From the NCBI RefSeq assembly GCF_003258315.1, contig NZ_CP030032.1, positions 2,209,804 to 2,273,803 on the forward strand: a stretch of 64,000 nucleotides of DNA, written 5' to 3'. Of this stretch, positions 1-64,000 are shown piece after piece (position 1 is the stretch's first letter; every line of letters begins with the position of its first letter). This stretch comes from Bradymonas sediminis. Its GTDB lineage: Bacteria > Myxococcota_A > Bradymonadia > Bradymonadales > Bradymonadaceae. The notes under the pieces are model-generated. The model made no database searches. It was not told the DNA's origin and saw nothing but the letters and a program-made list of their open reading frames with translations. The translations under genes and the position numbers were made by a program.

Positions 1-1946
1 TGAACTTCGGCGACCGCTTTGAGCTGCCGGTCGTTCTGCAAAACCAGACCGACGCGCCGATGCAGGTAAAAGTCGCCGCGCGCGCGGCAAACCTGACCTT
101 CGGAAAAGCCCCGGGGCGCCTGGTCGAAGTCCCTGCCAATGACCGCGTCGAGGTGCGCTTTAAGGCGGTCAGCGATATGGCCGGCACCGCGGTGATTCAG
201 GTCGCCGCGGCCTCGGGCAGCGCCGCGGACGCCGCCACCAACGAGCTGCCGGTGTGGACGCCGGCGACCACCGAGGCGTTCGCGACCTACGGCACCGTCG
301 ATAAAAACGGCGCCATCATGACCCAGCCGGTCGCCCCGCCCTCGGACTCACTGAGCCAATTCGGCGGCCTGGAGGTCACGACCTCCTCGACCGCCCTGCA
401 GGGGCTGACCGACGCCCTGCTCTACCTGGCGAATTACCCCTATGAGTCGGCCGAATCGATCGGCTCGCGCATCATGGCCATCGCGGCGCTTCGCGATGTC
501 TTGCAAGCCTTCGAGGCCGAGAAGCTCCCCAGCGAGGCCGAGCTCATCGCGACCGTTGAGCGCGATGTCGTCGAGCTGGGCAAGCTCCAGCGCCCCGACG
601 GTGGCTTCTATCTGTGGTCACGCTACGACTATTTCCGCTATCCCTTCACCGAAGTGCATATCAACCACGCCCTGCAGCGCGCGAAGCTCAAAGGCTTTGA
701 GGTGCCCGACGCGATTCTGAATCGCTCGAAATCCTTTCTGCATAATATTCGCGCCTATATTCCGGCCCATTATTCGAAGTTGGCCCGCAACACCGTGATG
801 GCCTACGCTTATTATGTGCTTGATTTAATGGGGGAATCCGTCCACGCCAAAGCGCTTGAATTGGCGAACGAGAAGCCGGGCGAGGCGATCTCGCTGGAGG
901 CGATTGGCTGGTTGATGAATACGCTTGAAGACGCACCGGAGGCCGACGCGCGCGTCAAAGAACTGACGCGTTATGTGCAAAACCGGGTCGATGAGACCTC
1001 GGGCAACGCTCAATTCACCACCGATTATGGCGGCACCGACCACGTGCTGATGCACTCGCTTCGGCGCACGGACGCGATCCTGCTGGACGCCTGGATCGCC
1101 AATCACCCCAAGAGCGACCTCATCCCCAAATTGGTGCGCGGCCTGCTCGCCCACCGCGTGCGCGGGCATTGGCGAAATACCCAGGAGAACGTCTTCGTGC
1201 TGCTGGCGCTGGACCGTTATTTCCAGGCCTATGAGAAGACCACGCCGGAATTCGTCGCGAATATGTGGCTGGGCGACGGCTTCGTCGGCGGCCACAGCTT
1301 TAAGGGACGCAGCAACGATTACCAAAAGGCGAGCATCCCGATGAAGTCGTTGATTGAGAAGAGCGGCGAGGACAAGGCCGCGGACCTGGTCATCCAGAAG
1401 GACGGCGAAGGTCGTCTGTATTATCGCATCGGCATGAGCTACGCGCTCAAATCACTCAAGCTGGAGCCGGCCGATTACGGCTTCACGGTTGAGCGAAGCT
1501 ACGAAGGCGTTGATGACCCGGCCGACGTCACCCAGCGCGAAGACGGCACATGGGAGGTCCGAAACGGCAGCCGCGTGCGGGTGCGCCTGACGATGGTCGC
1601 GCCGGCGAGGCGCTATCATGTGGCGCTGGTCGACCCGCTACCCGCGGGGCTCGAGCCGCTTAACCCCGCGCTGGCCGTCACCGAGCCGATCCCCGCGGAC
1701 GCCAACGCGGCAAAACCCGCCAGCCCCTATTGGTGGTGGTACCGTCCGTGGTATTCGCACCAGAACCTTCGCGACGAACGGGCCGAAGCCTTCGCGCCGT
1801 ATTTGGGCGCGGGCGTGCACGAATATACCTACGTGACCCGGGCGACGACCCCCGGCGAGTTCGTGGTGCCGCCGACCAAGGCCGAGGAGATGTATAGCCC
1901 CGAGACGTTTGGGCGCACGGGGACGGCGCGGGTGATCGTGAGGTGA
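1..1946 (+). CDS. Alpha-2-macroglobulin family protein, C-terminal part, thioester motif lost (5' end outside window)
   Basis: The reading frame is open from the left edge (first full codon at base 3) and ends in TGA at 1944-1946, so this is the last ~647 residues of a longer gene. It aligns without visible gaps to residues 1404-2049 of the next gene, including the same closing segments (APARRYHVALVDPLPAG, SPYWWWYRPWY). Bacterial alpha-2-macroglobulins are periplasmic protease traps that form a Cys-Gln thioester in a GCxEQ motif. At 444-458 this copy reads ESAES where the neighbour reads GCSEQ, so Cys and Gln are both gone and no thioester can form. The frame is otherwise intact, which argues against a decaying pseudogene. 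Any function must therefore rest on non-covalent trapping or a structural role, as in thioester-less members of the superfamily; that is inference. Confidence 0.9.
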   Translation, partial: NFGDRFELPVVLQNQTDAPMQVKVAARAANLTFGKAPGRLVEVPANDRVEVRFKAVSDMAGTAVIQVAAASGSAADAATNELPVWTPATTEAFATYGTVDKNGAIMTQPVAPPSDSLSQFGGLEVTTSSTALQGLTDALLYLANYPYESAESIGSRIMAIAALRDVLQAFEAEKLPSEAELIATVERDVVELGKLQRPDGGFYLWSRYDYFRYPFTEVHINHALQRAKLKGFEVPDAILNRSKSFLHNIRAYIPAHYSKLARNTVMAYAYYVLDLMGESVHAKALELANEKPGEAISLEAIGWLMNTLEDAPEADARVKELTRYVQNRVDETSGNAQFTTDYGGTDHVLMHSLRRTDAILLDAWIANHPKSDLIPKLVRGLLAHRVRGHWRNTQENVFVLLALDRYFQAYEKTTPEFVANMWLGDGFVGGHSFKGRSNDYQKASIPMKSLIEKSGEDKAADLVIQKDGEGRLYYRIGMSYALKSLKLEPADYGFTVERSYEGVDDPADVTQREDGTWEVRNGSRVRVRLTMVAPARRYHVALVDPLPAGLEPLNPALAVTEPIPADANAAKPASPYWWWYRPWYSHQNLRDERAEAFAPYLGAGVHEYTYVTRATTPGEFVVPPTKAEEMYSPETFGRTGTARVIVR

Positions 1947-1965
1947 TGGCGAGGTGGCCGTGAGG

Positions 1966-2119
1966 TGATGGTGTTTTTTCGGGTTCGCGACGCCTCCGGG
2001 GGCTCCCTGCTTTGCGGGGGTTCGTGGCGTCTCGAATGGCCCTTAATATCCGGTGTGCGTTGCCCTTCTGAGGACTCACCCCCGGTTACAGAGGTCCCGC
2101 TACGCGGGACGGCGCTGCG
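1966..2119. repeat. Intergenic direct repeat, copy 1 (about 154 bp)
   Basis: This stretch recurs almost unchanged at 2187-2340. It contains CTCACCCCCGGTT (2075-2087) and a perfect hairpin of GTCCCGC, TAC, GCGGGAC (2094-2110). A second shared block, TTTAATGAGCG(A/T)AGCGACGTG, follows each copy at about 2161 and 2369, so the repeat period is about 210-220 bases. The 1947-2624 spacer between the two alpha-2-macroglobulin genes is mostly made of this. Short ORFs across it are not credible genes. Confidence 0.85.
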
Positions 2120-2186
2120 GCTTCGCCTACGCTCATTGGCTGCCTTGTTTTCACGATGCCTTTAATGAGCGAAGCGACGTGTGGTG

Positions 2187-2340
2187 GATGGTGGTTTTCT
2201 CGGGTTCGCGACGCCTCCGGGGGCTCCCTGCGTTGCGGGGGTTCGTGGCGTCTCGAATGCCCCTTAATATCCGGTGTGCGTTGCCCGTTTGAGGACTCAC
2301 CCCCGGTTACAGAGGTCCCGCTACGCGGGACGGCGCTGCG
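2187..2340. repeat. Intergenic direct repeat, copy 2 (about 154 bp)
   Basis: Second copy of the block at 1966-2119, differing at scattered single bases. It carries the same GTCCCGC-TAC-GCGGGAC hairpin at 2315-2331. After 2433 the rest of the spacer, up to the next gene at 2625, shows no repeat, hairpin or credible ORF that I can support. Confidence 0.85.
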
Positions 2341-2432
2341 CTTATTAACAACGGTTATTCGTGAGGTTTTTAATGAGCGTAGCGACGTGTGGTGGAGCGA
2401 AGCGGAACCACACCTTTGGAACCGGGGGTGAG
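2296..2432. repeat. Inverted repeat arms closing the intergenic repeat block
   Basis: The 13-mer CTCACCCCCGGTT at 2296-2308 is matched in perfect inverse complement by AACCGGGGGTGAG at 2420-2432, and weaker complementarity continues inward (ACAGAGGT against ACCTTTGG). The element therefore has palindromic ends as well as internal direct repeats. This resembles a non-coding MITE- or BIME-like unit, but no transposase or target duplication was recognised. Confidence 0.65.
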
Positions 2433-2624
2433 CCCCGCATAGCAACGGCTATTCGGAAAAACACAAACTCTCGGAAAGCGATGATCTCTGAGAAAGCAAG
2501 GAGTCCCCGGTCCGACGCGAATCAAAAACGCACCAAACACGCACCAAACACGCATCAAATGCTATTAGCCCCGGTAATTAACGATACCCCGCTATTTTCA
2601 AAATTTTCGAAAGAGAAATAAATA

Positions 2625-5600
2625 ATGAAGTCCGACCCGAAACGTTCCAAGGTTAATATGTCAATTCGCTGGAGCGCTGTGTGGTGCATGGCGGTGCTTT
2701 TATCGGCGGGTTGCAGCAATAAGACGCCGGCGGACTCAAAGCCGGTCGAGACCGCGGCGCCGCTCGAGGAGTTCAAGGTCGATGAGAACGCGCCCGGGGG
2801 GTTGTCGTTCACGCTGCGCGAGGCCAAGGAGACGCCCGAAGAGGTCACCGGCGCGCGCCTGGTGGAGGGCAAGGCGCTGTCGGCCGAGGAAACGACCGAG
2901 CTGCTCGGGCGCCTGCCGGCGCTTCCCGACGAGAAGTCGAAGCAAACCGACTTCGCGTTCCGCGAGCGCTCCATGCCCGCGCCGCGCACCGGCGACACGA
3001 TTCAGACTGCCTTCCCGCCCGAGGAGTCGCTCGCACCACCGGCCGGCGCGACCGACGGCCCGATGGAATTGCATCGCTTTGCGCCCGAGGGCGAATTGCC
3101 GCTCGCGCCGAAGTTGAGCCTGACCTTCTCACAGCCGGTCGTGGCGGTGAGCGGTCAGGCCGACGCAGCCAAGACCGTGCCGGCTACCATCGAGCCCGCC
3201 GTGGCGGGCGCGTGGCGTTGGGTCGGCACCCGCACGGCCCTCTTTGAGCCCGCCGGCGAGCGCTTCCCGATGGCGACCGACTATAAGGTGACGGTCGATC
3301 CCGCGCTTAAGTCCGCGACGGGCAACGCGCTGAAAACCACCGAGGACTGGGGCTTTGATCTCCCGGAAGTCAAGGTAACTCAAGCCTACCCAAGCGGCCG
3401 AGGCGTTCTCCTTAAGCCCGCGATTTTTCTGGGGTTTAACCAGCGCGTAGCGCCCGACGAGCTCATCAAATCAGTGCGCCTGGTCGCCGGCGATAAGACC
3501 TTTGCGGTCCATAAACTCAGCGACACGCAGATCAAAGACAACGCGATTATATCGCGTCTGGTCGGGCAGACACCGCCGGGGCAATGGCTCGCATTCGAGC
3601 CGGTCGACGCGCTGCCGGCCGCCACGCAAGTCACCATCGAAGTGATGGAAGGCGCGCCGTCGGCCGAAGGCCCCAAGCTCACACCTGCCGCCCAACAATA
3701 TCGATTCTCAACCTATGACGCGCTCTATATTACGCAGCACGGCTGCACCGAATCGCACCCATGCCCGCCCGGCCAGGGTTGGTATCTCAGCACCAATAAC
3801 CCGCTCAATACCGAGGCATTCTCGCCCGATATGGTCAGCGTCGAGCCGGCGCTGCCGGGCATGGAGGTTCGCGCGGACCGCCACGGCATCTTCGTCAACG
3901 GCATCAGCAAGCCGCGCAGCACCTACAAAGTCACGGTCGACGCAGCGCTCAAGGACGAGCACGGACAGACCCTGGGCAAAGACACCACGTTGACGCTGCA
4001 TGTCGGCAAGGCGCGGCCCATGCTGGGCGCGGCCTCCGGGATCATGAAGGTGCTTGACCCCGCGCTTAACGGGCATTTCCCGGTCTATAGCATCAATCAC
4101 AATGAGATGCGCGTGCGCGCCTATGAGGTTGAGCCGGCCGACTGGCATCTCTACCTGCAGTTTTTGCGCGACCAGCGCCGAGACGAGAAGACCCCGGCGC
4201 CGGGCAAGCTGGTCTTCGACGAGAAGTTGAAGATCGACTCCGTCGAGGACGTCCTGACGCATACCTCCATCGACCTTCGCGAGCTGCTCAGCGCAGATGG
4301 TTACGGCCATTTGGTCTTGATGATCAAGCCAACCGAGACCGAGGATACGCCGGGCCGCAACTCCTATCGAAACCGTGAAATCATCACGTGGGTCCAGAGC
4401 ACCGATATCGCGTTGGATGCCCAGGTTGCCGGAAAAGAACTTCTCGGCTGGGCCTCGAACCTGGCCGATGGGACGCCGCTTAACGAGGTTGAACTCTCGT
4501 TTCTCCACGATCCGAAGACCACCCAAAATACCGGCAAAGATGGCCTTGGAGCGTTGACGCTCCCGAAGCGCTCGCCGGACCATCCCACAACACAATCGGG
4601 CAACCTGCTGCTCGCCCAAAGTGGCAACGACCGGGCGTTTTTGCCCGAATATTCCACGATGTGGAGCTATGGGAATAGCAATTGGGTCGAGCGAAGCAAA
4701 TACTCGCGAATTCTGTGGCACGTCTTTGATGACCGTGGCATGTACCAGCCCGGCGAGACGGTCAACGTGAAGGGTTGGGTGCGCCTCTCCACTTCATCGC
4801 GCGAAGCGTCGCTCATGTTGAGCGAGGCAAAAACCGTCGACTACGAGGTCAGCGGCCCGCGCAATAACAAGATTGCCTCCGGCAAGGCCAAGGTCGACAA
4901 GAGCGGCGGGTTTAACCTGAGCTTTGAGCTCCCCGACGGCGTGAACCTTGGGTACGCCCGAATCCAGCTCAGCACGAGTAACGGCAAAGTCTACGGCTCA
5001 ACCACCCACGGCTTCCAGATCCAGGAGTTTCGCCGCCCCGAATTCGAGGTCGTCACCTCCAAATCCGAGGGGCCGCACCTGATCAATCAGACAAGCAAGC
5101 TGAGCCTCGACGCCCATTATTATGCCGGCGGCGGACTCGGCGGCGCCCCGGTGAACTGGACCATCAGCGCCAGAGAAAGTCGCTATACCCCGCCCGGCCA
5201 GAGCGATTATGTCTTCGGGCGCTGGCAGCCCTGGTGGGTCGCCATGTCGCATTCCTATAACCCGTGGGGTAATCAATCCGGCAAAGTCGAGCATTGGGAG
5301 GGGCATACCGACGCCGGCGGCGAGCATCATCTCGAGATTCAATTCGACCAGGCCCGCCCGCCCTACCCCTATACGGTTTCGGCAAGCGGCGCGGTCACCG
5401 ACGTCAACCGCCAGACCTGGGCGAGCTCGACCGAGATGCTCGTGCATCCCTCGCGAGCCTATGTGGGCGTTCGCAGCGACAAAGCCTTTGTCGGCCAGGG
5501 AGAGGTCATCGAGGTTGAGGCCATCGTCAGCGATATCGACGGCAATCTGCTGAGCGAGCGCCCCGTCGAGATCAGCGCTTCGCGCATCGACTGGGCCTAT

Positions 5601-8600
5601 GAGAACGGCGCCTGGAAGGAGATCGAGCGCGACACCCAAACCTGCCAGTTGACCTCGGACGCGACCCCGCAGACCTGTGAGTTTAGACCCGAGCGCGGCG
5701 GCGCGTGGCGCATCAGCGCGCTGACCCACGACCAAAACCGTCGGCCTAATATGACCCAGATGCGCATCTGGGTCGCTGGCGGCGAAGCGCCGCCGAATCG
5801 CGACGCCGAAAAACTCGCCGTTGAGATCATCCCCGAGCAAGAAACCTACGCCGCCGGCGACACCGCGCGCCTCTTGCTTCAGGCGCCATTTACCGACGCC
5901 GAAGCGCTTATCAGCGTGCGCCAAAACGGCATCGTGTCGCGCGAGCGCGTTAAATTCGAGGGGACGAGTCATACCTTCGAATATGCCGTCAGCGAGGCGG
6001 ATTACCCCAACGTCCTGGTCCAAATTGATCTGGTTGGCAGCATGCCGCGCGGCAAAAAATCCGGCGCCGCCAGGGATAATAATGGGCCCAAGATGCCCGC
6101 CTATGCGACGGGTTCGATTACCCTCAAAGTCCCGCCGGCCCGACGCGTCCTCACCGTCGACGTCGCCCCGCAGGTCGACGCGCTTGCGCCGGGCGGACAG
6201 ACCCAGATTAACCTCAAGGTCAGCGACGCCGACGGCAAGCCCGTGGACGCCGCCACCATCGCGGTCGTCGCGGTCGATGAGGCAATCCTCGCGCTCAGCG
6301 GTTATACCCTCAAAGACCCGATCAGCTCGTTTTACCCGCATAAACCCACCCTCGTCGATGATTATTATCTGCAGGACTACCTCTTGCTCGCCACGCTCAA
6401 CGACCTGAAGGCGATTGAGCTCGGCGGGGATCTGAGCGCCGAAGATCTCGATGATATGGAGTTTGAAGAGGCGCCCGCCGAGCGGCTTGAGTCGCGCGCA
6501 GAAGCCGCCCCCATGGCGCCCAAGATGATGAAAAAGTCGTCTGCGATGAGCAAGAATGACGCTGCATCCGGGAGCGCGCGCGGTTTAGGCGGGTCGGCAG
6601 AGGCCAAGCCCATCGCTCTTCGCTCGGATTTCCGCCCCCTCGCCCTCTTCTCGCCGATGGTTCGCACCGCGGCCAATGGCGAAGCCAGCATCCGCATTAA
6701 GCTGCCGGATAATCTGACGCGCTACCGCCTGATGGCGGTCGCGGTGGCAGGCGATGATCAATTCGGCAAGGGCGAGTCGACGCTGACCGCCCGACTCCCG
6801 CTGATGGTGAGGCGTTCGCCGCCGCGCTTCCTAAACTTCGGCGACCGCATCGAGATGCCGGTGGTCGTGCAGAATCAGACCGATAAGGCGATGAAGGTGA
6901 AGATCGCTGCGCGTGCGTCGAATCTTCGCCTCGGCGAGAACCCGGGGCGCCTCATCGAAGTCCCGGCCAATGACCGCGTCGAGGTTCGCTTTAAGGCAGT
7001 CACCGAGATGGCCGGCGAGGCGGTGATTCAGGTCGCTACGGCATCGGGCAATTGGTCGGATGCCGCGACAAACGAGCTGCCGGTGTGGTCGCCGGCGACC
7101 ACCGAGGGCTTCGCCACCTACGGCACCGTCGACAAAGACGGCGCAATGATGACCCAGCCGATCTCCGCGCCCTCAGACGCGCTGAGCCAATTTGGCGGCA
7201 TGGAGGTCACGACCTCATCGACCGCCTTGCAGTCGCTGACCGACGCGCTGATCTACCTGGTCGACTACCCCTTTGGCTGCTCCGAGCAGATCGCATCGCG
7301 GGTGATGGGCGTCGCGGCGCTTCGCGACGTCTTGCAGGCGTTTGAGTCCGAGAAGCTCCCTAAAAAGGACGAGCTGATTGCGGCGGTCGACCGCGACATT
7401 AAGGAGCTTCAAAAACTCCAGCGCGGCGACGGCGGCTTCTACCTGTGGTCCTCGCGCGACAACTATCGCTACCCCTTCGTCGAGGTGCATATCACCCACG
7501 CGCTGCATCGCGCGAAGAGCAAAGGCTTCGCGGTGCCCGACCGCATGTTGGCCCAGGCGATTCGCCACATCAAAGAGATCGAGCGCTATATCCCCGGCAG
7601 CTACACTGAGCTGGCCCGAAACGCCGTCAAAGCCTACGCCTATTATGTGCTGGACCTGCTGGGCGAAGATGTCCACGCCGACGCGCGTAAATTGGCGGCG
7701 AAGAAGCCGGTCGACGAGCTCTCGCTGGAGTCCATCGGCTGGCTGATGACCACCCTCGCCGACGACACGCGCGCCGACAAGCGCGTCGCGGAGTTAACGC
7801 GCTTCCTGCAGAATCGGGTCGACGAGACCGCCGCTGCCGCCCAATTCACGTCCTCCTATGGCGGCACCGATCACGTGCTGATGCACTCGAGCCGGCGCAC
7901 CGACGCGGTGCTCATGGACGCCTGGATCGCCACTCAGCCCAAGAGCGACCTCATCGCGAAGATCGTGCGCGGGCTAATGAGCGGGCGCAAACGCGGCCAC
8001 TGGCTCAACACCCAGGAGAACGTCTTCATCCTGCTGGCGCTGGACCGCTACTTCCAGGCCTACGAGAAGCAAACGCCCGACTTTGTCGCAAATATCTGGC
8101 TGGGCGACGGCTTCGTGGGCGGGCACGACTTCAAGGGACGTAGCACCGACTATAAAAACGCGAGCATCCCGATGAAGTCGGTGATCGAGAAGACCGGCAA
8201 AGACGCCGCGAACCTCGTCATCCAAAAGAAAGGCGACGGCCGCCTCTACTACCGCATTGGCATGGACTACGCGCTAAAATCCCTGCGCGTCGACGCGGCG
8301 GATTATGGCTTCGCCGTGGAGCGCCAATACGAGGGCGTCGACAACCCCGAAGACGTCACCCAGCGCGAAGACGGCACCTGGGAGGTCAAAAACGGCAGCC
8401 GGGTGCGCGTGCGCCTGACCATGGTCGCCCCGGCGCGCCGCTACCACGTCGCGCTGGTCGACCCGCTGCCGGCCGGGCTCGAGCCGCTCAACCCCGCGTT
8501 GGCGGTCACCGAGGCCGTGCCCGAGGACACCAACGCGGCCAAACCCGCCAGCCCCTATTGGTGGTGGTATCGCCCCTGGTACGAGCACCAGAACCTGCGC

Positions 8601-8774
8601 GACGAGCGAGCCGAGGCGTTCGCGCCGATCTTGGGTGCGGGCGTGTTTGAGTATAGCTATGTGACGCGGGCGAGAACGCCCGGTGAGTTCGTCGTGCCGC
8701 CGACCAAGGCCGAGGAGATGTATAACCCGGAGACGTTTGGGCGAAGTGGGACGGCGAGGATGGTCGTGAGATAA
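2625..8774 (+). CDS. Alpha-2-macroglobulin family lipoprotein with intact thioester motif
   Basis: This 2049-residue protein is a bacterial alpha-2-macroglobulin, thought to trap proteases in the periplasm. An N-terminal signal ends in lipobox LSAGC (Cys30), so it should be a lipoprotein. Macroglobulin beta domains fill most of the length. The motif AVDEAILALSGY in the middle is typical of the family. The thioester GCSEQ (Cys1552, DNA 7275-7289) is followed by the alpha/alpha toroid and receptor-like C-terminus. It is longer than the ~1650-residue E. coli protein YfhM. An alternative start is ATG at 2658 (residue 12), which has a better-placed AAGG; both keep the lipobox. A low-complexity Met/Lys/Ala stretch lies near residues 1290-1325. 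No pbpC gene is adjacent. It pairs with the thioester-less copy upstream. Confidence 0.95.
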   Translation: MKSDPKRSKVNMSIRWSAVWCMAVLLSAGCSNKTPADSKPVETAAPLEEFKVDENAPGGLSFTLREAKETPEEVTGARLVEGKALSAEETTELLGRLPALPDEKSKQTDFAFRERSMPAPRTGDTIQTAFPPEESLAPPAGATDGPMELHRFAPEGELPLAPKLSLTFSQPVVAVSGQADAAKTVPATIEPAVAGAWRWVGTRTALFEPAGERFPMATDYKVTVDPALKSATGNALKTTEDWGFDLPEVKVTQAYPSGRGVLLKPAIFLGFNQRVAPDELIKSVRLVAGDKTFAVHKLSDTQIKDNAIISRLVGQTPPGQWLAFEPVDALPAATQVTIEVMEGAPSAEGPKLTPAAQQYRFSTYDALYITQHGCTESHPCPPGQGWYLSTNNPLNTEAFSPDMVSVEPALPGMEVRADRHGIFVNGISKPRSTYKVTVDAALKDEHGQTLGKDTTLTLHVGKARPMLGAASGIMKVLDPALNGHFPVYSINHNEMRVRAYEVEPADWHLYLQFLRDQRRDEKTPAPGKLVFDEKLKIDSVEDVLTHTSIDLRELLSADGYGHLVLMIKPTETEDTPGRNSYRNREIITWVQSTDIALDAQVAGKELLGWASNLADGTPLNEVELSFLHDPKTTQNTGKDGLGALTLPKRSPDHPTTQSGNLLLAQSGNDRAFLPEYSTMWSYGNSNWVERSKYSRILWHVFDDRGMYQPGETVNVKGWVRLSTSSREASLMLSEAKTVDYEVSGPRNNKIASGKAKVDKSGGFNLSFELPDGVNLGYARIQLSTSNGKVYGSTTHGFQIQEFRRPEFEVVTSKSEGPHLINQTSKLSLDAHYYAGGGLGGAPVNWTISARESRYTPPGQSDYVFGRWQPWWVAMSHSYNPWGNQSGKVEHWEGHTDAGGEHHLEIQFDQARPPYPYTVSASGAVTDVNRQTWASSTEMLVHPSRAYVGVRSDKAFVGQGEVIEVEAIVSDIDGNLLSERPVEISASRIDWAYENGAWKEIERDTQTCQLTSDATPQTCEFRPERGGAWRISALTHDQNRRPNMTQMRIWVAGGEAPPNRDAEKLAVEIIPEQETYAAGDTARLLLQAPFTDAEALISVRQNGIVSRERVKFEGTSHTFEYAVSEADYPNVLVQIDLVGSMPRGKKSGAARDNNGPKMPAYATGSITLKVPPARRVLTVDVAPQVDALAPGGQTQINLKVSDADGKPVDAATIAVVAVDEAILALSGYTLKDPISSFYPHKPTLVDDYYLQDYLLLATLNDLKAIELGGDLSAEDLDDMEFEEAPAERLESRAEAAPMAPKMMKKSSAMSKNDAASGSARGLGGSAEAKPIALRSDFRPLALFSPMVRTAANGEASIRIKLPDNLTRYRLMAVAVAGDDQFGKGESTLTARLPLMVRRSPPRFLNFGDRIEMPVVVQNQTDKAMKVKIAARASNLRLGENPGRLIEVPANDRVEVRFKAVTEMAGEAVIQVATASGNWSDAATNELPVWSPATTEGFATYGTVDKDGAMMTQPISAPSDALSQFGGMEVTTSSTALQSLTDALIYLVDYPFGCSEQIASRVMGVAALRDVLQAFESEKLPKKDELIAAVDRDIKELQKLQRGDGGFYLWSSRDNYRYPFVEVHITHALHRAKSKGFAVPDRMLAQAIRHIKEIERYIPGSYTELARNAVKAYAYYVLDLLGEDVHADARKLAAKKPVDELSLESIGWLMTTLADDTRADKRVAELTRFLQNRVDETAAAAQFTSSYGGTDHVLMHSSRRTDAVLMDAWIATQPKSDLIAKIVRGLMSGRKRGHWLNTQENVFILLALDRYFQAYEKQTPDFVANIWLGDGFVGGHDFKGRSTDYKNASIPMKSVIEKTGKDAANLVIQKKGDGRLYYRIGMDYALKSLRVDAADYGFAVERQYEGVDNPEDVTQREDGTWEVKNGSRVRVRLTMVAPARRYHVALVDPLPAGLEPLNPALAVTEAVPEDTNAAKPASPYWWWYRPWYEHQNLRDERAEAFAPILGAGVFEYSYVTRARTPGEFVVPPTKAEEMYNPETFGRSGTARMVVR

Positions 8775-8775
8775 A

Positions 8776-8834
8776 TCGCGGCCTGGGAATACACAGTATT
8801 CGGAGGCAGGTCGACTTACCCTGCCTGGCCGCGA
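8776..8834 (+). other. Predicted three-way-junction fold just after the alpha-2-macroglobulin stop codon
   Basis: Three perfect helices nest here. The outer stem pairs TCGCGGCC (8776-8783) with GGCCGCGA (8827-8834). Hairpin A is GAATA/TATTC (8787-8801). Hairpin B is GGCAGG/CCTGCC (8805-8825). There is no T-run after it, so it is not a classical terminator. It could be a 3'-UTR structure or a chance fold; it matches no RNA family I know. Confidence 0.4.
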
Positions 8835-8918
8835 GGCTGACCGTGGATATGGCACAGCGCAAAGCCGAGAAGATGCACAACCTAAAGTTGTTTGGCCCCC
8901 ACGACCTGAAGAAATATT

Positions 8919-9404
8919 ATGTTTAATACATCGACTAAAAAGATCGTATATTCGAGCGCCATCGTCGTTGCGGTTGCGCTGAACCTCTGGGCTTTCAAGA
9001 CCCCGTTGAAGTCGTGGATCGCACTTCAGCGGGGTGTCGTGGTCGGGCCGTGCACCGAGGCCCTACACCGAGACCCGAGCGAGGTTAAGATTACGGCGGA
9101 CTATATTGACTACGGAATGGGCTTTGAGACCAACACCTGGTTTCTCAGCGTAGAGGGCACCGGCGAGGCATCCTACGAGGCGCATAATTACACGCTAAGC
9201 CGCTTCGATATCTGGCAAGCACTTGTTGAATACGACCGCGCGATCGAAACGGAAAAACGCGGCGGAGCCGAACTCGGCTCCGGCTTCTACGTCTCTGACG
9301 GCGGGAAATATACCCTGGAAGTCAAATGCGGCTCCCACCAGCGAAAGATTAAAACCCAACGCAAGCTAAACAGCATCGTTGGGAGATTAATACGACGCAG
9401 GTAA
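8919..9404 (+). CDS. Hypothetical protein with N-terminal membrane anchor
   Basis: 161 residues, not recognised. Residues ~8-26 form one hydrophobic segment (IVYSSAIVVAVALNLWAF) preceded by two lysines, so the protein is either anchored with its bulk in the periplasm or exported. The remaining ~130 residues are polar and mixed alpha/beta. Two cysteines lie far apart (near residues 45 and 137) and could pair in the periplasm. The C-terminus is strongly basic (GRLIRRR). It lies 144 bases after the alpha-2-macroglobulin gene on the same strand, so co-transcription is possible. ATG at 8919 follows a GAAGAAAT stretch that may serve as a weak ribosome site. Confidence 0.7.
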   Translation: MFNTSTKKIVYSSAIVVAVALNLWAFKTPLKSWIALQRGVVVGPCTEALHRDPSEVKITADYIDYGMGFETNTWFLSVEGTGEASYEAHNYTLSRFDIWQALVEYDRAIETEKRGGAELGSGFYVSDGGKYTLEVKCGSHQRKIKTQRKLNSIVGRLIRRR

Positions 9405-9432
9405 AGAGTCGCACGCCAATGAGGCGTGGCTC
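9405..9432. terminator. Weak hairpin between convergent genes
   Basis: AGAG..CACGCC pairs with GGCGTGGCTCT across AATGA, with a small bulge in the left arm. It lies exactly between two convergent stop codons but lacks a clear T-run on either strand, so it is only a candidate bidirectional terminator. Confidence 0.35.
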
Positions 9433-9434
9433 TA

Positions 9435-10250
9435 CTAATGCGAGTGCTTCACGCGCTTAGGCTTGGGCTTTCTCCAACCCTCCTGCGGGTTAAAATGGAG
9501 CGGCACTTCGCGGATGGTGATGCCTTTTCCGCGCGGGGCGGGGAACTCCATGGTCATAACCGATTCGACCAGGCAACTCTCGGCCTGGGGGCTCTCGAGC
9601 GTCGAGGATTTAATGCCCACGCGCTCCGGCGGCCCGGCCACGCGAATCGATATATTTAGCACGACGCGCCCGGTGGGCTTTTCGGTCGCCAATTCGTAGC
9701 ATTGGTCGATCTCGTCTTCGTGGGCGATGAAGACATCGCGCACTTCTTCGCGCGTCAAACCCCATCGCTGATAGGCGCTGATGGGCTCCTCGAAGGCGAC
9801 GGCGTCGGATTTGGCGTCGAAAATAAAGGTCTGATAATAGGTCGCGCCGTGGTCGGACTTTCCGTATTGGAGGCCTCCGATCATTTCTTCGAGGCAGGTG
9901 CCAACCTCCGGGCTGACCACGTCGCGATTGACGACGCGCACCTTCGAGGGAGTCCCCGAAGATGGCAATTGCACCTCGACCTCGACGCGCGTCAACTCCT
10001 CACTCGCGCCCTCGCCCTGCCCGGCCTCAAAACAATCGCGAAGCGACGCCTGATTGGCCTCATGGATATGCCCGACGGTCTCGGAGCGCGGCTTGAGCTG
10101 CGCCGTGCGGCTAAGCTCTGAGTCTTTCGCCACGTCGTCGGGCGCCGCGGCGCAACCGATCAAAAGAACGGCCGCAGCGCCGCCAACCACGGCGTTACGC
10201 GACAATCGACCCAAAGAAGCCACCGAAACCGAGTCCAAAAGCTGCTTCAT
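9435..10250 (-). CDS. Lipoprotein with two AgmX/PglI C-terminal-like repeats
   Basis: 271 residues from ATG at 10250, chosen over an earlier frame opening because AGGGTG lies upstream and the signal peptide then starts cleanly (MKQLLDS...). The signal ends in lipobox LLIGC followed by AAAPDD. The mature part holds two copies of a ~80-residue unit: a helix ending in DCFE or QCYE, a beta stretch (VEVEVQLP.., VVLNISIRV..), then CLEEMI or CLVESV and a strand. This Cys-to-Cys layout is the C-terminal domain named AgmX/PglI in myxobacteria, often found behind TonB-like or FHA segments. Here it stands as a plain lipoprotein without the proline-rich spacer. The function of the domain is not established; a cell-envelope or motility role is inference. 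Confidence 0.75.
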   Translation of the reverse strand: MKQLLDSVSVASLGRLSRNAVVGGAAAVLLIGCAAAPDDVAKDSELSRTAQLKPRSETVGHIHEANQASLRDCFEAGQGEGASEELTRVEVEVQLPSSGTPSKVRVVNRDVVSPEVGTCLEEMIGGLQYGKSDHGATYYQTFIFDAKSDAVAFEEPISAYQRWGLTREEVRDVFIAHEDEIDQCYELATEKPTGRVVLNISIRVAGPPERVGIKSSTLESPQAESCLVESVMTMEFPAPRGKGITIREVPLHFNPQEGWRKPKPKRVKHSH

Positions 10251-10355
10251 AATAATGCACCCTGCGTAATATCGAGGTTCAAATAATGTCATTAGCTTAT
10301 GCGTGGCGAGTATGCCACGCGGCGCCGGGTTGGGGCAATCGCGCAGTGACGCGGC

Positions 10356-10790
10356 TCAGGTCGCCCGAAGAATCGGCGCGGGTTTGCCGGCGTCATCGAC
10401 CGCCACGAAGACCAGCTCGGCCTCGGTGACCTCGAAGAGCCGGGCGCGCCGCGCGCCGCGATGCGCCACGACCAGCACACGCACCACCACGCTGGTGTTG
10501 CCGACCTTCTCGGTGCGCGTAAAGAAGCTCACCCAATCGCCCATCTTGACCGGCGCGATAAAGTCCACCCCGTTGATATATTTGGTGACCACGTTTCGCC
10601 CCGCGGTCTTTCGCGCCTCTTCGCCCGCGGCGAGGTCGAGCTGGCTGAGGATAACGCCGCCGAAAATCGAGCCCAGCGCGTTGGTATCCTTGGGCATCAT
10701 CACCACCCGAATCATCGGGTCCGCGCTATAGGTCTTCAACTTCTCCTGCAGCGATTCGGGGTGATATTCCTTCTGAAAAACGTCGCTCAT
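10356..10790 (-). CDS. Acyl-CoA thioesterase, YciA-like hotdog fold
   Basis: 144 residues, the usual size for a single hotdog domain. It should hydrolyse acyl-CoA to free acid and CoA in the cytoplasm. PKDTNALGSIFGGVILSQLD is the family signature: the acid-Asn segment and the GG turn before the long hotdog helix. FIAPVKMGDWVSFFTRTEKVGNTS and the EAELVFVAVDD strand complete the fold. A role in recycling CoA or limiting acyl-CoA pools is known for the family; the exact substrate cannot be read here. It is preceded by the lytic transglycosylase gene on the same strand with a ~40-base gap, but no functional link is obvious. Confidence 0.88.
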   Translation of the reverse strand: MSDVFQKEYHPESLQEKLKTYSADPMIRVVMMPKDTNALGSIFGGVILSQLDLAAGEEARKTAGRNVVTKYINGVDFIAPVKMGDWVSFFTRTEKVGNTSVVVRVLVVAHRGARRARLFEVTEAELVFVAVDDAGKPAPILRAT

Positions 10791-10830
10791 AAATATCCGT
10801 TCAGGTTAGAGTGATGCCATAAATGCTTGG

Positions 10831-13146
10831 TTAATAACCGACATCGTCGGGCAATTGAATTGCCCGCGAGGTGGGGAATAATTGGTCCAGGATTTGGCCG
10901 CGCCGCTGCGGGTCCGACTCGTAGAGATAGAGATAGCGCAGCATATGCTCGGCGACCTTGCGCGCGTAATTTCGCCCCTCGTTATAGGCAAATTCCTCGA
11001 TCAGCCAGGCAAAGGAGGCGTCCGGGTTCTGGCGAAACCAATGCGCGACGATCTGCGGCCCCGAATTATAGGAGGCAGCCGTCGGAACGATCAGCCCGTC
11101 GAAGGTTTCGAGGAGCTTATGCAGATAATAGCCGCTATAGCGAAAGCCGACCGAGGGCTTAGGAAAGGTGCGCGGGTTATAGGTGATGTCGAGGTCGCGC
11201 GCGACCTTTCGCGCGGTCTTCGGGATCATCTGCAGGGCGCCGACCGCGTCGGTATAAGAGATCTGGGCGGGCCGATAGCGGCTCTCCTGGCGCATGATGG
11301 ACCACATCAGCTCGGGCGGCAGGTCGAACTCGGCGCTCACGTCGCGGACCACCGACTCATAGGCGCGCGGATAGGCCATCTCGGCGCGCAAAGTACCGGG
11401 TTTGGGCGGGCGGGGGTTGGCCGCGATGCTCCCGCCGGTCGCGGCGACCCACATCGGGTGAAAATCCTCGATATATTTGCCCAGCGCGTGGGTCCAGGCG
11501 TCGCGCTCGGCAGGCTTCACGCTGCGGGTAAGCCGGTCGCGGATGGGTGAAAGCACATCGCGCGCCCGGGATAATTCGTCCAGCGCCACCAGGTCCTGCA
11601 CCGTCGACCAGGCCTCGGCGGTCGTTTTGGAGAGCCCGCGAAGTTCGAAATCCGCGATGGTCTTCGCGTGCTTCGGCGCGCCGACCACGGCCCCGTCTTC
11701 GGGCCACCAGACCTTTGATGCCCGCTCATCCTCGCCCACTATCCGCGCCCTGAGTTGCTCGCCGAGCATCCCATAATAGGTCACCGGATAGGTCGCGCGC
11801 AGGGTTTCCAGAACGGCGATGGCGTCGTCGTCTTTTTGAAGCTCGTGCAAGGCGTAGGCCTGCCAATACAGCGCCTTGCCCCACACTAACATATTGCCGA
11901 AGGACTTCATCTCGGCGTAGGTCTCGACCGCGTTTTGCCACTGCCCCATGCGCATATAGGTCCAGGCCAAAAAGCCGTAGACATAGGACGCGCGGCCGAC
12001 GCGTTTTCCGTAGCGCGCCAGGTAATTCCTAAAGCCCTCGACCGCCGCTTCGTTCTCGCGGTGGTCGTAGGGGAGCCAGCCGCGATAATAATAGACCGAC
12101 TCGGTGTGCGCGCCGCGCGGGTAGCGCTCGCGGTAGGTCTCGAGCGTGGCGAGAGCGTCGGCGTAGCGCTCCTGATTCATCTGTGCGCGGGCGACCTGAT
12201 AGAGAGACTCTTCACGGTACGGCCCGTTCTCGGCGAGATCCGAAAACAGCGCCTCAGCCCGCCCGGGGTTGTCGCGAAGTTTATTGAGGGCGAGGTGCCC
12301 AAGATACCATTTCGATCGCCCTTCATAGGCGGGATTCTTGAGCAAATCCGAGAAGATACGCCGCGACTCATGGTAGGACCAATGAGCGTATAAGGTGCGC
12401 GCGCGCGTGAATAACTCGGCGTCGTCGAGGTCATCTTCGCTCAAGCTCAAGCCCTCTCGCCGGGCGGATTCCTCTGCCGGAAAGTCGAGCAATAGAACGC
12501 GCGCGGCTTTGCGCGCCTCACTGCGATGCGTATTCGCCTCGGCGGCGTCTTTCGCCCGGCCGGCGAGCACCTGCGCGCGGTCGTGGCGAAGACGCCAGAG
12601 GCGCCCGATAAAATAGCGCGATTGAGCGGTATCTTTGTCGATTTTAGAGGCGGCTCTGCCGGCGACGCGGATCGCGTCTTCGCAAGCGTCGAGGCGCCCC
12701 TGCAAAAAGAGTAACTCGCCGCGCTCCACCTCGGCGTAGAGGCGGTCCATCGGGAGCTTGGACGCGCCCGCCAATGCGGTGAGTGCCTCGACGGCCTCGC
12801 TGACCATCCCCGCGCGCTCGGCGGCCTGGGCGATGAGATCGAGGCGGCGCTCCGGCACGCGGCGAAGCGCGTCGGAATCGGCGTCCAAGCTGATGGCGAT
12901 CTGATAGGCGCGCGCCGGGTCGGCGTCGAGGAGCGCGCGGGCCTCGCGATAAAGCGCGGCCTGAGTTTGGGTGGGATGGTTCATCGCCTCGTCCGAAGAC
13001 GTGGATTCGGCAGCCGACCCGGGGTCGGCGGCCCCGCCAACGGTGGGCGCCACGAAGAATACCCCGCTCGCGATGATGCTCAGCGCGATCCGTATGAAGC
13101 AACTTCGGGGCCCACCCCGCATGGCCGATGCGTTTAGAATGCCCAC
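10831..13146 (-). CDS. Slt70-like soluble lytic murein transglycosylase with TPR region
   Basis: 771 residues from GTG at 13146; a later ATG at 13122 (residue 9) is an alternative start. The N-terminus carries a hydrophobic signal sequence (IRIALSIIASGVFFVAP). A long helical region with TPR-like pairs (YHESRRIFSDLL, YRGWLPYDHREN) fills residues ~70-540. The C-terminal SLT domain has the catalytic Glu621 in MRQES, followed by GALQMIP and AASYNSGP, the standard lysozyme-like motifs. The enzyme cleaves the MurNAc-GlcNAc bond of peptidoglycan in the periplasm and leaves a 1,6-anhydro end. The overall plan, a helical ring plus SLT, matches Slt70. With the GTG start it overlaps the 3' end of the glutamate-cysteine ligase gene by 13 bases, so the two are probably co-transcribed. 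Confidence 0.9.
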   Translation of the reverse strand: MGILNASAMRGGPRSCFIRIALSIIASGVFFVAPTVGGAADPGSAAESTSSDEAMNHPTQTQAALYREARALLDADPARAYQIAISLDADSDALRRVPERRLDLIAQAAERAGMVSEAVEALTALAGASKLPMDRLYAEVERGELLFLQGRLDACEDAIRVAGRAASKIDKDTAQSRYFIGRLWRLRHDRAQVLAGRAKDAAEANTHRSEARKAARVLLLDFPAEESARREGLSLSEDDLDDAELFTRARTLYAHWSYHESRRIFSDLLKNPAYEGRSKWYLGHLALNKLRDNPGRAEALFSDLAENGPYREESLYQVARAQMNQERYADALATLETYRERYPRGAHTESVYYYRGWLPYDHRENEAAVEGFRNYLARYGKRVGRASYVYGFLAWTYMRMGQWQNAVETYAEMKSFGNMLVWGKALYWQAYALHELQKDDDAIAVLETLRATYPVTYYGMLGEQLRARIVGEDERASKVWWPEDGAVVGAPKHAKTIADFELRGLSKTTAEAWSTVQDLVALDELSRARDVLSPIRDRLTRSVKPAERDAWTHALGKYIEDFHPMWVAATGGSIAANPRPPKPGTLRAEMAYPRAYESVVRDVSAEFDLPPELMWSIMRQESRYRPAQISYTDAVGALQMIPKTARKVARDLDITYNPRTFPKPSVGFRYSGYYLHKLLETFDGLIVPTAASYNSGPQIVAHWFRQNPDASFAWLIEEFAYNEGRNYARKVAEHMLRYLYLYESDPQRRGQILDQLFPTSRAIQLPDDVGY

Positions 13147-14513
13147 TTCTCCACCAATTTCTGGCGGTCACCGTCCAGGCTCTCCCAGTCATCGCGGAGC
13201 TGGTCGGCCAGGGATTTGCCGGTGTTGACGATCTCTTCAAGCGGCGCCAGCAGCAGGCGCTCGGAGGGATGCCCCTGGGCGTCGGCGATGGCGTCCAGGC
13301 CGTCGGCCGAAATCGAGAGCAGCTCGCCGGCGAGCTCGCGCACGGTGCCCTGCGCGCTCTCGGCTTTGAGGCCGCGCTTGTACGCGTCGTGGAAGAGCTG
13401 AGCGTGGCTGGTCGGGTCGACCTTCCCCAGCAGGTCGGCGGCGCGTTTGCGCGCCGGCTCGTGGTAGAGGATGCCCTTCCAAAGCGCCGGCATGGCGACC
13501 ATATGGTCGCGCGGACCGGCGTCGGCGCCGCGAATCTCGACGAAGCGTTTCAGCCGAATCTCGGGGAACGCGGTCGACAGGTGCAATTCGAAGTCGCCCA
13601 TGGTCGCGTTATATTCGCCGTGACCATTCTTCATGAAATCCCGGAAGGAGTCGCCGGCCTTATTAATATATTTTCCGTCGCGCGCGATGAAGAACATCGG
13701 CACGTCGAGGATATACTCGAGATAGTCGGCGTAGCCCCAATCGTCGCGGTACATAAACTCAGGCCAGCCGCAGCGCGCCGGGTCGGTGCGCGTCCAGATA
13801 TGGCCGCGGAAAGTCTGCATGCCGGTGTCTTCGCCGGCGATGAACGGACTATTAGCGAAGATGGCGGACGCGATTGGCGAGATTAAAAGCGAGGTGCGGA
13901 TAATCTCGGAGGCGTCGGACTCGGTGGCGTAGTCGAAGTTCGCCTGCACGGTGCAGGTCTGCTTCATCATCGAGTGCGCCAGGTCGCCCTGCTTGGGCAT
14001 ATATTCGCGCATGATTTTATAGCGCGACTTCGGCATCCAGGGGATTTCGGGCCGGTCAAAGAAGGGGTTTGCGCCCCAACAGACCATCTCCATACCCGGA
14101 TTATCGCCGTCGGGCGCGGTCATCTCGCGCATTAACTCGAAATGAGAGTCCAGCTCGTCGGCGGTCTCGTAGACCGTGTTATAAACGGCGCCCGACAGCT
14201 CGAATTGCCCACCGGGCTCCAGCGTAATCGCGCGGACCTTGCCGTCCGGGTCGCGCTGCTCAAGCGCGACGATATCGCCGTTATCGTAGGCGGGCTCCCA
14301 GCCTTTATCGTCGCGAAGACGCGCTAGAATCTGGCCAATCCCGCCGTCGCCGTCATAGCTTGCCATCTCGAAATTATCGCGACGGAACATGAATTTCTCA
14401 TGCTCAGTCCCGACGCCCCACTCTTCGCGGGGCTTCTCACCAGCCGCAAAATATTCAACTAACTGCTCACGACTTTCGATCGGGACCAGATTTTCATTTA
14501 TATCACGAGACAT
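13134..14513 (-). CDS. gshA: Glutamate-cysteine ligase, plant/proteobacterial type
   Basis: 459 residues. It joins L-glutamate and L-cysteine with ATP in the first step of glutathione synthesis. GVGTEHEKFMF near the N-terminus is the glutamate/metal-binding signature of the GCS2 (plant-type) family; ALEQRDPDGKVRAITLEPGGQFELSG and HIWTRTDPARCGWPEF follow in family order. Two ATGs sit side by side at 14516 and 14513; GGAGGT lies directly against the first, so the second is the better spaced start. The divergent spacer to the next gene (14514-14781) probably holds promoters for both, but I could not assign boxes. No glutathione synthetase gene lies nearby. Confidence 0.93.
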   Translation of the reverse strand: MSRDINENLVPIESREQLVEYFAAGEKPREEWGVGTEHEKFMFRRDNFEMASYDGDGGIGQILARLRDDKGWEPAYDNGDIVALEQRDPDGKVRAITLEPGGQFELSGAVYNTVYETADELDSHFELMREMTAPDGDNPGMEMVCWGANPFFDRPEIPWMPKSRYKIMREYMPKQGDLAHSMMKQTCTVQANFDYATESDASEIIRTSLLISPIASAIFANSPFIAGEDTGMQTFRGHIWTRTDPARCGWPEFMYRDDWGYADYLEYILDVPMFFIARDGKYINKAGDSFRDFMKNGHGEYNATMGDFELHLSTAFPEIRLKRFVEIRGADAGPRDHMVAMPALWKGILYHEPARKRAADLLGKVDPTSHAQLFHDAYKRGLKAESAQGTVRELAGELLSISADGLDAIADAQGHPSERLLLAPLEEIVNTGKSLADQLRDDWESLDGDRQKLVEKWAF

Positions 14514-14781
14514 CATACCTCCGTCACAGCACCCAAATTGGTGCACCCAAGATGATGCGGGAACCTAGAGGAGGGTTTCAAAATTGACAACCTTCGCGGC
14601 ACCATGAAGCGTTTAATTCGCGGGGCCGATGAAATTTTAGCCATGCAAATTCGATTATATAGGGAAGCGGTTGCAAACGCCCCTTTCGCCCGCGGCCCGT
14701 CGTGCTTACACTCCAGCGACCGAAGCGATGATGCAGCGGCGAATGCCGAAGTGAATTCCGCTAATAAATGGTTGCTTTTAT

Positions 14782-17268
14782 ATGATTGATTTCAGCACCT
14801 CACCTTATGATATGGCCCGATTTATGATGACGCGAACGCGATATTTTCTAGTCTCCGGCCTCTTCGGACTTGCCCTGGCGAGCAGCGCTTGCGGCAGCAG
14901 CGGAGAGCGCATCGAAGATCCATGGCCGACGATGAGCGCGCTGCCGGCGGGCGCGCCGGCGGATCTTGAGTCCGGGTCGAAAGACGCGGAGGCCAGCGCG
15001 TCGAACTCCCCTCACCTTCGCAGCGGCAACGACGGCTTTCTCTATGTCAGCGGCCTGGACGATAAGGCGACGGTCGGCCGCGCGTTCCTTGCAAGCTACG
15101 GCGGCACCTGGCCGGTGCCGAACGCCAAGCGCCCGGTGCTGGCGGCCGGCCGACTGGTCGAGCTCTATGAGGGTGGCGTAGGCCTGGTGCATATCACCTA
15201 CCAGCGCCCAAACGCGGCTCTCGACGGCCTGCGCGTTACCTGGACCTCCGACGCCGATTCGGAGCGGCCCGTCTACGAGCCACTTGGAAAGGCGCTCGGC
15301 CATATCACCGAATTGGGCGAAAAAGGGTCGCGTCGTTTGACGCTCTCGGTCGGCAAAGAAGACGGGGTACGAAAAGGTGATTTCTACGCTCTCCTCGCCG
15401 ATCCGCTAAACCCCAACGGCGACGCGAAGGAAGGCGACGCGAAAGCAAGCAAGGCTCCCGCCGCTCAGATGCTCCAGCTCAGCCGCCGCCTCACCGGCGT
15501 GTGCATGATCAAAAAGGTCAGCGAGAGCCAATCGGAGTGCCATCGCTGGAGCGGAAGCGGACTTCTCGGAAGACTTGACCAACCGGTGGTCGGCCAGGAA
15601 GCCCTCTTTTTGGAGCATACCTTCGGCGCGGCGCCGCGAAAGGCCGTCATTCAGGTCGCCCGCGTGCAAGGTGGCGACGAGGCAACCCAGGCGAAGTTGA
15701 GCGAGGCGATGCACGAATTCCTCGGCAGCCTGACCGAGCCGACCGCCAGCGTTGAGACCATCGCGAATACCCTCGACGCGAGCGCCAGCGATTTCTATCG
15801 CATCGTCGAAGAAGTCGAGCGCCGTGATACGCCACAAGTCGTCATTGGCGCGGCGATTCGGTCCATCGACGGCGAAGACCACCTGATCGTGAATTACGGC
15901 GGCCTTGGCTCGCCGGCCGGCCCAGGCATGGTCGCCGCACCGCCGGTCGGCGGTGTCGACCTTGGCCCCGTGGGCGATCTCAACCCGGATCGCCTGCGCA
16001 GCTTTAGCGCGACGGTGTGGGCGAGCGTGCTCATTTACCGCGGGCAAACCAGCGAAGCGCTGCTCTTATTGGACCAGATGATCAACACCAAGACCCTCAC
16101 CGGCCCGCTGCGCTGGCACGCGCGCGACCAATACGCGATGCGTTGGGGCGCGCTGGGGCATTATCGCGAATCGCTGTGGCTGGTGCTCCAGGACGAGGCG
16201 GTCGCGGCCAAGAATAACGACCGCACTGCCCGCCTGAACGCGATGGGCACGCGGGTGCGCCTCTATGATTTCCTCGAATTGCCCGAGGTCGCGGTTGAGA
16301 CGGCCAAGGCCTACCTCGACGAGCGCGCCGAAGAAAAGCCCGACGGCGCGTGGCGCTCCGCGCTGGCCATGTACGCCGAAATGCTCACGGGAGCCGAGAA
16401 GACCGACCAGGCGCTGGCCGCGGTCGAAGAGCTCGAAGCGGCCTGCCCCGACACCTGCAATGGCGACCTTAGCTCCTTTATCTCGGGCGTCTTCTGGCGC
16501 CTGCCGTCGGACCAGAACGACGCGCGAAAAGCGATGCTTAAGCGCCTGGAGGAAATCGCAGACGACAATAATACCGAGCAAATCGCCGGGCTGCGCCTCT
16601 ACCAGGGCTTGATGTCGCTTCGGGCCGACGACCATACCCAGGGGCTGATCGCCTTTTTGGAGGCCGAGCGACTCTATAAGAAGGCATATAACCTCAGCGG
16701 CCAGGCCCGCGCGCTCTATTTTGCCTCGGTCGCCGATATGGGCCGCGGTGAGCCGCAGTCGGCCTACGAGCGTGCCCTGGAGGCCCAGAAGATCCAGATG
16801 GAGCTCAACGATTTCACGGCGACCGCCGAGATCTTTAAGCATCTGAGCGCGCTCTATACGAACCCGGACTTCCTTGAGAACCCCGGGCCGTTTTTGGGCG
16901 GCGCGCGCCAGGTCCTCGCCGGCGCGGTCGAAGCCGGACTCTCGATGGGCGACCTCGCCCTGGCCGGCGAGTCACTGCTGTCATTCGGGAGCTTCCAATT
17001 GAAGATTGGCATGGAGGCCCAGGCCTCTGATACGTTGAACCAGGCCGCGGCGCTCGGCATGCTCTCAGCGAATTTTGACCTTGCCGCCCTCGCCCACTTA
17101 TATAACGCTGCCATCGCGCGCCAAACCGGCGACATGGCCGGCTACCAGCAAGAGGTGCTGCGCGCGAAACTCATGGCGGAATTGTCGAAGAACCCGGCGA
17201 TTATCCAGGCCGTTGAAGAGATGATGAACCCCGAAGAGCCGCGCGAAATCCCAACCCAATTGTTATAA
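14782..17268 (+). CDS. TPR-containing lipoprotein of unknown function
   Basis: 828 residues as given; in-frame ATGs at 14812, 14824 and 14827 are alternatives, since no strong ribosome site marks any of them. The signal ends in lipobox LASSAC, so it is a lipoprotein. Residues ~60-210 form a beta-rich region that includes VGKEDGVRKGDFYALLADP, which resembles the short beta-barrel modules seen in some envelope proteins. The second half is helical with TPR-like repeats (TSEALLLLDQMIN, QALAAVEELEAA, ARALYFASVADMGRGEPQSAYERALEA). It is followed by a good terminator, so it is probably transcribed alone. The fold suggests a periplasmic scaffold; no enzymatic motif was seen. Confidence 0.8.
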   Translation: MIDFSTSPYDMARFMMTRTRYFLVSGLFGLALASSACGSSGERIEDPWPTMSALPAGAPADLESGSKDAEASASNSPHLRSGNDGFLYVSGLDDKATVGRAFLASYGGTWPVPNAKRPVLAAGRLVELYEGGVGLVHITYQRPNAALDGLRVTWTSDADSERPVYEPLGKALGHITELGEKGSRRLTLSVGKEDGVRKGDFYALLADPLNPNGDAKEGDAKASKAPAAQMLQLSRRLTGVCMIKKVSESQSECHRWSGSGLLGRLDQPVVGQEALFLEHTFGAAPRKAVIQVARVQGGDEATQAKLSEAMHEFLGSLTEPTASVETIANTLDASASDFYRIVEEVERRDTPQVVIGAAIRSIDGEDHLIVNYGGLGSPAGPGMVAAPPVGGVDLGPVGDLNPDRLRSFSATVWASVLIYRGQTSEALLLLDQMINTKTLTGPLRWHARDQYAMRWGALGHYRESLWLVLQDEAVAAKNNDRTARLNAMGTRVRLYDFLELPEVAVETAKAYLDERAEEKPDGAWRSALAMYAEMLTGAEKTDQALAAVEELEAACPDTCNGDLSSFISGVFWRLPSDQNDARKAMLKRLEEIADDNNTEQIAGLRLYQGLMSLRADDHTQGLIAFLEAERLYKKAYNLSGQARALYFASVADMGRGEPQSAYERALEAQKIQMELNDFTATAEIFKHLSALYTNPDFLENPGPFLGGARQVLAGAVEAGLSMGDLALAGESLLSFGSFQLKIGMEAQASDTLNQAAALGMLSANFDLAALAHLYNAAIARQTGDMAGYQQEVLRAKLMAELSKNPAIIQAVEEMMNPEEPREIPTQLL

Positions 17269-17278
17269 TTCGACCGAA

Positions 17279-17303
17279 TAAGCGCCCGTTATTGGGCGCT
17301 TTT
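17279..17303 (+). terminator. Rho-independent terminator after the TPR lipoprotein gene
   Basis: AGCGCCC (17281-17287), loop GTTATT, GGGCGCT (17294-17300), followed by a short run of T. It lies 12 bases after the stop codon of the upstream gene. Confidence 0.85.
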
Positions 17304-17365
17304 ACTTATGCCATACCCACGTATTTATCCGCCTTCTTTAAGTCGTTCGCAGTGGAATTGAGACG

Positions 17366-18400
17366 ATGACCAAGCCGTATATTTTGAAAATGTCGCCCTA
17401 TCTTCGCCCCAAGATCTGGGGCGGCCGAAAACTCGACGAAGTCTTCGGCAAAGACTTGCCAGAAGCCGGCCCCTACGGGGAATCGTGGGAGGTCTCCGAC
17501 CTGGAGGAAGGCCAGTCCGTGGTATGCAACGGCCCGCTGGCCGGAAGTTCGCTCTCGGAGGTGGTAAGCCAGTGGGGAGCCGCCATGACCGGCGCCAATC
17601 GCGACGGCCAGCAATTCCCACTGCTGGTGAAGATCCTCGACGCCAGCGATGACCTCAGCGTTCAGGTGCACCCGAGCGACGCGGATATCGCGCGCCTGGG
17701 GCTCGACGCGGACTCCAAGGACGAGACCTGGATCATTCTGGACTCGGACGCGGACCCGAATATCGCCTCCGACGAAGGCCAGACGGCCGGCTGCATTTTG
17801 CACGGCTTCGAGAAAGCGACGACGCCGGCGGATTTCCGCATGGCGGTGGACGAGAATCGCGCCGCCGAAAGCCTGCGCCGAGAGGCGGTCTTCGCCGGCG
17901 ATGTCATCCGCGTCGCCCCGGGCACGATTCACGCCATTTGCGCGGGCGTCGCCCTGCTCGAGATTCAAGAGCCGTCGGACACCACCTACCGGGTCTACGA
18001 TTACCAACGCCCCGGCATGGACGGAAAACCCCGCGAATTGCACCTCGAGAAGGCCATGCAGGTGTCCAACTTCGACACCCACGCCCCCGCTAAGCTCAGC
18101 GCAAAGCCGAGCACGGCGCACCCCGCGATGAGCGTCCTAGTCGACGTGCCGGCCTATCGTATCGAGAAGGCCAGCGGCGTCACCGAGCTTGAGTGGACGG
18201 TCGACGCGCGCACCCCGCAGGTGGTCTTCGTGACGAGCGCCCACGGCGTTGAGCTCTCAAGCGGGGACGAAACGGTCACCCTGGGCTTTGCCCAAACGGC
18301 GGTCATCCCGGCTGGGGTCGGCGCGGTTCAGGTGCGGGCTGACAAGCCGGCGGATATCATCATCTCGGGCCTGGGCGGCGCGGCGTTGGTTAACGGCTAA
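17366..18400 (+). CDS. manA: Mannose-6-phosphate isomerase, class I (cupin, zinc-dependent)
   Basis: 344 residues. It interconverts mannose-6-phosphate and fructose-6-phosphate, feeding GDP-mannose synthesis or mannose use. The opening MSPYLRPKIWGG and PYGESWEVSD are typical of short bacterial ManA. Zinc ligands are visible as Gln100 and His102 (VQVHPSD), Glu120 (KDETW) and His189 (PGTIHAI). The C-terminal cupin half is complete. It is bracketed by terminators, so it is a single-gene unit. No other mannose or exopolysaccharide gene lies beside it. Confidence 0.93.
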   Translation: MTKPYILKMSPYLRPKIWGGRKLDEVFGKDLPEAGPYGESWEVSDLEEGQSVVCNGPLAGSSLSEVVSQWGAAMTGANRDGQQFPLLVKILDASDDLSVQVHPSDADIARLGLDADSKDETWIILDSDADPNIASDEGQTAGCILHGFEKATTPADFRMAVDENRAAESLRREAVFAGDVIRVAPGTIHAICAGVALLEIQEPSDTTYRVYDYQRPGMDGKPRELHLEKAMQVSNFDTHAPAKLSAKPSTAHPAMSVLVDVPAYRIEKASGVTELEWTVDARTPQVVFVTSAHGVELSSGDETVTLGFAQTAVIPAGVGAVQVRADKPADIIISGLGGAALVNG

Positions 18401-18418
18401 TATCAGCGCTGAGCATAT

Positions 18419-18458
18419 AAAAACGCCCCCACTCGACATATCGAGTGGGGGCGTTTTT
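18419..18458. terminator. Strong bidirectional terminator between convergent genes
   Basis: An 18-bp perfect stem, AAAAACGCCCCCACTCGA against its inverse complement, with loop CATA. A-rich and T-rich ends on both sides serve both strands: manA from the left and the Cys-rich lipoprotein gene from the right. Confidence 0.95.
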
Positions 18459-18539
18459 ATATCTGGAGCTTCGTCTTCGGGTGGACTTCACGCCGCCCCG
18501 AAGTTGACGGCGGCTCGACCGCCGCCGTCAAACATATCA

Positions 18540-19925
18540 TTAAAACATGCAGAAGGTTCCCATCACACACATTATGCATGAGGAAGGACATGCATCCTGG
18601 CACATCATACCGCCGAAGCAAATCTGACCGCTGCCGCAATCGGCATCCGTCGAGCATCCGCCCGGAAGACCCGAACCCGCGCCACCTTCACAGGTGTTGG
18701 TTTGCATATTGCAGGTTCCGGGGAAACAATCCATGGCGTCTGTGCAGCTGGCACCGGCGCTTGGCGCGGTGCACACGCCGTTCTCGCAGGTCGTACCGGC
18801 GCGGCAGACCGTCGGGTCGTTTGCGCAGCTCGGCGGCTCGGAGCACATGCCGTCGACGCAGACTTCGCCGGGAACGCTACAGTCGGAGTTACCGGTACAT
18901 TCGATGCAGCACTCACTGATGCAGAAGAAGCCAGGCTGCGAGCATGCGCTCTCGCCGTCGGCGGGGTTACACGACTCGGTACACGCCATGCACTCACCGT
19001 TCGCCGTGCAGGTCTCGCCGGCCGCGGTGTTGCAGTCGCTGTCGCCAAGACACTCGGCGCAATAGCAGTTATCCGCGTCGAAGAGATTATAGACAGGGTC
19101 TTGCGCGCAAGTCTCAGGGGTCTGGCTGCCGGGGGGGCAGGTGTTCTGGACGCAGGTTCCGTTATTGCAGATCTCGCCGACGCCGCAGGCCGGGTTGCAT
19201 GCGCTGCCGGAGCCAGCTTCACACTGGTTGGTCGCGGTGTTGCAGGTCTCGCCGGTTGGGCAGGGGCCGCCGCAGGGCTCGGAGGTCGCGACTTCGCAGG
19301 TGCTGGTCGCGGTGTTGCAGACCTGACCGTTCGGGCAACCGCCACAAACATCGGTGTCGCTCTCGCACTGGTTGGTGCTGGTGTTGCAGGTCTCACCGGT
19401 CGCGCATCCGCCACAGGGGTCGGTATTGCTCTCGCACTGAGCCGTGGTCTCGTTGCAGGTCTCGCCGGCCGCGCAACCGCCGCAAGCGTCGGTCGTCTTC
19501 GGCACGCACTCATCGGCCAGGTTGCACTCTTCGTCGGCGGCGCAATCGGCGTCGCTGGTGCAACCGCCGGTGGTGCCCACGCCGCAAACGCCGTTGTTGC
19601 AGGTTTCGCCCGCGGCGACGTCGCATTGGTCATTGGTGGTGCACTGCGGGCGCGAGCAAACCCCTTCGGGGTGCTCCGGGGTCACAAGGCAGATAAGGTC
19701 AGATGAACCGGCGCAATTATCGCAGGACACCTGAATGCACTCGTTCTCGAAGCTACACGAGTACCCAAGGTCGCAATCGCTGGAGAAAGTACAGGACTGC
19801 GCGACAGCGGTGTCGTCGGAGCCGCATGCGGCGAGCGCGAACATCGCCACCAGCAAGATGGCCGCGTAAACGCCCGTCAAGCGCTTGGATGCCGCCAGGT
19901 CTAAATAATGTCGAATACTATTCAT
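18540..19925 (-). CDS. Cys-rich repeat lipoprotein
   Basis: 461 residues from ATG at 19925; the longer frame begins with GTG and is less likely. Signal MNSIRHYLDLA.. ends in lipobox LAAC at a GSDD stretch. After it the protein is almost entirely short Cys-rich modules. The central part holds five or so tandem units of the pattern CGGCxxGETCNxxTxQCE, each ~24 residues, spaced by short acidic linkers. Outer modules follow the pattern CxxDxDCxxGxxCxxxxC. These resemble the disulphide-linked adhesion or protease-resistant modules common on delta-proteobacterial surfaces, but no binding partner can be read. An even number of Cys per unit suggests disulphides formed in the periplasm. It probably sits on the outer membrane; function unknown. 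Confidence 0.88.
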   Translation of the reverse strand: MNSIRHYLDLAASKRLTGVYAAILLVAMFALAACGSDDTAVAQSCTFSSDCDLGYSCSFENECIQVSCDNCAGSSDLICLVTPEHPEGVCSRPQCTTNDQCDVAAGETCNNGVCGVGTTGGCTSDADCAADEECNLADECVPKTTDACGGCAAGETCNETTAQCESNTDPCGGCATGETCNTSTNQCESDTDVCGGCPNGQVCNTATSTCEVATSEPCGGPCPTGETCNTATNQCEAGSGSACNPACGVGEICNNGTCVQNTCPPGSQTPETCAQDPVYNLFDADNCYCAECLGDSDCNTAAGETCTANGECMACTESCNPADGESACSQPGFFCISECCIECTGNSDCSVPGEVCVDGMCSEPPSCANDPTVCRAGTTCENGVCTAPSAGASCTDAMDCFPGTCNMQTNTCEGGAGSGLPGGCSTDADCGSGQICFGGMMCQDACPSSCIMCVMGTFCMF

Positions 19926-20058
19926 GAAATATCTCGTCTTCTGCACTGGCTAAATTAAAATTAGCGTTTAAAAAATCGTTGATGCGTTTTAAAATCACAC
20001 GCTACTATAAACAAATTTGCGACTAACTTCAAACAGTTACCGCCGATAATATCCGGGC

Positions 20059-20925
20059 TCAACTGCGGGCCACGACCTCGTGGACCAGCGCCTTATAATG
20101 CTTCGCTCCGCGGCTATCGGCGTCGAATTCGAAGATGGGCATGCCCGCGAGTTGCGCACGCGGCAGCGCGGTGTTGATGCCGATGCGCGTCTTGAATAAT
20201 ACGTGCTCCCACGCCTGCTCGATTTGCTCGAGAACTTGCTCATTGATCGAGACGGTGCGCCCGTCCACCCGCGTGAGGAGCACCCCGAGCACGCCCAGGT
20301 TATGCCCCAGCCGGCCGTTGACCGCCTCGACGGTTCCCATCAACTCATCGGCGCCCTGCACCGACAGGGCCGCCAGGTCGGTTGGAATCAGCACCTTATC
20401 CGCGGCAAAGAGCGCGTTCAGCGTCAGATTCCCCTTATTGGGCGGCGAGTCGATGATGATATAATCGTAGTGGGTGCGCGTGAGCTTGAGGGCCTCGCGC
20501 AGCAAGGACTCCTTGCCAATCTTCTGCGAGATTCGCCCCTCCGTTTCGGCGAGCGCTGGATCTGCCGGGGTCACGTCGAGGCCATCGATACCCGAGGGAA
20601 CCCGCGCGTCCAAAAACTCAGCGCCCTGCTCATCGAGCAGGATATCGCTGACCGACTTCTCCGCCCGCTCCTGGCTCATCAGCGCCGACAGGCTCGTGGT
20701 GCAATGGCCCTGCGCGTCCAGGTCAATGAGCAACACGCGGGCATCCTCAAATAGCGCCAAACCGGCCGCCAGGTTGACCGCGGTCGTCGTCTTGCCGACC
20801 CCACCTTTGACGGTCGCCACCGCGATCACCTTCGCCTGCCGCTCCCCGCGCGCATAGCGGCGAGAATCGTCTTGCTCGTCATTTTTAACCAGTCGTTTGA
20901 GACCGTTGCTAATAAGATTTCGCAT
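20059..20925 (-). CDS. Orphan ParA-family ATPase
   Basis: 288 residues. A ~32-residue charged N-terminal extension precedes the deviant Walker A KGGVGKTT (residues 40-47, both signature lysines present). LLIDLDAQGHCTTSL and YDYIIIDSPPNKGNLTLNAL complete the ParA/MinD-type nucleotide site. ParA proteins form ATP-dependent patterns on DNA or membrane that segregate plasmids, chromosomes or protein clusters. No ParB gene or parS-like site is adjacent, and the chromosomal parAB pair lies elsewhere in the window (36946-38702). It may position a non-DNA cargo; this is inference. The ~240-base spacer to gcvPB upstream (20926-21166) holds no recognised riboswitch. Confidence 0.9.
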   Translation of the reverse strand: MRNLISNGLKRLVKNDEQDDSRRYARGERQAKVIAVATVKGGVGKTTTAVNLAAGLALFEDARVLLIDLDAQGHCTTSLSALMSQERAEKSVSDILLDEQGAEFLDARVPSGIDGLDVTPADPALAETEGRISQKIGKESLLREALKLTRTHYDYIIIDSPPNKGNLTLNALFAADKVLIPTDLAALSVQGADELMGTVEAVNGRLGHNLGVLGVLLTRVDGRTVSINEQVLEQIEQAWEHVLFKTRIGINTALPRAQLAGMPIFEFDADSRGAKHYKALVHEVVARS

Positions 20926-21166
20926 TGTACAGCTCCCAGAAGGTGCGCAGGGTGAGTCAAAGTCGCGGACTTATACAGACTTGGCCTAATTGACGCAACG
21001 CGTCACGCAAAATTATCTCCTTATATCCCCCTAGCTTATCCTGACTTTGGCGAAAGCGAAACTATTTGGCGCATTATTGACCACCCAATGGTTGCCATTT
21101 GCGCCCAAAATTCCTATGAGCAGATCGCGCATATCATGGTGCGCTCCCTTCGATTTGAGGACGACG

Positions 21167-22750
21167 ATGAACAGCGATAAAATTAATGGTCTGGCGGCGT
21201 TCGCGCCCAACGCGACGACCCGACCTTCGGCCAATATCACCAGCGGGCTCAAATTCGAGGAGCCGCTGATTTTCGAGCGCAGCCAGCCGGGGCGCAAGGG
21301 CTTTAGCCTGCACGTCGACGATTGGGATGTGCCGGCCCTCGACGTTGAAGACGCCTGGGACGACGCCCTGGTGCGGGCCGAAATCGCGGAGCTCCCCGAG
21401 GTCAGTGAGCCCGAGGTGGTCCGCCATTATACGCGTATGAGCCAGTGGAATTTCTCGATTGATACGGGATTTTATCCGCTGGGCTCGTGCACCATGAAAT
21501 ACAACCCGAAGATCAACGAGGGTGTGGCGAGGCTGGCGGGATTTGCGAACTTGCACCCCTATATGCCCGACGAATGGTGCCAGGGCGCGCTGGAGCTGCT
21601 CTATAGATTGCAGGGGATGCTCTGCGAGATCTCGGGGCTGGCGCATTGCTCGCTGCAACCGGCCGCCGGCGCTCAGGGTGAATTGGCGGGTCTGATGTGC
21701 ATCCGGGCGTATCACGAGGCGCGCGGCGACACGAAGCGCACCAAAATTATCGTGCCGGAGTCGGCCCACGGGACCAACCCCGCCTCGGCGGCATTTAACG
21801 GCTTCGAGGTCGTCGAGGTGAAATGCGGCGAGGACGGGCGACTGCACCCGGACGCGCTGCACGAGGTGATGAGCGACGAGGTCGCTGGCCTGATGATCAC
21901 CAACCCGAGCACCATGGGTCTTTTTGAGACTCATATCGCCGAGATCTGTCGCATCGTCCACCAGGGTGGCGGCAAGGTCTATATGGACGGCGCGAATATG
22001 AACGCGATTCTTGGCAAGGCGCGCCCCGGCGACTTCGGGGTCGACGTGATGCATTTTAATGTCCACAAGACCTTCTCGACCCCGCATGGCGGCGGCGGCC
22101 CGGGGGCCGGCCCGATCTGCGTGGTCGAAGACCTCGGCGAATACCTGCCCGTGCCGCGGGTTTCAAAACGCGGAGAAGACGACGCCGGCCCGGCCTATTA
22201 TCTTGACTTCGACCACCCGAACTCGGTCGGGAAGCTCAAGGCGTTCTGGGGCAACTTCCTGGTCTATGTGCGCGGCTATACCTATTTGAGTGAATACGGC
22301 TGGCGGCTCGAGACGCTCACGGAGATGGCGGTGCTCAACGCGAATTACCTGCGCGTGAAGCTCAACGACATGCTCGACGTCGAGTATCAAGGCGTCTGCA
22401 TGCACGAGGTCGCGTTCAACGATAGCACGCTGAGAGCGCGCGGCATCGAGACGCTCGACCTGGCCAAGCGCCTCATCGACTACGGCTTCCACCCGCCGAC
22501 GGTCTATTTCCCTCTCAACATCCAGGGCGCGCTCATGGTCGAGCCCACCGAGACCGAATCTCGCCAGACCCTCGACTCCTTCGTCGACGCCCTGCGCACC
22601 ATCATCGACGAGGCCGAGGCGCACCCTGAGTTGCTCAAGAAAGCGCCCTACAACGCATTTAGGACGCGCCTCGACGAGACGCGCGCGGCGCGAAACCCCA
22701 TCCTCACCTATAAACAATTGGTGGCCTCGCGCGCCGAGACTCCCGCATAA
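21167..22750 (+). CDS. gcvPB: Glycine dehydrogenase (decarboxylating) subunit 2
   Basis: 527 residues from ATG at 21167, chosen because GAGG lies just upstream; an earlier in-frame ATG at 21047 would add an unrelated leader. It is the PLP-binding half of the two-subunit P-protein of the glycine cleavage system, which decarboxylates glycine and passes the aminomethyl group to lipoyl-GcvH. GFYPLGSCTMKYNPK, AHGTNPASAAFNG and NVHKTFSTPHGGGGPG are family hallmarks; Lys301 in the last motif is the expected PLP lysine. The partner subunit 1 gene and gcvT/gcvH are not beside it, which is less usual. A strong terminator follows. Confidence 0.95.
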   Translation: MNSDKINGLAAFAPNATTRPSANITSGLKFEEPLIFERSQPGRKGFSLHVDDWDVPALDVEDAWDDALVRAEIAELPEVSEPEVVRHYTRMSQWNFSIDTGFYPLGSCTMKYNPKINEGVARLAGFANLHPYMPDEWCQGALELLYRLQGMLCEISGLAHCSLQPAAGAQGELAGLMCIRAYHEARGDTKRTKIIVPESAHGTNPASAAFNGFEVVEVKCGEDGRLHPDALHEVMSDEVAGLMITNPSTMGLFETHIAEICRIVHQGGGKVYMDGANMNAILGKARPGDFGVDVMHFNVHKTFSTPHGGGGPGAGPICVVEDLGEYLPVPRVSKRGEDDAGPAYYLDFDHPNSVGKLKAFWGNFLVYVRGYTYLSEYGWRLETLTEMAVLNANYLRVKLNDMLDVEYQGVCMHEVAFNDSTLRARGIETLDLAKRLIDYGFHPPTVYFPLNIQGALMVEPTETESRQTLDSFVDALRTIIDEAEAHPELLKKAPYNAFRTRLDETRAARNPILTYKQLVASRAETPA

Positions 22751-22783
22751 TCCAACGGGCGACCCTCCGATTCGCCCTTATGC

Positions 22784-22827
22784 AAACACGCAAAAAGCTC
22801 GCCAATTGGCGAGCTTTTTGCGTGTTT
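22784..22827. terminator. Bidirectional terminator, 44-base perfect palindrome
   Basis: AAACACGCAAAAAGCTCGCC (22784-22803), AATT, and its exact inverse complement (22808-22827). T-rich on both strands, it lies between the convergent gcvPB and Cys-rich lipoprotein genes. Confidence 0.95.
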
Positions 22828-22847
22828 ATGAGCGGCCTAATTCAGCC

Positions 22848-23801
22848 TTAGAAGGCGGCGTTCAACTGGCTGCAGCAGTTGTCCTTGACGCACTGGTCTT
22901 CGGCGTCTTCATCCTCGGTCTCGTAGCAGGAATACTGATCGGTGCAGGTCTCCAGGTCCACCAGCGCGGAGCGGCATTCCGACGAGACGCCGCAGGAATC
23001 CAAGCACTCCATGGCGCAGGTACTGCAGGCTGCCGGGTTCATACCGCCCATGCACTCTTCGCTCATGACGCACTCGGTGTTGCAATTCGCAAGGCAACCC
23101 ATATACGGGCAGCAGGTTCCGCCCTCAACGCACTCGTCGGCGCGGCAGGTTCCACCATTATTGCCCGGGGTGTTATTGCCCGGAGTGTTATTGCCCGGAG
23201 TGTTATTGCCCGGAGTGTTATTGTCCGGGGTGGTCTCCGTCTCGCAGAAGAGGTCGCCGGCCTTGGTGTAGACGACCACGTCAAAATTGCCGCTGATCGT
23301 CTGGGTGGCGTCGCCGCCGATCTCGCTCTTGAGGACGACGTTATTGAAGGAGCCTTTGACATGATCGCCCATCTTTCTCGGGCAATTCGACAGCGTCACC
23401 GTCCCGGCGCCGGTGCCAGCGTAGACATTGCCGGCCATGGCGCTGGTTAGGCTGATATCCTCAAGGGCGAACGTGCCCGGTGCCCGCTCGTCCTCGCTCG
23501 TGATGACGACCGCGGACAATATGGAGCCGTCGCTGCTGGCCAGGGTCAGGTGAAGCATCGGGCCGGCGATACTCGCCCCCCAACTGCCCTCGCCTGCGGC
23601 CTCGTCCTTCTGGCTCCCCGACAACGTATCCGTGCTGCCTTCGGCCTCGACTTCGACGGTGAAGCTACTGGAGCCCGCCTGTTGCTGGTTATTCGACGAA
23701 TCACCTCCGCCCTTGGAGGAATCATCGCCGCACGCGGCGACGCCTACAAATGCGCAACAAAGAGCGATAATGGCGAACTTAAGCTTTGCTTTCTCAAACA
23801 T
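22848..23801 (-). CDS. Lipoprotein with NNTPG linker and Cys-rich C-terminus
   Basis: 317 residues, not recognised as a family. The signal ends in lipobox GVAAC with GDDSS after it. Residues ~45-190 form a beta-rich domain (FTVEVEAEGS.., GTFALEDISL.., FDVVVYTKAGDLFC) like those of other predicted surface lipoproteins. Residues ~192-212 are a Pro/Asn/Gly linker built from tandem NNTPG units. The last ~100 residues hold about 20 cysteines (GGTCCPYMGCLANCNTEC, CSTCAMECLDSCG), probably disulphide-bonded outside the cytoplasm. The layout of domain, flexible linker and Cys-rich head suggests a surface-displayed protein. A ~187-base spacer upstream has no recognised signal. Confidence 0.82.
   Translation of the reverse strand: MFEKAKLKFAIIALCCAFVGVAACGDDSSKGGGDSSNNQQQAGSSSFTVEVEAEGSTDTLSGSQKDEAAGEGSWGASIAGPMLHLTLASSDGSILSAVVITSEDERAPGTFALEDISLTSAMAGNVYAGTGAGTVTLSNCPRKMGDHVKGSFNNVVLKSEIGGDATQTISGNFDVVVYTKAGDLFCETETTPDNNTPGNNTPGNNTPGNNTPGNNGGTCRADECVEGGTCCPYMGCLANCNTECVMSEECMGGMNPAACSTCAMECLDSCGVSSECRSALVDLETCTDQYSCYETEDEDAEDQCVKDNCCSQLNAAF
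23158..23232. repeat. 15-bp tandem repeat, five units, inside a coding region
   Basis: TTATTGCCCGGAGTG (with GGGGTG variants and a GTCC variant at the ends) repeats five times head to tail. On the minus strand it encodes the pentapeptide NNTPG/DNNTPG linker of the surrounding lipoprotein. Unit length is a multiple of three, so gain or loss by slippage keeps the frame. Confidence 0.92.
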
Positions 23802-23988
23802 AAAAATTCCTGTTCACTTTGCGAAAAAAACAACGAATAAAAATGCATCCAATAATACCAAGTGCCCCGACGAAATGCCGAAACTCGGCATCTCCCTGAG
23901 GCACCTGCAACAGACGGGGATGGCGCTGATATATTCACCGATACGCTATCGTATCGCAAATAAATCCGCCCGCAGACGCCGCCAACAA

Positions 23989-24759
23989 TCAAGACACGAA
24001 CGGCAAGTCGCCCTCTCCTGCGGCGTTCTCCGCCCCCTCAACCCGGTCCAGCAGCGCACGCGCATCGTATTTATGCCCGGTCTGCCCCATATCGAGTGTC
24101 TGCATCAGCAGGACAAAGGTCGAGGCGATGGACTCGGCGCTCGGGAGGGTGTTCGGGTCCTCGCTGGGATAGGCTTCCTGGCGCATATCGGTGGCGGTGC
24201 CGCCCGGGTTGATCGACACGACGCAGACGCCGTCGCTCGCGAGTTCTTCGGCCAAGGTCTCGGTGATGCCCTCGACGGCGTGCTTTGACACCGCATACGG
24301 CCCCCACCCGCCCCGCCCGCGCCGCCCGACGCTCGAGGACACGTTAATCATGACGGACTGCTCGGCCTCGCGCAGCAGCGCGATGCTCTGGGTCGACACG
24401 ATAAAGACCCCGTCTACGTTAATGCGCTGGGTCTTCTGCCAATCCTCTAGCGCCACCTCTTCGAGGTTCTTTCGCGGCCCGAGTATCGCCGCGTTATTGA
24501 CCAAAATATCGAGGTGGCCGCGCTCATCAGCGATGCGCCCGACCAACCTCTTAACCGCCGAGGGGTCGGTGACGTCGGCCTGCACGCCGGTAAACGACGC
24601 GCCCTCTCCGCACAACGCCTCGGTCTCCCTGAGCGACTCGATATCTCGCGCACACGCGTATACATGCGCCCCCAGGGCGGTCAATTGAACGCAGAGTGCG
24701 CGGCCAATCCCACGGCTTCCCCCGGTAATAAGCGCAACTTTTCCCTCTAAATCCTTCAT
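23989..24759 (-). CDS. Short-chain dehydrogenase/reductase (SDR) oxidoreductase
   Basis: 256 residues, a classical SDR. The Rossmann cofactor motif TGGSRGIG is at residues 12-19, NNAA near 88-91, Asn114 and the Ser141-143 region follow, and the catalytic pair Tyr155/Lys159 appears in YAVSKHA. NPGGTATDM after it is the usual cofactor-contact loop. An Arg after the second strand (ACARD) suggests NADP(H), but this is only a rule of thumb. The substrate cannot be read; family relatives reduce or oxidise sugars, acyl groups or alcohols. It follows a hypothetical gene on the same strand, separated by a terminator-like hairpin. Confidence 0.93.
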   Translation of the reverse strand: MKDLEGKVALITGGSRGIGRALCVQLTALGAHVYACARDIESLRETEALCGEGASFTGVQADVTDPSAVKRLVGRIADERGHLDILVNNAAILGPRKNLEEVALEDWQKTQRINVDGVFIVSTQSIALLREAEQSVMINVSSSVGRRGRGGWGPYAVSKHAVEGITETLAEELASDGVCVVSINPGGTATDMRQEAYPSEDPNTLPSAESIASTFVLLMQTLDMGQTGHKYDARALLDRVEGAENAAGEGDLPFVS

Positions 24760-24793
24760 GGTCTAGCCCCTGGAACGATCGGTAGAAATGACA

Positions 24794-24821
24794 GCGCCCG
24801 ACTGATTGCTCAGTCGGGCGC
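24794..24821 (-). terminator. Hairpin terminator candidate after the hypothetical gene
   Basis: GCGCCCGACTGA, loop TTGC, and a perfect 12-base inverse complement. It sits 20 bases past the stop of the minus-strand hypothetical gene. The T-run is weak on the minus strand (TGTCATTTCT). Confidence 0.75.
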
Positions 24822-24841
24822 AGATGATTTGCTCTCTCAAA

Positions 24842-25456
24842 TTAAAGCACCGGCTCGTCGGGCGACAACGCCCAGGTCCAGCGAATGCTCTGGTACTCGG
24901 GGTTATCCACCCCGAGGTCACGGCGCATCGCCGAGCGCATGTCGGTGATCAAGAAGGTGGCGTCCGCCATCGCGTCGCGCCGGGCGCCGATATGATTCTG
25001 GTAGGTCTGATAGGCTTGCTCGGAGTCGTCGTCCTCGGTGAGGGCGCCGCCGATTTGCTGCTCAAATCGGGCAACATAATCCGCCGCAAAGTCAATATCT
25101 TCGCGGTGCGCGCTCAGATATTTCATCATGCCGCGCGCCGCCGCTTCGAGCAGCTCCGAGTCCCAATACATCACGCGCCGGTCCGGATACCCGACGGCGT
25201 CGACTTTCTTGAGCTCGTTCTGCGCTTCGCGCAGCAACAACGCCACCTTCTTCCAGCTACGCTTGTCGGCGCCGCGCTCACGTCGCCAGCTCGAATAATG
25301 CAGGTCGCTCGAGGTCCGCGATGATTTGAGATCGGCGATGACGGTCTTCAGCCGATCACCGAATTCAAGGCAATAGACCGAGCCGGGATTCTTCTCACAA
25401 TATTTGAGACAATCCTGTAAGCAAACTTCAACTTCAGCAATATTGGCATACGCCAT
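24842..25456 (-). CDS. Hypothetical protein, cytoplasmic, helical
   Basis: 204 residues with no signal peptide, membrane segment or family motif that I recognise. The N-terminus has three cysteines in a helix-like run (VCLQDCLKYCEKN), and a fourth follows at SVYCLEF, which could mark a metal or redox site but is not a known pattern. The rest is helical and charged, with many Arg/Asp/Glu and aromatic residues (RWTWALSPDEPVL at the end). The frame is intact with GC-rich third positions like its neighbours. ATG at 25456 is the only good start. It sits between the DUF72 gene and a hairpin; no functional context is evident. Confidence 0.68.
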   Translation of the reverse strand: MAYANIAEVEVCLQDCLKYCEKNPGSVYCLEFGDRLKTVIADLKSSRTSSDLHYSSWRRERGADKRSWKKVALLLREAQNELKKVDAVGYPDRRVMYWDSELLEAAARGMMKYLSAHREDIDFAADYVARFEQQIGGALTEDDDSEQAYQTYQNHIGARRDAMADATFLITDMRSAMRRDLGVDNPEYQSIRWTWALSPDEPVL

Positions 25457-25618
25457 GAGTACATCCCGAAACAGGTAGAATTTGTGTGGGCGTCTTCTTT
25501 ACTTTGATGAAGGACTTCCCAGCTCGCACACAGCGCGACGATATATGCCCGAATGCCCGGTGGAGTGTCAACTGGCACAGAACCCTTCGCCGTGTCTGGC
25601 GCCCAACTCGAGCCCCAC

Positions 25619-26437
25619 TTATTGCGGCGCCGAGCCGAGCTGGCGCGCGAGTTCGGATTCAACCCGACGCACGGTCCTGGGCGAAAAGCCCTCATAATTA
25701 TTATTGGCGTAGCCAAAAATGGTGCCGCCCCGATCGAGAAAATGCGCCATCCGCGCGCTCCACCAGGCGATTTCTTCATCGCGTTCAATCTTGGGACTGG
25801 CGTAATTTTCAAACGCGTCATGCACCCCCAACCAACGAATATACGCGACACGCGAAGTCGCGCGCCAGAATCGGCCCATATGCTCGCCGCAGGTCAGCAC
25901 CATCGACACCTGCCAGCGCTTGAGCAAATCCGCGAACTCCTCGGTCAGCCAGGAGCGATGGCGCACCTCCACCGCGTAGACCAGCCCGTCGGGCAACCCT
26001 TCAAGAAATCGGCCGAGATCATCGAGGGAATCGGCGCTCATGCTCGGCGGCAATTGCAGCAATAATGGGCCGAGGCGGTCCCCGAGTTCCTGCATCGTCT
26101 CAATAAACGTCGTCGCCAGCCCCCCGCAATTGACCAGGCGCGCCTGGTGGGTAATTACGCGCGGAAATTTGGCCGCGAACACAAAGCCCTCGGGACTCTG
26201 GGTCCGCCAGGACTGCACGGTCTTTAAGCTCGGCATCCCATAAAATGTTGAGTTAATCTCGACGCTTCGGTATTGCTCGGCGTAAAACCCAAGCCGCTGA
26301 TTCGCGGGCATTTTTGCCGGATAAAAGGCCCCCTGCCAGTCCGCATAGGACCACCCGGAGGTTCCCAGATAAAGATGCGGGTGAAGTGAGTTTTGACCGG
26401 TCAGGACGCCCTGCACAGGCTCAACGCTCGCGGTCAC
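25619..26437 (-). CDS. DUF72 (YecE-like) TIM-barrel protein
   Basis: 272 residues from a GTG start. Typical DUF72 features: LYLGTSGWSYADWQGAFYP at the N-terminus, FYAEQYRSVEINSTFYG, FVFAAKFPRVITH, LLLQLPPSM, AVEVRHRSW and a closing FGYANNNYEGFSP. The family is a TIM barrel without an established reaction; links to nucleic-acid processing have been suggested elsewhere. The GTG start overlaps the stop of the histidine-kinase gene (bases GTGA), so both are translated from one mRNA. That coupling is shown by the sequence; what it means is not. Confidence 0.92.
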   Translation of the reverse strand: MTASVEPVQGVLTGQNSLHPHLYLGTSGWSYADWQGAFYPAKMPANQRLGFYAEQYRSVEINSTFYGMPSLKTVQSWRTQSPEGFVFAAKFPRVITHQARLVNCGGLATTFIETMQELGDRLGPLLLQLPPSMSADSLDDLGRFLEGLPDGLVYAVEVRHRSWLTEEFADLLKRWQVSMVLTCGEHMGRFWRATSRVAYIRWLGVHDAFENYASPKIERDEEIAWWSARMAHFLDRGGTIFGYANNNYEGFSPRTVRRVESELARQLGSAPQ

Positions 26438-27774
26438 GCGTCCTCCGGAGTATCGGTGTCGATGGGCTCCGAGGCATCCTCAATCGCAACGGACGGGTAC
26501 GCGCCGCTGATGCGCGCGTCGCGCTCAAATTTAGGCGCCCGGACCGGCAGCCGAATGACGAATTCCGAGCCGCCCCCGACCTGGCTTGTGGCCGAAATCT
26601 GCCCCCCCAGGCTCTGCAGAATATCGCGCGATATAGACAGCCCCAGCCCGGAACCTTCTCCTCGATCCTTGGTGGTAAAAAACGGCTCAAAGATCTGCTC
26701 GAGCACTCGCTCGCTCATGCCCACGCCGGTGTCGCGAATCATGACGTCTAAAAACTCATCCTCGCGCTGGGTTTGCACCGTCACCTGGTTCCCCTTGACA
26801 TCTCCCGGCTCAATCGCGTGGATGGCGTTGACCAGGACGTTCAAGAAAACCTGACTTAAGCGATTTGCGTCCGACAAAATATCGGCGTCGCCGCAGAACT
26901 CCAGCTCAAAATGCGTGCGATATTTGGCCTCATATTTGACCAAATTCAACGTCGTCTCCAGCAAGCGCTCGACGTTAATCCAGCCGGCTTCGCCGTGCGA
27001 ATCGTGCAAGAAAAACCGAAGGTCCTGCACGATCTGGTGAATCCGCTGCATGCCGTGCAGATTACGCCGCAACAACTCCTCAAGGTCTTCTTGAAGAAAC
27101 GAAATCTCATAATCCTGAGACAATCTCGACAAGCGCTTAAATAACTCAGGCGCCTCTTCCCGAACCCCCTCGCGCGCCTGGTCCAAGAACTCGCCAATCG
27201 CCTGAATATAGCCGGTCATCACGCTCAAATTGCTGATAACGAAACTAGCAGGGTTGTTGATCTCATGGGCCACCTCGGCGGCCAACAAGCCCATCGCGGC
27301 GAACTTCTCGGTATTGACGAGTTGTTGCTGGGCTCCCTCAAGCAACTGGTCATGCGAGACGCGTTTCATCACCGCGCCCAGGATGGTCGCTGCGTGATTC
27401 GAGCGCAATTGAGAGGCGAAGAGGAAGCCGAGCGACGGATGGCTCAGCGCGCGGGCGACGCCCTCATGGTCCTCGTCATCGAAAATGGCGATCACCGGCG
27501 GGGTCGAAAATGACTCGAAATTGTCCTCGCGCTTTAGCCCCAGCAATCCGCGCAGCGTGACCTCCGAATACCGGCCCGCGTAGCTGCACAAAATGGCGTC
27601 AAAGGGTTCGCTGCCCAATAGGTGAGTCGCCTCGGCGAGGTTCGCGGCGTGGGTAAACCGATAATAGAATGGCGTTCTCTTGATCTCGAGAAGTTCTTCC
27701 AAACCCATGGCCTGCGCGTCAACGCATAGGATTCTACTATTCTCGCCTTCTATCTTTTCGGTTTCGGTGCCCAT
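26434..27774 (-). CDS. Sensor histidine kinase with degenerate receiver-like N-terminal domain
   Basis: 446 residues from ATG at 27774. A much longer open frame runs back into the Lgt-like gene, but that stretch has no domain and is rejected. Residues ~10-130 look like a response-regulator fold (SRILCVDAQ, FDAILCSYAG, PPVIAIFDDED), with Cys in place of the phospho-acceptor Asp and no obvious Thr/Lys partners, so it is a pseudo-receiver. HisKA follows with His170 in EVAHEINNP. The ATPase domain has LNVLVNAIHAI (N box), IRDTGVGM (G1), FEPFFTTKD (F) and GSGLGLSI (G2). There is no membrane segment, so it should sense a cytoplasmic cue. No partner regulator gene is adjacent. Confidence 0.92.
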   Translation of the reverse strand: MGTETEKIEGENSRILCVDAQAMGLEELLEIKRTPFYYRFTHAANLAEATHLLGSEPFDAILCSYAGRYSEVTLRGLLGLKREDNFESFSTPPVIAIFDDEDHEGVARALSHPSLGFLFASQLRSNHAATILGAVMKRVSHDQLLEGAQQQLVNTEKFAAMGLLAAEVAHEINNPASFVISNLSVMTGYIQAIGEFLDQAREGVREEAPELFKRLSRLSQDYEISFLQEDLEELLRRNLHGMQRIHQIVQDLRFFLHDSHGEAGWINVERLLETTLNLVKYEAKYRTHFELEFCGDADILSDANRLSQVFLNVLVNAIHAIEPGDVKGNQVTVQTQREDEFLDVMIRDTGVGMSERVLEQIFEPFFTTKDRGEGSGLGLSISRDILQSLGGQISATSQVGGGSEFVIRLPVRAPKFERDARISGAYPSVAIEDASEPIDTDTPEDA

Positions 27775-27973
27775 ACAAATTTTCACTTCATCCAAGGAGA
27801 AATACGGCCCGCCACGGTGGCGCGTGCCGCAATTCGAGAAGTTGTCGCCATCAGGGTTACACCGTTTGTGACATTGTTTGCGCGTCGGCGACGAAAGATC
27901 AAATGGGAATCGTAATTTCGGCCCATCGCCGCCGCTCCACGAACCCGTGGCGCCTCTTTGAGTCGCAAGAAGC

Positions 27974-28855
27974 TTAATCACCACCGGCGCGGTGTCGATC
28001 AATGGAGCGCGCGCGTGTTTCAAGCCACAATAAGACCCCAAAAACGATCGCCGCGCAAATCGCCATGAAGTGGTGAATATTAAAGGCGCCCCATATGTCG
28101 ACGACTGTGACCGGGTCACGGGTCCACTCAACGCAGAACCTCCAGAGCATATAGCTCAAACAACTCCACCCGGCGACGCGCCCAGGGCGCAGCCCGCGCG
28201 ACCACATTTGAACGCCCGCGACCCCGACGATCACGAAGATCCCCACCGCCAAATACAGCGCATAGGGATGAACCGCGAGCGACCAATCGGCCCCCCATCC
28301 AATTTGGCGCGTCGCCAGATGGTGCCCAAAAGCCTCGGTGCCCGGCGAGTAGCGCAGCGCCCAGGGCGCATCGGTGACGGACCCAAAATCACAGCCATTG
28401 GCCAGGCAACCCAGGCGCGCAAAACCCAGGCCCGAAAGCCCAGCCACCACGACGATATCCAGCGTATGCAGGCCCGCGTCTAACCAACCAAAACCTAAAG
28501 CCCTACTTGCAGATGCTCGCTCGAACGCGCCCCGATGGCTCAGAAACCACCATAGAAGGAGCACAAGGCCACCACCCAATATCGCCCCGAATGAACTATG
28601 TCCACCTTTGAGTGGGTGCAGAACACTCAAAGCATTACTTGAGACCAGACCCCAGGTGACCTCGGGATCGAGCAGAACCCATGTGACCCGGCTTCCGACG
28701 CCACCGCCTACGATGCAGGCCGCCATGAGGCTCAGGATGTCCAGCCGACCGAGGCGAAGTCGTCCCGCCAGCAGCGCACCACAGCTAAGCGCGACCAGCA
28801 GACCAATGCCGATCCAGACGCTCTGAGGGGGAAGTTGGCTAATCCACTCGTCCAT
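27974..28855 (-). CDS. Lgt-like prolipoprotein diacylglyceryl transferase family protein
   Basis: 293 residues with about seven hydrophobic segments, a polytopic inner-membrane protein. ARLGCLANGCDFG corresponds to the Lgt signature (GRxxNFxNGE in E. coli), and HPYALYLAVG resembles the HPTQLYE region. Lgt adds diacylglycerol to the lipobox Cys of prelipoproteins. Here the usual Asn of the signature is Cys and the expected catalytic-loop His appears replaced (GGHSSFGAILGG), so it may be a paralogue with altered activity; a canonical lgt would then lie elsewhere. The gene sits ~200 bases upstream of the kinase. The divergent spacer 28856-29101 shows no clear signals. Confidence 0.82.
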   Translation of the reverse strand: MDEWISQLPPQSVWIGIGLLVALSCGALLAGRLRLGRLDILSLMAACIVGGGVGSRVTWVLLDPEVTWGLVSSNALSVLHPLKGGHSSFGAILGGGLVLLLWWFLSHRGAFERASASRALGFGWLDAGLHTLDIVVVAGLSGLGFARLGCLANGCDFGSVTDAPWALRYSPGTEAFGHHLATRQIGWGADWSLAVHPYALYLAVGIFVIVGVAGVQMWSRGLRPGRVAGWSCLSYMLWRFCVEWTRDPVTVVDIWGAFNIHHFMAICAAIVFGVLLWLETRARSIDRHRAGGD

Positions 28856-29101
28856 AACAGTTACGACCTTAGCGTTGCGAAAATCGAAGTGGCGTCGCTG
28901 CGCCCGCGCTTCAACTCCTCTTATACCCTAACGGCGCCAGCGCGCGAGACCAGCCTGCCAAGAATCGATTCGCCAACCCCTAAAACCAGCCACGTCCGCG
29001 AAATTAAAGCACACCTATGCCAGGATTTATGATAGGCTCGACGCGCGGTTCCATGCTCGAAAGCATCGATGCGTTCGTTTCTAAAAAAACATATAAATCC
29101 G

Positions 29102-30034
29102 ATGTCATCTGAATTTAGACTCGAAATTTACGGCTGCCGAGGGAGCACCCCGGTCTCCGGCGAGCGCTATACGCGCTACGGCGGCGCGACCTCTTGCGTG
29201 CGGGTCACCGTCGCGGGCCGCGAGATCATCCTGGATGCGGGCAGCGGCCTCGCCCTGCTCGGCCGCCACCTGGTGAAACGCCGCCTTCGCGACGGTCAGC
29301 CGGTCCATGCGTACTTTTTTCTGTCGCATGTTCACCTCGACCATATCACCGGGCTGCCCTATTTCGCCCCGAATTATTTCGAAGACGCGACGATCTGGAT
29401 GATGGGGCCGCGAAATATGCGATTTCCCTCATTCGAGGCGACGATCGACAATTTTATGGCCCCGCCCTTCTTCCCGGTGCCACGCTATGAGATGGGGGCG
29501 GAGTTTCACTTCTCGGATATATGCGAGGCGGACACGGTCTTTTTCCTGCGCGATCAGCGCGCGCCCATTCAACTTCGGGCCGGCCATCCTCGCCATCAGG
29601 CTGCCATGCCGCCGGCGGCGAGCGTCGAAACACGCGTCGAATGCCTGCGCGGATACAATCATCCGAAGTCTGGGGTGAATATCTATAAAATCGTCTCGGG
29701 CGGCAAAACCCTGGTCTACGCGACCGACACCGAGGGGTTTGTACACGGGGACCGACGTCTGATTGAATTTGCCCGCGGCGCGGACGTATTGATCCACGAC
29801 GCGATGTACTCCGAGGAGCGCTACACCGCGGGCCGAGCGGCGACCCAGGGGTTCGGGCACTCGACCATTCAGATCGCGACCGACCTTGCCAACGCCGCCG
29901 GTGTAGGTAAATTGCTGCTCTTCCATCATGACCCAGCCAATGATGATGATACGCTGGACCAGTTGGAAGCGCGGGGAAAAGCACGCTTCGCCGAGACCCA
30001 GATGGCCCGCCAGGGCATGGTGCTCGACATTTGA
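29102..30034 (+). CDS. MBL-fold metallo-hydrolase
   Basis: 310 residues from ATG at 29102; an earlier in-frame ATG at 29069 would add 11 residues, and neither has a strong ribosome site. The domain begins at once with LEIYGCRGSTPVSG, as in PhnP/PqqB-like proteins. The metal motif HVHLDH is at residues 76-81. Further ligands are likely in DTEGF (YATDTEG), DAMYS and the late FHHDPANDDD segment. The family cleaves phosphoesters, cyclic nucleotides or thioesters using two metal ions; the substrate cannot be told here. It precedes trmB on the same strand after 131 bases. Confidence 0.88.
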   Translation: MSSEFRLEIYGCRGSTPVSGERYTRYGGATSCVRVTVAGREIILDAGSGLALLGRHLVKRRLRDGQPVHAYFFLSHVHLDHITGLPYFAPNYFEDATIWMMGPRNMRFPSFEATIDNFMAPPFFPVPRYEMGAEFHFSDICEADTVFFLRDQRAPIQLRAGHPRHQAAMPPAASVETRVECLRGYNHPKSGVNIYKIVSGGKTLVYATDTEGFVHGDRRLIEFARGADVLIHDAMYSEERYTAGRAATQGFGHSTIQIATDLANAAGVGKLLLFHHDPANDDDTLDQLEARGKARFAETQMARQGMVLDI

Positions 30035-30165
30035 CCGAATGCACCGCGTCGCGCTGAGATGGCCAAAAACCACCGAGCCCCTCAGGCGCCCTTCAATTAT
30101 AAAACGACTCCTTCACAAATAGCCCTCACGGGCTTCGAAAACTCAAAGAATCGGGAACGCAACAC

Positions 30166-30780
30166 GTGGCCAATTTAGATTTTCGTTTCGACGACATTAC
30201 AGAAAAATTTCAAGCCGAAGAACTCGAGCGCATCCGCGCATTCGGTCGCTCAAAGACCCTGCCGGACCTGGTGAGCCTGGAGATCGGCACCAACCGTGGG
30301 CGCTTCCTCAGCGAGGTCGCCCAGCAATTCCCTGACCGATACTTCCTGGGCGCGGAGTGGACGGCCCTCGCCAAAAACGCGCGCTCGCGCCTGAAGCGCG
30401 ACGGCGTCGAGAACGCCGATGTGCTGGCCGCCGACGCCAATAACCTGCTGCCGATCCTGATCGACGACGGCCAGCTGCGCGAGCTCTTTTTGCTCTTCCC
30501 CGACCCCTGGTGGAAGATGAAACACCGCAAGCGCCGCGTCATCCAACCGGAGTTCCTCGACCTGATCGCCCAGAAGATGCCCTCCGGCGGCAATATCTGG
30601 ATTCGCACCGACGTCGGCACCTTCGCCGACGACATGCGCGAAACCCTGGCTGCCCACCCCGAGTTTGAGCCCCTGGACGTCTTCGACTACCCGCTCGAGC
30701 ATTTCCCGCGCAGCACGCGCGAGCGCCACGTAATTCGCGGCGGCATCCCGATTCACACCATTTATTATAAGCGGCGCTAA
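30166..30780 (+). CDS. trmB: tRNA (guanine-N7)-methyltransferase
   Basis: 204 residues from a GTG start preceded by GGGAA. It uses S-adenosylmethionine to methylate G46 of tRNA. LEIGTNRGRFL is the SAM loop, and LFPDPWWKMKHRKRRV is the TrmB signature (usually FPDPWPKxRHxKRR). TRERHVIRGGIPIHTIYYKRR closes the family C-terminus. Its length is typical of short bacterial TrmB. A strong terminator follows. Confidence 0.95.
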   Translation: MANLDFRFDDITEKFQAEELERIRAFGRSKTLPDLVSLEIGTNRGRFLSEVAQQFPDRYFLGAEWTALAKNARSRLKRDGVENADVLAADANNLLPILIDDGQLRELFLLFPDPWWKMKHRKRRVIQPEFLDLIAQKMPSGGNIWIRTDVGTFADDMRETLAAHPEFEPLDVFDYPLEHFPRSTRERHVIRGGIPIHTIYYKRR

Positions 30781-30798
30781 CGACGCCGCTGCCAATCA

Positions 30799-30847
30799 AA
30801 AAACCCAAGAAGCCGGGCTCAAAAGAGCGCCCGGCTTCTTGGGTTTT
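30799..30847. terminator. Bidirectional terminator between trmB and bamB
   Basis: AAAACCCAAGAAGCCGGG and its inverse complement surround the loop at about 30818-30828, giving an 18-bp stem with A/T-rich flanks on both strands. It separates two convergent genes. Confidence 0.95.
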
Positions 30848-30901
30848 GTGATCTTTTTTCTGCGCGCTGCTTCCAGCCCATCGGGCTGACCGCTGCGGCC
30901 T

Positions 30902-32098
30902 TTAGAACGCGATGTCGAGGTGGTAGAGGAAGCCACGATTCGAATAGGCGAAGCCGCCATTTTTGCTCAGGACCATCGGCGTATTAAAGCCGTTCGATGG
31001 ATTCCAGGTCATAAAGGGGAAGCCGGTCAATCGGTCGAGGGTATACAGCGGGCCCTGGGCGGTCGAGATGAAAAGGTAGAGTTGGGTCGCGGTGATCGCG
31101 ACCGGCGCCTCATCTTCAAATTTATAGGACCAGGCCGGTGACCCGTCCTCGGCCTCGAGCGCGGTGACACGCCCGCTGGCGGTCGCTACATAGAGCGTTC
31201 GCTCGCCATAAACCAGGTCGGCGACGCCCGACATCGGACGCTTCCAAATATGGGTGCCGTCGGACTTGTCGATCGCATAGACGCCGCCGTCATAAGACGC
31301 CGCGTATACACGGGACCCCGACACCGTGACGTGGCCGTCGACGTCAACAAACTCGGTCTTGCCGCCGCTTAAATCGCTCTCCCAAATCATATCACCGCTA
31401 TCGAGCTGAAGCGCGGCGAGCACGCCGTCGCCAAAGCCGCAATAGACAACGCCGTCTTCAACCACCGGGTCCCCGGAGCCCTTGATGGTGAAATACTCGG
31501 GGGTGCTGCGACCATAGGTCCACAATTGTTTGCCGGTCGCCGCATCGGCTGCGGTCAGGATGTCCTTGCTCGTCGTGAAGAAGACGCGCTCCTCGGCGTA
31601 GACCGCGGTGCTCTCGATGGACCCGTCGAGTTCAAGCTCCCACTCAACTTCGCCGGTGGCCTCATTGAGGGCGTAGAATTTACCGCCCAATGTGCCGACA
31701 TAGACCCGGCCGCCGCCGTAAACCACACTGCCATGCACCGCGCCATCCAACGACGCGGTCCACAAGACCTCGCCGTTGCCGCCGCGCATCTTAAACAGAC
31801 TGCCCGCGTCGCTCCCCACATAGACTTCGTCGGTCTCACTGCGATAGAGCGGCGTCGAGAATTCACGCGGCTTAACGCTCCAATGGGGCGGCGCGTCGAT
31901 CCCTCGGCGCCACTTCACCGAAAAGTGCGGCTGAACCGCAAAGGGCTCGACTCCACTGGCGCTTCCCAGCGGCTGCGATGCTTGGTTCGACGCACACCCC
32001 GTCATGGCGACGCCGGCCAGGATGACGGCGGCGAGGCTCAACGCCCGGAGATTGTGGCGTCGCGCTTGCGACAACAAAACACGCAATTTATTTGGCAT
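30902..32098 (-). CDS. bamB: BamB-like outer-membrane assembly lipoprotein (PQQ-type beta-propeller)
   Basis: 398 residues. The signal ends in lipobox AMTGCASN. The mature part is a beta-propeller of PQQ-like blades (GEVLWTASLDGAVHGS, GEVEWELELDGSIEST, GKQLWTYGRS, GDMIWESDLSGG, GTHIWKRPMSGV, GSPAWSYKFEDE), each ending in the W-containing strand typical of BamB. BamB helps the BAM complex insert beta-barrel proteins into the outer membrane. It follows a YfgM-like gene on the same strand, the same gene order as yfgM-bamB in E. coli, which strengthens the call. The symbol is used on family and order; PQQ enzyme activity is unlikely as the quinone-binding residues are absent. Confidence 0.87.
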   Translation of the reverse strand: MPNKLRVLLSQARRHNLRALSLAAVILAGVAMTGCASNQASQPLGSASGVEPFAVQPHFSVKWRRGIDAPPHWSVKPREFSTPLYRSETDEVYVGSDAGSLFKMRGGNGEVLWTASLDGAVHGSVVYGGGRVYVGTLGGKFYALNEATGEVEWELELDGSIESTAVYAEERVFFTTSKDILTAADAATGKQLWTYGRSTPEYFTIKGSGDPVVEDGVVYCGFGDGVLAALQLDSGDMIWESDLSGGKTEFVDVDGHVTVSGSRVYAASYDGGVYAIDKSDGTHIWKRPMSGVADLVYGERTLYVATASGRVTALEAEDGSPAWSYKFEDEAPVAITATQLYLFISTAQGPLYTLDRLTGFPFMTWNPSNGFNTPMVLSKNGGFAYSNRGFLYHLDIAF

Positions 32099-32207
32099 CA
32101 GTGAGCCGGTTTAGCAGAAACAAAAATACAGCGAATCACGAACTCAAACCGCCATGAGATCTAAATGCCGTGGCACTTAAAAATCATGGCGTTATGAAAT
32201 CGGCCGA

Positions 32208-33032
32208 TTAAAGAAACGCCAGGCGCCGCTCGATCGCATCGCGATGGGGCGTCTCCGGGTTGCTCTCAAGAATCTCATGATACAATTCTTTGGCCTCTTT
32301 GGCTTTACCGCTGGCGTCCAGCAGTTGAGCCTTCTGGTAGGTCGCCATGGCCATATGGGTCTCACCCTGCTCGCCGAGCTTGTCGAAGGTCTCCAGCGCC
32401 TTATCAACGTCACCGGTCGTGGCGTAGGCGTTGGCCAATCCCATATAGGCGAAGGGAACCGCCGACTTCAGGGTCTTGCCCGCAAGGTAAGCGCTATAGA
32501 GCTTGACGGCCTCGTCAGCCTTGTCCAGGTGCATCGCGGCGGCGGCCTGGGTCAGGCGCGCGCTCTGGGCGACCGGACCGGTGCTGTTCTCGGCCAGCGC
32601 CTTGGCGGCGCCGTCGTAGATGGCCTGCCAACGCTCGGCGTCATCGGCGAAGACCTTCTCGGGCATCGGAACGATATCGCTCTCTTGAATCTGCTTATAG
32701 GTCTCGGAGTCTTTGGTGAAGACCTCGTAGTCCCAAATCGCCGGGCTCAGCGTCTGCGACGCCGCGACTTCCTGGCTGGTCGAATAAGCCGAGTAGGCCC
32801 ATCCACCAAGCGATGCCACGATAACAAGCGCAACACCGCCGATGACCAGATTGAGATTTCGCTCAATCCAAGACACACCCTGCATCGTCGCACCCAAAAT
32901 CGGGTCGGCGTCGATCGGGGGCACGCCCGACTCGGGGTCTACCGAATCAAAATCAATCGATGTAGGAACGCCACTCTCGTCGAGCTCCGGCGCGTCGCCT
33001 TCTTGCTGGCGTTTGCGAATCTTGATGGCCAT
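32208..33032 (-). CDS. YfgM-like membrane-anchored TPR protein
   Basis: 274 residues. The cytoplasmic N-terminus is acidic; a single membrane segment lies at residues ~59-81 (LVIGGVALVIVASLGGW), and the periplasmic part carries TPR-like helices (ARLTQAAAAMHLDKADEAVKLY.., AYMGLANAYATTGDVDKALET.., ATYQKAQLLDASGKAKEAKEL..). This plan matches YfgM, a membrane-anchored partner of SecYEG and periplasmic chaperones. AGGAGA stands upstream of the ATG. It is directly upstream of the bamB-like gene (109 bases), as in enterobacteria. Confidence 0.85.
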   Translation of the reverse strand: MAIKIRKRQQEGDAPELDESGVPTSIDFDSVDPESGVPPIDADPILGATMQGVSWIERNLNLVIGGVALVIVASLGGWAYSAYSTSQEVAASQTLSPAIWDYEVFTKDSETYKQIQESDIVPMPEKVFADDAERWQAIYDGAAKALAENSTGPVAQSARLTQAAAAMHLDKADEAVKLYSAYLAGKTLKSAVPFAYMGLANAYATTGDVDKALETFDKLGEQGETHMAMATYQKAQLLDASGKAKEAKELYHEILESNPETPHRDAIERRLAFL

Positions 33033-33345
33033 CTGCTATCTCCTGTTTATTTATGCGCTCTAATTCTTGAGGCTAAGATCGAATCCGCAACGACCAAAAT
33101 TCGGCCGAACCAGTAAAGCGCGGACTATATGAATGCCACAAGGTAGTGTCAACCAACACGAAGATATGGCGGGTTAAAAGGCGCGCCCGGCACGCAACCA
33201 GGCAGACAACCAGGCCCCTGTTGATCTCGGCGTAGCGCTAACCTAAACACTTTGCTTTATCTGCCTATCTTAGGCAGACAAAATGGAGCCACGGCAGCGT
33301 AGACACCCGACGCCTCCCTCTTGAGCCAGCTTGAGCCACAATAAA
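33033..33345. promoter_or_regulatory. Divergent spacer with an 8-bp inverted repeat
   Basis: 313 bases between two divergent genes. The only structure seen is TCTGCCTA-TCT-TAGGCAGA at 33260-33278, a perfect inverted repeat with a 3-base centre. It could be an operator for the gene at 33346 or a small hairpin; no sigma-factor boxes could be assigned with confidence. Confidence 0.35.
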
Positions 33346-33954
33346 ATGATCAAACACCACCGCCTGCACCCACTCAAACACCGCCGCCCCGCCATCCTTC
33401 GAGCACTCGTGCTGCTCGCCGCCATGGGGCTGGCAATGCTGCTGCGCCCCGCCCCCGCCCAGGCCTCCGAGGGCTACGCCCAGACCTGGGGCGGGCTGAT
33501 GCTCGCCAATTCAAACGACTCCAAGCCCGGCGGGCAATGGGGCGCGGGCGCCCAATTTGGGTTCGCGGCCGGCATCACCGACTTCTGGAGCATCGTGGGC
33601 GGGGTCGAGACCAGCTATCACCTCGCCACGACGAGCGACGACGACCCGCCCGAGGACATCCCCGGCATGCAGGTGCTCGGGCTCTTCGCCGGCTTTCGCT
33701 ATAACGTCGACATCTTCAAATATGTCCCCTACGTCGGCCTGGCCATCGAGAATTTCCCCCTCGGCCCGCGCCCACCGTCGGCGACCACCGCCTCGCGCAT
33801 CGGCGCAAAGCTAAGCGTCGGCCTGGATTGGCGCGTCAACCGCGACTACTCATTCGGCGCGCTGGTCGAGCTTCACTCCGCCCTGGACGCCCCGGCTGAC
33901 TTCCCGATCTATTCAACCGTCGGGGTGAATCTCTCGTACCATTTTCGGCTCTAG
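33346..33954 (+). CDS. Predicted small outer-membrane beta-barrel protein
   Basis: 202 residues from ATG at 33346; a slightly longer frame begins with TTG and is less likely. A basic N-terminus and hydrophobic segment (ALVLLAAMGLAMLL) end at AQASEG, a likely signal-peptidase I site. The mature protein alternates short polar and hydrophobic strands with Gly and aromatic residues (GAGAQFGFAAGI, GLFAGFRYNVDI, VGLDWRVNRDYSFGALVELH) and ends in a strand YSTVGVNLSYHFRL. A final aromatic-rich strand ending in Phe-x-x is typical of BAM substrates. No specific family was recognised. Confidence 0.7.
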   Translation: MIKHHRLHPLKHRRPAILRALVLLAAMGLAMLLRPAPAQASEGYAQTWGGLMLANSNDSKPGGQWGAGAQFGFAAGITDFWSIVGGVETSYHLATTSDDDPPEDIPGMQVLGLFAGFRYNVDIFKYVPYVGLAIENFPLGPRPPSATTASRIGAKLSVGLDWRVNRDYSFGALVELHSALDAPADFPIYSTVGVNLSYHFRL

Positions 33955-34085
33955 GCCGCCGTGCCCGGGAGCGGCGCGCGGATGCGCCCGCTGTGGTTGC
34001 CGCCTTCGTATTTGCGCGATACCTTGTGTCCACACAAATACGATATCCGCGCCAACCCTCTACTTGCCCCCCGCGAGAGATCCCG

Positions 34086-35762
34086 ATGAGCGATTCAAAA
34101 AAGACCGCAAAGCCAAAGTCGTCATCAAAAAAGAAGCCCAAAGCGGCGCGCACAAATCAAAAAATGCGCGCGCTCGTCGAAGAGTTGCACGCCCGGCGCG
34201 AAGACGCCCTGCAAATGGGCGGAGAGCGCCGCGTCGCGCGCCAGCACGCCAAGGGGAAGTTGGATGTGCGCCAGCGCATCGACTATCTCTTTGACCCCGG
34301 CACCTTCGTCGAGTTCGGCCAACATGCGTTCTTCCACTCGAATGGCACGCCCGTGGCGGCCGATAATATCCGCACCCCGGGCGACGGCATGGTCAGCGGA
34401 TGGGGTGAGATAAACGGGCGCATCGCGGTCTGCGCGGCTTATGATTTTACGGTGCTTGGCGGGTCGATTGGCGATATCAACGAGCGAAAAGTCACGCGGT
34501 GTCGGGAGTTCGCGCTCAAAAATCGCGTGCCGATGATCTGGTTGATCGACTCGGCCGGCGCGCGGGTGCACGGCGGCTCGGGCATCGACTTCGAGCAGAT
34601 CACCCTCTTTAGCGGGTCGGGCTACCTTTTTCGCGAGCAGGTCGCGATGTCCGGGGTCGTCCCCCAGGTCGCCGCGATGCTCGGCCCCGGCGCCGCGGGT
34701 ACCGCCTATATCCCGGGGCTCGCCGACTATGTGCCGATGGTCGACGGCACGAGCTTTATGGCGCTCGGCGGCCCGCCGTTGGTCAAAGCAGCGGTTGGAG
34801 AAGACGTCGAAGAGCAGGACTTAGGCGGCGCAAAGATCCACAATAAATTCTCGGGGGTCGCCGATCAGAGCTTTGAGAGCGACGAGGCATGTCTGGACTC
34901 CATCAAGCAATACTTGAGCTATCTCCCGCAAAACTGTGAAGCAAAGCCTCAAGAAATACCGCACCAACCCTCCCCTGAACGCGCGCCAGGCGGCGCCACC
35001 CGCGAGAATCTCCTAGACGTGCTGCCCGAGAGCAGTCGCCGCGGCTACGATATGAAGAAGCTCTTAGGCTATATCGTGGACGACGGCGAACTCTTTGAGA
35101 TGAAGCCCCAATTCGCCCGTCAAATCGTGACTGCGTTTGCGCGCATCGACGGCAAATCCGTGGGCATCGTCGCCAGCAACCCGGGCGGCGCGATGGGCGG
35201 CGCGCTCGACAATGACTCGGCCGACAAGGCCGCGCGCTTCGTCAATTTATGCGACTCCTTTAATATCCCGCTCATCTTTTTCCAGGACGTCCCCGGATTT
35301 ATGGTGGGCAGTCGGGTCGAAAAGGCCGGCATCATCCGCCACGGCGCGAAGATGCTCTACGAGGTCTCGCGCGCGACGGTCCCCAAGATCACGGTCATTG
35401 TCCGCAAGGCCTACGGCGCCGGCTATTATGTGATGTGCGGGCGAGCCTATGAGCCCGACTTAATCGTCGCCTGGCCGACCGCCGAAATCAGCGTGATGGG
35501 ACCGGCGGGGATGGTCGAGATCTTTGCGCGCAGCATGGGCCGCGACGCCACGCTGGATCAGACCGTGGTGGACGCCCAGAAGAAGCAAATGATCGCCATG
35601 ATCGAGCCGCATATCGACATCTATAAGGTCGCCGGGCGCGCGTTGATCGACGAAGTCATCGACCCGCGCGAGACCCGCGATTATATCGTGAGCGCCCTCA
35701 AATTGTCGGCGAATAAAAAGGTCGAGCGCCCCTGGCGAAAGAGCGGCGTGCGCCCGGTTTGA
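34086..35762 (+). CDS. Acyl-CoA carboxylase, carboxyltransferase (beta) subunit, propionyl-CoA type
   Basis: 558 residues from ATG at 34086; an earlier GTG at 33993 adds an implausible leader. It moves the carboxyl group from carboxybiotin to an acyl-CoA, probably propionyl- or acetyl-CoA. ARQHAKGKLDVRQRIDYLFDPGTF opens the domain; SGAGARVHGG-like SAGARVHGGSG and the oxyanion loops PGAAGTAYIPG and NPGGAMGGALDNDSADKAARF are present, and FFQDVPGFMVGSRVEKAGIIRHGAKM is the crotonase-like C-terminal site. The first ~25 residues are Lys/Ser-rich and unlike the family. No biotin carboxylase or carrier gene is adjacent, so the partner subunits must be elsewhere. Confidence 0.93.
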   Translation: MSDSKKTAKPKSSSKKKPKAARTNQKMRALVEELHARREDALQMGGERRVARQHAKGKLDVRQRIDYLFDPGTFVEFGQHAFFHSNGTPVAADNIRTPGDGMVSGWGEINGRIAVCAAYDFTVLGGSIGDINERKVTRCREFALKNRVPMIWLIDSAGARVHGGSGIDFEQITLFSGSGYLFREQVAMSGVVPQVAAMLGPGAAGTAYIPGLADYVPMVDGTSFMALGGPPLVKAAVGEDVEEQDLGGAKIHNKFSGVADQSFESDEACLDSIKQYLSYLPQNCEAKPQEIPHQPSPERAPGGATRENLLDVLPESSRRGYDMKKLLGYIVDDGELFEMKPQFARQIVTAFARIDGKSVGIVASNPGGAMGGALDNDSADKAARFVNLCDSFNIPLIFFQDVPGFMVGSRVEKAGIIRHGAKMLYEVSRATVPKITVIVRKAYGAGYYVMCGRAYEPDLIVAWPTAEISVMGPAGMVEIFARSMGRDATLDQTVVDAQKKQMIAMIEPHIDIYKVAGRALIDEVIDPRETRDYIVSALKLSANKKVERPWRKSGVRPV

Positions 35763-35794
35763 GCGTTTAAACTCAGGCAGAGAATCGCCCGCGA

Positions 35795-36922
35795 TCAGCT
35801 ATTGGTGCCGATCCAACCCTTGCGCCAAAAATAGACCACCAACCCGACCGCGATCAGCGCCATCGCCAACAGCGTCGCGGGATACGCGTAGGGCCAGTCG
35901 AGCTCCGGCATATTCCAGGGCGACGAGCTCGGGTTGAAGTTCATCCCATAGACCCCCGCAATAAACGTCAACGGAATGAAGATGGTCGCGATGATCGTCA
36001 GGACTTTCGTAATCTCGTTCTGGCGCTGGCTTGCCAAAGAAAGGCTAAAATCGATCAGTTGGTTCCCCAGCGAGTGATAGCTTTCGACCGACTCACTGAT
36101 CTGAATCGCGTGATCCAAGCAGTCCTTCAGGTAGGGCTGCACTGCCTCGGTGAAGAGCGACTCGGGACGGCGGCGCAGCGCCTCCAAAATATCGCGATGC
36201 GGCGCGATCAACCGCTTCATCTCCCACAATTGGCAATTCATGGCGTGAATGCGCATCAACAAATTAGAGTTGGACGGCTCGATCACCTCCACCTCTATTT
36301 CGTAGTAAATCTTCTCGAACTCTTCGACCACCGGAAAGCCCGCGTCCACGACACGGTCAATAATCGCGTAGCCCAGATAATCCGCCCCATGACTTCGCAT
36401 CAATGGGCGCCCCCGGCGCACCCGACTGCGGATCGGCTCGAAATAATCGGCCGCCGCGTCGTCGGTCTGGAAGGTCACCACGAAGCCTCGCCCGACGAAC
36501 AGACTGATCTGGTCGGCGCTGAGTTGGTCGGTCCAACGCGGCATCTTCAATTGTAATTGAACGCAATTCTCGAAGAAATCGACCTTCGCGCGGTGTTGGA
36601 TTTCCTGAACGTCCTCCAATGACAACGCCCCGAAGCTAAAGATCTCACCGATTCGCTTCAATAAATTGGCGTCTTCCACCCCGCGAACATCGAGCCACAC
36701 GACGCTAAATTTCCCCAGATACTCGAGGACTTGCTCGACATCGTCGAGCTCTTGCTCGACGTGCTCCGTCAAGTTGTACGCGATAAGCTTGAGTGTCGGC
36801 GGCGGCGCTTCCGGGGTGTGATGCAACTCTCCGGGGCTGTTGCCCGGCTGGGCAGGATCGCCGCGCTTAGAACGCAACGCGCCCAATTTGCGACGCAGGT
36901 ATTTGGCTGGTTTTTCAACCAT
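35795..36922 (-). CDS. corA: Magnesium/cobalt channel CorA
   Basis: 375 residues. A long cytoplasmic funnel domain is followed by a helix (QRQNEITKVLTIIATIFIPLTFI, first membrane segment) and the hallmark GMN at residues 326-328 (YGMNFNP), then an acidic loop and the second segment (YPATLLAMALIAVGLVVYFW) with a Lys/Arg end. CorA pentamers bring Mg2+ across the inner membrane. The ~75-residue N-terminal lead is charged and somewhat longer than average. It follows parB on the same strand by 23 bases, but transcription as one unit with parAB is not certain. Confidence 0.94.
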   Translation of the reverse strand: MVEKPAKYLRRKLGALRSKRGDPAQPGNSPGELHHTPEAPPPTLKLIAYNLTEHVEQELDDVEQVLEYLGKFSVVWLDVRGVEDANLLKRIGEIFSFGALSLEDVQEIQHRAKVDFFENCVQLQLKMPRWTDQLSADQISLFVGRGFVVTFQTDDAAADYFEPIRSRVRRGRPLMRSHGADYLGYAIIDRVVDAGFPVVEEFEKIYYEIEVEVIEPSNSNLLMRIHAMNCQLWEMKRLIAPHRDILEALRRRPESLFTEAVQPYLKDCLDHAIQISESVESYHSLGNQLIDFSLSLASQRQNEITKVLTIIATIFIPLTFIAGVYGMNFNPSSSPWNMPELDWPYAYPATLLAMALIAVGLVVYFWRKGWIGTNS

Positions 36923-36945
36923 TTACGGCCCTTTTAAAAAATCAA

Positions 36946-37851
36946 TCATTCGATACCCAGGCGATCCAACAGCGTCTGCAAGACCTCATAATCGTCGTAA
37001 AAAATCTCGACCCTGCCCTTGCCGTTTTTGTCACGCAATTTCACTTTGGTGCCCAGGGCGTGCTGGAGCTGATTGGTGATGTGGCGCGTCTGGGAGTCCT
37101 CGCGAAACGGCGACTTCTTGGGCTTCGTCTCCGCCTCATCTGCCGTCTCGCCCTTCATGGACTTGGCCAGCTCCTCGGCCTGGCGCACGGTGAGGTTGAG
37201 CTTGATGATGCGCGTGGCGATGCGCCGCGCGATCTCAGGGTCCAGCCCAACGAGCGTGCGCGCGTGTCCCGGCGACAACGCCCCGTTGGCGACCTGGTCA
37301 CACACCCACTGCGGCAGCGTCAACAGGCGCACCGCGTTGGCCACCGACGAGCGCGATTTGCCGACCTGCTGGGCAATCTCGGCCTGGGTAAACTCGTATT
37401 CTTCGAGCAGGCGGGCAAAGGCCGACGCCTCCTCCATCGGGTTGAGGTCCTGGCGCTGCACGTTCTCGACCAGGGCGAGCGCGAAGGCCTCCGAATCGGT
37501 GACGTCTTTGACGACCGCGGGGACCTCAAGCTGCCCGGCGAGCTTCGCCGCGCGCCAGCGACGCTCGCCGGCGATCAGCTCGTATCCGCCGCCTTCGGCC
37601 TCGCGCACCACCAGCGGCTGGATCAACCCGCTCTCGGCGATACTCGCCGCGAGCTCCTGCAGCGCGACGTCATCAAAATCGCGCCGCGGCTGGACCTCGG
37701 CCGGATGAATCTGATCGAGGGCCAAATATTGGTATTCGCGCGGACTATTCGTGGTCTGCTGGCGCGGAATCAGCGCACCCAGCCCGCGCCCCAGGGCGCG
37801 CCGTCGCTGACTGGGCGATGGATTCGATGAATTGTCTGTGGAATCACTCAT
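36946..37851 (-). CDS. parB: Chromosome-partitioning protein ParB
   Basis: 301 residues. RRRALGRGLGALIPR at the N-terminus is the ParA-stimulating region seen in chromosomal ParB. The CTPase/ParB domain carries LIQPLVVREAEGGGYELIAGERRWRAA-type motifs (GERRWRAAKLAG), followed by ENVQRQDLNPMEEA and the helix-turn-helix (FTQAEIAQQVGKSRSSVANA). The C-terminal dimer domain is present. It binds parS and, with ParA, moves the origin region apart. The ATG overlaps the stop of parA (ATGA), a classical coupled pair. No full parS site was found in the window. Confidence 0.96.
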   Translation of the reverse strand: MSDSTDNSSNPSPSQRRRALGRGLGALIPRQQTTNSPREYQYLALDQIHPAEVQPRRDFDDVALQELAASIAESGLIQPLVVREAEGGGYELIAGERRWRAAKLAGQLEVPAVVKDVTDSEAFALALVENVQRQDLNPMEEASAFARLLEEYEFTQAEIAQQVGKSRSSVANAVRLLTLPQWVCDQVANGALSPGHARTLVGLDPEIARRIATRIIKLNLTVRQAEELAKSMKGETADEAETKPKKSPFREDSQTRHITNQLQHALGTKVKLRDKNGKGRVEIFYDDYEVLQTLLDRLGIE

Positions 37852-38702
37852 GGGGCCGAAGCTCGGGGGTCAGAGGGATCTTCGAGGGTGGAATCCGCAG
37901 CATCCGCGTCTTCCGACGTTTTCTCTACAGATGGCGTAAAATTATTGCGGGCCAAAAACTCATCGGCGAGGCGCCGATAGGTCTTGGCGCCGCGCGAGGC
38001 GCTCGCGTAGCGGATAATCGGCTCGCCGTACGAAGGCGCTTCACTCAGGCGCACATTGCGCGGGATCTTGGTGCGATAGACCAGGTCCCCGAAATGGCGA
38101 TGAACCTCGTCGGCGACCTGCTCCGCCAGATTAGTACGCCCGTCATACATGGTCAAAAGAACGCCTTCCCAGGTCAGGCGCGGGTTCAGATATTCCTGCA
38201 CCAACTCCACCGACTGGCTCAGCATCCCGACGCCCTCAAGCGCGTAATACTCGGCCTGAATCGGCACCAGGACCGTGTCGGCGGCCGCCAGCGCGTTGAG
38301 CGTCAACAGCCCCAGGCTCGGCGGGCAATCGATGAGAATAAAGTCGAACTCGGCCTCGGTCTGGCGAAACTCATCGCGCAGCCGGTATTCACGGGTCGCG
38401 TGGGAGACCAATTCAATCTCGGCGCCCGCCAGGTCAGTGGTGCTTGGGATGATGCTCAGGTTCGGAATATTGGTGGCGACGACGAGTTCTTCGACGCGCG
38501 CATCGCCCATCAGAAGATCATAGGTCGCGCGCACGATAAGGCTGCGGTCGATGCCCAACCCACTGGTCGCGTTGCCCTGCGGATCCATATCCAGCAGGAG
38601 CACGCGGCATCCCAGATCGGCCAGGCACGCCGCCAGATTAACCGACGTCGTGGTCTTGCCCACGCCCCCTTTTTGATTGGCGATCGCCACTATTTTATTC
38701 AC
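37848..38702 (-). CDS. parA: Chromosome-partitioning ATPase ParA
   Basis: 284 residues from GTG at 38702, chosen because the family starts right at KIVAIANQKGGVGKTT and AAGG lies upstream; the longer frame adds a poor leader. The Walker A KGGVGKTT is at residues 11-18. LLLDMDPQGNATSGLG and FDFILIDCPPSLGLLTLNAL follow as in Soj/ParA. It drives origin segregation with the overlapping parB. Such pairs usually lie within some tens of kilobases of oriC, so this window may be near the origin; dnaA, gidA and rpmH are not present to confirm it. Confidence 0.96.
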   Translation of the reverse strand: MNKIVAIANQKGGVGKTTTSVNLAACLADLGCRVLLLDMDPQGNATSGLGIDRSLIVRATYDLLMGDARVEELVVATNIPNLSIIPSTTDLAGAEIELVSHATREYRLRDEFRQTEAEFDFILIDCPPSLGLLTLNALAAADTVLVPIQAEYYALEGVGMLSQSVELVQEYLNPRLTWEGVLLTMYDGRTNLAEQVADEVHRHFGDLVYRTKIPRNVRLSEAPSYGEPIIRYASASRGAKTYRRLADEFLARNNFTPSVEKTSEDADAADSTLEDPSDPRASAP

Positions 38703-38949
38703 AACTACAACCTTTTCTGCGCAACCAGTCACGTCTTCTTGCCATCCACACACGAGCATCCCGCGCGCGCGACACTATCACGTCTGGCCGGTGAAACATC
38801 AACACTGATTTGATTTTCGCGCCCGGCCTTGGGCCCGGTGAGCCCATTGAATCCCCTGCGGAGTGGCGCGAGCAGGAGCCTATGGACGCGCGTTATGCGG
38901 TGTGTGCGGCGGGAGTTCAGCGCAGGAGATTCGTGCCTCTTAAGGAACA

Positions 38950-38981
38950 AAAAACGACGGCGGAGCCTCCGCCGTCGTTTT
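38950..38981 (-). terminator. Terminator after the R2lox gene
   Basis: AAAACGACGGCGG, short loop, CCGCCGTCGTTTT; GC-rich stem with T-rich end on both strands. It lies 55 bases past the R2lox stop codon inside the 333-base spacer 38703-39035. Apart from this hairpin and a half parS-like octamer at 38791, I see nothing in that spacer. Confidence 0.85.
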
Positions 38982-39035
38982 AAGAAAACCGCCGAGAGCA
39001 ACGACGGGCAAACCGATCAAGCCTGGGCCGCCGGG

Positions 39036-39929
39036 TTAGTCAGCAGCGACCGCGCTCAGCCCCATGACCTCCTCGAGCGTCTGCTCGCGCGCCTTCGCCA
39101 CCCGCATATAGCGTTTTTGAAATTGCGAAGTTCCGAACTCAACGAAGTCATCCTCGACCAGCCCGAAGGGCAACTCCTCGTAGGCGCCGAGCGTCTCGTT
39201 GATCATCCCCAGCGCGATCGGCAGAAGCTCGTTCATGCGCGCCTCGATGGCGAACCACACCTCGTCGCCATACTCGGCGGTAAGCCGCGACAAGAGATAC
39301 ACACCAAAGGCGAGGTGGCGAGACTCGTCTTGCTTCAGGTTGGCGGCCATCTGCTGCATGCCGGGCATAATATCGTTGTCCGCGAGCATCTTTGCGTACG
39401 CGTGATACCCCGTCTCGGCCAGCACCCCCTCGACGATCATATTATAGGTGACCGACGCCCGGGCCAGCGCGACCGGGCTTCGGTCGTGCTCGAGGGCGTC
39501 TAGCGCCCCCGGAAGCTCCTCATGAAAAAGCCTGCAATAATTCTCGCCGTGAAAATGCGACAGGTCATCATTGGTACACGCCACGGTGTCGAAGAAATAG
39601 CGCAGCGCCTCCACATGCTTGGCCTCCTCCCACAGAAACGACGTCAAATACATCTCCTCTTCCAGGCAGCCGGTCCGTCGAATCGCGCCAATCAGCGGCA
39701 GCAACTCCTGGGTCACCGACTCTTCACCGCCTAAGAACTGTGAGGTCAGGTGCAAGATGACCGTTTGCTCCAGCTCGTTGAGCTCCAGCCAATCCTTTCG
39801 GTCCTGGGTAAAATCAATCGCCATGGGGTCCCAGATCCCCAACCGCTTGGCCTTCGTCCATAACTTCATCGGAACAAGATCGTAGTTTAGCCCGGCAGAA
39901 CTCGTGCTTTGAAACGTTCTCGAATTCAT
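39036..39929 (-). CDS. R2-like ligand-binding oxidase (R2lox)
   Basis: 297 residues, ferritin-like. R2lox proteins resemble the R2 subunit of ribonucleotide reductase but bind a long-chain ligand at a Mn/Fe centre and make a Val-Tyr ether cross-link. All residues I recall from the Geobacillus protein are found at the same numbers: metal ligands Glu69, Glu102, His105, Glu167, Glu202 and His205, plus Val72 (GGEESV) and Tyr162 (TYNMIVE) for the cross-link. The motifs are WEEAKHVEAL, VEGVLAETGYHAY and KQDESRHLAFG. It lacks the radical tyrosine environment and C-terminal tail expected of a true R2, and no nrdA gene is adjacent. The physiological substrate of the family is not known. Confidence 0.93.
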   Translation of the reverse strand: MNSRTFQSTSSAGLNYDLVPMKLWTKAKRLGIWDPMAIDFTQDRKDWLELNELEQTVILHLTSQFLGGEESVTQELLPLIGAIRRTGCLEEEMYLTSFLWEEAKHVEALRYFFDTVACTNDDLSHFHGENYCRLFHEELPGALDALEHDRSPVALARASVTYNMIVEGVLAETGYHAYAKMLADNDIMPGMQQMAANLKQDESRHLAFGVYLLSRLTAEYGDEVWFAIEARMNELLPIALGMINETLGAYEELPFGLVEDDFVEFGTSQFQKRYMRVAKAREQTLEEVMGLSAVAAD

Positions 39930-40133
39930 TATTCGCCCCGCGAAAGTAGGTTATACAGCATGTGAGGGGATATTATCCCAACACTCGTTGGAAAAGGCAA
40001 ATCCCCTAGAGGATGAATATTTTATTCCGCCCTCCGATCAACAGAACGCGCGTTCTTTCAAAAGCGTCGATTTTCGTATAAACGTGCACACATTGCAGCG
40101 ATATTGCCCAAATATTTGACCACGAGTCCGGCC

Positions 40134-41567
40134 ATGCTTCGTCGAAAACTAATTTTGCTAAGTTGTTCCGCCCTCTTCATTCTCAGCGCCTGCGGCGACG
40201 ATACGCCCACAACGGATGCGACAAACGAGGTCAATAACCCGAGCGGCCCCGGCGGCAAAGGCGATCATTGGGTCAACACCGGCGAGCCGGTGAGCTACGA
40301 AGATTTCCGCGCGCAGGTCTATTGTGAGCCGGACCACGATATCTGCGTGACCGAGGGGGATATCCCCATCGCCGGCGGCGAGGCCGGGATACAGGCGTTT
40401 TATTACGAGCGAATCCGGGCCAGCCAGAGCGCTCTTTCGGTGAACCAGTCTGGCGGGGAAGACACCCTCTACACCCGCGCGCGCCGGCTCGACCTCTCCT
40501 ATTGTGTTGACGACGCGTTCGGCGAAGACAAGGCACTGGTCATCACCGCGATGCGCGAGGCCGCCGAAGCATGGGAAGCCCATGGGCACCTGAAATTTCG
40601 CTACGACGCATCCCAAGACGCAGACTGCGGCATGGACCTGAACGCCGCGGTCTTCTTTACGGTGACCACCTCCCCGGCGGACGCGGGCTATTTGGCCCGC
40701 GCGTTCTTCCCGGATAGCCAGGCCGCCGACCGCCAGGTGCGCGTCAACGTCCCCTCATTCGCGGCGGCCGGCGACGGTGACGACGACTTCGCAAAGAACC
40801 TGACCATGGCCGGGATCCTACGCCACGAGCTCGGGCATGTGCTTGGCTTTCGCCACGAGCACACCCGCCCGGAGGCCAACGACTATTGGTGCTTCGAGGA
40901 CGATAATTACCGGCCGGTGACCGAATACGATTCCGCCTCGGTCATGCATTATCCCCAGTGCAGCGGCACCGGTGATTGGTCGCTCGTCTTGACCGATATC
41001 GATGTCCAGGGCGTCGCGTTCTTCTACCCCGACTTCGAGCGCTACCCGATGGGGCGCTGCGACGTGGAGCTCAGCGACGAGGGCGATGTCCTCGAGGACT
41101 GCGCCCCGGTTGCCCATCATATCGTGGAGTTCGTCAATAACGCCTCCGAAGACACGCTGGACCACTGGGCCGGCCTGGATACCCGCGCGGTCGACGACAT
41201 CCTGGCGACCCGCTCACGCAGCCCGTTCCACACGCTCGAAGACCTCAAGCAGATGCACTATCTCAAGGAGCACGGGGTGCGAAAGCTCTACGATTATCTC
41301 TATGTCGACGGGCGCTGCGCCGCGGAGACCGACGCAAACGGGCTGCCGCTGGCATCCTGCTGGCCGGTGTCGCATCGCATCCTCGAGTTCGCCAATACCG
41401 CCTCGCTCGAAGAGCTCGACGTCGCCGCACGCCTCGACCGGCGCGCCGCCGAGAATATCGTCGCCGCTCGCCAAAACCACCCCTTCGAGTCCCTCTCGGA
41501 GCTGTGGCTTATCAACTATGTGAAGACCAACGCGCTCAATAAGTTATACAATCATCTCTACGACTGA
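40134..41567 (+). CDS. Metzincin-type zinc protease lipoprotein with two C-terminal HhH-like repeats
   Basis: 477 residues from ATG at 40134 (the longer frame opens with TTG). The signal ends in lipobox LSACGDD. The catalytic domain has HELGHVLGFRH with zinc ligands His231, His235 and His241, Glu232 as base, and the Met-turn SVMHY (Met271). This fits the metzincin clan; M57 (HEIGH-type) or astacin-like M12A are the closest families. After residue ~320 two ~70-residue repeats follow (41100-41320 and 41360-41567), each with EFxNxAS, LDxRAxxxIxxxR, PFxxLxxL and KLYxxLY. They look like helix-hairpin-helix modules of ComEA/secretin-partner type. The fusion is unusual. A role in degrading external protein is inference. 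Confidence 0.85.
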   Translation: MLRRKLILLSCSALFILSACGDDTPTTDATNEVNNPSGPGGKGDHWVNTGEPVSYEDFRAQVYCEPDHDICVTEGDIPIAGGEAGIQAFYYERIRASQSALSVNQSGGEDTLYTRARRLDLSYCVDDAFGEDKALVITAMREAAEAWEAHGHLKFRYDASQDADCGMDLNAAVFFTVTTSPADAGYLARAFFPDSQAADRQVRVNVPSFAAAGDGDDDFAKNLTMAGILRHELGHVLGFRHEHTRPEANDYWCFEDDNYRPVTEYDSASVMHYPQCSGTGDWSLVLTDIDVQGVAFFYPDFERYPMGRCDVELSDEGDVLEDCAPVAHHIVEFVNNASEDTLDHWAGLDTRAVDDILATRSRSPFHTLEDLKQMHYLKEHGVRKLYDYLYVDGRCAAETDANGLPLASCWPVSHRILEFANTASLEELDVAARLDRRAAENIVAARQNHPFESLSELWLINYVKTNALNKLYNHLYD

Positions 41568-41594
41568 GCCGATATCAGCCCAGCAAATCGATGC

Positions 41595-41864
41595 TTATGA
41601 TGAAGCGGTCGAATCCTCGGATTCGACCGTTTCGTCGCTCTGGCTCATCTTTTGTTTGGCCTTGCGCTTCTTCCACATCCCCACACCCACAAACGCCGGC
41701 GCCACCACGAAGCATAGCGGACAGGTCGCGCCGATCAGCGCCATCGAGGCCGCGCTGGCCGCCCCGATGCCCACGCCCCACTTCACGTTGCGCTTGCCCT
41801 CGTTGAGCTCTTCCTCGTAGGCATCCCAATTCACCCGGACTTCCGACACATTAGAGTCACTCAT
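41595..41864 (-). CDS. Small membrane protein, unknown
   Basis: 89 residues. An acidic and polar N-terminus is followed by one long hydrophobic region, residues ~29-62 (GVGIGAASAASMALIGATCPLCF, then VVAPAFVGVGM), enough for one or two membrane passes, then KKRKAKQK and an acidic Ser-rich tail. The basic run after the hydrophobic part suggests the C-terminus is cytoplasmic. CPLC is a two-Cys motif that could be redox-active or bind metal. A competing frame at 41575-41829 on the same strand lacks these features. No family recognised. Confidence 0.68.
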   Translation of the reverse strand: MSDSNVSEVRVNWDAYEEELNEGKRNVKWGVGIGAASAASMALIGATCPLCFVVAPAFVGVGMWKKRKAKQKMSQSDETVESEDSTASS

Positions 41865-42102
41865 CGTTTCCTCGACCTATTTAGAAGAGATCTTTCACAT
41901 TCGAGACACACTCTTGCCGGGTAAAACGAGCCAACCGTCGCCGTTCTTCCCCCCGAGCACAGCCGATTCGACCGAGGCGATTGTCGAGGGCCTTGCCCCG
42001 ACCGACCATGTGCGCATCCTTGTGGCATAGAAAATAATAGAGTCGGTGGTCGCGGCGCGCGGCGATCAGGCGAGAGAAGACTCCTATAAGAAGAGGCGCT
42101 GG

Positions 42103-42621
42103 ATGCCGCCCCCTAAGAATATTCCGAGCGCGGGCCCCAGGCCGGCGACGGCGCGCGCATGGAAGCGCGCCCCGACCTCCATGCTCTTCTCAACCTTCTT
42201 CGGCGTCGGCCATTTACCAGGCGGCCCGGGCACCTACGCCGCCGCCCTCTTCACCCCGGCCATCGTCTGGATGTCTCACTGGCCGATGCCCTGGCGCGTC
42301 GGACTCTTTGTCGGCGCGACCGTCGCCTCGGTCTACTGGGCTGACCGCGCGGGGAAGGCCCTGGGGGAGCACGACAGCCGAAGGATCGTCATCGATGAGG
42401 TCATCGGCGTCTGGACGACCCTGGTATGGTTCGACGCGCTCGGCTGGCCGGCCGCGCTGGCCGGGCTGGTCGCGTTTCGTGTCTTCGACATCACCAAACC
42501 GCCGCCAGCCCGGCGCATCGACGACCAGGGAAGCGGCGGGCTGAGCGTCATCGCCGACGACCTGGTCGCCGGCGTCTGGGCGATCCCGGTGGTGCTCTTG
42601 GTGCGCTGGCTCCTTCACTAA
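42103..42621 (+). CDS. pgpA: Phosphatidylglycerophosphatase A
   Basis: 172 residues from ATG at 42103, which has AGAGG upstream; the longer frame begins with GTG at 42046. It dephosphorylates phosphatidylglycerol phosphate to phosphatidylglycerol in the inner membrane. FFGVGHLPGGPGTYAAA, RIVIDEVIGVWTTL, FRVFDITKPPPARRID and ADDLVAGVWA are the PgpA family motifs, and hydrophobic segments lie between them. The 238-base spacer upstream shows no clear structure. The LOG-family gene follows after 38 bases and is probably co-transcribed. Confidence 0.94.
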   Translation: MPPPKNIPSAGPRPATARAWKRAPTSMLFSTFFGVGHLPGGPGTYAAALFTPAIVWMSHWPMPWRVGLFVGATVASVYWADRAGKALGEHDSRRIVIDEVIGVWTTLVWFDALGWPAALAGLVAFRVFDITKPPPARRIDDQGSGGLSVIADDLVAGVWAIPVVLLVRWLLH

Positions 42622-42659
42622 CCCGCCCAAACAACCCGCGATCTACTCAGGAACTCCCC

Positions 42660-43415
42660 ATGGACCATCCGCCCAAACAGCCCAAGCCGAAAGTCCGCTC
42701 ATCCCAGCAGGAGATCCGCTTCCTTCAGGGCCCTCACTCTCGCAGCTTCGAATTGCTGCGCCTGGGCCGCATCTCCTGGGAGTTTTTGCGGGGGTTTCGA
42801 AAACTCCACTTCATCGGCCCCTGCGTGACGTTCTTTGGCTCCGCCCGCTTCGAAGAGGATCACCCCTATTACGAACTCGCCCGCCAAGCCGCGGCCGAGG
42901 TCGCCAAGAAGGGATTCACCATCATGACCGGCGGCGGCCCCGGCATCATGGAGGCGGCCAACCGCGGCGCCAAAGACGTCGGGGGCAGATCATTTGGCTG
43001 CGGCATCCAGCTGCCCTTTGAGCAGTCGGGGAACCCCTACCTCGATGACTGGCTCTATTTTCGCTATTTCTTCGTGCGCAAGGTCATGCTGGTCAAATAC
43101 TCCTACGCCTTCGTTATTATGCCCGGCGGCTTCGGCACGATGGACGAGATCTTTGAGACCCTCACCCTCATCCAAACCGGCAAGATCCGAAACTTCCCGG
43201 TCATCCTGATGGGCACCGAATATTGGAACCCCATCATCGAATATATCGAAACCACCATGACCGAAGTCGGCACAATTTCGGTCACTGACCGCCAACTGAT
43301 CACCGTCACCGACGATATCGACGAGATGCTCGCCGTCCTCGACGAGAACGCCATCGAGCAATTTGGCCTGCATTATAAAGCCCCCCGAAAGTCGAAATTT
43401 CTGCGTGAAGGCTGA
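42660..43415 (+). CDS. LOG-family (TIGR00730) Rossmann-fold protein
   Basis: 251 residues from ATG at 42660; a longer open frame into pgpA is a shadow. The family motifs are VTFFGSARFEEDHPYYELA, TGGGPGIMEAANRGA and PGGFGTMDEIFE. LOG proteins release cytokinin bases from nucleotide 5'-monophosphates (phosphoribohydrolase); many bacterial members probably act as nucleotide N-ribosidases. The N-terminal ~45 residues with a basic, Pro-rich lead are an extension. Exact substrate cannot be told from motifs. Confidence 0.92.
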   Translation: MDHPPKQPKPKVRSSQQEIRFLQGPHSRSFELLRLGRISWEFLRGFRKLHFIGPCVTFFGSARFEEDHPYYELARQAAAEVAKKGFTIMTGGGPGIMEAANRGAKDVGGRSFGCGIQLPFEQSGNPYLDDWLYFRYFFVRKVMLVKYSYAFVIMPGGFGTMDEIFETLTLIQTGKIRNFPVILMGTEYWNPIIEYIETTMTEVGTISVTDRQLITVTDDIDEMLAVLDENAIEQFGLHYKAPRKSKFLREG

Positions 43416-43447
43416 GGTATCGCCCCAAACGAGCCCACGCAGAACAC

Positions 43448-43489
43448 AAAAAAGCAGGCCTTCGAATAAATTCGAAGGCCTGCTTTTTT
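43448..43489. terminator. Bidirectional terminator between the LOG gene and tRNA-Asn
   Basis: AAAAAAGCAGGCCTTCGAA, loop TAAA, and its exact inverse complement: a 19-bp stem with A/T ends. It serves the LOG gene (plus strand) and the tRNA gene (minus strand). Confidence 0.95.
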
Positions 43490-43491
43490 AG

Positions 43492-43564
43492 CTCCGGCGC
43501 GTGGGCTCGAACCACGGACCTAGTGATTAACAGTCACCCGCTCTGCCAACTGAGCTACGCCGGA
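43492..43564 (-). tRNA. tRNA-Asn (anticodon GTT)
   Basis: On the minus strand the acceptor stem TCCGGCG pairs with CGCCGGA and the discriminator base is G. The D-arm AGCTCAGTTGGCAGAGC, the anticodon loop CTGTTAA (GTT) and the T-arm with GTTCGAGCC are all present, 73 bases in total. CCA is not encoded. Nothing suggests an integrated element at its 3' end. Confidence 0.97.
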
Positions 43565-43666
43565 ATACTTATCTCGAACAGCGTCGAGAAAAGAGACGAT
43601 GCCACAAGTTGCGGTGATTGAAAAGACGCTTTTTCGTAATTTTTCGCCAAACCCTGCGGACGTCGA

Positions 43667-44827
43667 CTAGATGATGCCCGCGGCGCGAAACTCCTCGATC
43701 CGAGCGCCTAACTTCAGTTCATAGAGGATCTCGTCGGTATGGGCGCCAAGCTCAGGCGCAGATGCATGATCGCGCTCCAGCGGAGTCAGCGGCGTGCGCC
43801 TCTGCGGGGTCCCGGTGATCTCAAAGAACCGCTGCCGAGCGTCAAAAAGCGCGTCTTGCAGCGCTTCGGCCGGCGACAGGACGGGCTCTACGCAGACGTC
43901 GACCGCCGCGAAGATCTCGACCCACTCGGCCCGCGTCTTTTGGGCGAGTATCGCGGCGACCTTTTGATAGGTCTCGCGCCCCGCGGCGCCCGAATTCATG
44001 CCATCGGTCACAAGCTCAGGAGCGCCAATGACCTGGACGAAAGCAGTCCAGAATTTAGGCTCAAGCGCGGCGACCGCCAGGTGCTCCTGGTCGCGCGTTT
44101 TGTAGATATTATAGCAGGGAAGCCCGCCGTTGAGCATCTCCTGGCCGCGCTGCGGGGGCTGGCCGGCGGCGGTGGCCGCGTGCAGCGGAAGATGCAGGCT
44201 CAGCGCGCCGTCGGTCATGCTTATATCCAAATAGCTGCCCTGCCCTGTGCGGTGGCGCTTGTGCAGCGCGCCCAGGATGCCGATGGCGGCGTACAGCGTC
44301 CCGCCGGCTATATCAGCGACCTGAAAACCCGGCATCGACGGTAATTCGCCGGTGCCATTTTGCTGCAGCAAGCCCGACCGGGCCATATAATTCAGGTCGT
44401 GCCCGGCGCGCTGGCTCATCGGACCGTCCTGGCCGTAGCCCGAAATCGAGCAATAGATCAGCCGCTTATTGAGCGCGCATAGCTCCGGGTGCCCGAGCCC
44501 CAGGCGCGCCATCACCCCGGGGCGAAAGGACTCGACCAAAATATCGGCGTCCATCGCCAGCTGGCGCATGATCTCGATGCCTTCGGGCGTCTTTAGGTTC
44601 AGGGTCATCGAGCGTTTATCGCGGTTCAGCCCGGCGAAAAACCCGCTCACGGATTGCCCGGCGAGCATCGGCGGAAAATAGCGCGCGTAATCGCCGCCCT
44701 TCGGGTCCTCAATCTTGAGCACCTCGGCGCCCATATCGCTCAGGATCAGGGTGCAAAATGGCCCCGGCAAAAGGCGCGAGAGGTCGAGAATTTTAAGATC
44801 CGATAACCATTGATTCTTTAAGCTCAT
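43667..44827 (-). CDS. CaiB/BaiF family protein, alpha-methylacyl-CoA racemase-like
   Basis: 386 residues from ATG at 44827 (GTAGG upstream); a longer frame adds 11 residues. The family either moves CoA between acids or inverts 2-methylacyl-CoA. ILDLSRLLPGPFCTLILSDMGAEVLKIE is the family opening. The pair His143 (AGHDLNY) and Asp172 (ADIAGGTLY), 29 residues apart, matches the catalytic His/Asp of racemases (126/156 in the mycobacterial enzyme), which favours a racemase. It lies beside an SCP2 lipid-carrier gene, which fits branched fatty-acid or sterol metabolism; that link is inference. Confidence 0.88.
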   Translation of the reverse strand: MSLKNQWLSDLKILDLSRLLPGPFCTLILSDMGAEVLKIEDPKGGDYARYFPPMLAGQSVSGFFAGLNRDKRSMTLNLKTPEGIEIMRQLAMDADILVESFRPGVMARLGLGHPELCALNKRLIYCSISGYGQDGPMSQRAGHDLNYMARSGLLQQNGTGELPSMPGFQVADIAGGTLYAAIGILGALHKRHRTGQGSYLDISMTDGALSLHLPLHAATAAGQPPQRGQEMLNGGLPCYNIYKTRDQEHLAVAALEPKFWTAFVQVIGAPELVTDGMNSGAAGRETYQKVAAILAQKTRAEWVEIFAAVDVCVEPVLSPAEALQDALFDARQRFFEITGTPQRRTPLTPLERDHASAPELGAHTDEILYELKLGARIEEFRAAGII

Positions 44828-44880
44828 CCTACACGCTCCTTTTCCCACGCGTCGCCACAACTTCGCTTATCAAGCGCCAT

Positions 44881-44915
44881 AAAAAAAGACGCGCTCAATA
44901 AAGCGCGTCTTTCTT
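44881..44915 (-). terminator. Terminator after the SCP2 gene
   Basis: AAAGACGCGCT, loop CAATAA, AGCGCGTCTTT with A/T-rich flanks. It lies about 35 bases past the stop of the minus-strand SCP2 gene and upstream of the CaiB gene. Confidence 0.88.
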
Positions 44916-44947
44916 AGACTTGATGATGCAGCGTCGCGTTTAAAAAC

Positions 44948-45271
44948 TCAACCGATGAAGTTCTGCAATTTCATCGCCAGGCCCATATCGCCCTGGATCT
45001 TGACTTTGCCCATCATGAAAGCCTGCGGCGCGGGCAGGGTTCCTTCCCACATGTCGACGAAGTCGCTGTCTTTCATCTCGATGGTCACGTCTGCGTTGTC
45101 GACGCCACCCTCCACGACATAATCGGAGTCTTTGCTGAAATCGATCGCCCAGGTGCCGCCGTCATCACCGGTGATATTGAACTGAAAGACCGAGTCCATA
45201 TTCGCGATCTTGTCGTTCGAGGCGAGTTTCTCGGGGAAGACTTCGTTAAAAATTTCTTGAACGTTTGCCAT
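44948..45271 (-). CDS. SCP2 sterol/lipid carrier domain protein
   Basis: 107 residues, a single SCP2 domain. VFQFNITGDDGGTWAIDFSKD, ADVTIEMKDSDFVDMWEG and FMMGKVKIQGDMGLAMKLQNF are the standard beta strands and lipid-tunnel helix. AGGGATT precedes the ATG. SCP2 domains bind fatty acyl-CoA, sterols or other lipids in the cytoplasm. The gene has its own terminator, so it is likely a single unit rather than an operon with the CaiB gene. Confidence 0.93.
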   Translation of the reverse strand: MANVQEIFNEVFPEKLASNDKIANMDSVFQFNITGDDGGTWAIDFSKDSDYVVEGGVDNADVTIEMKDSDFVDMWEGTLPAPQAFMMGKVKIQGDMGLAMKLQNFIG

Positions 45272-45471
45272 TTTATAATCCCTTAAAAGAGTCGTTATGA
45301 ATCACTGTCTAAGTTCAGCAAAATCGCGGCCTATTTAACACGACGCCACGGGCCTCGCAAGGATTGACGAGTCAATTCGCGCCGCCAGACCCCGTGCCTT
45401 CTTGGGGGGCGGTTCAATATTTAACCACACAGCCCTTGGACACAAACCCACGACCTCGCGAGATATATCCC

Positions 45472-45960
45472 ATGGATTGGTTCACCACGCTGATCGGACA
45501 CGATCTCGACGCCCTGAACTGGTGGCAAATGTCATCACGGGGCTTGATTTGCTTCGTCCTCGCCATGGTTCTAATTCGAGGCACCGGCAAGCGAATCTTC
45601 GGCAAAAACACCGCGCTCGACATCATGGTGTCCATCATCATCGGGTCAAATATCAGTCGCGCAATCACCGGGAACGCGCCCTTCTTTCCTACGCTCATCA
45701 CGACCGTCCTGGTTGTCGTACTCCACAACACCCTGGCCTATATGGCATGGCGCTACCCCAGCATCTCGAACTATCTGAAGGGCCGCGGCTCACAACTCAT
45801 CTGTGACGGCGAAGAGATCACCGAGGAGTTGCAGGCCAAGCGCATCGGCCCGGGCGACCTTGAGGAAGCGATGCGCCTGCAGGGTTTGGACCCAGATATC
45901 TCCAAGATTCGCTACGCGTATTTGGAGCGAAATGGCGAACTCAGCATCATCATCGACTGA
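45472..45960 (+). CDS. DUF421 (YetF-like) membrane protein
   Basis: 162 residues from ATG at 45472; a longer frame adds 36 residues with no domain. Three membrane segments lie within residues ~18-95 (GLICFVLAMVLIRGTGKR, DIMVSIIIGSNISRAI, TLITTVLVVVLHNTLAYMAW). The C-terminal domain carries GRGSQLICDGEEITEELQAKRIGPGDLEEAMRLQG, ending with ISKIRYAYLERNGELSIII, the DUF421 core. The function is not established; relatives occur in Bacillus spore and stress settings. Confidence 0.9.
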   Translation: MDWFTTLIGHDLDALNWWQMSSRGLICFVLAMVLIRGTGKRIFGKNTALDIMVSIIIGSNISRAITGNAPFFPTLITTVLVVVLHNTLAYMAWRYPSISNYLKGRGSQLICDGEEITEELQAKRIGPGDLEEAMRLQGLDPDISKIRYAYLERNGELSIIID

Positions 45961-46042
45961 ATCGTCGACCCACCATTGCCGGCTCGCCCGTTGCATTTGC
46001 GGTCAACCATACTACAACGATAGAGTAACTCGACGCATAGGG

Positions 46043-46057
46043 GGTCGTGCCACGACC
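46043..46057. promoter_or_regulatory. 15-base palindrome before the giant TPR gene
   Basis: GGTCGTG-C-CACGACC, perfect in both arms, lies 52 bases before the ATG at 46109. It may be an operator. The central single base makes it a poor RNA hairpin. TTGCGG and TAGAGT, 18 bases apart near 45996-46025, could be a promoter just upstream. Confidence 0.3.
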
Positions 46058-46108
46058 ACCAGAGCGTTCGAAATGCTATTTATCTGACTAAATATAGGTT
46101 TGTTTGGG

Positions 46109-49100
46109 ATGTTCGAGAACTCCGATTTGCCCCCACGATCTGTCGAATCGAAAGTCGCGTCGCGACCGGCTCCGCGCGCTCACCGCCTCCCCATTCTGGC
46201 GCTGAGCATCATTCTATTGGCGGGTTTAAGCGGCTGCCAGACTCCCTATGAGAGCGGGCTCTCGGAGTTCAAAAGCGGCCAATTTCAGGTCGCGGAGCAG
46301 CACGCCAAACGCGGGCTCGATGAGGACCCCGAAGATCCTGAGCTCAACCTGCTGCTGGCCCGAACGCTGGTCGCCCAGAAGAATTATCGCGACGCAGAGG
46401 CCTATGCAGAGGTAGCGTTTCGCTCGGGGAAACTGCCGGCGGAGTCCGGGCGAATCCTGGGCAAAATCCAATGGGAATTAGGGCGCGCGATGGACGCCGC
46501 CGACAGCTGGAAGAGCGCGCGCGCAGCGCGCCCCGACAGCGTCAACGACGTCGACTATCTGCGCGCCCTGGAGTCCGCGCTGCGCATGGCGAGCTCGATT
46601 CAAAATTACGCGCGCGCCCTGCACTTCCGCCTCGCCCTGGCCGAGGTCGCCCCCGAGCACGCCGAGGCCACCCCGGCCCTGCTGCGCCAGAACCGCGAGC
46701 AGCTCGCCGCCCAATGGTCGCGCATGGGGAAATTCGAGCAGAGCATCGAAGAATACGAGACCCTCCTCGAGGCGCATCCTGACCACGAAGCCTATGTCGA
46801 ACAGCTGGCCCAGCTCCACGAAAAACTCGGCCGCACCGACGAAGCCCGCACCTATTACGACCGCTATATCCAGGGCGCGCCCGACGGTGACCCCACCTAT
46901 CGCACGATCACGATCTCACAGACCGCGACCTCGCCCGAGCTCGTGCAGCACTATATGGAGCAAGCCTTTGGCGCGCTTCAGGGGGCGCCGAGCCACGAGC
47001 GCGCGCTCCTTTCGTTGCGCCTGGCCGCGGCCGGCTTCGAGCGAAATGATGACGCCGAAGCCAAGCGCTATGTCGAGCAATATTTAAGCGATATGGAGGC
47101 GCTTAACGACAATCAGGTCAATATCGAGATCTATTTTAACGCCTCCAGCGTGGCCTCGCGCTACCAGCGCCCCAAATACGCCCTCGAGTTATTGGAGCGC
47201 GGCCAGGCGATGGCCCCGTCGAATTGGCAGCTCACCGAGCAGCTCGCCGGCCTCTACACCCGCCGCGCCATGCGCGCCGACGTCGAGCGGGTGCTCAACG
47301 AGTTCGTCGACGGCTCCGAGGAGCCCTTCGACGCCCAGGTATTGGTCGCCCGCTGGGCGCACGCGCGCCGGAATTACGACCTCGCCCAACACTTTATGGA
47401 GCGCGCGCTCGAGGAGCGCGGTGATATCGACAGCCGTACCTGGCTGGAGTTGGCGCGGATCTATACCGCCCAGGGGCGCACCGACCGCCTGAAAGTCGCC
47501 GTCACCAACTATCTAAAGCCCAAAGACCGCACCGCCTCCGAGCTGGTCATGGCCGCGCGTATCTACACCGACGCCCGGCTCTTTAAGGAAGCCGAAGATG
47601 TCCTGAAGCGCGCCCAGAAGCTCGACCCCAAAGATATCAACACCCTCGATGAGCTCGCCGCCCTCTACGCGGATTGGGGCAAACCGGAGAGCATCGAGCC
47701 CTATTATGACCGCTGGATCGCGGCCAACGGGAAGCGCGCCGAAGACTATACGCTTATCGGCAGCCGATTTCTGAGCCGGTCCAACGAGAATCAGGCCATC
47801 CCCTATTTCCGAAAAGGCGCGGCGGCCGGCGATGTCGACGCCTGGCTTCGCCTGGCGACGCTCTTTCGCCAACAGCGCCGCTATATCGACATGCGCGAGG
47901 CGCTCCAGGGGCATATCGACTCGGCCGAGGACCCCGACTATGCGCTTCGAAACGCGCAGTCCTATTATCAGATGGCGAACCTGACCAGCGACGAAATCGC
48001 GGTGCTCGAGACGCTGATTGCCCGCAACAAGGACCGAGACTCCATAGAGGATCATTGGCGCCTCAGCGAGCTCTACCTGCAGCAGGGGCGCGAAGACGAC
48101 GCGACAGCCACATGGGCCGCGTATCTGAGCGCCGGCGCAAACCCGCGCGCCCGCCTGAGCGACGCCGCCCAACGCCTGGCCCGAAATAGCGACCCCGCCT
48201 GGGTCCTCAGCGTCTATACCAAACTGTTGGATGCCGAGAATCCGGACCCAATCCTCTACAAGCTCGCGGGTGACACACACCTGGAGATTGCAAACCGCGG
48301 ACGCTACCGACGCGATGGGGCAAGCCAGGGGCCGGCGCCCGACGCCATTCGGCGCGCCCAGCACTATTATCGCCTTTACCTCGACAAGGCCTCGCCCTCG
48401 CGCACCGTACTGCTCGACTTCGCGACCACGATGACGCGAAAAGAGCAGTGGGCGACCGCGGCCGACACCTATAAATTGCTCTTAGACGGCCAACCCGACA
48501 ACGCCGCCCTATGGCTTAATTACGGCGAGGTGCTCCTTAAAGTCGGCCGCTCCGAAGAAGGCATCCGCCTGCTAAAACGCTACGCGTCCCAGCGACCGGA
48601 CTCACTCACCGACGCCCGCAAGGTCGCCGACGCCCTGGTCGGCGCGCAGCTCTACCAGGAGGCCGAGCCCTATTTCGACCAACTCTTTGAAAGCGAGAGC
48701 CTGGCCAAGCACCTGCATACCTATGCGTTTCGCCGCCTGGCCGAGACCTACCTGGTCACCCGGCGAGCCGAGCAAATCCCGGCGCTCGCGCAGCGCTACC
48801 TTAAGCGATCCCAAAACCCGACCGAAGCCCGCCAGGAGATCCTGAATATCCTCAAAAACGCCGGCATGTACGCGCAAGCGGCCGCGCAGATCGAGCGGAT
48901 TCGCTCCTACCAGGGCAACGTGCTCGGCCGAGAATTAGCCGAGAATTGGTTCCGCGCCGGCGAGTTCGACAAAGCCTACAACGCCTTCAAAGAAGACGCC
49001 GAGAGCGACGCATACCCGGGAGATGCCTGGGTCGCTGTGGCGCAATTCTATGCCGCCAGCGCGCGCCCCGAGCGCGCCGAAGAGGCGTTTAACAGCGCGC

Positions 49101-52012
49101 TAAAGGCCGCGCCCGAGAGCGCGTCCGCGCATATGAATTACGCGCTCTTTCTCTTTCGCCAGGGAGAAGTTGAGCGCGGCCGGGAAAGGCTCAACTCCGC
49201 GCGCGCCCACGCCGCCGATGGCCAGCGCGAAGAGTTCGAGTTCGACGCCGCCACGACGCTGGCGGAGATCGGGCGATTTGACCTGAGCGCCGAGATCGCG
49301 CGCGGCGCGCTCGAGCGTGGCACCCACGGGCGAAAAGACGAGTTCACGTTCTTGCTCACCCGCTACCAATTGGCGACGCAAGCGCCCGCCCTGGCCCAGC
49401 GCACCGTGGATGCCCTCAAGAAGTCCGGGTTGCCGCTGCGCCAGCGGGTGAAATTGCTCACTGACAATGGCTTTGGCGCCCAGGCGCTCCAATGGATCGA
49501 GGAAGCCATCGGCCAGAGCAACTATTATATCGCCAGCCAACTCTTATTGGGCGACACCACCAAGGTCACGGCCATGGGCGGCTTTGAGCGCCTTGAGAGC
49601 GCCTTGAAGCCGCTGCTTGAGCGCCAGGACGAGAGCGCCAACGCCAACGCTGGCCTGGGCTATGCGATGCTGCGCCAGGGGCAATATGCCCGGGCGATCC
49701 CCTACCTTAAGGCCGCTGAGGCCAGCGGATTCCCCCAGGGCGCATCGCTCCTCGCCGACGCCTATGGCGGCCTCGGCCTGGAGGATCGCGCGTTTAAGCA
49801 CTACCGCAGGCTCCTTGCCAACACCCCCGACGAGGATGTCCCGCACACGCTGCAACGAATCGGCGGACACCTCGATCGTGTGGGCCAGGGCGAGGCATTC
49901 ATTCGCCTGCTTCGGGCGCTGACGACGGACCGTAAATACGAGGCCGTCGCCATGCCCATCCTCGCGAAGTCGCTCATTCATGCCGGGCAGATCGAGCAGG
50001 CGTTCGACCTGGTCTATGCGATCATCCCTGCGCCAAATGAGGCCGAAGCCCCCGCCCCTCGCCTGGCCTTTAACGCGAATCACGACGCCGATATCACCAC
50101 CCTGATCGGGGTGCTCCGCGCGCTGGCCGAAGCCGGCTATGTCGCCGAGGCCCGCGCCACGCTCGCTCGCGCGACCGCGCGCCTCCCCGAGGACACCCTC
50201 AAGGACCACCGGCTGCGCGAATTCTCTTTGCAGCTATACACGACCGCCCCGGCCGACAAAGAAGCCCTCAGCCGCCTACTCGACGAGGGCGCCGACGCCC
50301 CGTCAGAAGACGCCACGAGCGCGCTATACCGCGCGCGCGTACTGATGATTAACGGGCATTTTGAGGCCGCCGACGCCGTGGCCAAGCAGGCCTTCGCGAA
50401 CGCAACCGCCGACAGCCAAAAGCAACTCGGCGACTTCCTGCTGGGCAATGTCCTCGCCGCCGGCCAGGTCGAGCGCATCGATGAGACGGTCAAATTGGTC
50501 ATCGACACCTCGGGCAATAAGCTTGAGGCGACCAAGCAGGTCATCAGCCGCCTCAACGCGCTCGGCCAAGATGCTCGCGCCCTGCGCCTGGCGCTCGAGA
50601 TTGCCCGGGAGCAGCCCACCGCACCGCACCTGCAGCGCGCCCTCGCCCTGGCTCAAGCCGCCGGCGACCTCGACGCCGTGGCCAGCATCACCGCACGGCT
50701 GGTGCGCGTCGATAGCGACGCCACCCGGACCCTGAAGAGAGCCGTCACCGACTACCACTACCAGCAAAAACCAGCGCTGAGCCGTGCCGTCTTTGAGCCG
50801 GTGCGCCGCAGCGCTCCGGCAACCATAGAGACTCGGTTCTTCAACATCCTGTCCGACTTCCGCGCGGCCAATATGGAGGCCGGACGCGCGGGAATCCGCG
50901 ACTTTATCGAGGCCGTCAACTTCGACCCATACGCGGTCGAGTTGCTGCTCGAGCGCCTCGACGAGCAGCACCTTTTTGTCGAATCCGCGCGTGTTGTGGC
51001 GCCCTTATTGAAGGGACGAGCACTCAGCACCCAGAGCCACCAATTTATCGGCATTGCCCTGCGCCAGATCGGCGACATCGCGGCATCCAAGGCGTCATTC
51101 GCCAACTATATTAAGCTGCGCCCCGAGCCCGCGCGGGCGGGCTACGAGGTCGCCTCCTTGCTGCTCCAAGCCGACTATACCGAAGACGCGCGCGACTATG
51201 CCCAGCAGGCCATTGACGCCGAACCCACATTCTTGCCCCCCTACTTCGTGCGCGCCGCCGCCCGCATCGAGGCAGGCGAGCTCGACGGCGCCCGAGCCGA
51301 CCTCGCCAAGTCCCTGGGGACCGGCGTTGACCGTTATTACGGCCTCTACAACGCCGCCTATCACGCGCTAAAAGCCGGCCACGAAGAGTTCGCAACCCCC
51401 TACCTCATGGAGCTGATGAATAGCCCCATGATCACCCTGAACTACTCCGGGGTCCAATTGGCGCTGATGGCCTTTATCGAGGCAGACCGCGCTGAACAAG
51501 GCGTCGCGTTCCTGGAGAAAAATCATCCGCAGATCGCCGGTGGCACCGGAAACCTCGGTGAAACCCTGATCACGATGGCCTCCAACGTCTATAGCGCGGC
51601 GGGCCAAACCGAGCGCGCCCACCAACTCTACGAGGCCGGCATCACCCGCCAACTCGCCGCGGACCCGCTGAGCGACCGAACCATCACCTATATGAATAAC
51701 CTCGCCTACGGCTACGCCACCGACGAGGCCAAGGACCCCGCCAAGATCGCGAAAGGTTTTGACCTGGTTCAGCGCGCCATCGCCGCCAGCCCGTCCCGAA
51801 GCACCAGTTTTTTGGACACGATCGGCTGGTTGCATTTTCGCCAGAACGACCTTGACCTGGCCGAGGGCTATATCCGCGGCGCCCTGGCGACCTCGCCCGC
51901 AACGCCGGACACCCTGGGCGAACTCATCGACCATATAATCGCGATCGAATCGGCTCGCGGCGCCGCCGATGAAGCCAGTTGGCTGCAGGTCCATCGCGAC
52001 ACGCTCCGCTGA
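46109..52012 (+). CDS. Giant TPR lipoprotein (1967 residues)
   Basis: 1967 residues from ATG at 46109. The signal ends in lipobox LSGC (Cys43). The rest is built almost entirely of helical pairs of TPR type, for example YESGLSEFKSGQFQVAEQHA, AEVAPEHAEATPALL, YRDAEAYAEVAFRSG, DRYIQGAPDGDP and, near the end, IGWLHFRQNDLDLAEGYIRG. Periods of ~34 residues can be followed for long stretches. No catalytic motif or transmembrane segment was seen beyond the anchor. Very long TPR lipoproteins occur beside exopolysaccharide or export systems (PrsT-like), but no such genes are next to it. A scaffold in the periplasm or at the outer membrane is inference. Confidence 0.88.
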   Translation: MFENSDLPPRSVESKVASRPAPRAHRLPILALSIILLAGLSGCQTPYESGLSEFKSGQFQVAEQHAKRGLDEDPEDPELNLLLARTLVAQKNYRDAEAYAEVAFRSGKLPAESGRILGKIQWELGRAMDAADSWKSARAARPDSVNDVDYLRALESALRMASSIQNYARALHFRLALAEVAPEHAEATPALLRQNREQLAAQWSRMGKFEQSIEEYETLLEAHPDHEAYVEQLAQLHEKLGRTDEARTYYDRYIQGAPDGDPTYRTITISQTATSPELVQHYMEQAFGALQGAPSHERALLSLRLAAAGFERNDDAEAKRYVEQYLSDMEALNDNQVNIEIYFNASSVASRYQRPKYALELLERGQAMAPSNWQLTEQLAGLYTRRAMRADVERVLNEFVDGSEEPFDAQVLVARWAHARRNYDLAQHFMERALEERGDIDSRTWLELARIYTAQGRTDRLKVAVTNYLKPKDRTASELVMAARIYTDARLFKEAEDVLKRAQKLDPKDINTLDELAALYADWGKPESIEPYYDRWIAANGKRAEDYTLIGSRFLSRSNENQAIPYFRKGAAAGDVDAWLRLATLFRQQRRYIDMREALQGHIDSAEDPDYALRNAQSYYQMANLTSDEIAVLETLIARNKDRDSIEDHWRLSELYLQQGREDDATATWAAYLSAGANPRARLSDAAQRLARNSDPAWVLSVYTKLLDAENPDPILYKLAGDTHLEIANRGRYRRDGASQGPAPDAIRRAQHYYRLYLDKASPSRTVLLDFATTMTRKEQWATAADTYKLLLDGQPDNAALWLNYGEVLLKVGRSEEGIRLLKRYASQRPDSLTDARKVADALVGAQLYQEAEPYFDQLFESESLAKHLHTYAFRRLAETYLVTRRAEQIPALAQRYLKRSQNPTEARQEILNILKNAGMYAQAAAQIERIRSYQGNVLGRELAENWFRAGEFDKAYNAFKEDAESDAYPGDAWVAVAQFYAASARPERAEEAFNSALKAAPESASAHMNYALFLFRQGEVERGRERLNSARAHAADGQREEFEFDAATTLAEIGRFDLSAEIARGALERGTHGRKDEFTFLLTRYQLATQAPALAQRTVDALKKSGLPLRQRVKLLTDNGFGAQALQWIEEAIGQSNYYIASQLLLGDTTKVTAMGGFERLESALKPLLERQDESANANAGLGYAMLRQGQYARAIPYLKAAEASGFPQGASLLADAYGGLGLEDRAFKHYRRLLANTPDEDVPHTLQRIGGHLDRVGQGEAFIRLLRALTTDRKYEAVAMPILAKSLIHAGQIEQAFDLVYAIIPAPNEAEAPAPRLAFNANHDADITTLIGVLRALAEAGYVAEARATLARATARLPEDTLKDHRLREFSLQLYTTAPADKEALSRLLDEGADAPSEDATSALYRARVLMINGHFEAADAVAKQAFANATADSQKQLGDFLLGNVLAAGQVERIDETVKLVIDTSGNKLEATKQVISRLNALGQDARALRLALEIAREQPTAPHLQRALALAQAAGDLDAVASITARLVRVDSDATRTLKRAVTDYHYQQKPALSRAVFEPVRRSAPATIETRFFNILSDFRAANMEAGRAGIRDFIEAVNFDPYAVELLLERLDEQHLFVESARVVAPLLKGRALSTQSHQFIGIALRQIGDIAASKASFANYIKLRPEPARAGYEVASLLLQADYTEDARDYAQQAIDAEPTFLPPYFVRAAARIEAGELDGARADLAKSLGTGVDRYYGLYNAAYHALKAGHEEFATPYLMELMNSPMITLNYSGVQLALMAFIEADRAEQGVAFLEKNHPQIAGGTGNLGETLITMASNVYSAAGQTERAHQLYEAGITRQLAADPLSDRTITYMNNLAYGYATDEAKDPAKIAKGFDLVQRAIAASPSRSTSFLDTIGWLHFRQNDLDLAEGYIRGALATSPATPDTLGELIDHIIAIESARGAADEASWLQVHRDTLR

Positions 52013-52042
52013 CCCGGCACCCTCGCCTCGGTTGATTCTTGG

Positions 52043-52097
52043 GCGCAGCAAAAAAGCGACCCCTCCGAAAACCGGAGGGGTCGCTTTTTTGCTGCGC
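52043..52097. terminator. Very strong bidirectional terminator
   Basis: A perfect 25-bp stem (GCGCAGCAAAAAAGCGACCC then CTCCG, and its inverse complement) around loop AAAAC. It lies between the convergent giant TPR gene and hisG and carries six A/T pairs in the stem itself. Confidence 0.96.
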
Positions 52098-52114
52098 GTT
52101 AACCTCAGACCGAC

Positions 52115-52852
52115 TTAATTGGCCAGGTCGAACTCCGAGCCACGATTAAAATAATCGAGGTCATCGTCATCAAAGGGAATCTCAATGGGCGCCGGCGCCG
52201 GCGGACGATTGGCCTCCAGGGCTTCGATGAGCTGGCGAATCGTCTTGCGTCGGCGCGAGCCGCAGGCGCGGTTCACGATGAGCTTTAGGGAGGCGTTTCC
52301 CAGGGCTTCGACCACGCGGAACCCGTGGCGCACCATCACCTCGGGGTGAATGAGGCGGTCGACATAGGCGTCGGCCAGCCCGAGCAGGCAGGCGGTGACG
52401 CTGTCGGCGACGGGCACGACGTTGACCGCCATGCCGCGCGAGGCGAAGATCTCACGGGTCACGTTGGGCAGCGGCGTAGCGATGCGAATCATCGGGCGCG
52501 CCGAGAGCGACCCGATGGTCTCGCCCTGCGGCGCCGCCAGCACCAGCGGGTAGCGGCCGAACCCGAAGGGGAACGGGCGCCAAACCTGCACGCCGTTCTC
52601 CCGAATCAGGTCGGTGCTCATCACGCCAATATGTGCGATGCCGTGCTCGACATAGGTGCCGACGTCGGCCGGGTCGATGCAGAACACCTCGAAGTCGTAG
52701 TCATTCTCTTCGCTCAGCGGGTTATCCACCCGGTGCAGGCCCTTCCCGATCGGCGAGGGAAGGTCAAACCCACAGCTGCGAAAATGAGCGCAGATCGCGT
52801 CCAATTCGGCACATTTGGGCAATGCAATTTTGAGTCGTTGCGATGAATTCAT
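52115..52852 (-). CDS. hisG: ATP phosphoribosyltransferase, short form
   Basis: 245 residues, the short HisG type that lacks the regulatory domain. It joins ATP and PRPP in the first step of histidine synthesis. LKIALPKCAELDAICAHF opens the fold; DVGTYVEHGIAHIGVMSTD, RIATPLPNVTREIF and VADSVTACLLGLADAYVD are the PRPP/ATP-binding motifs. The last ~30 residues (PPAPAPIEIPFDDDDLD) are a loose acidic tail. It starts 3 bases after hisZ, so the two are coupled, as short HisG needs HisZ for activity. Confidence 0.95.
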   Translation of the reverse strand: MNSSQRLKIALPKCAELDAICAHFRSCGFDLPSPIGKGLHRVDNPLSEENDYDFEVFCIDPADVGTYVEHGIAHIGVMSTDLIRENGVQVWRPFPFGFGRYPLVLAAPQGETIGSLSARPMIRIATPLPNVTREIFASRGMAVNVVPVADSVTACLLGLADAYVDRLIHPEVMVRHGFRVVEALGNASLKLIVNRACGSRRRKTIRQLIEALEANRPPAPAPIEIPFDDDDLDYFNRGSEFDLAN

Positions 52853-52855
52853 GGG

Positions 52856-53965
52856 TCACTCATGCGGTCGTTGGACAACACAGGTCGGCTTGTCTTTTCG
52901 GCGGCGCGCCAGGGCAATATGGAAGCCGTTTATCGGGTCACTGGGGTCGACATAAATCGCGCTATCATCCGGGCGGCGACTGATGCGCCCCGCCTGGGTG
53001 CCGTGCAAATACTCAACGATGGTGTCGAGCGAAAACGACAAACCCACCGCGGGCGTCTCGGCGCCGAAATGCCCGATAAGGTCGTCGTAGCGACCGCCGC
53101 GTCCGACCTCACGTCCGACGCCCTCAACGACCACATTAAAGGCCAGGCCCGTATAATAACTCGCCCCGCCCAACTCCCCGAGGTCCAGGCGAACCTGGTC
53201 GGCGTAGCCGAGGTCCGCGATGGTGCGCGCCACCGCCTTGAGATAATCCAAGCGCTCCAAGATATTGACCTGGGTCGACATCAAGTCGCGGATGACCTCC
53301 AGCTGAGTCATGCCATTGCGCAGCTCGGCCAGGGTCGCCAGCGCCTCGACATAGACCTCGCGCGCGCCCAGCCCGTTCAAAATCTCGCGCACCGCGTCGG
53401 CGTCGCGCGCGACGATGGCCTGGCCAACTTCGTGGCGAATCCGCGACGGCGCCCCGGTGGCCGCCAATAGCAGATGGGCGGTCCGGTGGTCGGCGACGTT
53501 TAGCTGGTAGGATTCCATCCCGATTTTTTCGAGAAACTCCAGGGCAATCAAGAGCATCTCGACGTCCGCGACCAAACCGCGCGCGCCGATCAACTCGATG
53601 CCAATCTGATTGCTCTCAAGCTGCTCGTCGGTCAACGAGCGCTCGGTGCGCACCACCTGCCCGGCATAGCTTAGCCGCAGCGGCAGCGGCGTCCCCTGCA
53701 ATTGATAAGCGTAGACCTTCGCGATCGCCGGCGTCAGGTCGGGCTGCAAGACCATGAGGTTGCCGGTTCGGTCCACAAAGCGCAGGCTGCGCGCGATCTG
53801 GCGCGCATCAAGCCCCTGCTTAAGCGAGTCGAAATAGTCCAAAATGGGGACCTGAATCTCGCGGTACCCCCAGCCCCCAAAGACCTGCATCGCGCGCGAG
53901 GCGACCTCTCGCCGCAAGCTCATCGACCGGTCTAATGCCATGGTCCGGTTCTGAAATTCAACCAA
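52856..53965 (-). CDS. hisZ: ATP phosphoribosyltransferase regulatory subunit
   Basis: 369 residues from TTG at 53965, supported by GGAG 8 bases upstream; ATG at 53941 is a weaker choice. It resembles a histidyl-tRNA synthetase core without the anticodon domain: FGGWGYREIQVPILDYFDSL, LQPDLTPAIAKVYAY, RLSYAGQVVRTE and GGRYDDLIGHFGAETPAVGLSFSL are class-II motifs. HisZ binds histidine and HisG, giving feedback control. The tail is short and charged. The first ~10 residues lack the usual LPEG segment. It forms the hisZ-hisG operon with the next gene. Confidence 0.95.
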   Translation of the reverse strand: MVEFQNRTMALDRSMSLRREVASRAMQVFGGWGYREIQVPILDYFDSLKQGLDARQIARSLRFVDRTGNLMVLQPDLTPAIAKVYAYQLQGTPLPLRLSYAGQVVRTERSLTDEQLESNQIGIELIGARGLVADVEMLLIALEFLEKIGMESYQLNVADHRTAHLLLAATGAPSRIRHEVGQAIVARDADAVREILNGLGAREVYVEALATLAELRNGMTQLEVIRDLMSTQVNILERLDYLKAVARTIADLGYADQVRLDLGELGGASYYTGLAFNVVVEGVGREVGRGGRYDDLIGHFGAETPAVGLSFSLDTIVEYLHGTQAGRISRRPDDSAIYVDPSDPINGFHIALARRRKDKPTCVVQRPHE

Positions 53966-54360
53966 GACAAATACTCCGTTTTAATAAATTCGATTGACGT
54001 CACGCGTCGTCGCGCACTGGCATCGCTGGGATTCTACAATATGCCCACTCGGAGCGCCCCTTCTGCCGCGACTGCCATTATCGATGGCGCCCTATTACAG
54101 TCCGCGCCTCGATTTGTACAGGCCGCCCCATTTGGGCCACCTTATACCTGAGACTCGGCATCTAATTGGGGATATCCGACCGGCGCTGATGTGGAGCAAA
54201 AATCAAAATCTGCCACTCCCCGGTTCAACACCGCAACTCCTTGCTTTATTCCACACCGGCGCGACCAAAGAACAACCCGATTGGCCCGCGCCGCCCTACC
54301 TTTTTTAGCCGCCCCTATGCTATGGATTCCTGCGACGCGACAGCTTGTAAATGACACCCA
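53966..54360. other. Intergenic region, 395 bases
   Basis: Divergent spacer between hisZ and the RNase HI gene. It contains a TGACGTCA palindrome near 53995, but no assignable promoter, RNA or repeat. Short ORFs on both strands have no domain, signal or ribosome site and are not accepted as genes. Confidence 0.6.
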
Positions 54361-55143
54361 ATGGCAGCGAGATTTCAAATGGCATGGCAGCGCAGGTTTT
54401 TTAAGGGCAAAAAGGTTTACGCTCTGGTCGATGAGGCCGGAGAACTCGTGGTCAAAAACGGTCGTGTGCCGATGAAATATAGCGATTCGGAGGGCGCCAA
54501 AGAATACGCAGCGAGCCCGCGAAACCTGTCGGGTCCGGTCGACAGCGCGGGGAATGTGGCCGAGAAGAAGTCCGCCTCCGCGCCGCGGAAATCGAGCTCA
54601 AAGGCATCTGCCGCCAGGGCCAAAACCCCGCGCGCTCAGATGTTACCGGGAACAAATTCGGCCGCCATTCCGATACAGCTTGGGCCCACCGCCCGGGTCT
54701 CCACCGAAGTCCCCGCTGAATTGCGCGGCTATAAGCCGGTCGAAGACGGCATTATCGAGGTCTACACCGACGGCGCCTGCAGCGGAAACCCCGGCCCCTG
54801 CGGCTACGGCCTGCTGATTCGCCAGGGCTCCGACTACCGCGAGGTCAGCGAATACCTGGGCAAGGGCACCAATAATATCGCGGAATTGATGGCCATCGGC
54901 GTGACGCTGACCATGATCGAGGACAAGTCGGCCAAGGTGCGCATCTACACCGACAGCACCTATTCCATCGGCGTCCTGACCAAGAATTGGAAGGCAAAAG
55001 CCAACACCGAATTGATCATGGGAATAAGAGCGCTGGTTTCGGAATTTGAAGACCTCACGCTCATCAAGGTCAAGGGCCACGCCGGCCACCCATTGAATGA
55101 GCGCGCGGATACCCTGGCGACCTCGTCGCTCAATCACCGCTGA
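54361..55143 (+). CDS. rnhA: Ribonuclease HI with N-terminal extension
   Basis: 260 residues. The C-terminal ~135 residues are a complete RNase HI domain: YTDGACSGNPGPCGYG (Asp137), NNIAELMAI (Glu175), YTDSTYSIGVL (Asp198), KVKGHAGHPLNERADTLA (Asp250). All four catalytic acids are present, so it should cut RNA in RNA-DNA hybrids. The first ~125 residues form a small domain (FFKGKKVYALVDEAGELVVKNG) and a Ser/Ala/Lys linker, which could bind hybrid or DNA; the well-known hybrid-binding motif was not seen. ATG at 54361 or 54379 may be the start. Confidence 0.9.
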   Translation: MAARFQMAWQRRFFKGKKVYALVDEAGELVVKNGRVPMKYSDSEGAKEYAASPRNLSGPVDSAGNVAEKKSASAPRKSSSKASAARAKTPRAQMLPGTNSAAIPIQLGPTARVSTEVPAELRGYKPVEDGIIEVYTDGACSGNPGPCGYGLLIRQGSDYREVSEYLGKGTNNIAELMAIGVTLTMIEDKSAKVRIYTDSTYSIGVLTKNWKAKANTELIMGIRALVSEFEDLTLIKVKGHAGHPLNERADTLATSSLNHR

Positions 55144-55197
55144 ATCGTTTAGTCGCACTCATTACCGTTTCATCTTAACCTAAAAGACGACACCAAT

Positions 55198-56190
<993 letters not shown>

Positions 56191-56274
56191 CCCGTGGCAC
56201 CCAAAGCCGGCGGATTTGCGCTGGCTTTGTACCCGGGAATTTTGCTCATTTTATTTCTGTAGACATCGTTGCTT

Positions 56275-57150
56275 ATGCTCCGAAAAGAACTCATCAAGGC
56301 GGTCAAGCACCTGGAATTGGTCGCTCGACGCGCGGTCAATGATCAGCTCGCCGGCCAATACCAGAGCGTGTTCAAAGGCCGCGGCATGGACTTTACCGAC
56401 GTGCGCGAATACCAGCCTGGCGATGATATTCGTGTCATCGACTGGAACGTGTCGGCGCGCACCGGGGATATGCATATCAAGCAATTCGTCGAGGAGCGCG
56501 AGCTGACCGTGCTGCTGCTGGTCGACGCCTCGGCCAGCCAGACCTTCGGCACCGTGAACCGCAGCAAGCAGGAGACCAGCGCCGAGCTCGCCGCGCTCAT
56601 CGCCTTTAGCGCCATCAAGAATAACGACCGCGTCGGCCTCTTTATCTTCACCGATGAAATGGAGACGTTTTTGCCGCCCAAAAAAGGCCGAAAACACGTG
56701 CTCCGCGTCATCACCGAGATCCTCGATTTCAAGCCCAAAAGCCGCGGCACCGACCTCGCCGCCGCTCTGGAATATATGTCGCGCATCACCCGAAAGCGCG
56801 CGCTGGTCTTCGCCATCAGCGACTTTCAGGACGAGAATTTCGAGATGAGCCTTAATATCGCCAATCGCCGCCACGAGGTCATCCCCGTGCTGGTCGAAGA
56901 CCCCATGGAGTTCGAGCTCCCCGACATGGGCCTCGCCCCGTTCCAGGACCCCGAGACCGGCGAGGTCTTTATGGCCGACACCTCATCGAAGAAGGTCCGC
57001 GAGAACTTTCGGATCGCGGCGCTTCGCCGGCATAATAAGTTGCTGCATACCTTCCGAAAGAACAAAATCGACCATATCGCGATTCGCACCGATAAGAGCC
57101 ATATTGAGCCGCTGGTTAAGTATTTCCGGACCCGCGCCAAACGGCATTGA
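56275..57150 (+). CDS. DUF58 domain protein (vWA-like), Bat operon
   Basis: 291 residues from ATG at 56275. GRGMDFTDVREYQPGDDIRVIDWNVSARTG is the DUF58 core, followed by vWA-like strands LLLVDASASQTFG and RALVFAISDFQDENF. The protein is cytoplasmic, as no signal or membrane segment is present. DUF58 proteins are expected partners of MoxR ATPases, next door upstream; the pair is conserved in Bat operons. Downstream spacing (40 bases to the next start) suggests one transcript. Confidence 0.93.
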   Translation: MLRKELIKAVKHLELVARRAVNDQLAGQYQSVFKGRGMDFTDVREYQPGDDIRVIDWNVSARTGDMHIKQFVEERELTVLLLVDASASQTFGTVNRSKQETSAELAALIAFSAIKNNDRVGLFIFTDEMETFLPPKKGRKHVLRVITEILDFKPKSRGTDLAAALEYMSRITRKRALVFAISDFQDENFEMSLNIANRRHEVIPVLVEDPMEFELPDMGLAPFQDPETGEVFMADTSSKKVRENFRIAALRRHNKLLHTFRKNKIDHIAIRTDKSHIEPLVKYFRTRAKRH

Positions 57151-57190
57151 TCGCATGATTATTGACTCTAAAATTGGAAGATATTTCGAT

Positions 57191-58354
57191 ATGAGCCTTC
57201 GAATCCCCCTCGCAATGCTTGTGGTATTGAGCTGCTTTGGGCTTCGACTCGCCACGGCCCATGCCACCACGCCGGACGCAGGTGCGCCCGAGGCGGCGGC
57301 CGAAGTTGGCGCACAAGCCAGCAACGCCACGCTTTCGCAAAATTTCAACGCCCCAGAGTCCGCCGCCGTCGGCGACCGCCTGGCGCTCACGCTTGAGGTA
57401 CGCCACCCGCTCAACACCACCGCTCATCTGCCCGAGGCCTTTCCGAACCCTCGCTGGGAGGTCGCCAGCCGGGAGCATCAAAGCCTGCAGGGCGAAGCCG
57501 ACATCACCACGACCTTCAACCTGGTCTTCCAGATTTTTCGCCCCGGCGAGACCACCTTGCCCGCGTTTGATGTCACGGTTTTGCAGGCCGATGGCTCGGT
57601 TGAAAAGTTAGCGACCGAGCCGGTCAGCGCCAAGGTCCTGTCGGTATTGCCCGGCGGCGATACCCCCGAATTAGCCGCCCCCCGCAACCCGGTCGCCGTG
57701 TGGACCGATGATTATACGATCTTATGGGTCGGTGGAGGTCTGCTGGCCCTCTTAATCGCGGGCGGCGTGGGTTTCTTTATCAACCGGCGAAACCAGCCCG
57801 AGGCCCCGGCCCCGCCGCCGCGCCCCGCGCATCTCGTCGCGCTCGAAAAACTCAGCGCCCTCACGCCCGGCGACCTGCTCGACAGCGGCGACTATATGGT
57901 CTTCTACGTGCGCATGTCCGAGGCGATTCGCGAATACCTCGGGCGTCGCTACCACTTCCGCGGCACCGAGCTCACGACCACCGAGATACTCGGGCACCTC
58001 GGCGCCGTTGAGTCCGGCGAGGGTTGGCCCAAGGGCATCTCCTACGAGGACGTGCGCGACTGGCTTAATTATTGTGACCTGATCAAATTCAGCGATATGA
58101 CGCCCGCCCGAGAGCGCAGCGAACAACTGCTTCGCCAGGCGTTCTCGATGGTCGAGCTGACCCACGTGCGCGCGCCTCAGTCCGACGCACAGGCCGACGT
58201 CGACGCGACTACGGAACAACCCGGCGACGCACCAACCGAAGTTGCCCCGCGTGGAGCCGAAGCGCCGGAGTCGCCGGCGATTGATGACGCCTCCGATGAC
58301 AGCGCCGACGCCGCATCTGATGACTCGACCGACGCGCGGGAGGAAAAGCCATGA
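57191..58354 (+). CDS. Membrane-anchored BatD/DUF4381-like protein
   Basis: 387 residues from ATG at 57191, preceded by GGAAG; an earlier ATG at 57155 is possible. A signal peptide (MSLRIPLAMLVVLSCFGLRL) is followed by a beta-rich domain (LALTLEVRHPLNTTAHLPEA, TLPAFDVTVLQADG), a membrane segment near residue 190 (ILWVGGGLLALLIAGGVGFF) and a helical cytoplasmic part with EAIREYLGRRYHF and TTTEILGHLG, as in DUF4381. The Ala/Asp/Glu-rich tail is low complexity. Its place between DUF58 and BatA is the usual one. It is a short, single-membrane relative of BatD, which recurs further on. Confidence 0.82.
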   Translation: MSLRIPLAMLVVLSCFGLRLATAHATTPDAGAPEAAAEVGAQASNATLSQNFNAPESAAVGDRLALTLEVRHPLNTTAHLPEAFPNPRWEVASREHQSLQGEADITTTFNLVFQIFRPGETTLPAFDVTVLQADGSVEKLATEPVSAKVLSVLPGGDTPELAAPRNPVAVWTDDYTILWVGGGLLALLIAGGVGFFINRRNQPEAPAPPPRPAHLVALEKLSALTPGDLLDSGDYMVFYVRMSEAIREYLGRRYHFRGTELTTTEILGHLGAVESGEGWPKGISYEDVRDWLNYCDLIKFSDMTPARERSEQLLRQAFSMVELTHVRAPQSDAQADVDATTEQPGDAPTEVAPRGAEAPESPAIDDASDDSADAASDDSTDAREEKP

Positions 58355-59403
58355 GCTTCTCATTTGCCCATCCCTGGGTCCTCGCGCTGCTTATCCTGGT
58401 GCCGGCGCTCGCCGCGTACCTCTTTATGCCGCGCTTTCGCCGCCGCCAGGTCGCGCCCTTTCGCTTCTCGGGCGTCTCCCTGCTCAAGCAACAAAAGCCG
58501 GGCATCAAAAGCCGCCTGCAGCCGCTGCCGGATATCCTCTTTTTGGCCGCCATCACCCTGCTGATCGTCGCGATGGCGCGGCCGCAAAATGTCGAGGTCC
58601 AGGAGGTCGAGGTCGAGGGTATCGATATCTATCTCACCCTCGATATGTCCGGCTCGATGCGCGCCATCGACCAGAGCGACGAAGAGGTCCGCGAGATTCT
58701 CGCGCGCGGAAAACAGCCCGATGACCGGTTTAAGACCGCCGTGTCGGTGCTCGAAAATTTTATCAAATCCCGCAAATACGACCGCATCGGCATGGTCGTC
58801 TTCGCGCGCGACGCCTATCTGCAATTTCCGCTGACCCTCGATTATAACACGATCCTGGGCATGTTGGCCGACCTGGACCTGGGCGATATCGACCCGGCGG
58901 GCACCGCCATTGGCAACGCCATCGGCCGCGCCGTCGCGGGTCTGCAGAAGAGCGAGGCCCGCACCAAAGTGCTCATCCTCATCACCGACGGCGACCGGCG
59001 CGGCGGCAATATCTCGCCGACGGTCGCCGCCGACCTCGCAAAGAAGCTCGACATCGTGGTCTTCCCGATCCTGGTCGGGCGAGACGGCCCGGTGCTGGTC
59101 CCCGTCGAGGTTCGCGGACTCGCCGGCAAAAGCCTGCGTTTCCAGAAGACGGAATTCCCCGTCAACCCCGAGCTGCTCCAAGAAATCGCCGATATTACCG
59201 GCGGCGAGTACTACCGCGCGGCGGACGGAAAGGCGCTTCAGACCCAGATCCACCAGATCCTCGACCGCTTCGAGCGCGACCGCATCAAAGGCAGCGCAGA
59301 TCTTCGGAAACATGAATTATTTCATCACTTTGCGATCTGGGCGATCGTCCTGCTTTTTGCGCAGATGATCCTTCGATACACCTACTTACGCACTTATCCC
59401 TGA
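58351..59403 (+). CDS. batA: BatA-like vWA domain membrane protein
   Basis: 350 residues. ATG overlaps the previous stop (ATGA), showing translational coupling. Two N-terminal membrane segments (VLALLILVPALAAYLF, ILFLAAITLLIVAMA) precede the vWA domain with MIDAS DMSGSM (Asp98, Ser100, Ser102) and later DPAGTAIGNAIG and LILITDGDR. The C-terminal segment is hydrophobic (FAIWAIVLLFAQMIL). This is the BatA topology, vWA outside. Bat proteins are linked to oxidative-stress tolerance in Bacteroides and to cell-surface or spirochete physiology elsewhere; the role here is unproven. Confidence 0.92.
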   Translation: MSFSFAHPWVLALLILVPALAAYLFMPRFRRRQVAPFRFSGVSLLKQQKPGIKSRLQPLPDILFLAAITLLIVAMARPQNVEVQEVEVEGIDIYLTLDMSGSMRAIDQSDEEVREILARGKQPDDRFKTAVSVLENFIKSRKYDRIGMVVFARDAYLQFPLTLDYNTILGMLADLDLGDIDPAGTAIGNAIGRAVAGLQKSEARTKVLILITDGDRRGGNISPTVAADLAKKLDIVVFPILVGRDGPVLVPVEVRGLAGKSLRFQKTEFPVNPELLQEIADITGGEYYRAADGKALQTQIHQILDRFERDRIKGSADLRKHELFHHFAIWAIVLLFAQMILRYTYLRTYP

Positions 59404-59410
59404 GGGCGAC

Positions 59411-62400
59411 ATGCATTTCGGACGTCCTGACAATTTATATTTTTTGCTCTTGCTGGTGCCGATGGCCGTGGCCTTCGGCGGGTTCCTCTGGTGGAAGCGC
59501 CGGGTGCGCGAGCGCATCGGGCACTTTCAGCTCGTCAACGAGATGGCCTCGGCGCATTCGCCGGCGCGCCAGGTCACGCGCGCCATCCTGGTGATGGTGG
59601 CCTTTGCCCTGATCTGCCTGGCCTGCGCGCGCCCTCAATGGGGTCAAGATGACCGCACCATCAAACGCTTCGGGGTCGACGTGGTCTTCGCCCTCGACCT
59701 CTCAAAGAGCATGCTGGCCCAGGATATCCCGCCCAGCCGACTCAACGCCGCCAAAAAAGAGATCTCGGGCATCCTCAAATCCCTGCAAGGTGACCGCGTG
59801 GGCCTGGTCGTCTTCACCGCGGTGAGCTTCGCCCAGTCGCCGCTCACCGCAGACTACGGCGCCATCGACTTCTACCTCGACAAGCTCACCCCACGGCAGA
59901 TGCCCATGGGCGGCACCGCCCTGGCCCCGGCCATGCTCGACAGCATCAAGCTGCTGACCGGCAAGGAAGTTCATATCGGCCCGGCGCGCACCCGCGACGC
60001 GGCCCAACAAGTCCCCGAAGCCGACCATATCAAACGCGCGAAGAACCAGGTCATCGTCCTGATCACCGACGGCGAAGACCACGAATCCGCGCCGCTTAAA
60101 GCCGCACAGGTCGCCAAACAACACGGAATCCACGTCGTCACCGTCGGCATCGGGAGCACCCAGGGCAGCCGCATCCCCATCTTCGACGAGCACGACAACC
60201 TCACCGGCTATAAGCGCGACCAGCGCGGCGAGTTGATCCAGAGCGCGCTGGACGAGACGACGCTGCAAAAAGTCGCGGCCGAAACCGGCGGAACCTATGT
60301 CCACTATAACGGCAAAAACTCGGTCGTGAACGGGGTCACCCAATTCATCAACCACCTCGAGAAGACCGAACTTGAGACCATGCTGCGCGAGAATTATAAA
60401 GACCGCTTCGTCCTCTTCTTGGCCCCGGCGCTCTTGCTCTTGCTCCTGGCCCTATTGCTCGGCGAGCGCCGTCGCGGCGCCGGCCAACTTCTGGCGCGGC
60501 GCGGCTGCGAAGAGACCGACAAGCCGGCCTCGAAAAAGAGCAAAAAGACAGGCGCGCGCCAATCCGCGACGCTGCTTATTTTGTTGGTTCTTCTGGTTCC
60601 GTCCGTCGGCCTGATGGGTTGCGACGACACCTTCCGCAACACCCTGGGCACCGTCGACGAGGCCAACGAACTCATCAGCCAGAACGAATACGCCAAGGCG
60701 CTGGAAAAATACCAGGAGGCCGAGACCGAAATCCCGGCCAACGCCGAGCTCCACTATAACCTCGGCATCGCCCTGCTCGGCGAGAAGAAATACGACGAGG
60801 CCCGCCAGGCGTTCGCCCGCGCGCTCGCCACACAGGACCCGGAGCTGCGCTTTGACAGCCTCTTTAATATGGGGCTGACCCTGGCGCGCCAGGAGCAATG
60901 GAAGGAGGCCTACGACACCTATAAACAGGCGCTTCAGGTCAACCTGGACCCGGCCAAAGAAGTCAACACAGAGCGCGTTAAACAGGCCCAACACAACCTG
61001 GAAGTCGTCTTCCGCAAGCTCTTCCCGCCCTGCGCCGAGCTCGAGGATGACTCCGAAGCAAACGATGACCCGAGCAGCGCGGCCGACCTCGATAAGCTCG
61101 AGAAAAAAGAGCGCACCCTCTGCGGGCTCAACGACGACTGGTATAAATTGCCGATCATCCCCGGCTCGAAGGTCTCGGTCAAAGCGACCTTCTCCCAATT
61201 GCGCGACGAGCCGGACCCCGAGCATATCTTTTTGACGCGCCCCGAAGACCTGCAGCTCTCCATTTTTGACGCGCGCGGCGAGAAGGCCGTCGGCGTCGAC
61301 CAGGGCTCCCACGACGACTTCGACCCGAAAAGGACGCGCGCCACCCGCGAGATCGCCGACCTTCGCGTCACCCCCGAGATGCTCCCCGGCGACACGGACC
61401 AATTGCTGATCAAATTGGCGGCCGGTGAGTATCGCGAGTTTTCTTATGACCTCGAAGTGACCGCGATCCCGCCCTGCCACGCGCTCGAAGACGACTTCGA
61501 GCCCAATAATGACGCAAACGCCGCCGCCGCCATCGACACCGGCTCCCATGACCTGCACCTTTGTCCCGGAAACGACGATTGGTTCCGGGTCGAGATGGAG
61601 CTCGGCGACTCGCTCTTCGTCGACCTGCAGGCAGGCGAAGACGTGGAGCGTGAAAAGCCCGCCAATTTGTCCGTGCGCATTCTGCGCGCGGACACCGGCG
61701 AGGTCGTCGCCACCGAGCGTCTTGAGCCGCCGTTTTTGACCGCGGGCATCCAGGACGTCGCGAAGCCGGGGACCTATCTGATTCATATCGGCGGCCAAAC
61801 CGACGACGAGCAAGGCCCCTATCGCGCCGACGTCTACCACTATGCGCCCTGCGTAATTGGCAACGACCGCTTCGAGCCCAATGACTCGGCCCAGGCAGCC
61901 GCGGACGTCGACCCGAACGCCGAGCATCTTCGCTACCTGCGCCTATGCGCCGACGACCGCGACTATTTCAAACTCCCCGCCCCAGAGCCGGCGGATGCCG
62001 ACGACTCCGACGCGTCGAAGACCGCGCCCGCGCCGAATCCGCAAGCGCCCGCGGCGCCTCAAGGCGGCAAGAAGGAAGATCTCATCTCCTGGGCGCTTAC
62101 CCGCGTGGGCGATGCGCCCGAAAAACCGGCCACGCCCGGCGATGCACCCGTCGCGCTCGCCCTGGACCTGCTGAGCCTGTCGGGCAACCAGGTCATCGCC
62201 GAGGGCATCACCCCGGAGACGCCCGACGCGCTCGGACCGCTCAGCCCGGACGCGCCCGAGATCGCGCTCTTGCCCGACCAAATCGTGCACTACGATAACG
62301 CCCAAAAAGAGCAGCTCCTGCTGCGCGCTCAAGGCCCGGCGACCTTCTACCATTTGAGGCAACTCAACCCTCAAAATCAGAATCAGGACGAACAGGAGAA

Positions 62401-62746
62401 CCAGGACGAGCAGCAAGACGAAAACGAGGAGAAGAACGAGGACCAGGACCAGAACGAGGACTCCGAGCAGGACGGCGACAACGAGGATGAGAGCGACGAG
62501 GAAGACAAAGACGAGTCCTCCGACGAGAGCGATAAGGACGAAGAGTCTTCCGAAGACGACGACTCCAAGGACTCCGAAGATAAGGAGCAGGACGACGCCG
62601 CCGAGGACTCCGAGGAAGAGGCGATGACGCCCGAGGAGCGGCGCATGGATGATATTTTGCGCGCGCTCGAAGAAAGCGATGATAATTTTCAGATGAAAAA
62701 AGCGCTCGAGAATATGCCTCGCCGCCATATCGAGAAGGATTGGTGA
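59411..62746 (+). CDS. BatB-BatC fusion: vWA protein joined to TPR lipoprotein with Cys-paired repeats and acidic tail
   Basis: 1111 residues in one open frame; GAGGG precedes the ATG. Residues 1-380 are BatB-like: two membrane segments, vWA with MIDAS DLSKS (Asp96, Ser98, Ser100), ITDGEDHE, and a membrane segment near 335-355. At ~386-404 a second hydrophobic segment ends in LMGC (Cys404), a lipobox such as a separate BatC lipoprotein would have. TPR helices (YAKALEKYQEAE..) follow, then three ~110-residue repeats with Cys pairs (CAELEDDSEAND, CHALEDDFEPNND, CVIGNDRFEPND; partner LC.xxDD), resembling PPC-type domains. Residues ~985-1080 are a Asp/Glu/Gln/Asn tail. The end TPEERRMDDILRALEE resembles BatC. 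Confidence 0.9.
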   Translation: MHFGRPDNLYFLLLLVPMAVAFGGFLWWKRRVRERIGHFQLVNEMASAHSPARQVTRAILVMVAFALICLACARPQWGQDDRTIKRFGVDVVFALDLSKSMLAQDIPPSRLNAAKKEISGILKSLQGDRVGLVVFTAVSFAQSPLTADYGAIDFYLDKLTPRQMPMGGTALAPAMLDSIKLLTGKEVHIGPARTRDAAQQVPEADHIKRAKNQVIVLITDGEDHESAPLKAAQVAKQHGIHVVTVGIGSTQGSRIPIFDEHDNLTGYKRDQRGELIQSALDETTLQKVAAETGGTYVHYNGKNSVVNGVTQFINHLEKTELETMLRENYKDRFVLFLAPALLLLLLALLLGERRRGAGQLLARRGCEETDKPASKKSKKTGARQSATLLILLVLLVPSVGLMGCDDTFRNTLGTVDEANELISQNEYAKALEKYQEAETEIPANAELHYNLGIALLGEKKYDEARQAFARALATQDPELRFDSLFNMGLTLARQEQWKEAYDTYKQALQVNLDPAKEVNTERVKQAQHNLEVVFRKLFPPCAELEDDSEANDDPSSAADLDKLEKKERTLCGLNDDWYKLPIIPGSKVSVKATFSQLRDEPDPEHIFLTRPEDLQLSIFDARGEKAVGVDQGSHDDFDPKRTRATREIADLRVTPEMLPGDTDQLLIKLAAGEYREFSYDLEVTAIPPCHALEDDFEPNNDANAAAAIDTGSHDLHLCPGNDDWFRVEMELGDSLFVDLQAGEDVEREKPANLSVRILRADTGEVVATERLEPPFLTAGIQDVAKPGTYLIHIGGQTDDEQGPYRADVYHYAPCVIGNDRFEPNDSAQAAADVDPNAEHLRYLRLCADDRDYFKLPAPEPADADDSDASKTAPAPNPQAPAAPQGGKKEDLISWALTRVGDAPEKPATPGDAPVALALDLLSLSGNQVIAEGITPETPDALGPLSPDAPEIALLPDQIVHYDNAQKEQLLLRAQGPATFYHLRQLNPQNQNQDEQENQDEQQDENEEKNEDQDQNEDSEQDGDNEDESDEEDKDESSDESDKDEESSEDDDSKDSEDKEQDDAAEDSEEEAMTPEERRMDDILRALEESDDNFQMKKALENMPRRHIEKDW

Positions 62747-62750
62747 TATC

Positions 62751-64000
62751 ATGAGGATGCTACGCTCAAACCACCCCATCGCCCTCTTTCGGATCGGTTT
62801 CTTTTTGGCGCTCGCGTATCTGTCACTGGCAACGCTCGCGCCGGCGAACGCGCAGGCTGCGCAAGGCGTGAGCGTGAGCGTCGAGCCCGAAGAGGTCGGC
62901 GTTGGGGGCGTGATTACCTATACGGTGTCGGCTCGAAGCGAGGGCAATCGTGCCATCTCAGTGATTCGCGATCCCGAATTCGACAACTCCTTTCGCATTC
63001 AATTCACCAGCGATTCCCCGGGCATCACGATCGTCAACGGCCACGCGCAGCGCAGCCTGACGCGCGTCTACCGGCTGCGCGTGAGTCGCGAGGGCGAGTT
63101 CGAGATCAAGCCACCTCAGCTTCGGCTGGGCGACCAGGTGGTGACGCCCGAGTCCACGCGCGTCAAAGTCGTCGAAGCCTCCGCGGCACCGCGAAAATCG
63201 GGTCGCTCCCAAAACTCAAACCGCGGCCAGCGCCCCCGCGGGGCGCGCTCGAGCAGCGAGGCGTTTATCGAGTATCAACTCGAACCCACCGAGAAGCCGT
63301 ATCTGGGCCAACAGATCACGCTGAGCTATGCCCTTTTCTCCGACGCATTTCGCAACAACCTCAGCCCCCACCCACCCGATGAGCCCAGCTTTGACGACTT
63401 CTGGGTCGACGACCTGAGCGAGAATTTCGCCGGTCAACGCCAGACAATTCGGCGAAATGGGGAACTCATGACCCAGACAAATCTGCGCGCCTACGCCCTC
63501 TTTCCGCTCAAGGCCGGCGCCGCGAAGATCGAGGCATTTCAGCTGGATGCCGTCGAAGGCGGCGTCTTTGGACGCCGCCAACTTATTCGACTCGGCACCG
63601 ACCCCATCGACATCGAAGTGCGCCCCCTGCCGCCCGAGCCGCCCGCATCATTCCGCGAAGGAAACGTCGGGCAATGGACCTTCGAGGTCACCACCGACCG
63701 CATGCACGCCAAGATGGGCGACCCGATCACGGTTCGTGTGCGCGCCAAAGGCAACGGCCAGGTGCGCCGGGTCTCATTGCCCGAGCTGCCCCAGATCGAC
63801 GGCGCCAAGATCGCAAATAAACGCTCAAAAACCGACCCGACGATCGTCAACGGCGTCGTAGGCGGGCGGCTCACCGACGAATATACGCTCATCGCCCAGC
63901 GCGAAGGCGAGGTCGTGATTCCGGCCCTTGAATTCGGCTATTTTGACCCGATTGAGGAGCGCTATAAAACGCATCGAAGCGCCGAGACGCCCATCAAGAT
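62751..64000 (+). CDS. BatD-like protein, N-terminal part (3' end outside window)
   Basis: Open from ATG at 62751 to the right edge without a stop, at least 416 residues. An alternative ATG is at 62757. A signal peptide (IGFFLALAYLSLATLAPANA) is followed by beta-rich BatD domains: VSVSVEPEEVGVGGVITYTV, FEIKPPQLRLGDQVVTPES, IEYQLEPTEKPYLGQQITL, FEVTTDRMHAKMGDPITVRV, DEYTLIAQREGEVVIPALEF. BatD (aerotolerance) proteins usually have a C-terminal membrane segment, which should lie beyond the window. It starts 4 bases after the batB-batC fusion, so it belongs to the same operon. Confidence 0.88.
   Translation, partial: MRMLRSNHPIALFRIGFFLALAYLSLATLAPANAQAAQGVSVSVEPEEVGVGGVITYTVSARSEGNRAISVIRDPEFDNSFRIQFTSDSPGITIVNGHAQRSLTRVYRLRVSREGEFEIKPPQLRLGDQVVTPESTRVKVVEASAAPRKSGRSQNSNRGQRPRGARSSSEAFIEYQLEPTEKPYLGQQITLSYALFSDAFRNNLSPHPPDEPSFDDFWVDDLSENFAGQRQTIRRNGELMTQTNLRAYALFPLKAGAAKIEAFQLDAVEGGVFGRRQLIRLGTDPIDIEVRPLPPEPPASFREGNVGQWTFEVTTDRMHAKMGDPITVRVRAKGNGQVRRVSLPELPQIDGAKIANKRSKTDPTIVNGVVGGRLTDEYTLIAQREGEVVIPALEFGYFDPIEERYKTHRSAETPIK

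Follow-up and report, generated by a model that had tools for sequence, protein, structure and literature searches.

A tandem alpha-2-macroglobulin of Bradymonas sediminis with both thioester residues replaced by serine: a candidate non-covalent trap

The upstream member of a tandem pair of alpha-2-macroglobulin (A2M) genes in Bradymonas sediminis is an intact gene that has lost its thioester through a precise two-residue replacement, remains under constraint, and has counterparts with the same loss among its relatives. Our preferred reading, held with modest confidence, is that a duplication was followed by the two-residue loss and that the upstream copy would act as a stand-alone, bait-triggered, non-covalent trap rather than as a required partner of its twin.

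The preliminary description of the window, which is the whole 64,000-nucleotide stretch of DNA analysed, had set ESAES at 444-458 against GCSEQ in the matching frame of the downstream copy, and both motifs read as claimed. ESAES is encoded by GAG TCG GCC GAA TCG, in frame with an ORF that reaches its stop at 1944-1946. The 5' part of the gene, missing from the window, proved intact to the lipoprotein start: the full gene (L005:6068-12250) starts ~4.2 kb before the window (about window position -4236) and encodes a complete lipoprotein of 2,060 residues with zero stops. The start is plausible, with an ATG and a lipoprotein N terminus (MNSDPTKSGF...FLGAC) that contains the lipobox FLGAC. The A2M (PF00207), bait-region (PF07703, E 1.3e-20) and bMG10 (PF17973) domains all scored above their curated cut-offs, and the bait region consisted of a conserved domain with a fast-evolving bait tail rich in Met, Pro and Gly. 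AlphaFold2 modeling of the C-terminal 753 residues predicted an intact fold (mean pLDDT 86.4) of the MG-TED-MG type, whose best Foldseek matches were Salmonella Sa-A2M (4u48) and E. coli ECAM (5a42/4ziq). All four pocket residues (Tyr1558, Tyr1560, Met2043 and Tyr2044) were retained. At the CXEQ thioester motif that marks Type I A2Ms, the upstream copy reads SAES, and the downstream copy carries the motif. The features of the pair are listed in Table 1.

Table 1. Positions of the tandem A2M genes and their features in the window
Feature	Position	Strand	Evidence or detail
Upstream A2M, C-terminal 647 residues (from residue 1414)	3..1946	+	ORF; Pfam A2M_BRD, A2M, bMG10, MG2, Big_5
Thioester domain (TED) of upstream copy, approximate	264..1463	+	predicted alpha-alpha fold intact; AlphaFold2, Foldseek
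Tyr1558-Pro-Tyr1560, TED lock tyrosines of upstream copy, kept	435..443	+	equivalent to Sa-A2M Tyr1175/Tyr1177
Ser1562 at thioester Cys position, upstream copy	447..449	+	TCG
Ser1565 at thioester Gln position, upstream copy	456..458	+	TCG; CAG to TCG requires at least 2 base changes
bMG10 (CTMG) domain of upstream copy	1479..1904	+	PF17973, E 4e-37
Met2043-Tyr2044, CTMG latch residues of upstream copy, kept	1890..1895	+	equivalent to Sa-A2M Met1625/Tyr1626
Spacer between the twins, 678 bp	1947..2624	.	palindromic interspersed repeat, two copies at 1973-2119 and 2194-2340
Downstream A2M, 2,049 residues	2625..8774	+	lipobox ...LLSAGC; Cys30 at 2712-2714
Bait-region domain (A2M_BRD) of downstream copy	5823..6296	+	PF07703, E 1.6e-16
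Intact thioester motif GCSEQ of downstream copy	7275..7289	+	GGC TGC TCC GAG CAG; Cys 7278-7280, Gln 7287-7289

The downstream twin has the same domain layout as the upstream gene, and identity between the proteins is 60% overall and 72-75% across the TED half (75% over MG-TED-MG10). The neighbors of the upstream gene are the twin, an asparaginase gene and a DEAD-box helicase gene, with no adjacent pbpC. The genome, a single contig of 5.05 Mb that is 99.8% complete, contains four full-length A2M genes. The other two (L006 and L007) have intact motifs, GCTEQ and GCLEQ, and each precedes a putative PBP1c ORF (711 or 794 aa, read from its N terminus), which appears to be the usual Type I arrangement.

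Several further elements were observed around the pair. The repeat in the spacer is a GC-rich, palindromic, 147-bp REP-like interspersed element; its two copies are 97% alike, and about ten related copies lie elsewhere in the genome. The C-terminal 335 residues of a third A2M are encoded by a fragment (L005:136-1188; G000:C1:2199635-2200687) that lies ~9 kb left of the window, 4.9 kb ahead of the upstream gene. It comprises the end of a TED and a bMG10 domain, is 72-74% identical to the twins, and is truncated at its 5' end next to an AbiD/Abi_2 gene and a RhuM-like ORF; the array was therefore once longer. Also near the A2M locus is a four-gene cluster (L008:5490-12920; G000:C1 about 2190489-2197919) with weak matches to JetC (MukB/DUF3584) and JetD (DUF2220/DUF3322/DUF2399) and with two short genes at the JetA and JetB positions that matched no PADLOC model. 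This cluster appears to be a divergent Wadjet-like system.

The origin of the pair was traced with a relative (G013) that has one A2M gene of the same type at the same locus. This solitary gene reads ECSEQ (codons TGC TCC GAG CAG), and it is flanked on one side by an asparaginase gene (72% identical) and on the other by a homologue of the window gene at 9435-10292. A FastTree tree with G013 as the outgroup placed the twins as sisters with full support and branch lengths of 0.22 and 0.23. Since the twins are sisters with the ECSEQ-bearing, single-copy G013 gene outside them, the duplication came first, and one daughter then lost its thioester. No orthologue of the upstream copy from another species was found in the collection, in which the genus Bradymonas has one genome and whose relative scan excludes near relatives, and the loss appears to be lineage-specific. 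Gene conversion between the twins was considered and is unneeded: their identity reaches 82% in the final 330 residues, but in every comparison bMG10 is the domain with the highest conservation, and the synonymous distance in bMG10 (0.65) is like that in the TED (0.68).

The loss was precise. Conservation in 90 CxEQ-bearing relatives reached 93% or more at 173 columns of the TED half, and the upstream copy differs at four of these (C1562S, Q1565S, Y1658F and P1895L). The columns of Y1658F and P1895L are changed in the downstream twin too, which departs at seven in total. The only two private departures of the upstream copy are therefore exactly the thioester Cys and Gln, both replaced by Ser; two random departures would fall on those columns with a chance of ~1 in 15,000 (1/C(173,2)). 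The four motif codons are TCG GCC GAA TCG upstream versus TGC TCC GAG CAG downstream. The commonest motif of the family is E-C-A/S-E-Q, and compared with this form the upstream copy has only two replacements, Ser for Cys and Ser for Gln: the leading E of ESAES is the usual family residue and the second E is kept. The motif, called erased in the preliminary description, has thus lost both thioester residues but is not wholly erased.

Thioester loss was also found repeatedly among relatives. The motif C.EQ was absent from 26 of 142 aligned TED regions, one of which (L147) has a gap at the motif. The tree of these regions required 13 changes of thioester state, at least 11 of them forced by well-supported branches, and 16 changes were needed when 60 further Myxococcota loci were included; the count is approximate, because some long branches (L058 and L151) come together in the FastTree tree. 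Thioester loss arose about 13-16 times in the subfamily, in tandem and in solitary genes. One array member has lost the motif in G014 (DFSES beside YCTEQ), G020 (SSSRD beside ECSEQ), G021 (GNLEQ beside GCLEQ) and L085 (EGAEQ beside DCAEQ), so that the recurrence in other tandem pairs, about which the preliminary description asked, does occur; in the L058 array, it is the downstream member that lacks the thioester. Solitary Myxococcota genes without a thioester read EGSEQ, SGTEP and, near a contig end, AWAEQ. An old, stable thioester-less clade (ESSEG, DSAEE, DSADE, SSSDA) is formed by Chloroflexota and two Actinomycetota-assigned metagenome-assembled genomes (MAGs). At least four genomes (G032, G036, G037 and G040), all MAGs of unstated completeness, have a single A2M detectable by A2M family search, and it is thioester-less.

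Two observations on these relatives stand apart. The Chloroflexota members with ESSEG, DSAEE or DSADE (L090, L092, L096, L099, L111, L116, L121, L125 and L110) are well conserved, several also lack the lock tyrosine, and the clade could be defined as a type of its own. In the four-A2M array of G003 (L052/L053; G003:C3:61000-95500), one gene split between frames (1736 + about 435 aa) is present in two copies, ~12.1 kb apart, that are identical across the compared TED region; the cause is either duplication of a frameshifted unit or programmed frameshifting.

We compared tandem with solitary genes. Outside Chloroflexota and Actinomycetota, the motif was lost in 5/25 tandem versus 3/92 solitary genes (Fisher p = 0.011). 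The difference was not significant over all loci (p = 0.33) or in phylogenetically independent pairs (median p 0.5), and the motif was intact in every gene read of four arrays, namely G008 (four genes), G003 (four, two of them split), L070 (two) and L087 (three). Loss as a rule of tandem pairs was rejected on these grounds, and the pattern is only suggestive of loss being commoner in such pairs. The phylum-wide search scored two candidates per genome, so that distant array members may be missed; 20-kb stretches were read directly.

These data bear on the proposal in the preliminary description that the first copy is a partner or decoy of the second. A copy that works only with its twin, as a subunit of a hetero-oligomer, as a regulator, or as a decoy that is sacrificed by having its bait cleaved first, would fit the five arrays (G000, G014, G020, G021 and L085) in which one member has lost the thioester, always beside an intact member, and also the excess among tandem genes outside Chloroflexota and Actinomycetota. 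Against it are the solitary thioester-less copies, some in genomes without another detectable A2M, the arrays of two to four members that are all intact, the L058 array with its downstream loss, and the null result in independent pairs. To our knowledge, the bacterial Type I A2Ms studied so far are monomers, which also counts against dependence on a twin. We consider such dependence rather unlikely, and a stand-alone trap is favored because the loss recurs in solitary genes and in single-A2M genomes. Of the suggested repurposing after duplication, the duplication, the loss and the maintenance of the copy hold, but a role tied to the second copy is not supported.

The residues around the lost thioester had different fates in the relatives. 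The lock residue Tyr1558 is Tyr in 173/173 thioester-bearing copies of the subfamily and is replaced by His, Ser, Gly or Arg (or a gap) in 11/29 thioester-less copies, which keep the CTMG Met in 26/29 and the CTMG Tyr in 25/29 cases. We infer that Tyr1558 would serve the chemistry and be freed once the chemistry is gone, and that the CTMG latch would serve the conformational switch and stay. A latch that outlasts the thioester accords with a cage that the bait triggers and that captures without a covalent bond.

The upstream copy was compared with the two known bacterial types. It resembles Type I A2Ms (E. coli YfhM/ECAM and Salmonella Sa-A2M) in its domain order (MG...BRD-MG-TED-MG10), lipoprotein signal, lock tyrosines, CTMG Met-Tyr and best fold matches, and differs from them in lacking CxEQ, in the pair not being adjacent to pbpC, and in its larger size (about 2,050 aa) and N-terminal Big_5 domain. 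The subfamily profile scored E. coli YfhM at 437 bits versus 185 bits for YfaS, the latter from the longest open piece of a gene annotated as a pseudogene in K-12, and the sequences nearest to the upstream copy bear the thioester. With Type II (P. aeruginosa MagD and E. coli YfaS), it shares the absence of CXEQ, the kept bait region and, probably, the non-covalent mode of trapping; it differs in lying outside a six-gene mag/yfa operon and in deriving from a thioester-bearing parent after duplication. The mag-operon markers DUF1175 and DUF2138 had no match in the whole genome, with a positive E. coli control. With these markers absent and the profile nearer to YfhM than to YfaS, membership of Type II was rejected. 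By sequence, the upstream copy is a Type I-like protein that lost its thioester, not Type II by descent or context, and by analogy it probably works like Type II.

The target of the upstream copy might be something other than a protease, such as an injected peptidoglycan hydrolase or another effector, and the TED would then serve as the binding module. Precedent comes from thioester-less MagD, which shields P. aeruginosa from peptidoglycan-targeting effectors of the T6SS (PMC12663445), and the host family consists of predators, exposed to the enzymes of other cells (PMC7460792). However, the conserved bait domain and its fast-evolving tail are as expected for a protease target, and no concentration of changes in the TED surface was found. 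We regard such redirection as unlikely.

We examined whether the upstream copy is constrained. The dN/dS between the twins was 0.36 overall, 0.30 in the TED (dS 0.68) and 0.12 in bMG10. Tajima counts of private changes were 242 upstream versus 202 downstream (chi2 3.6, not significant). Single-base codon changes in the upstream lineage were 62 nonsynonymous (N) and 146 synonymous (S) overall (TED, 9/34; bMG10, 1/22), and those in the downstream lineage were 59 N and 149 S (TED, 11/21; bMG10, 5/9), against a neutral expectation of about 3 N to 1 S. Purifying selection on the upstream copy is strong and equal to that on its twin, in answer to the question of constraint raised at the outset. Relaxed decay after duplication, with the copy a still-open pseudogene in the making, would accord with its slightly higher number of private changes and with the acceleration of some other thioester-less paralogues (L058, L146 and L151). 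The open frame, the equal rates and the low N:S ratio, which in the TED and bMG10 is below that of the twin, indicate that the copy is not decaying; it has 2,060 codons without a stop and only two private departures at conserved columns. Decay, which the preliminary description had tied to orthologues retaining the motif, fails on these selection data even though the single-copy orthologue does retain it, and we consider it improbable. A sequencing or assembly error at the motif, or a chimera of the copies, is hardly credible, with four bases changed in two codons (TGC to TCG and CAG to TCG) without a frameshift, the two intervening codons changed too, and a nearly complete, single-contig genome.

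The preferred reading of a stand-alone trap would involve the following steps. The ancestral locus held one thioester-bearing envelope A2M lipoprotein, between the asparaginase gene and the gene now at 9435-10292. Duplication in the Bradymonas lineage was followed by replacement of the thioester Cys and Gln by Ser in the upstream daughter, with its bait region, TED, CTMG and TED-CTMG docking residues held by purifying selection. Cleavage of the upstream bait by a protease would close the cage and swing the TED, and the protease would be held non-covalently, as in MagD. The downstream twin would be the covalent version, and the pair may cover proteases that differ in size, lysine content or reversibility.

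Analogy suggests that the upstream protein has remained a conformational trap triggered by its bait. The non-covalent reading of the preliminary description has an experimental precedent in MagD, which lacks CXEQ and held a protease that cleaves its engineered bait (PMC5764988). In Sa-A2M, the thioester is shielded by the TED residues Tyr1175 and Tyr1177 and by CTMG Met1625-Tyr1626, and the chain freed by bait cleavage displaces the shielding contact (PMC4498604). A thioester-inactivated Salmonella A2M failed to trap its protease (PMC5764988), so the Type I architecture does not by itself ensure non-covalent trapping. A further point against the analogy is that MagD, of the other type, uses operon partners, which are absent from the B. 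sediminis genome.

Thioester-less paralogues are known in animals, among them C5, TEP6 and ovostatin (PMC5489563). As in complement C5, Drosophila TEP6/Mcr and ovostatin, a duplicated thioester protein has here lost its thioester and apparently stayed functional, and TEP6 likewise has Ser for Cys (PMC5489563). The Bradymonas copy differs in being bacterial, recent, tandem and envelope-anchored, and in the replacement of the Gln too. Thioester-less bacterial A2Ms were already known; what is new is the repeated, surgical loss inside a Type I-like lineage. In a literature search that covered few subscription papers, we found no account of repeated loss in such a lineage or of such tandem pairs.

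These results look like a recurring change of trapping mode, not a broken gene. Thioester-less A2Ms may constitute a recurrently reinvented bacterial class, an idea that we put forward tentatively, as somewhat short of probable: about 13-16 losses in one Type I-like subfamily (Myxococcota, Chloroflexota and others), with the bait, TED and CTMG latch under selection, would make a non-covalent, possibly reversible trap a stable alternative to covalent capture, sometimes in tandem with it. Type II A2Ms have so far been treated as one operon-bound family, with thioester-free trapping unexplained. The twins provide a natural, nearly matched pair with and without the thioester (75% identical over MG-TED-MG10, adjacent, in one genome), alongside many independent losses. 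Such pairs make it possible to test directly what a conformational bait trap gains from the thioester, and they can separate residues that serve the chemistry from those that serve the cage, as with the lock tyrosine versus the CTMG latch.
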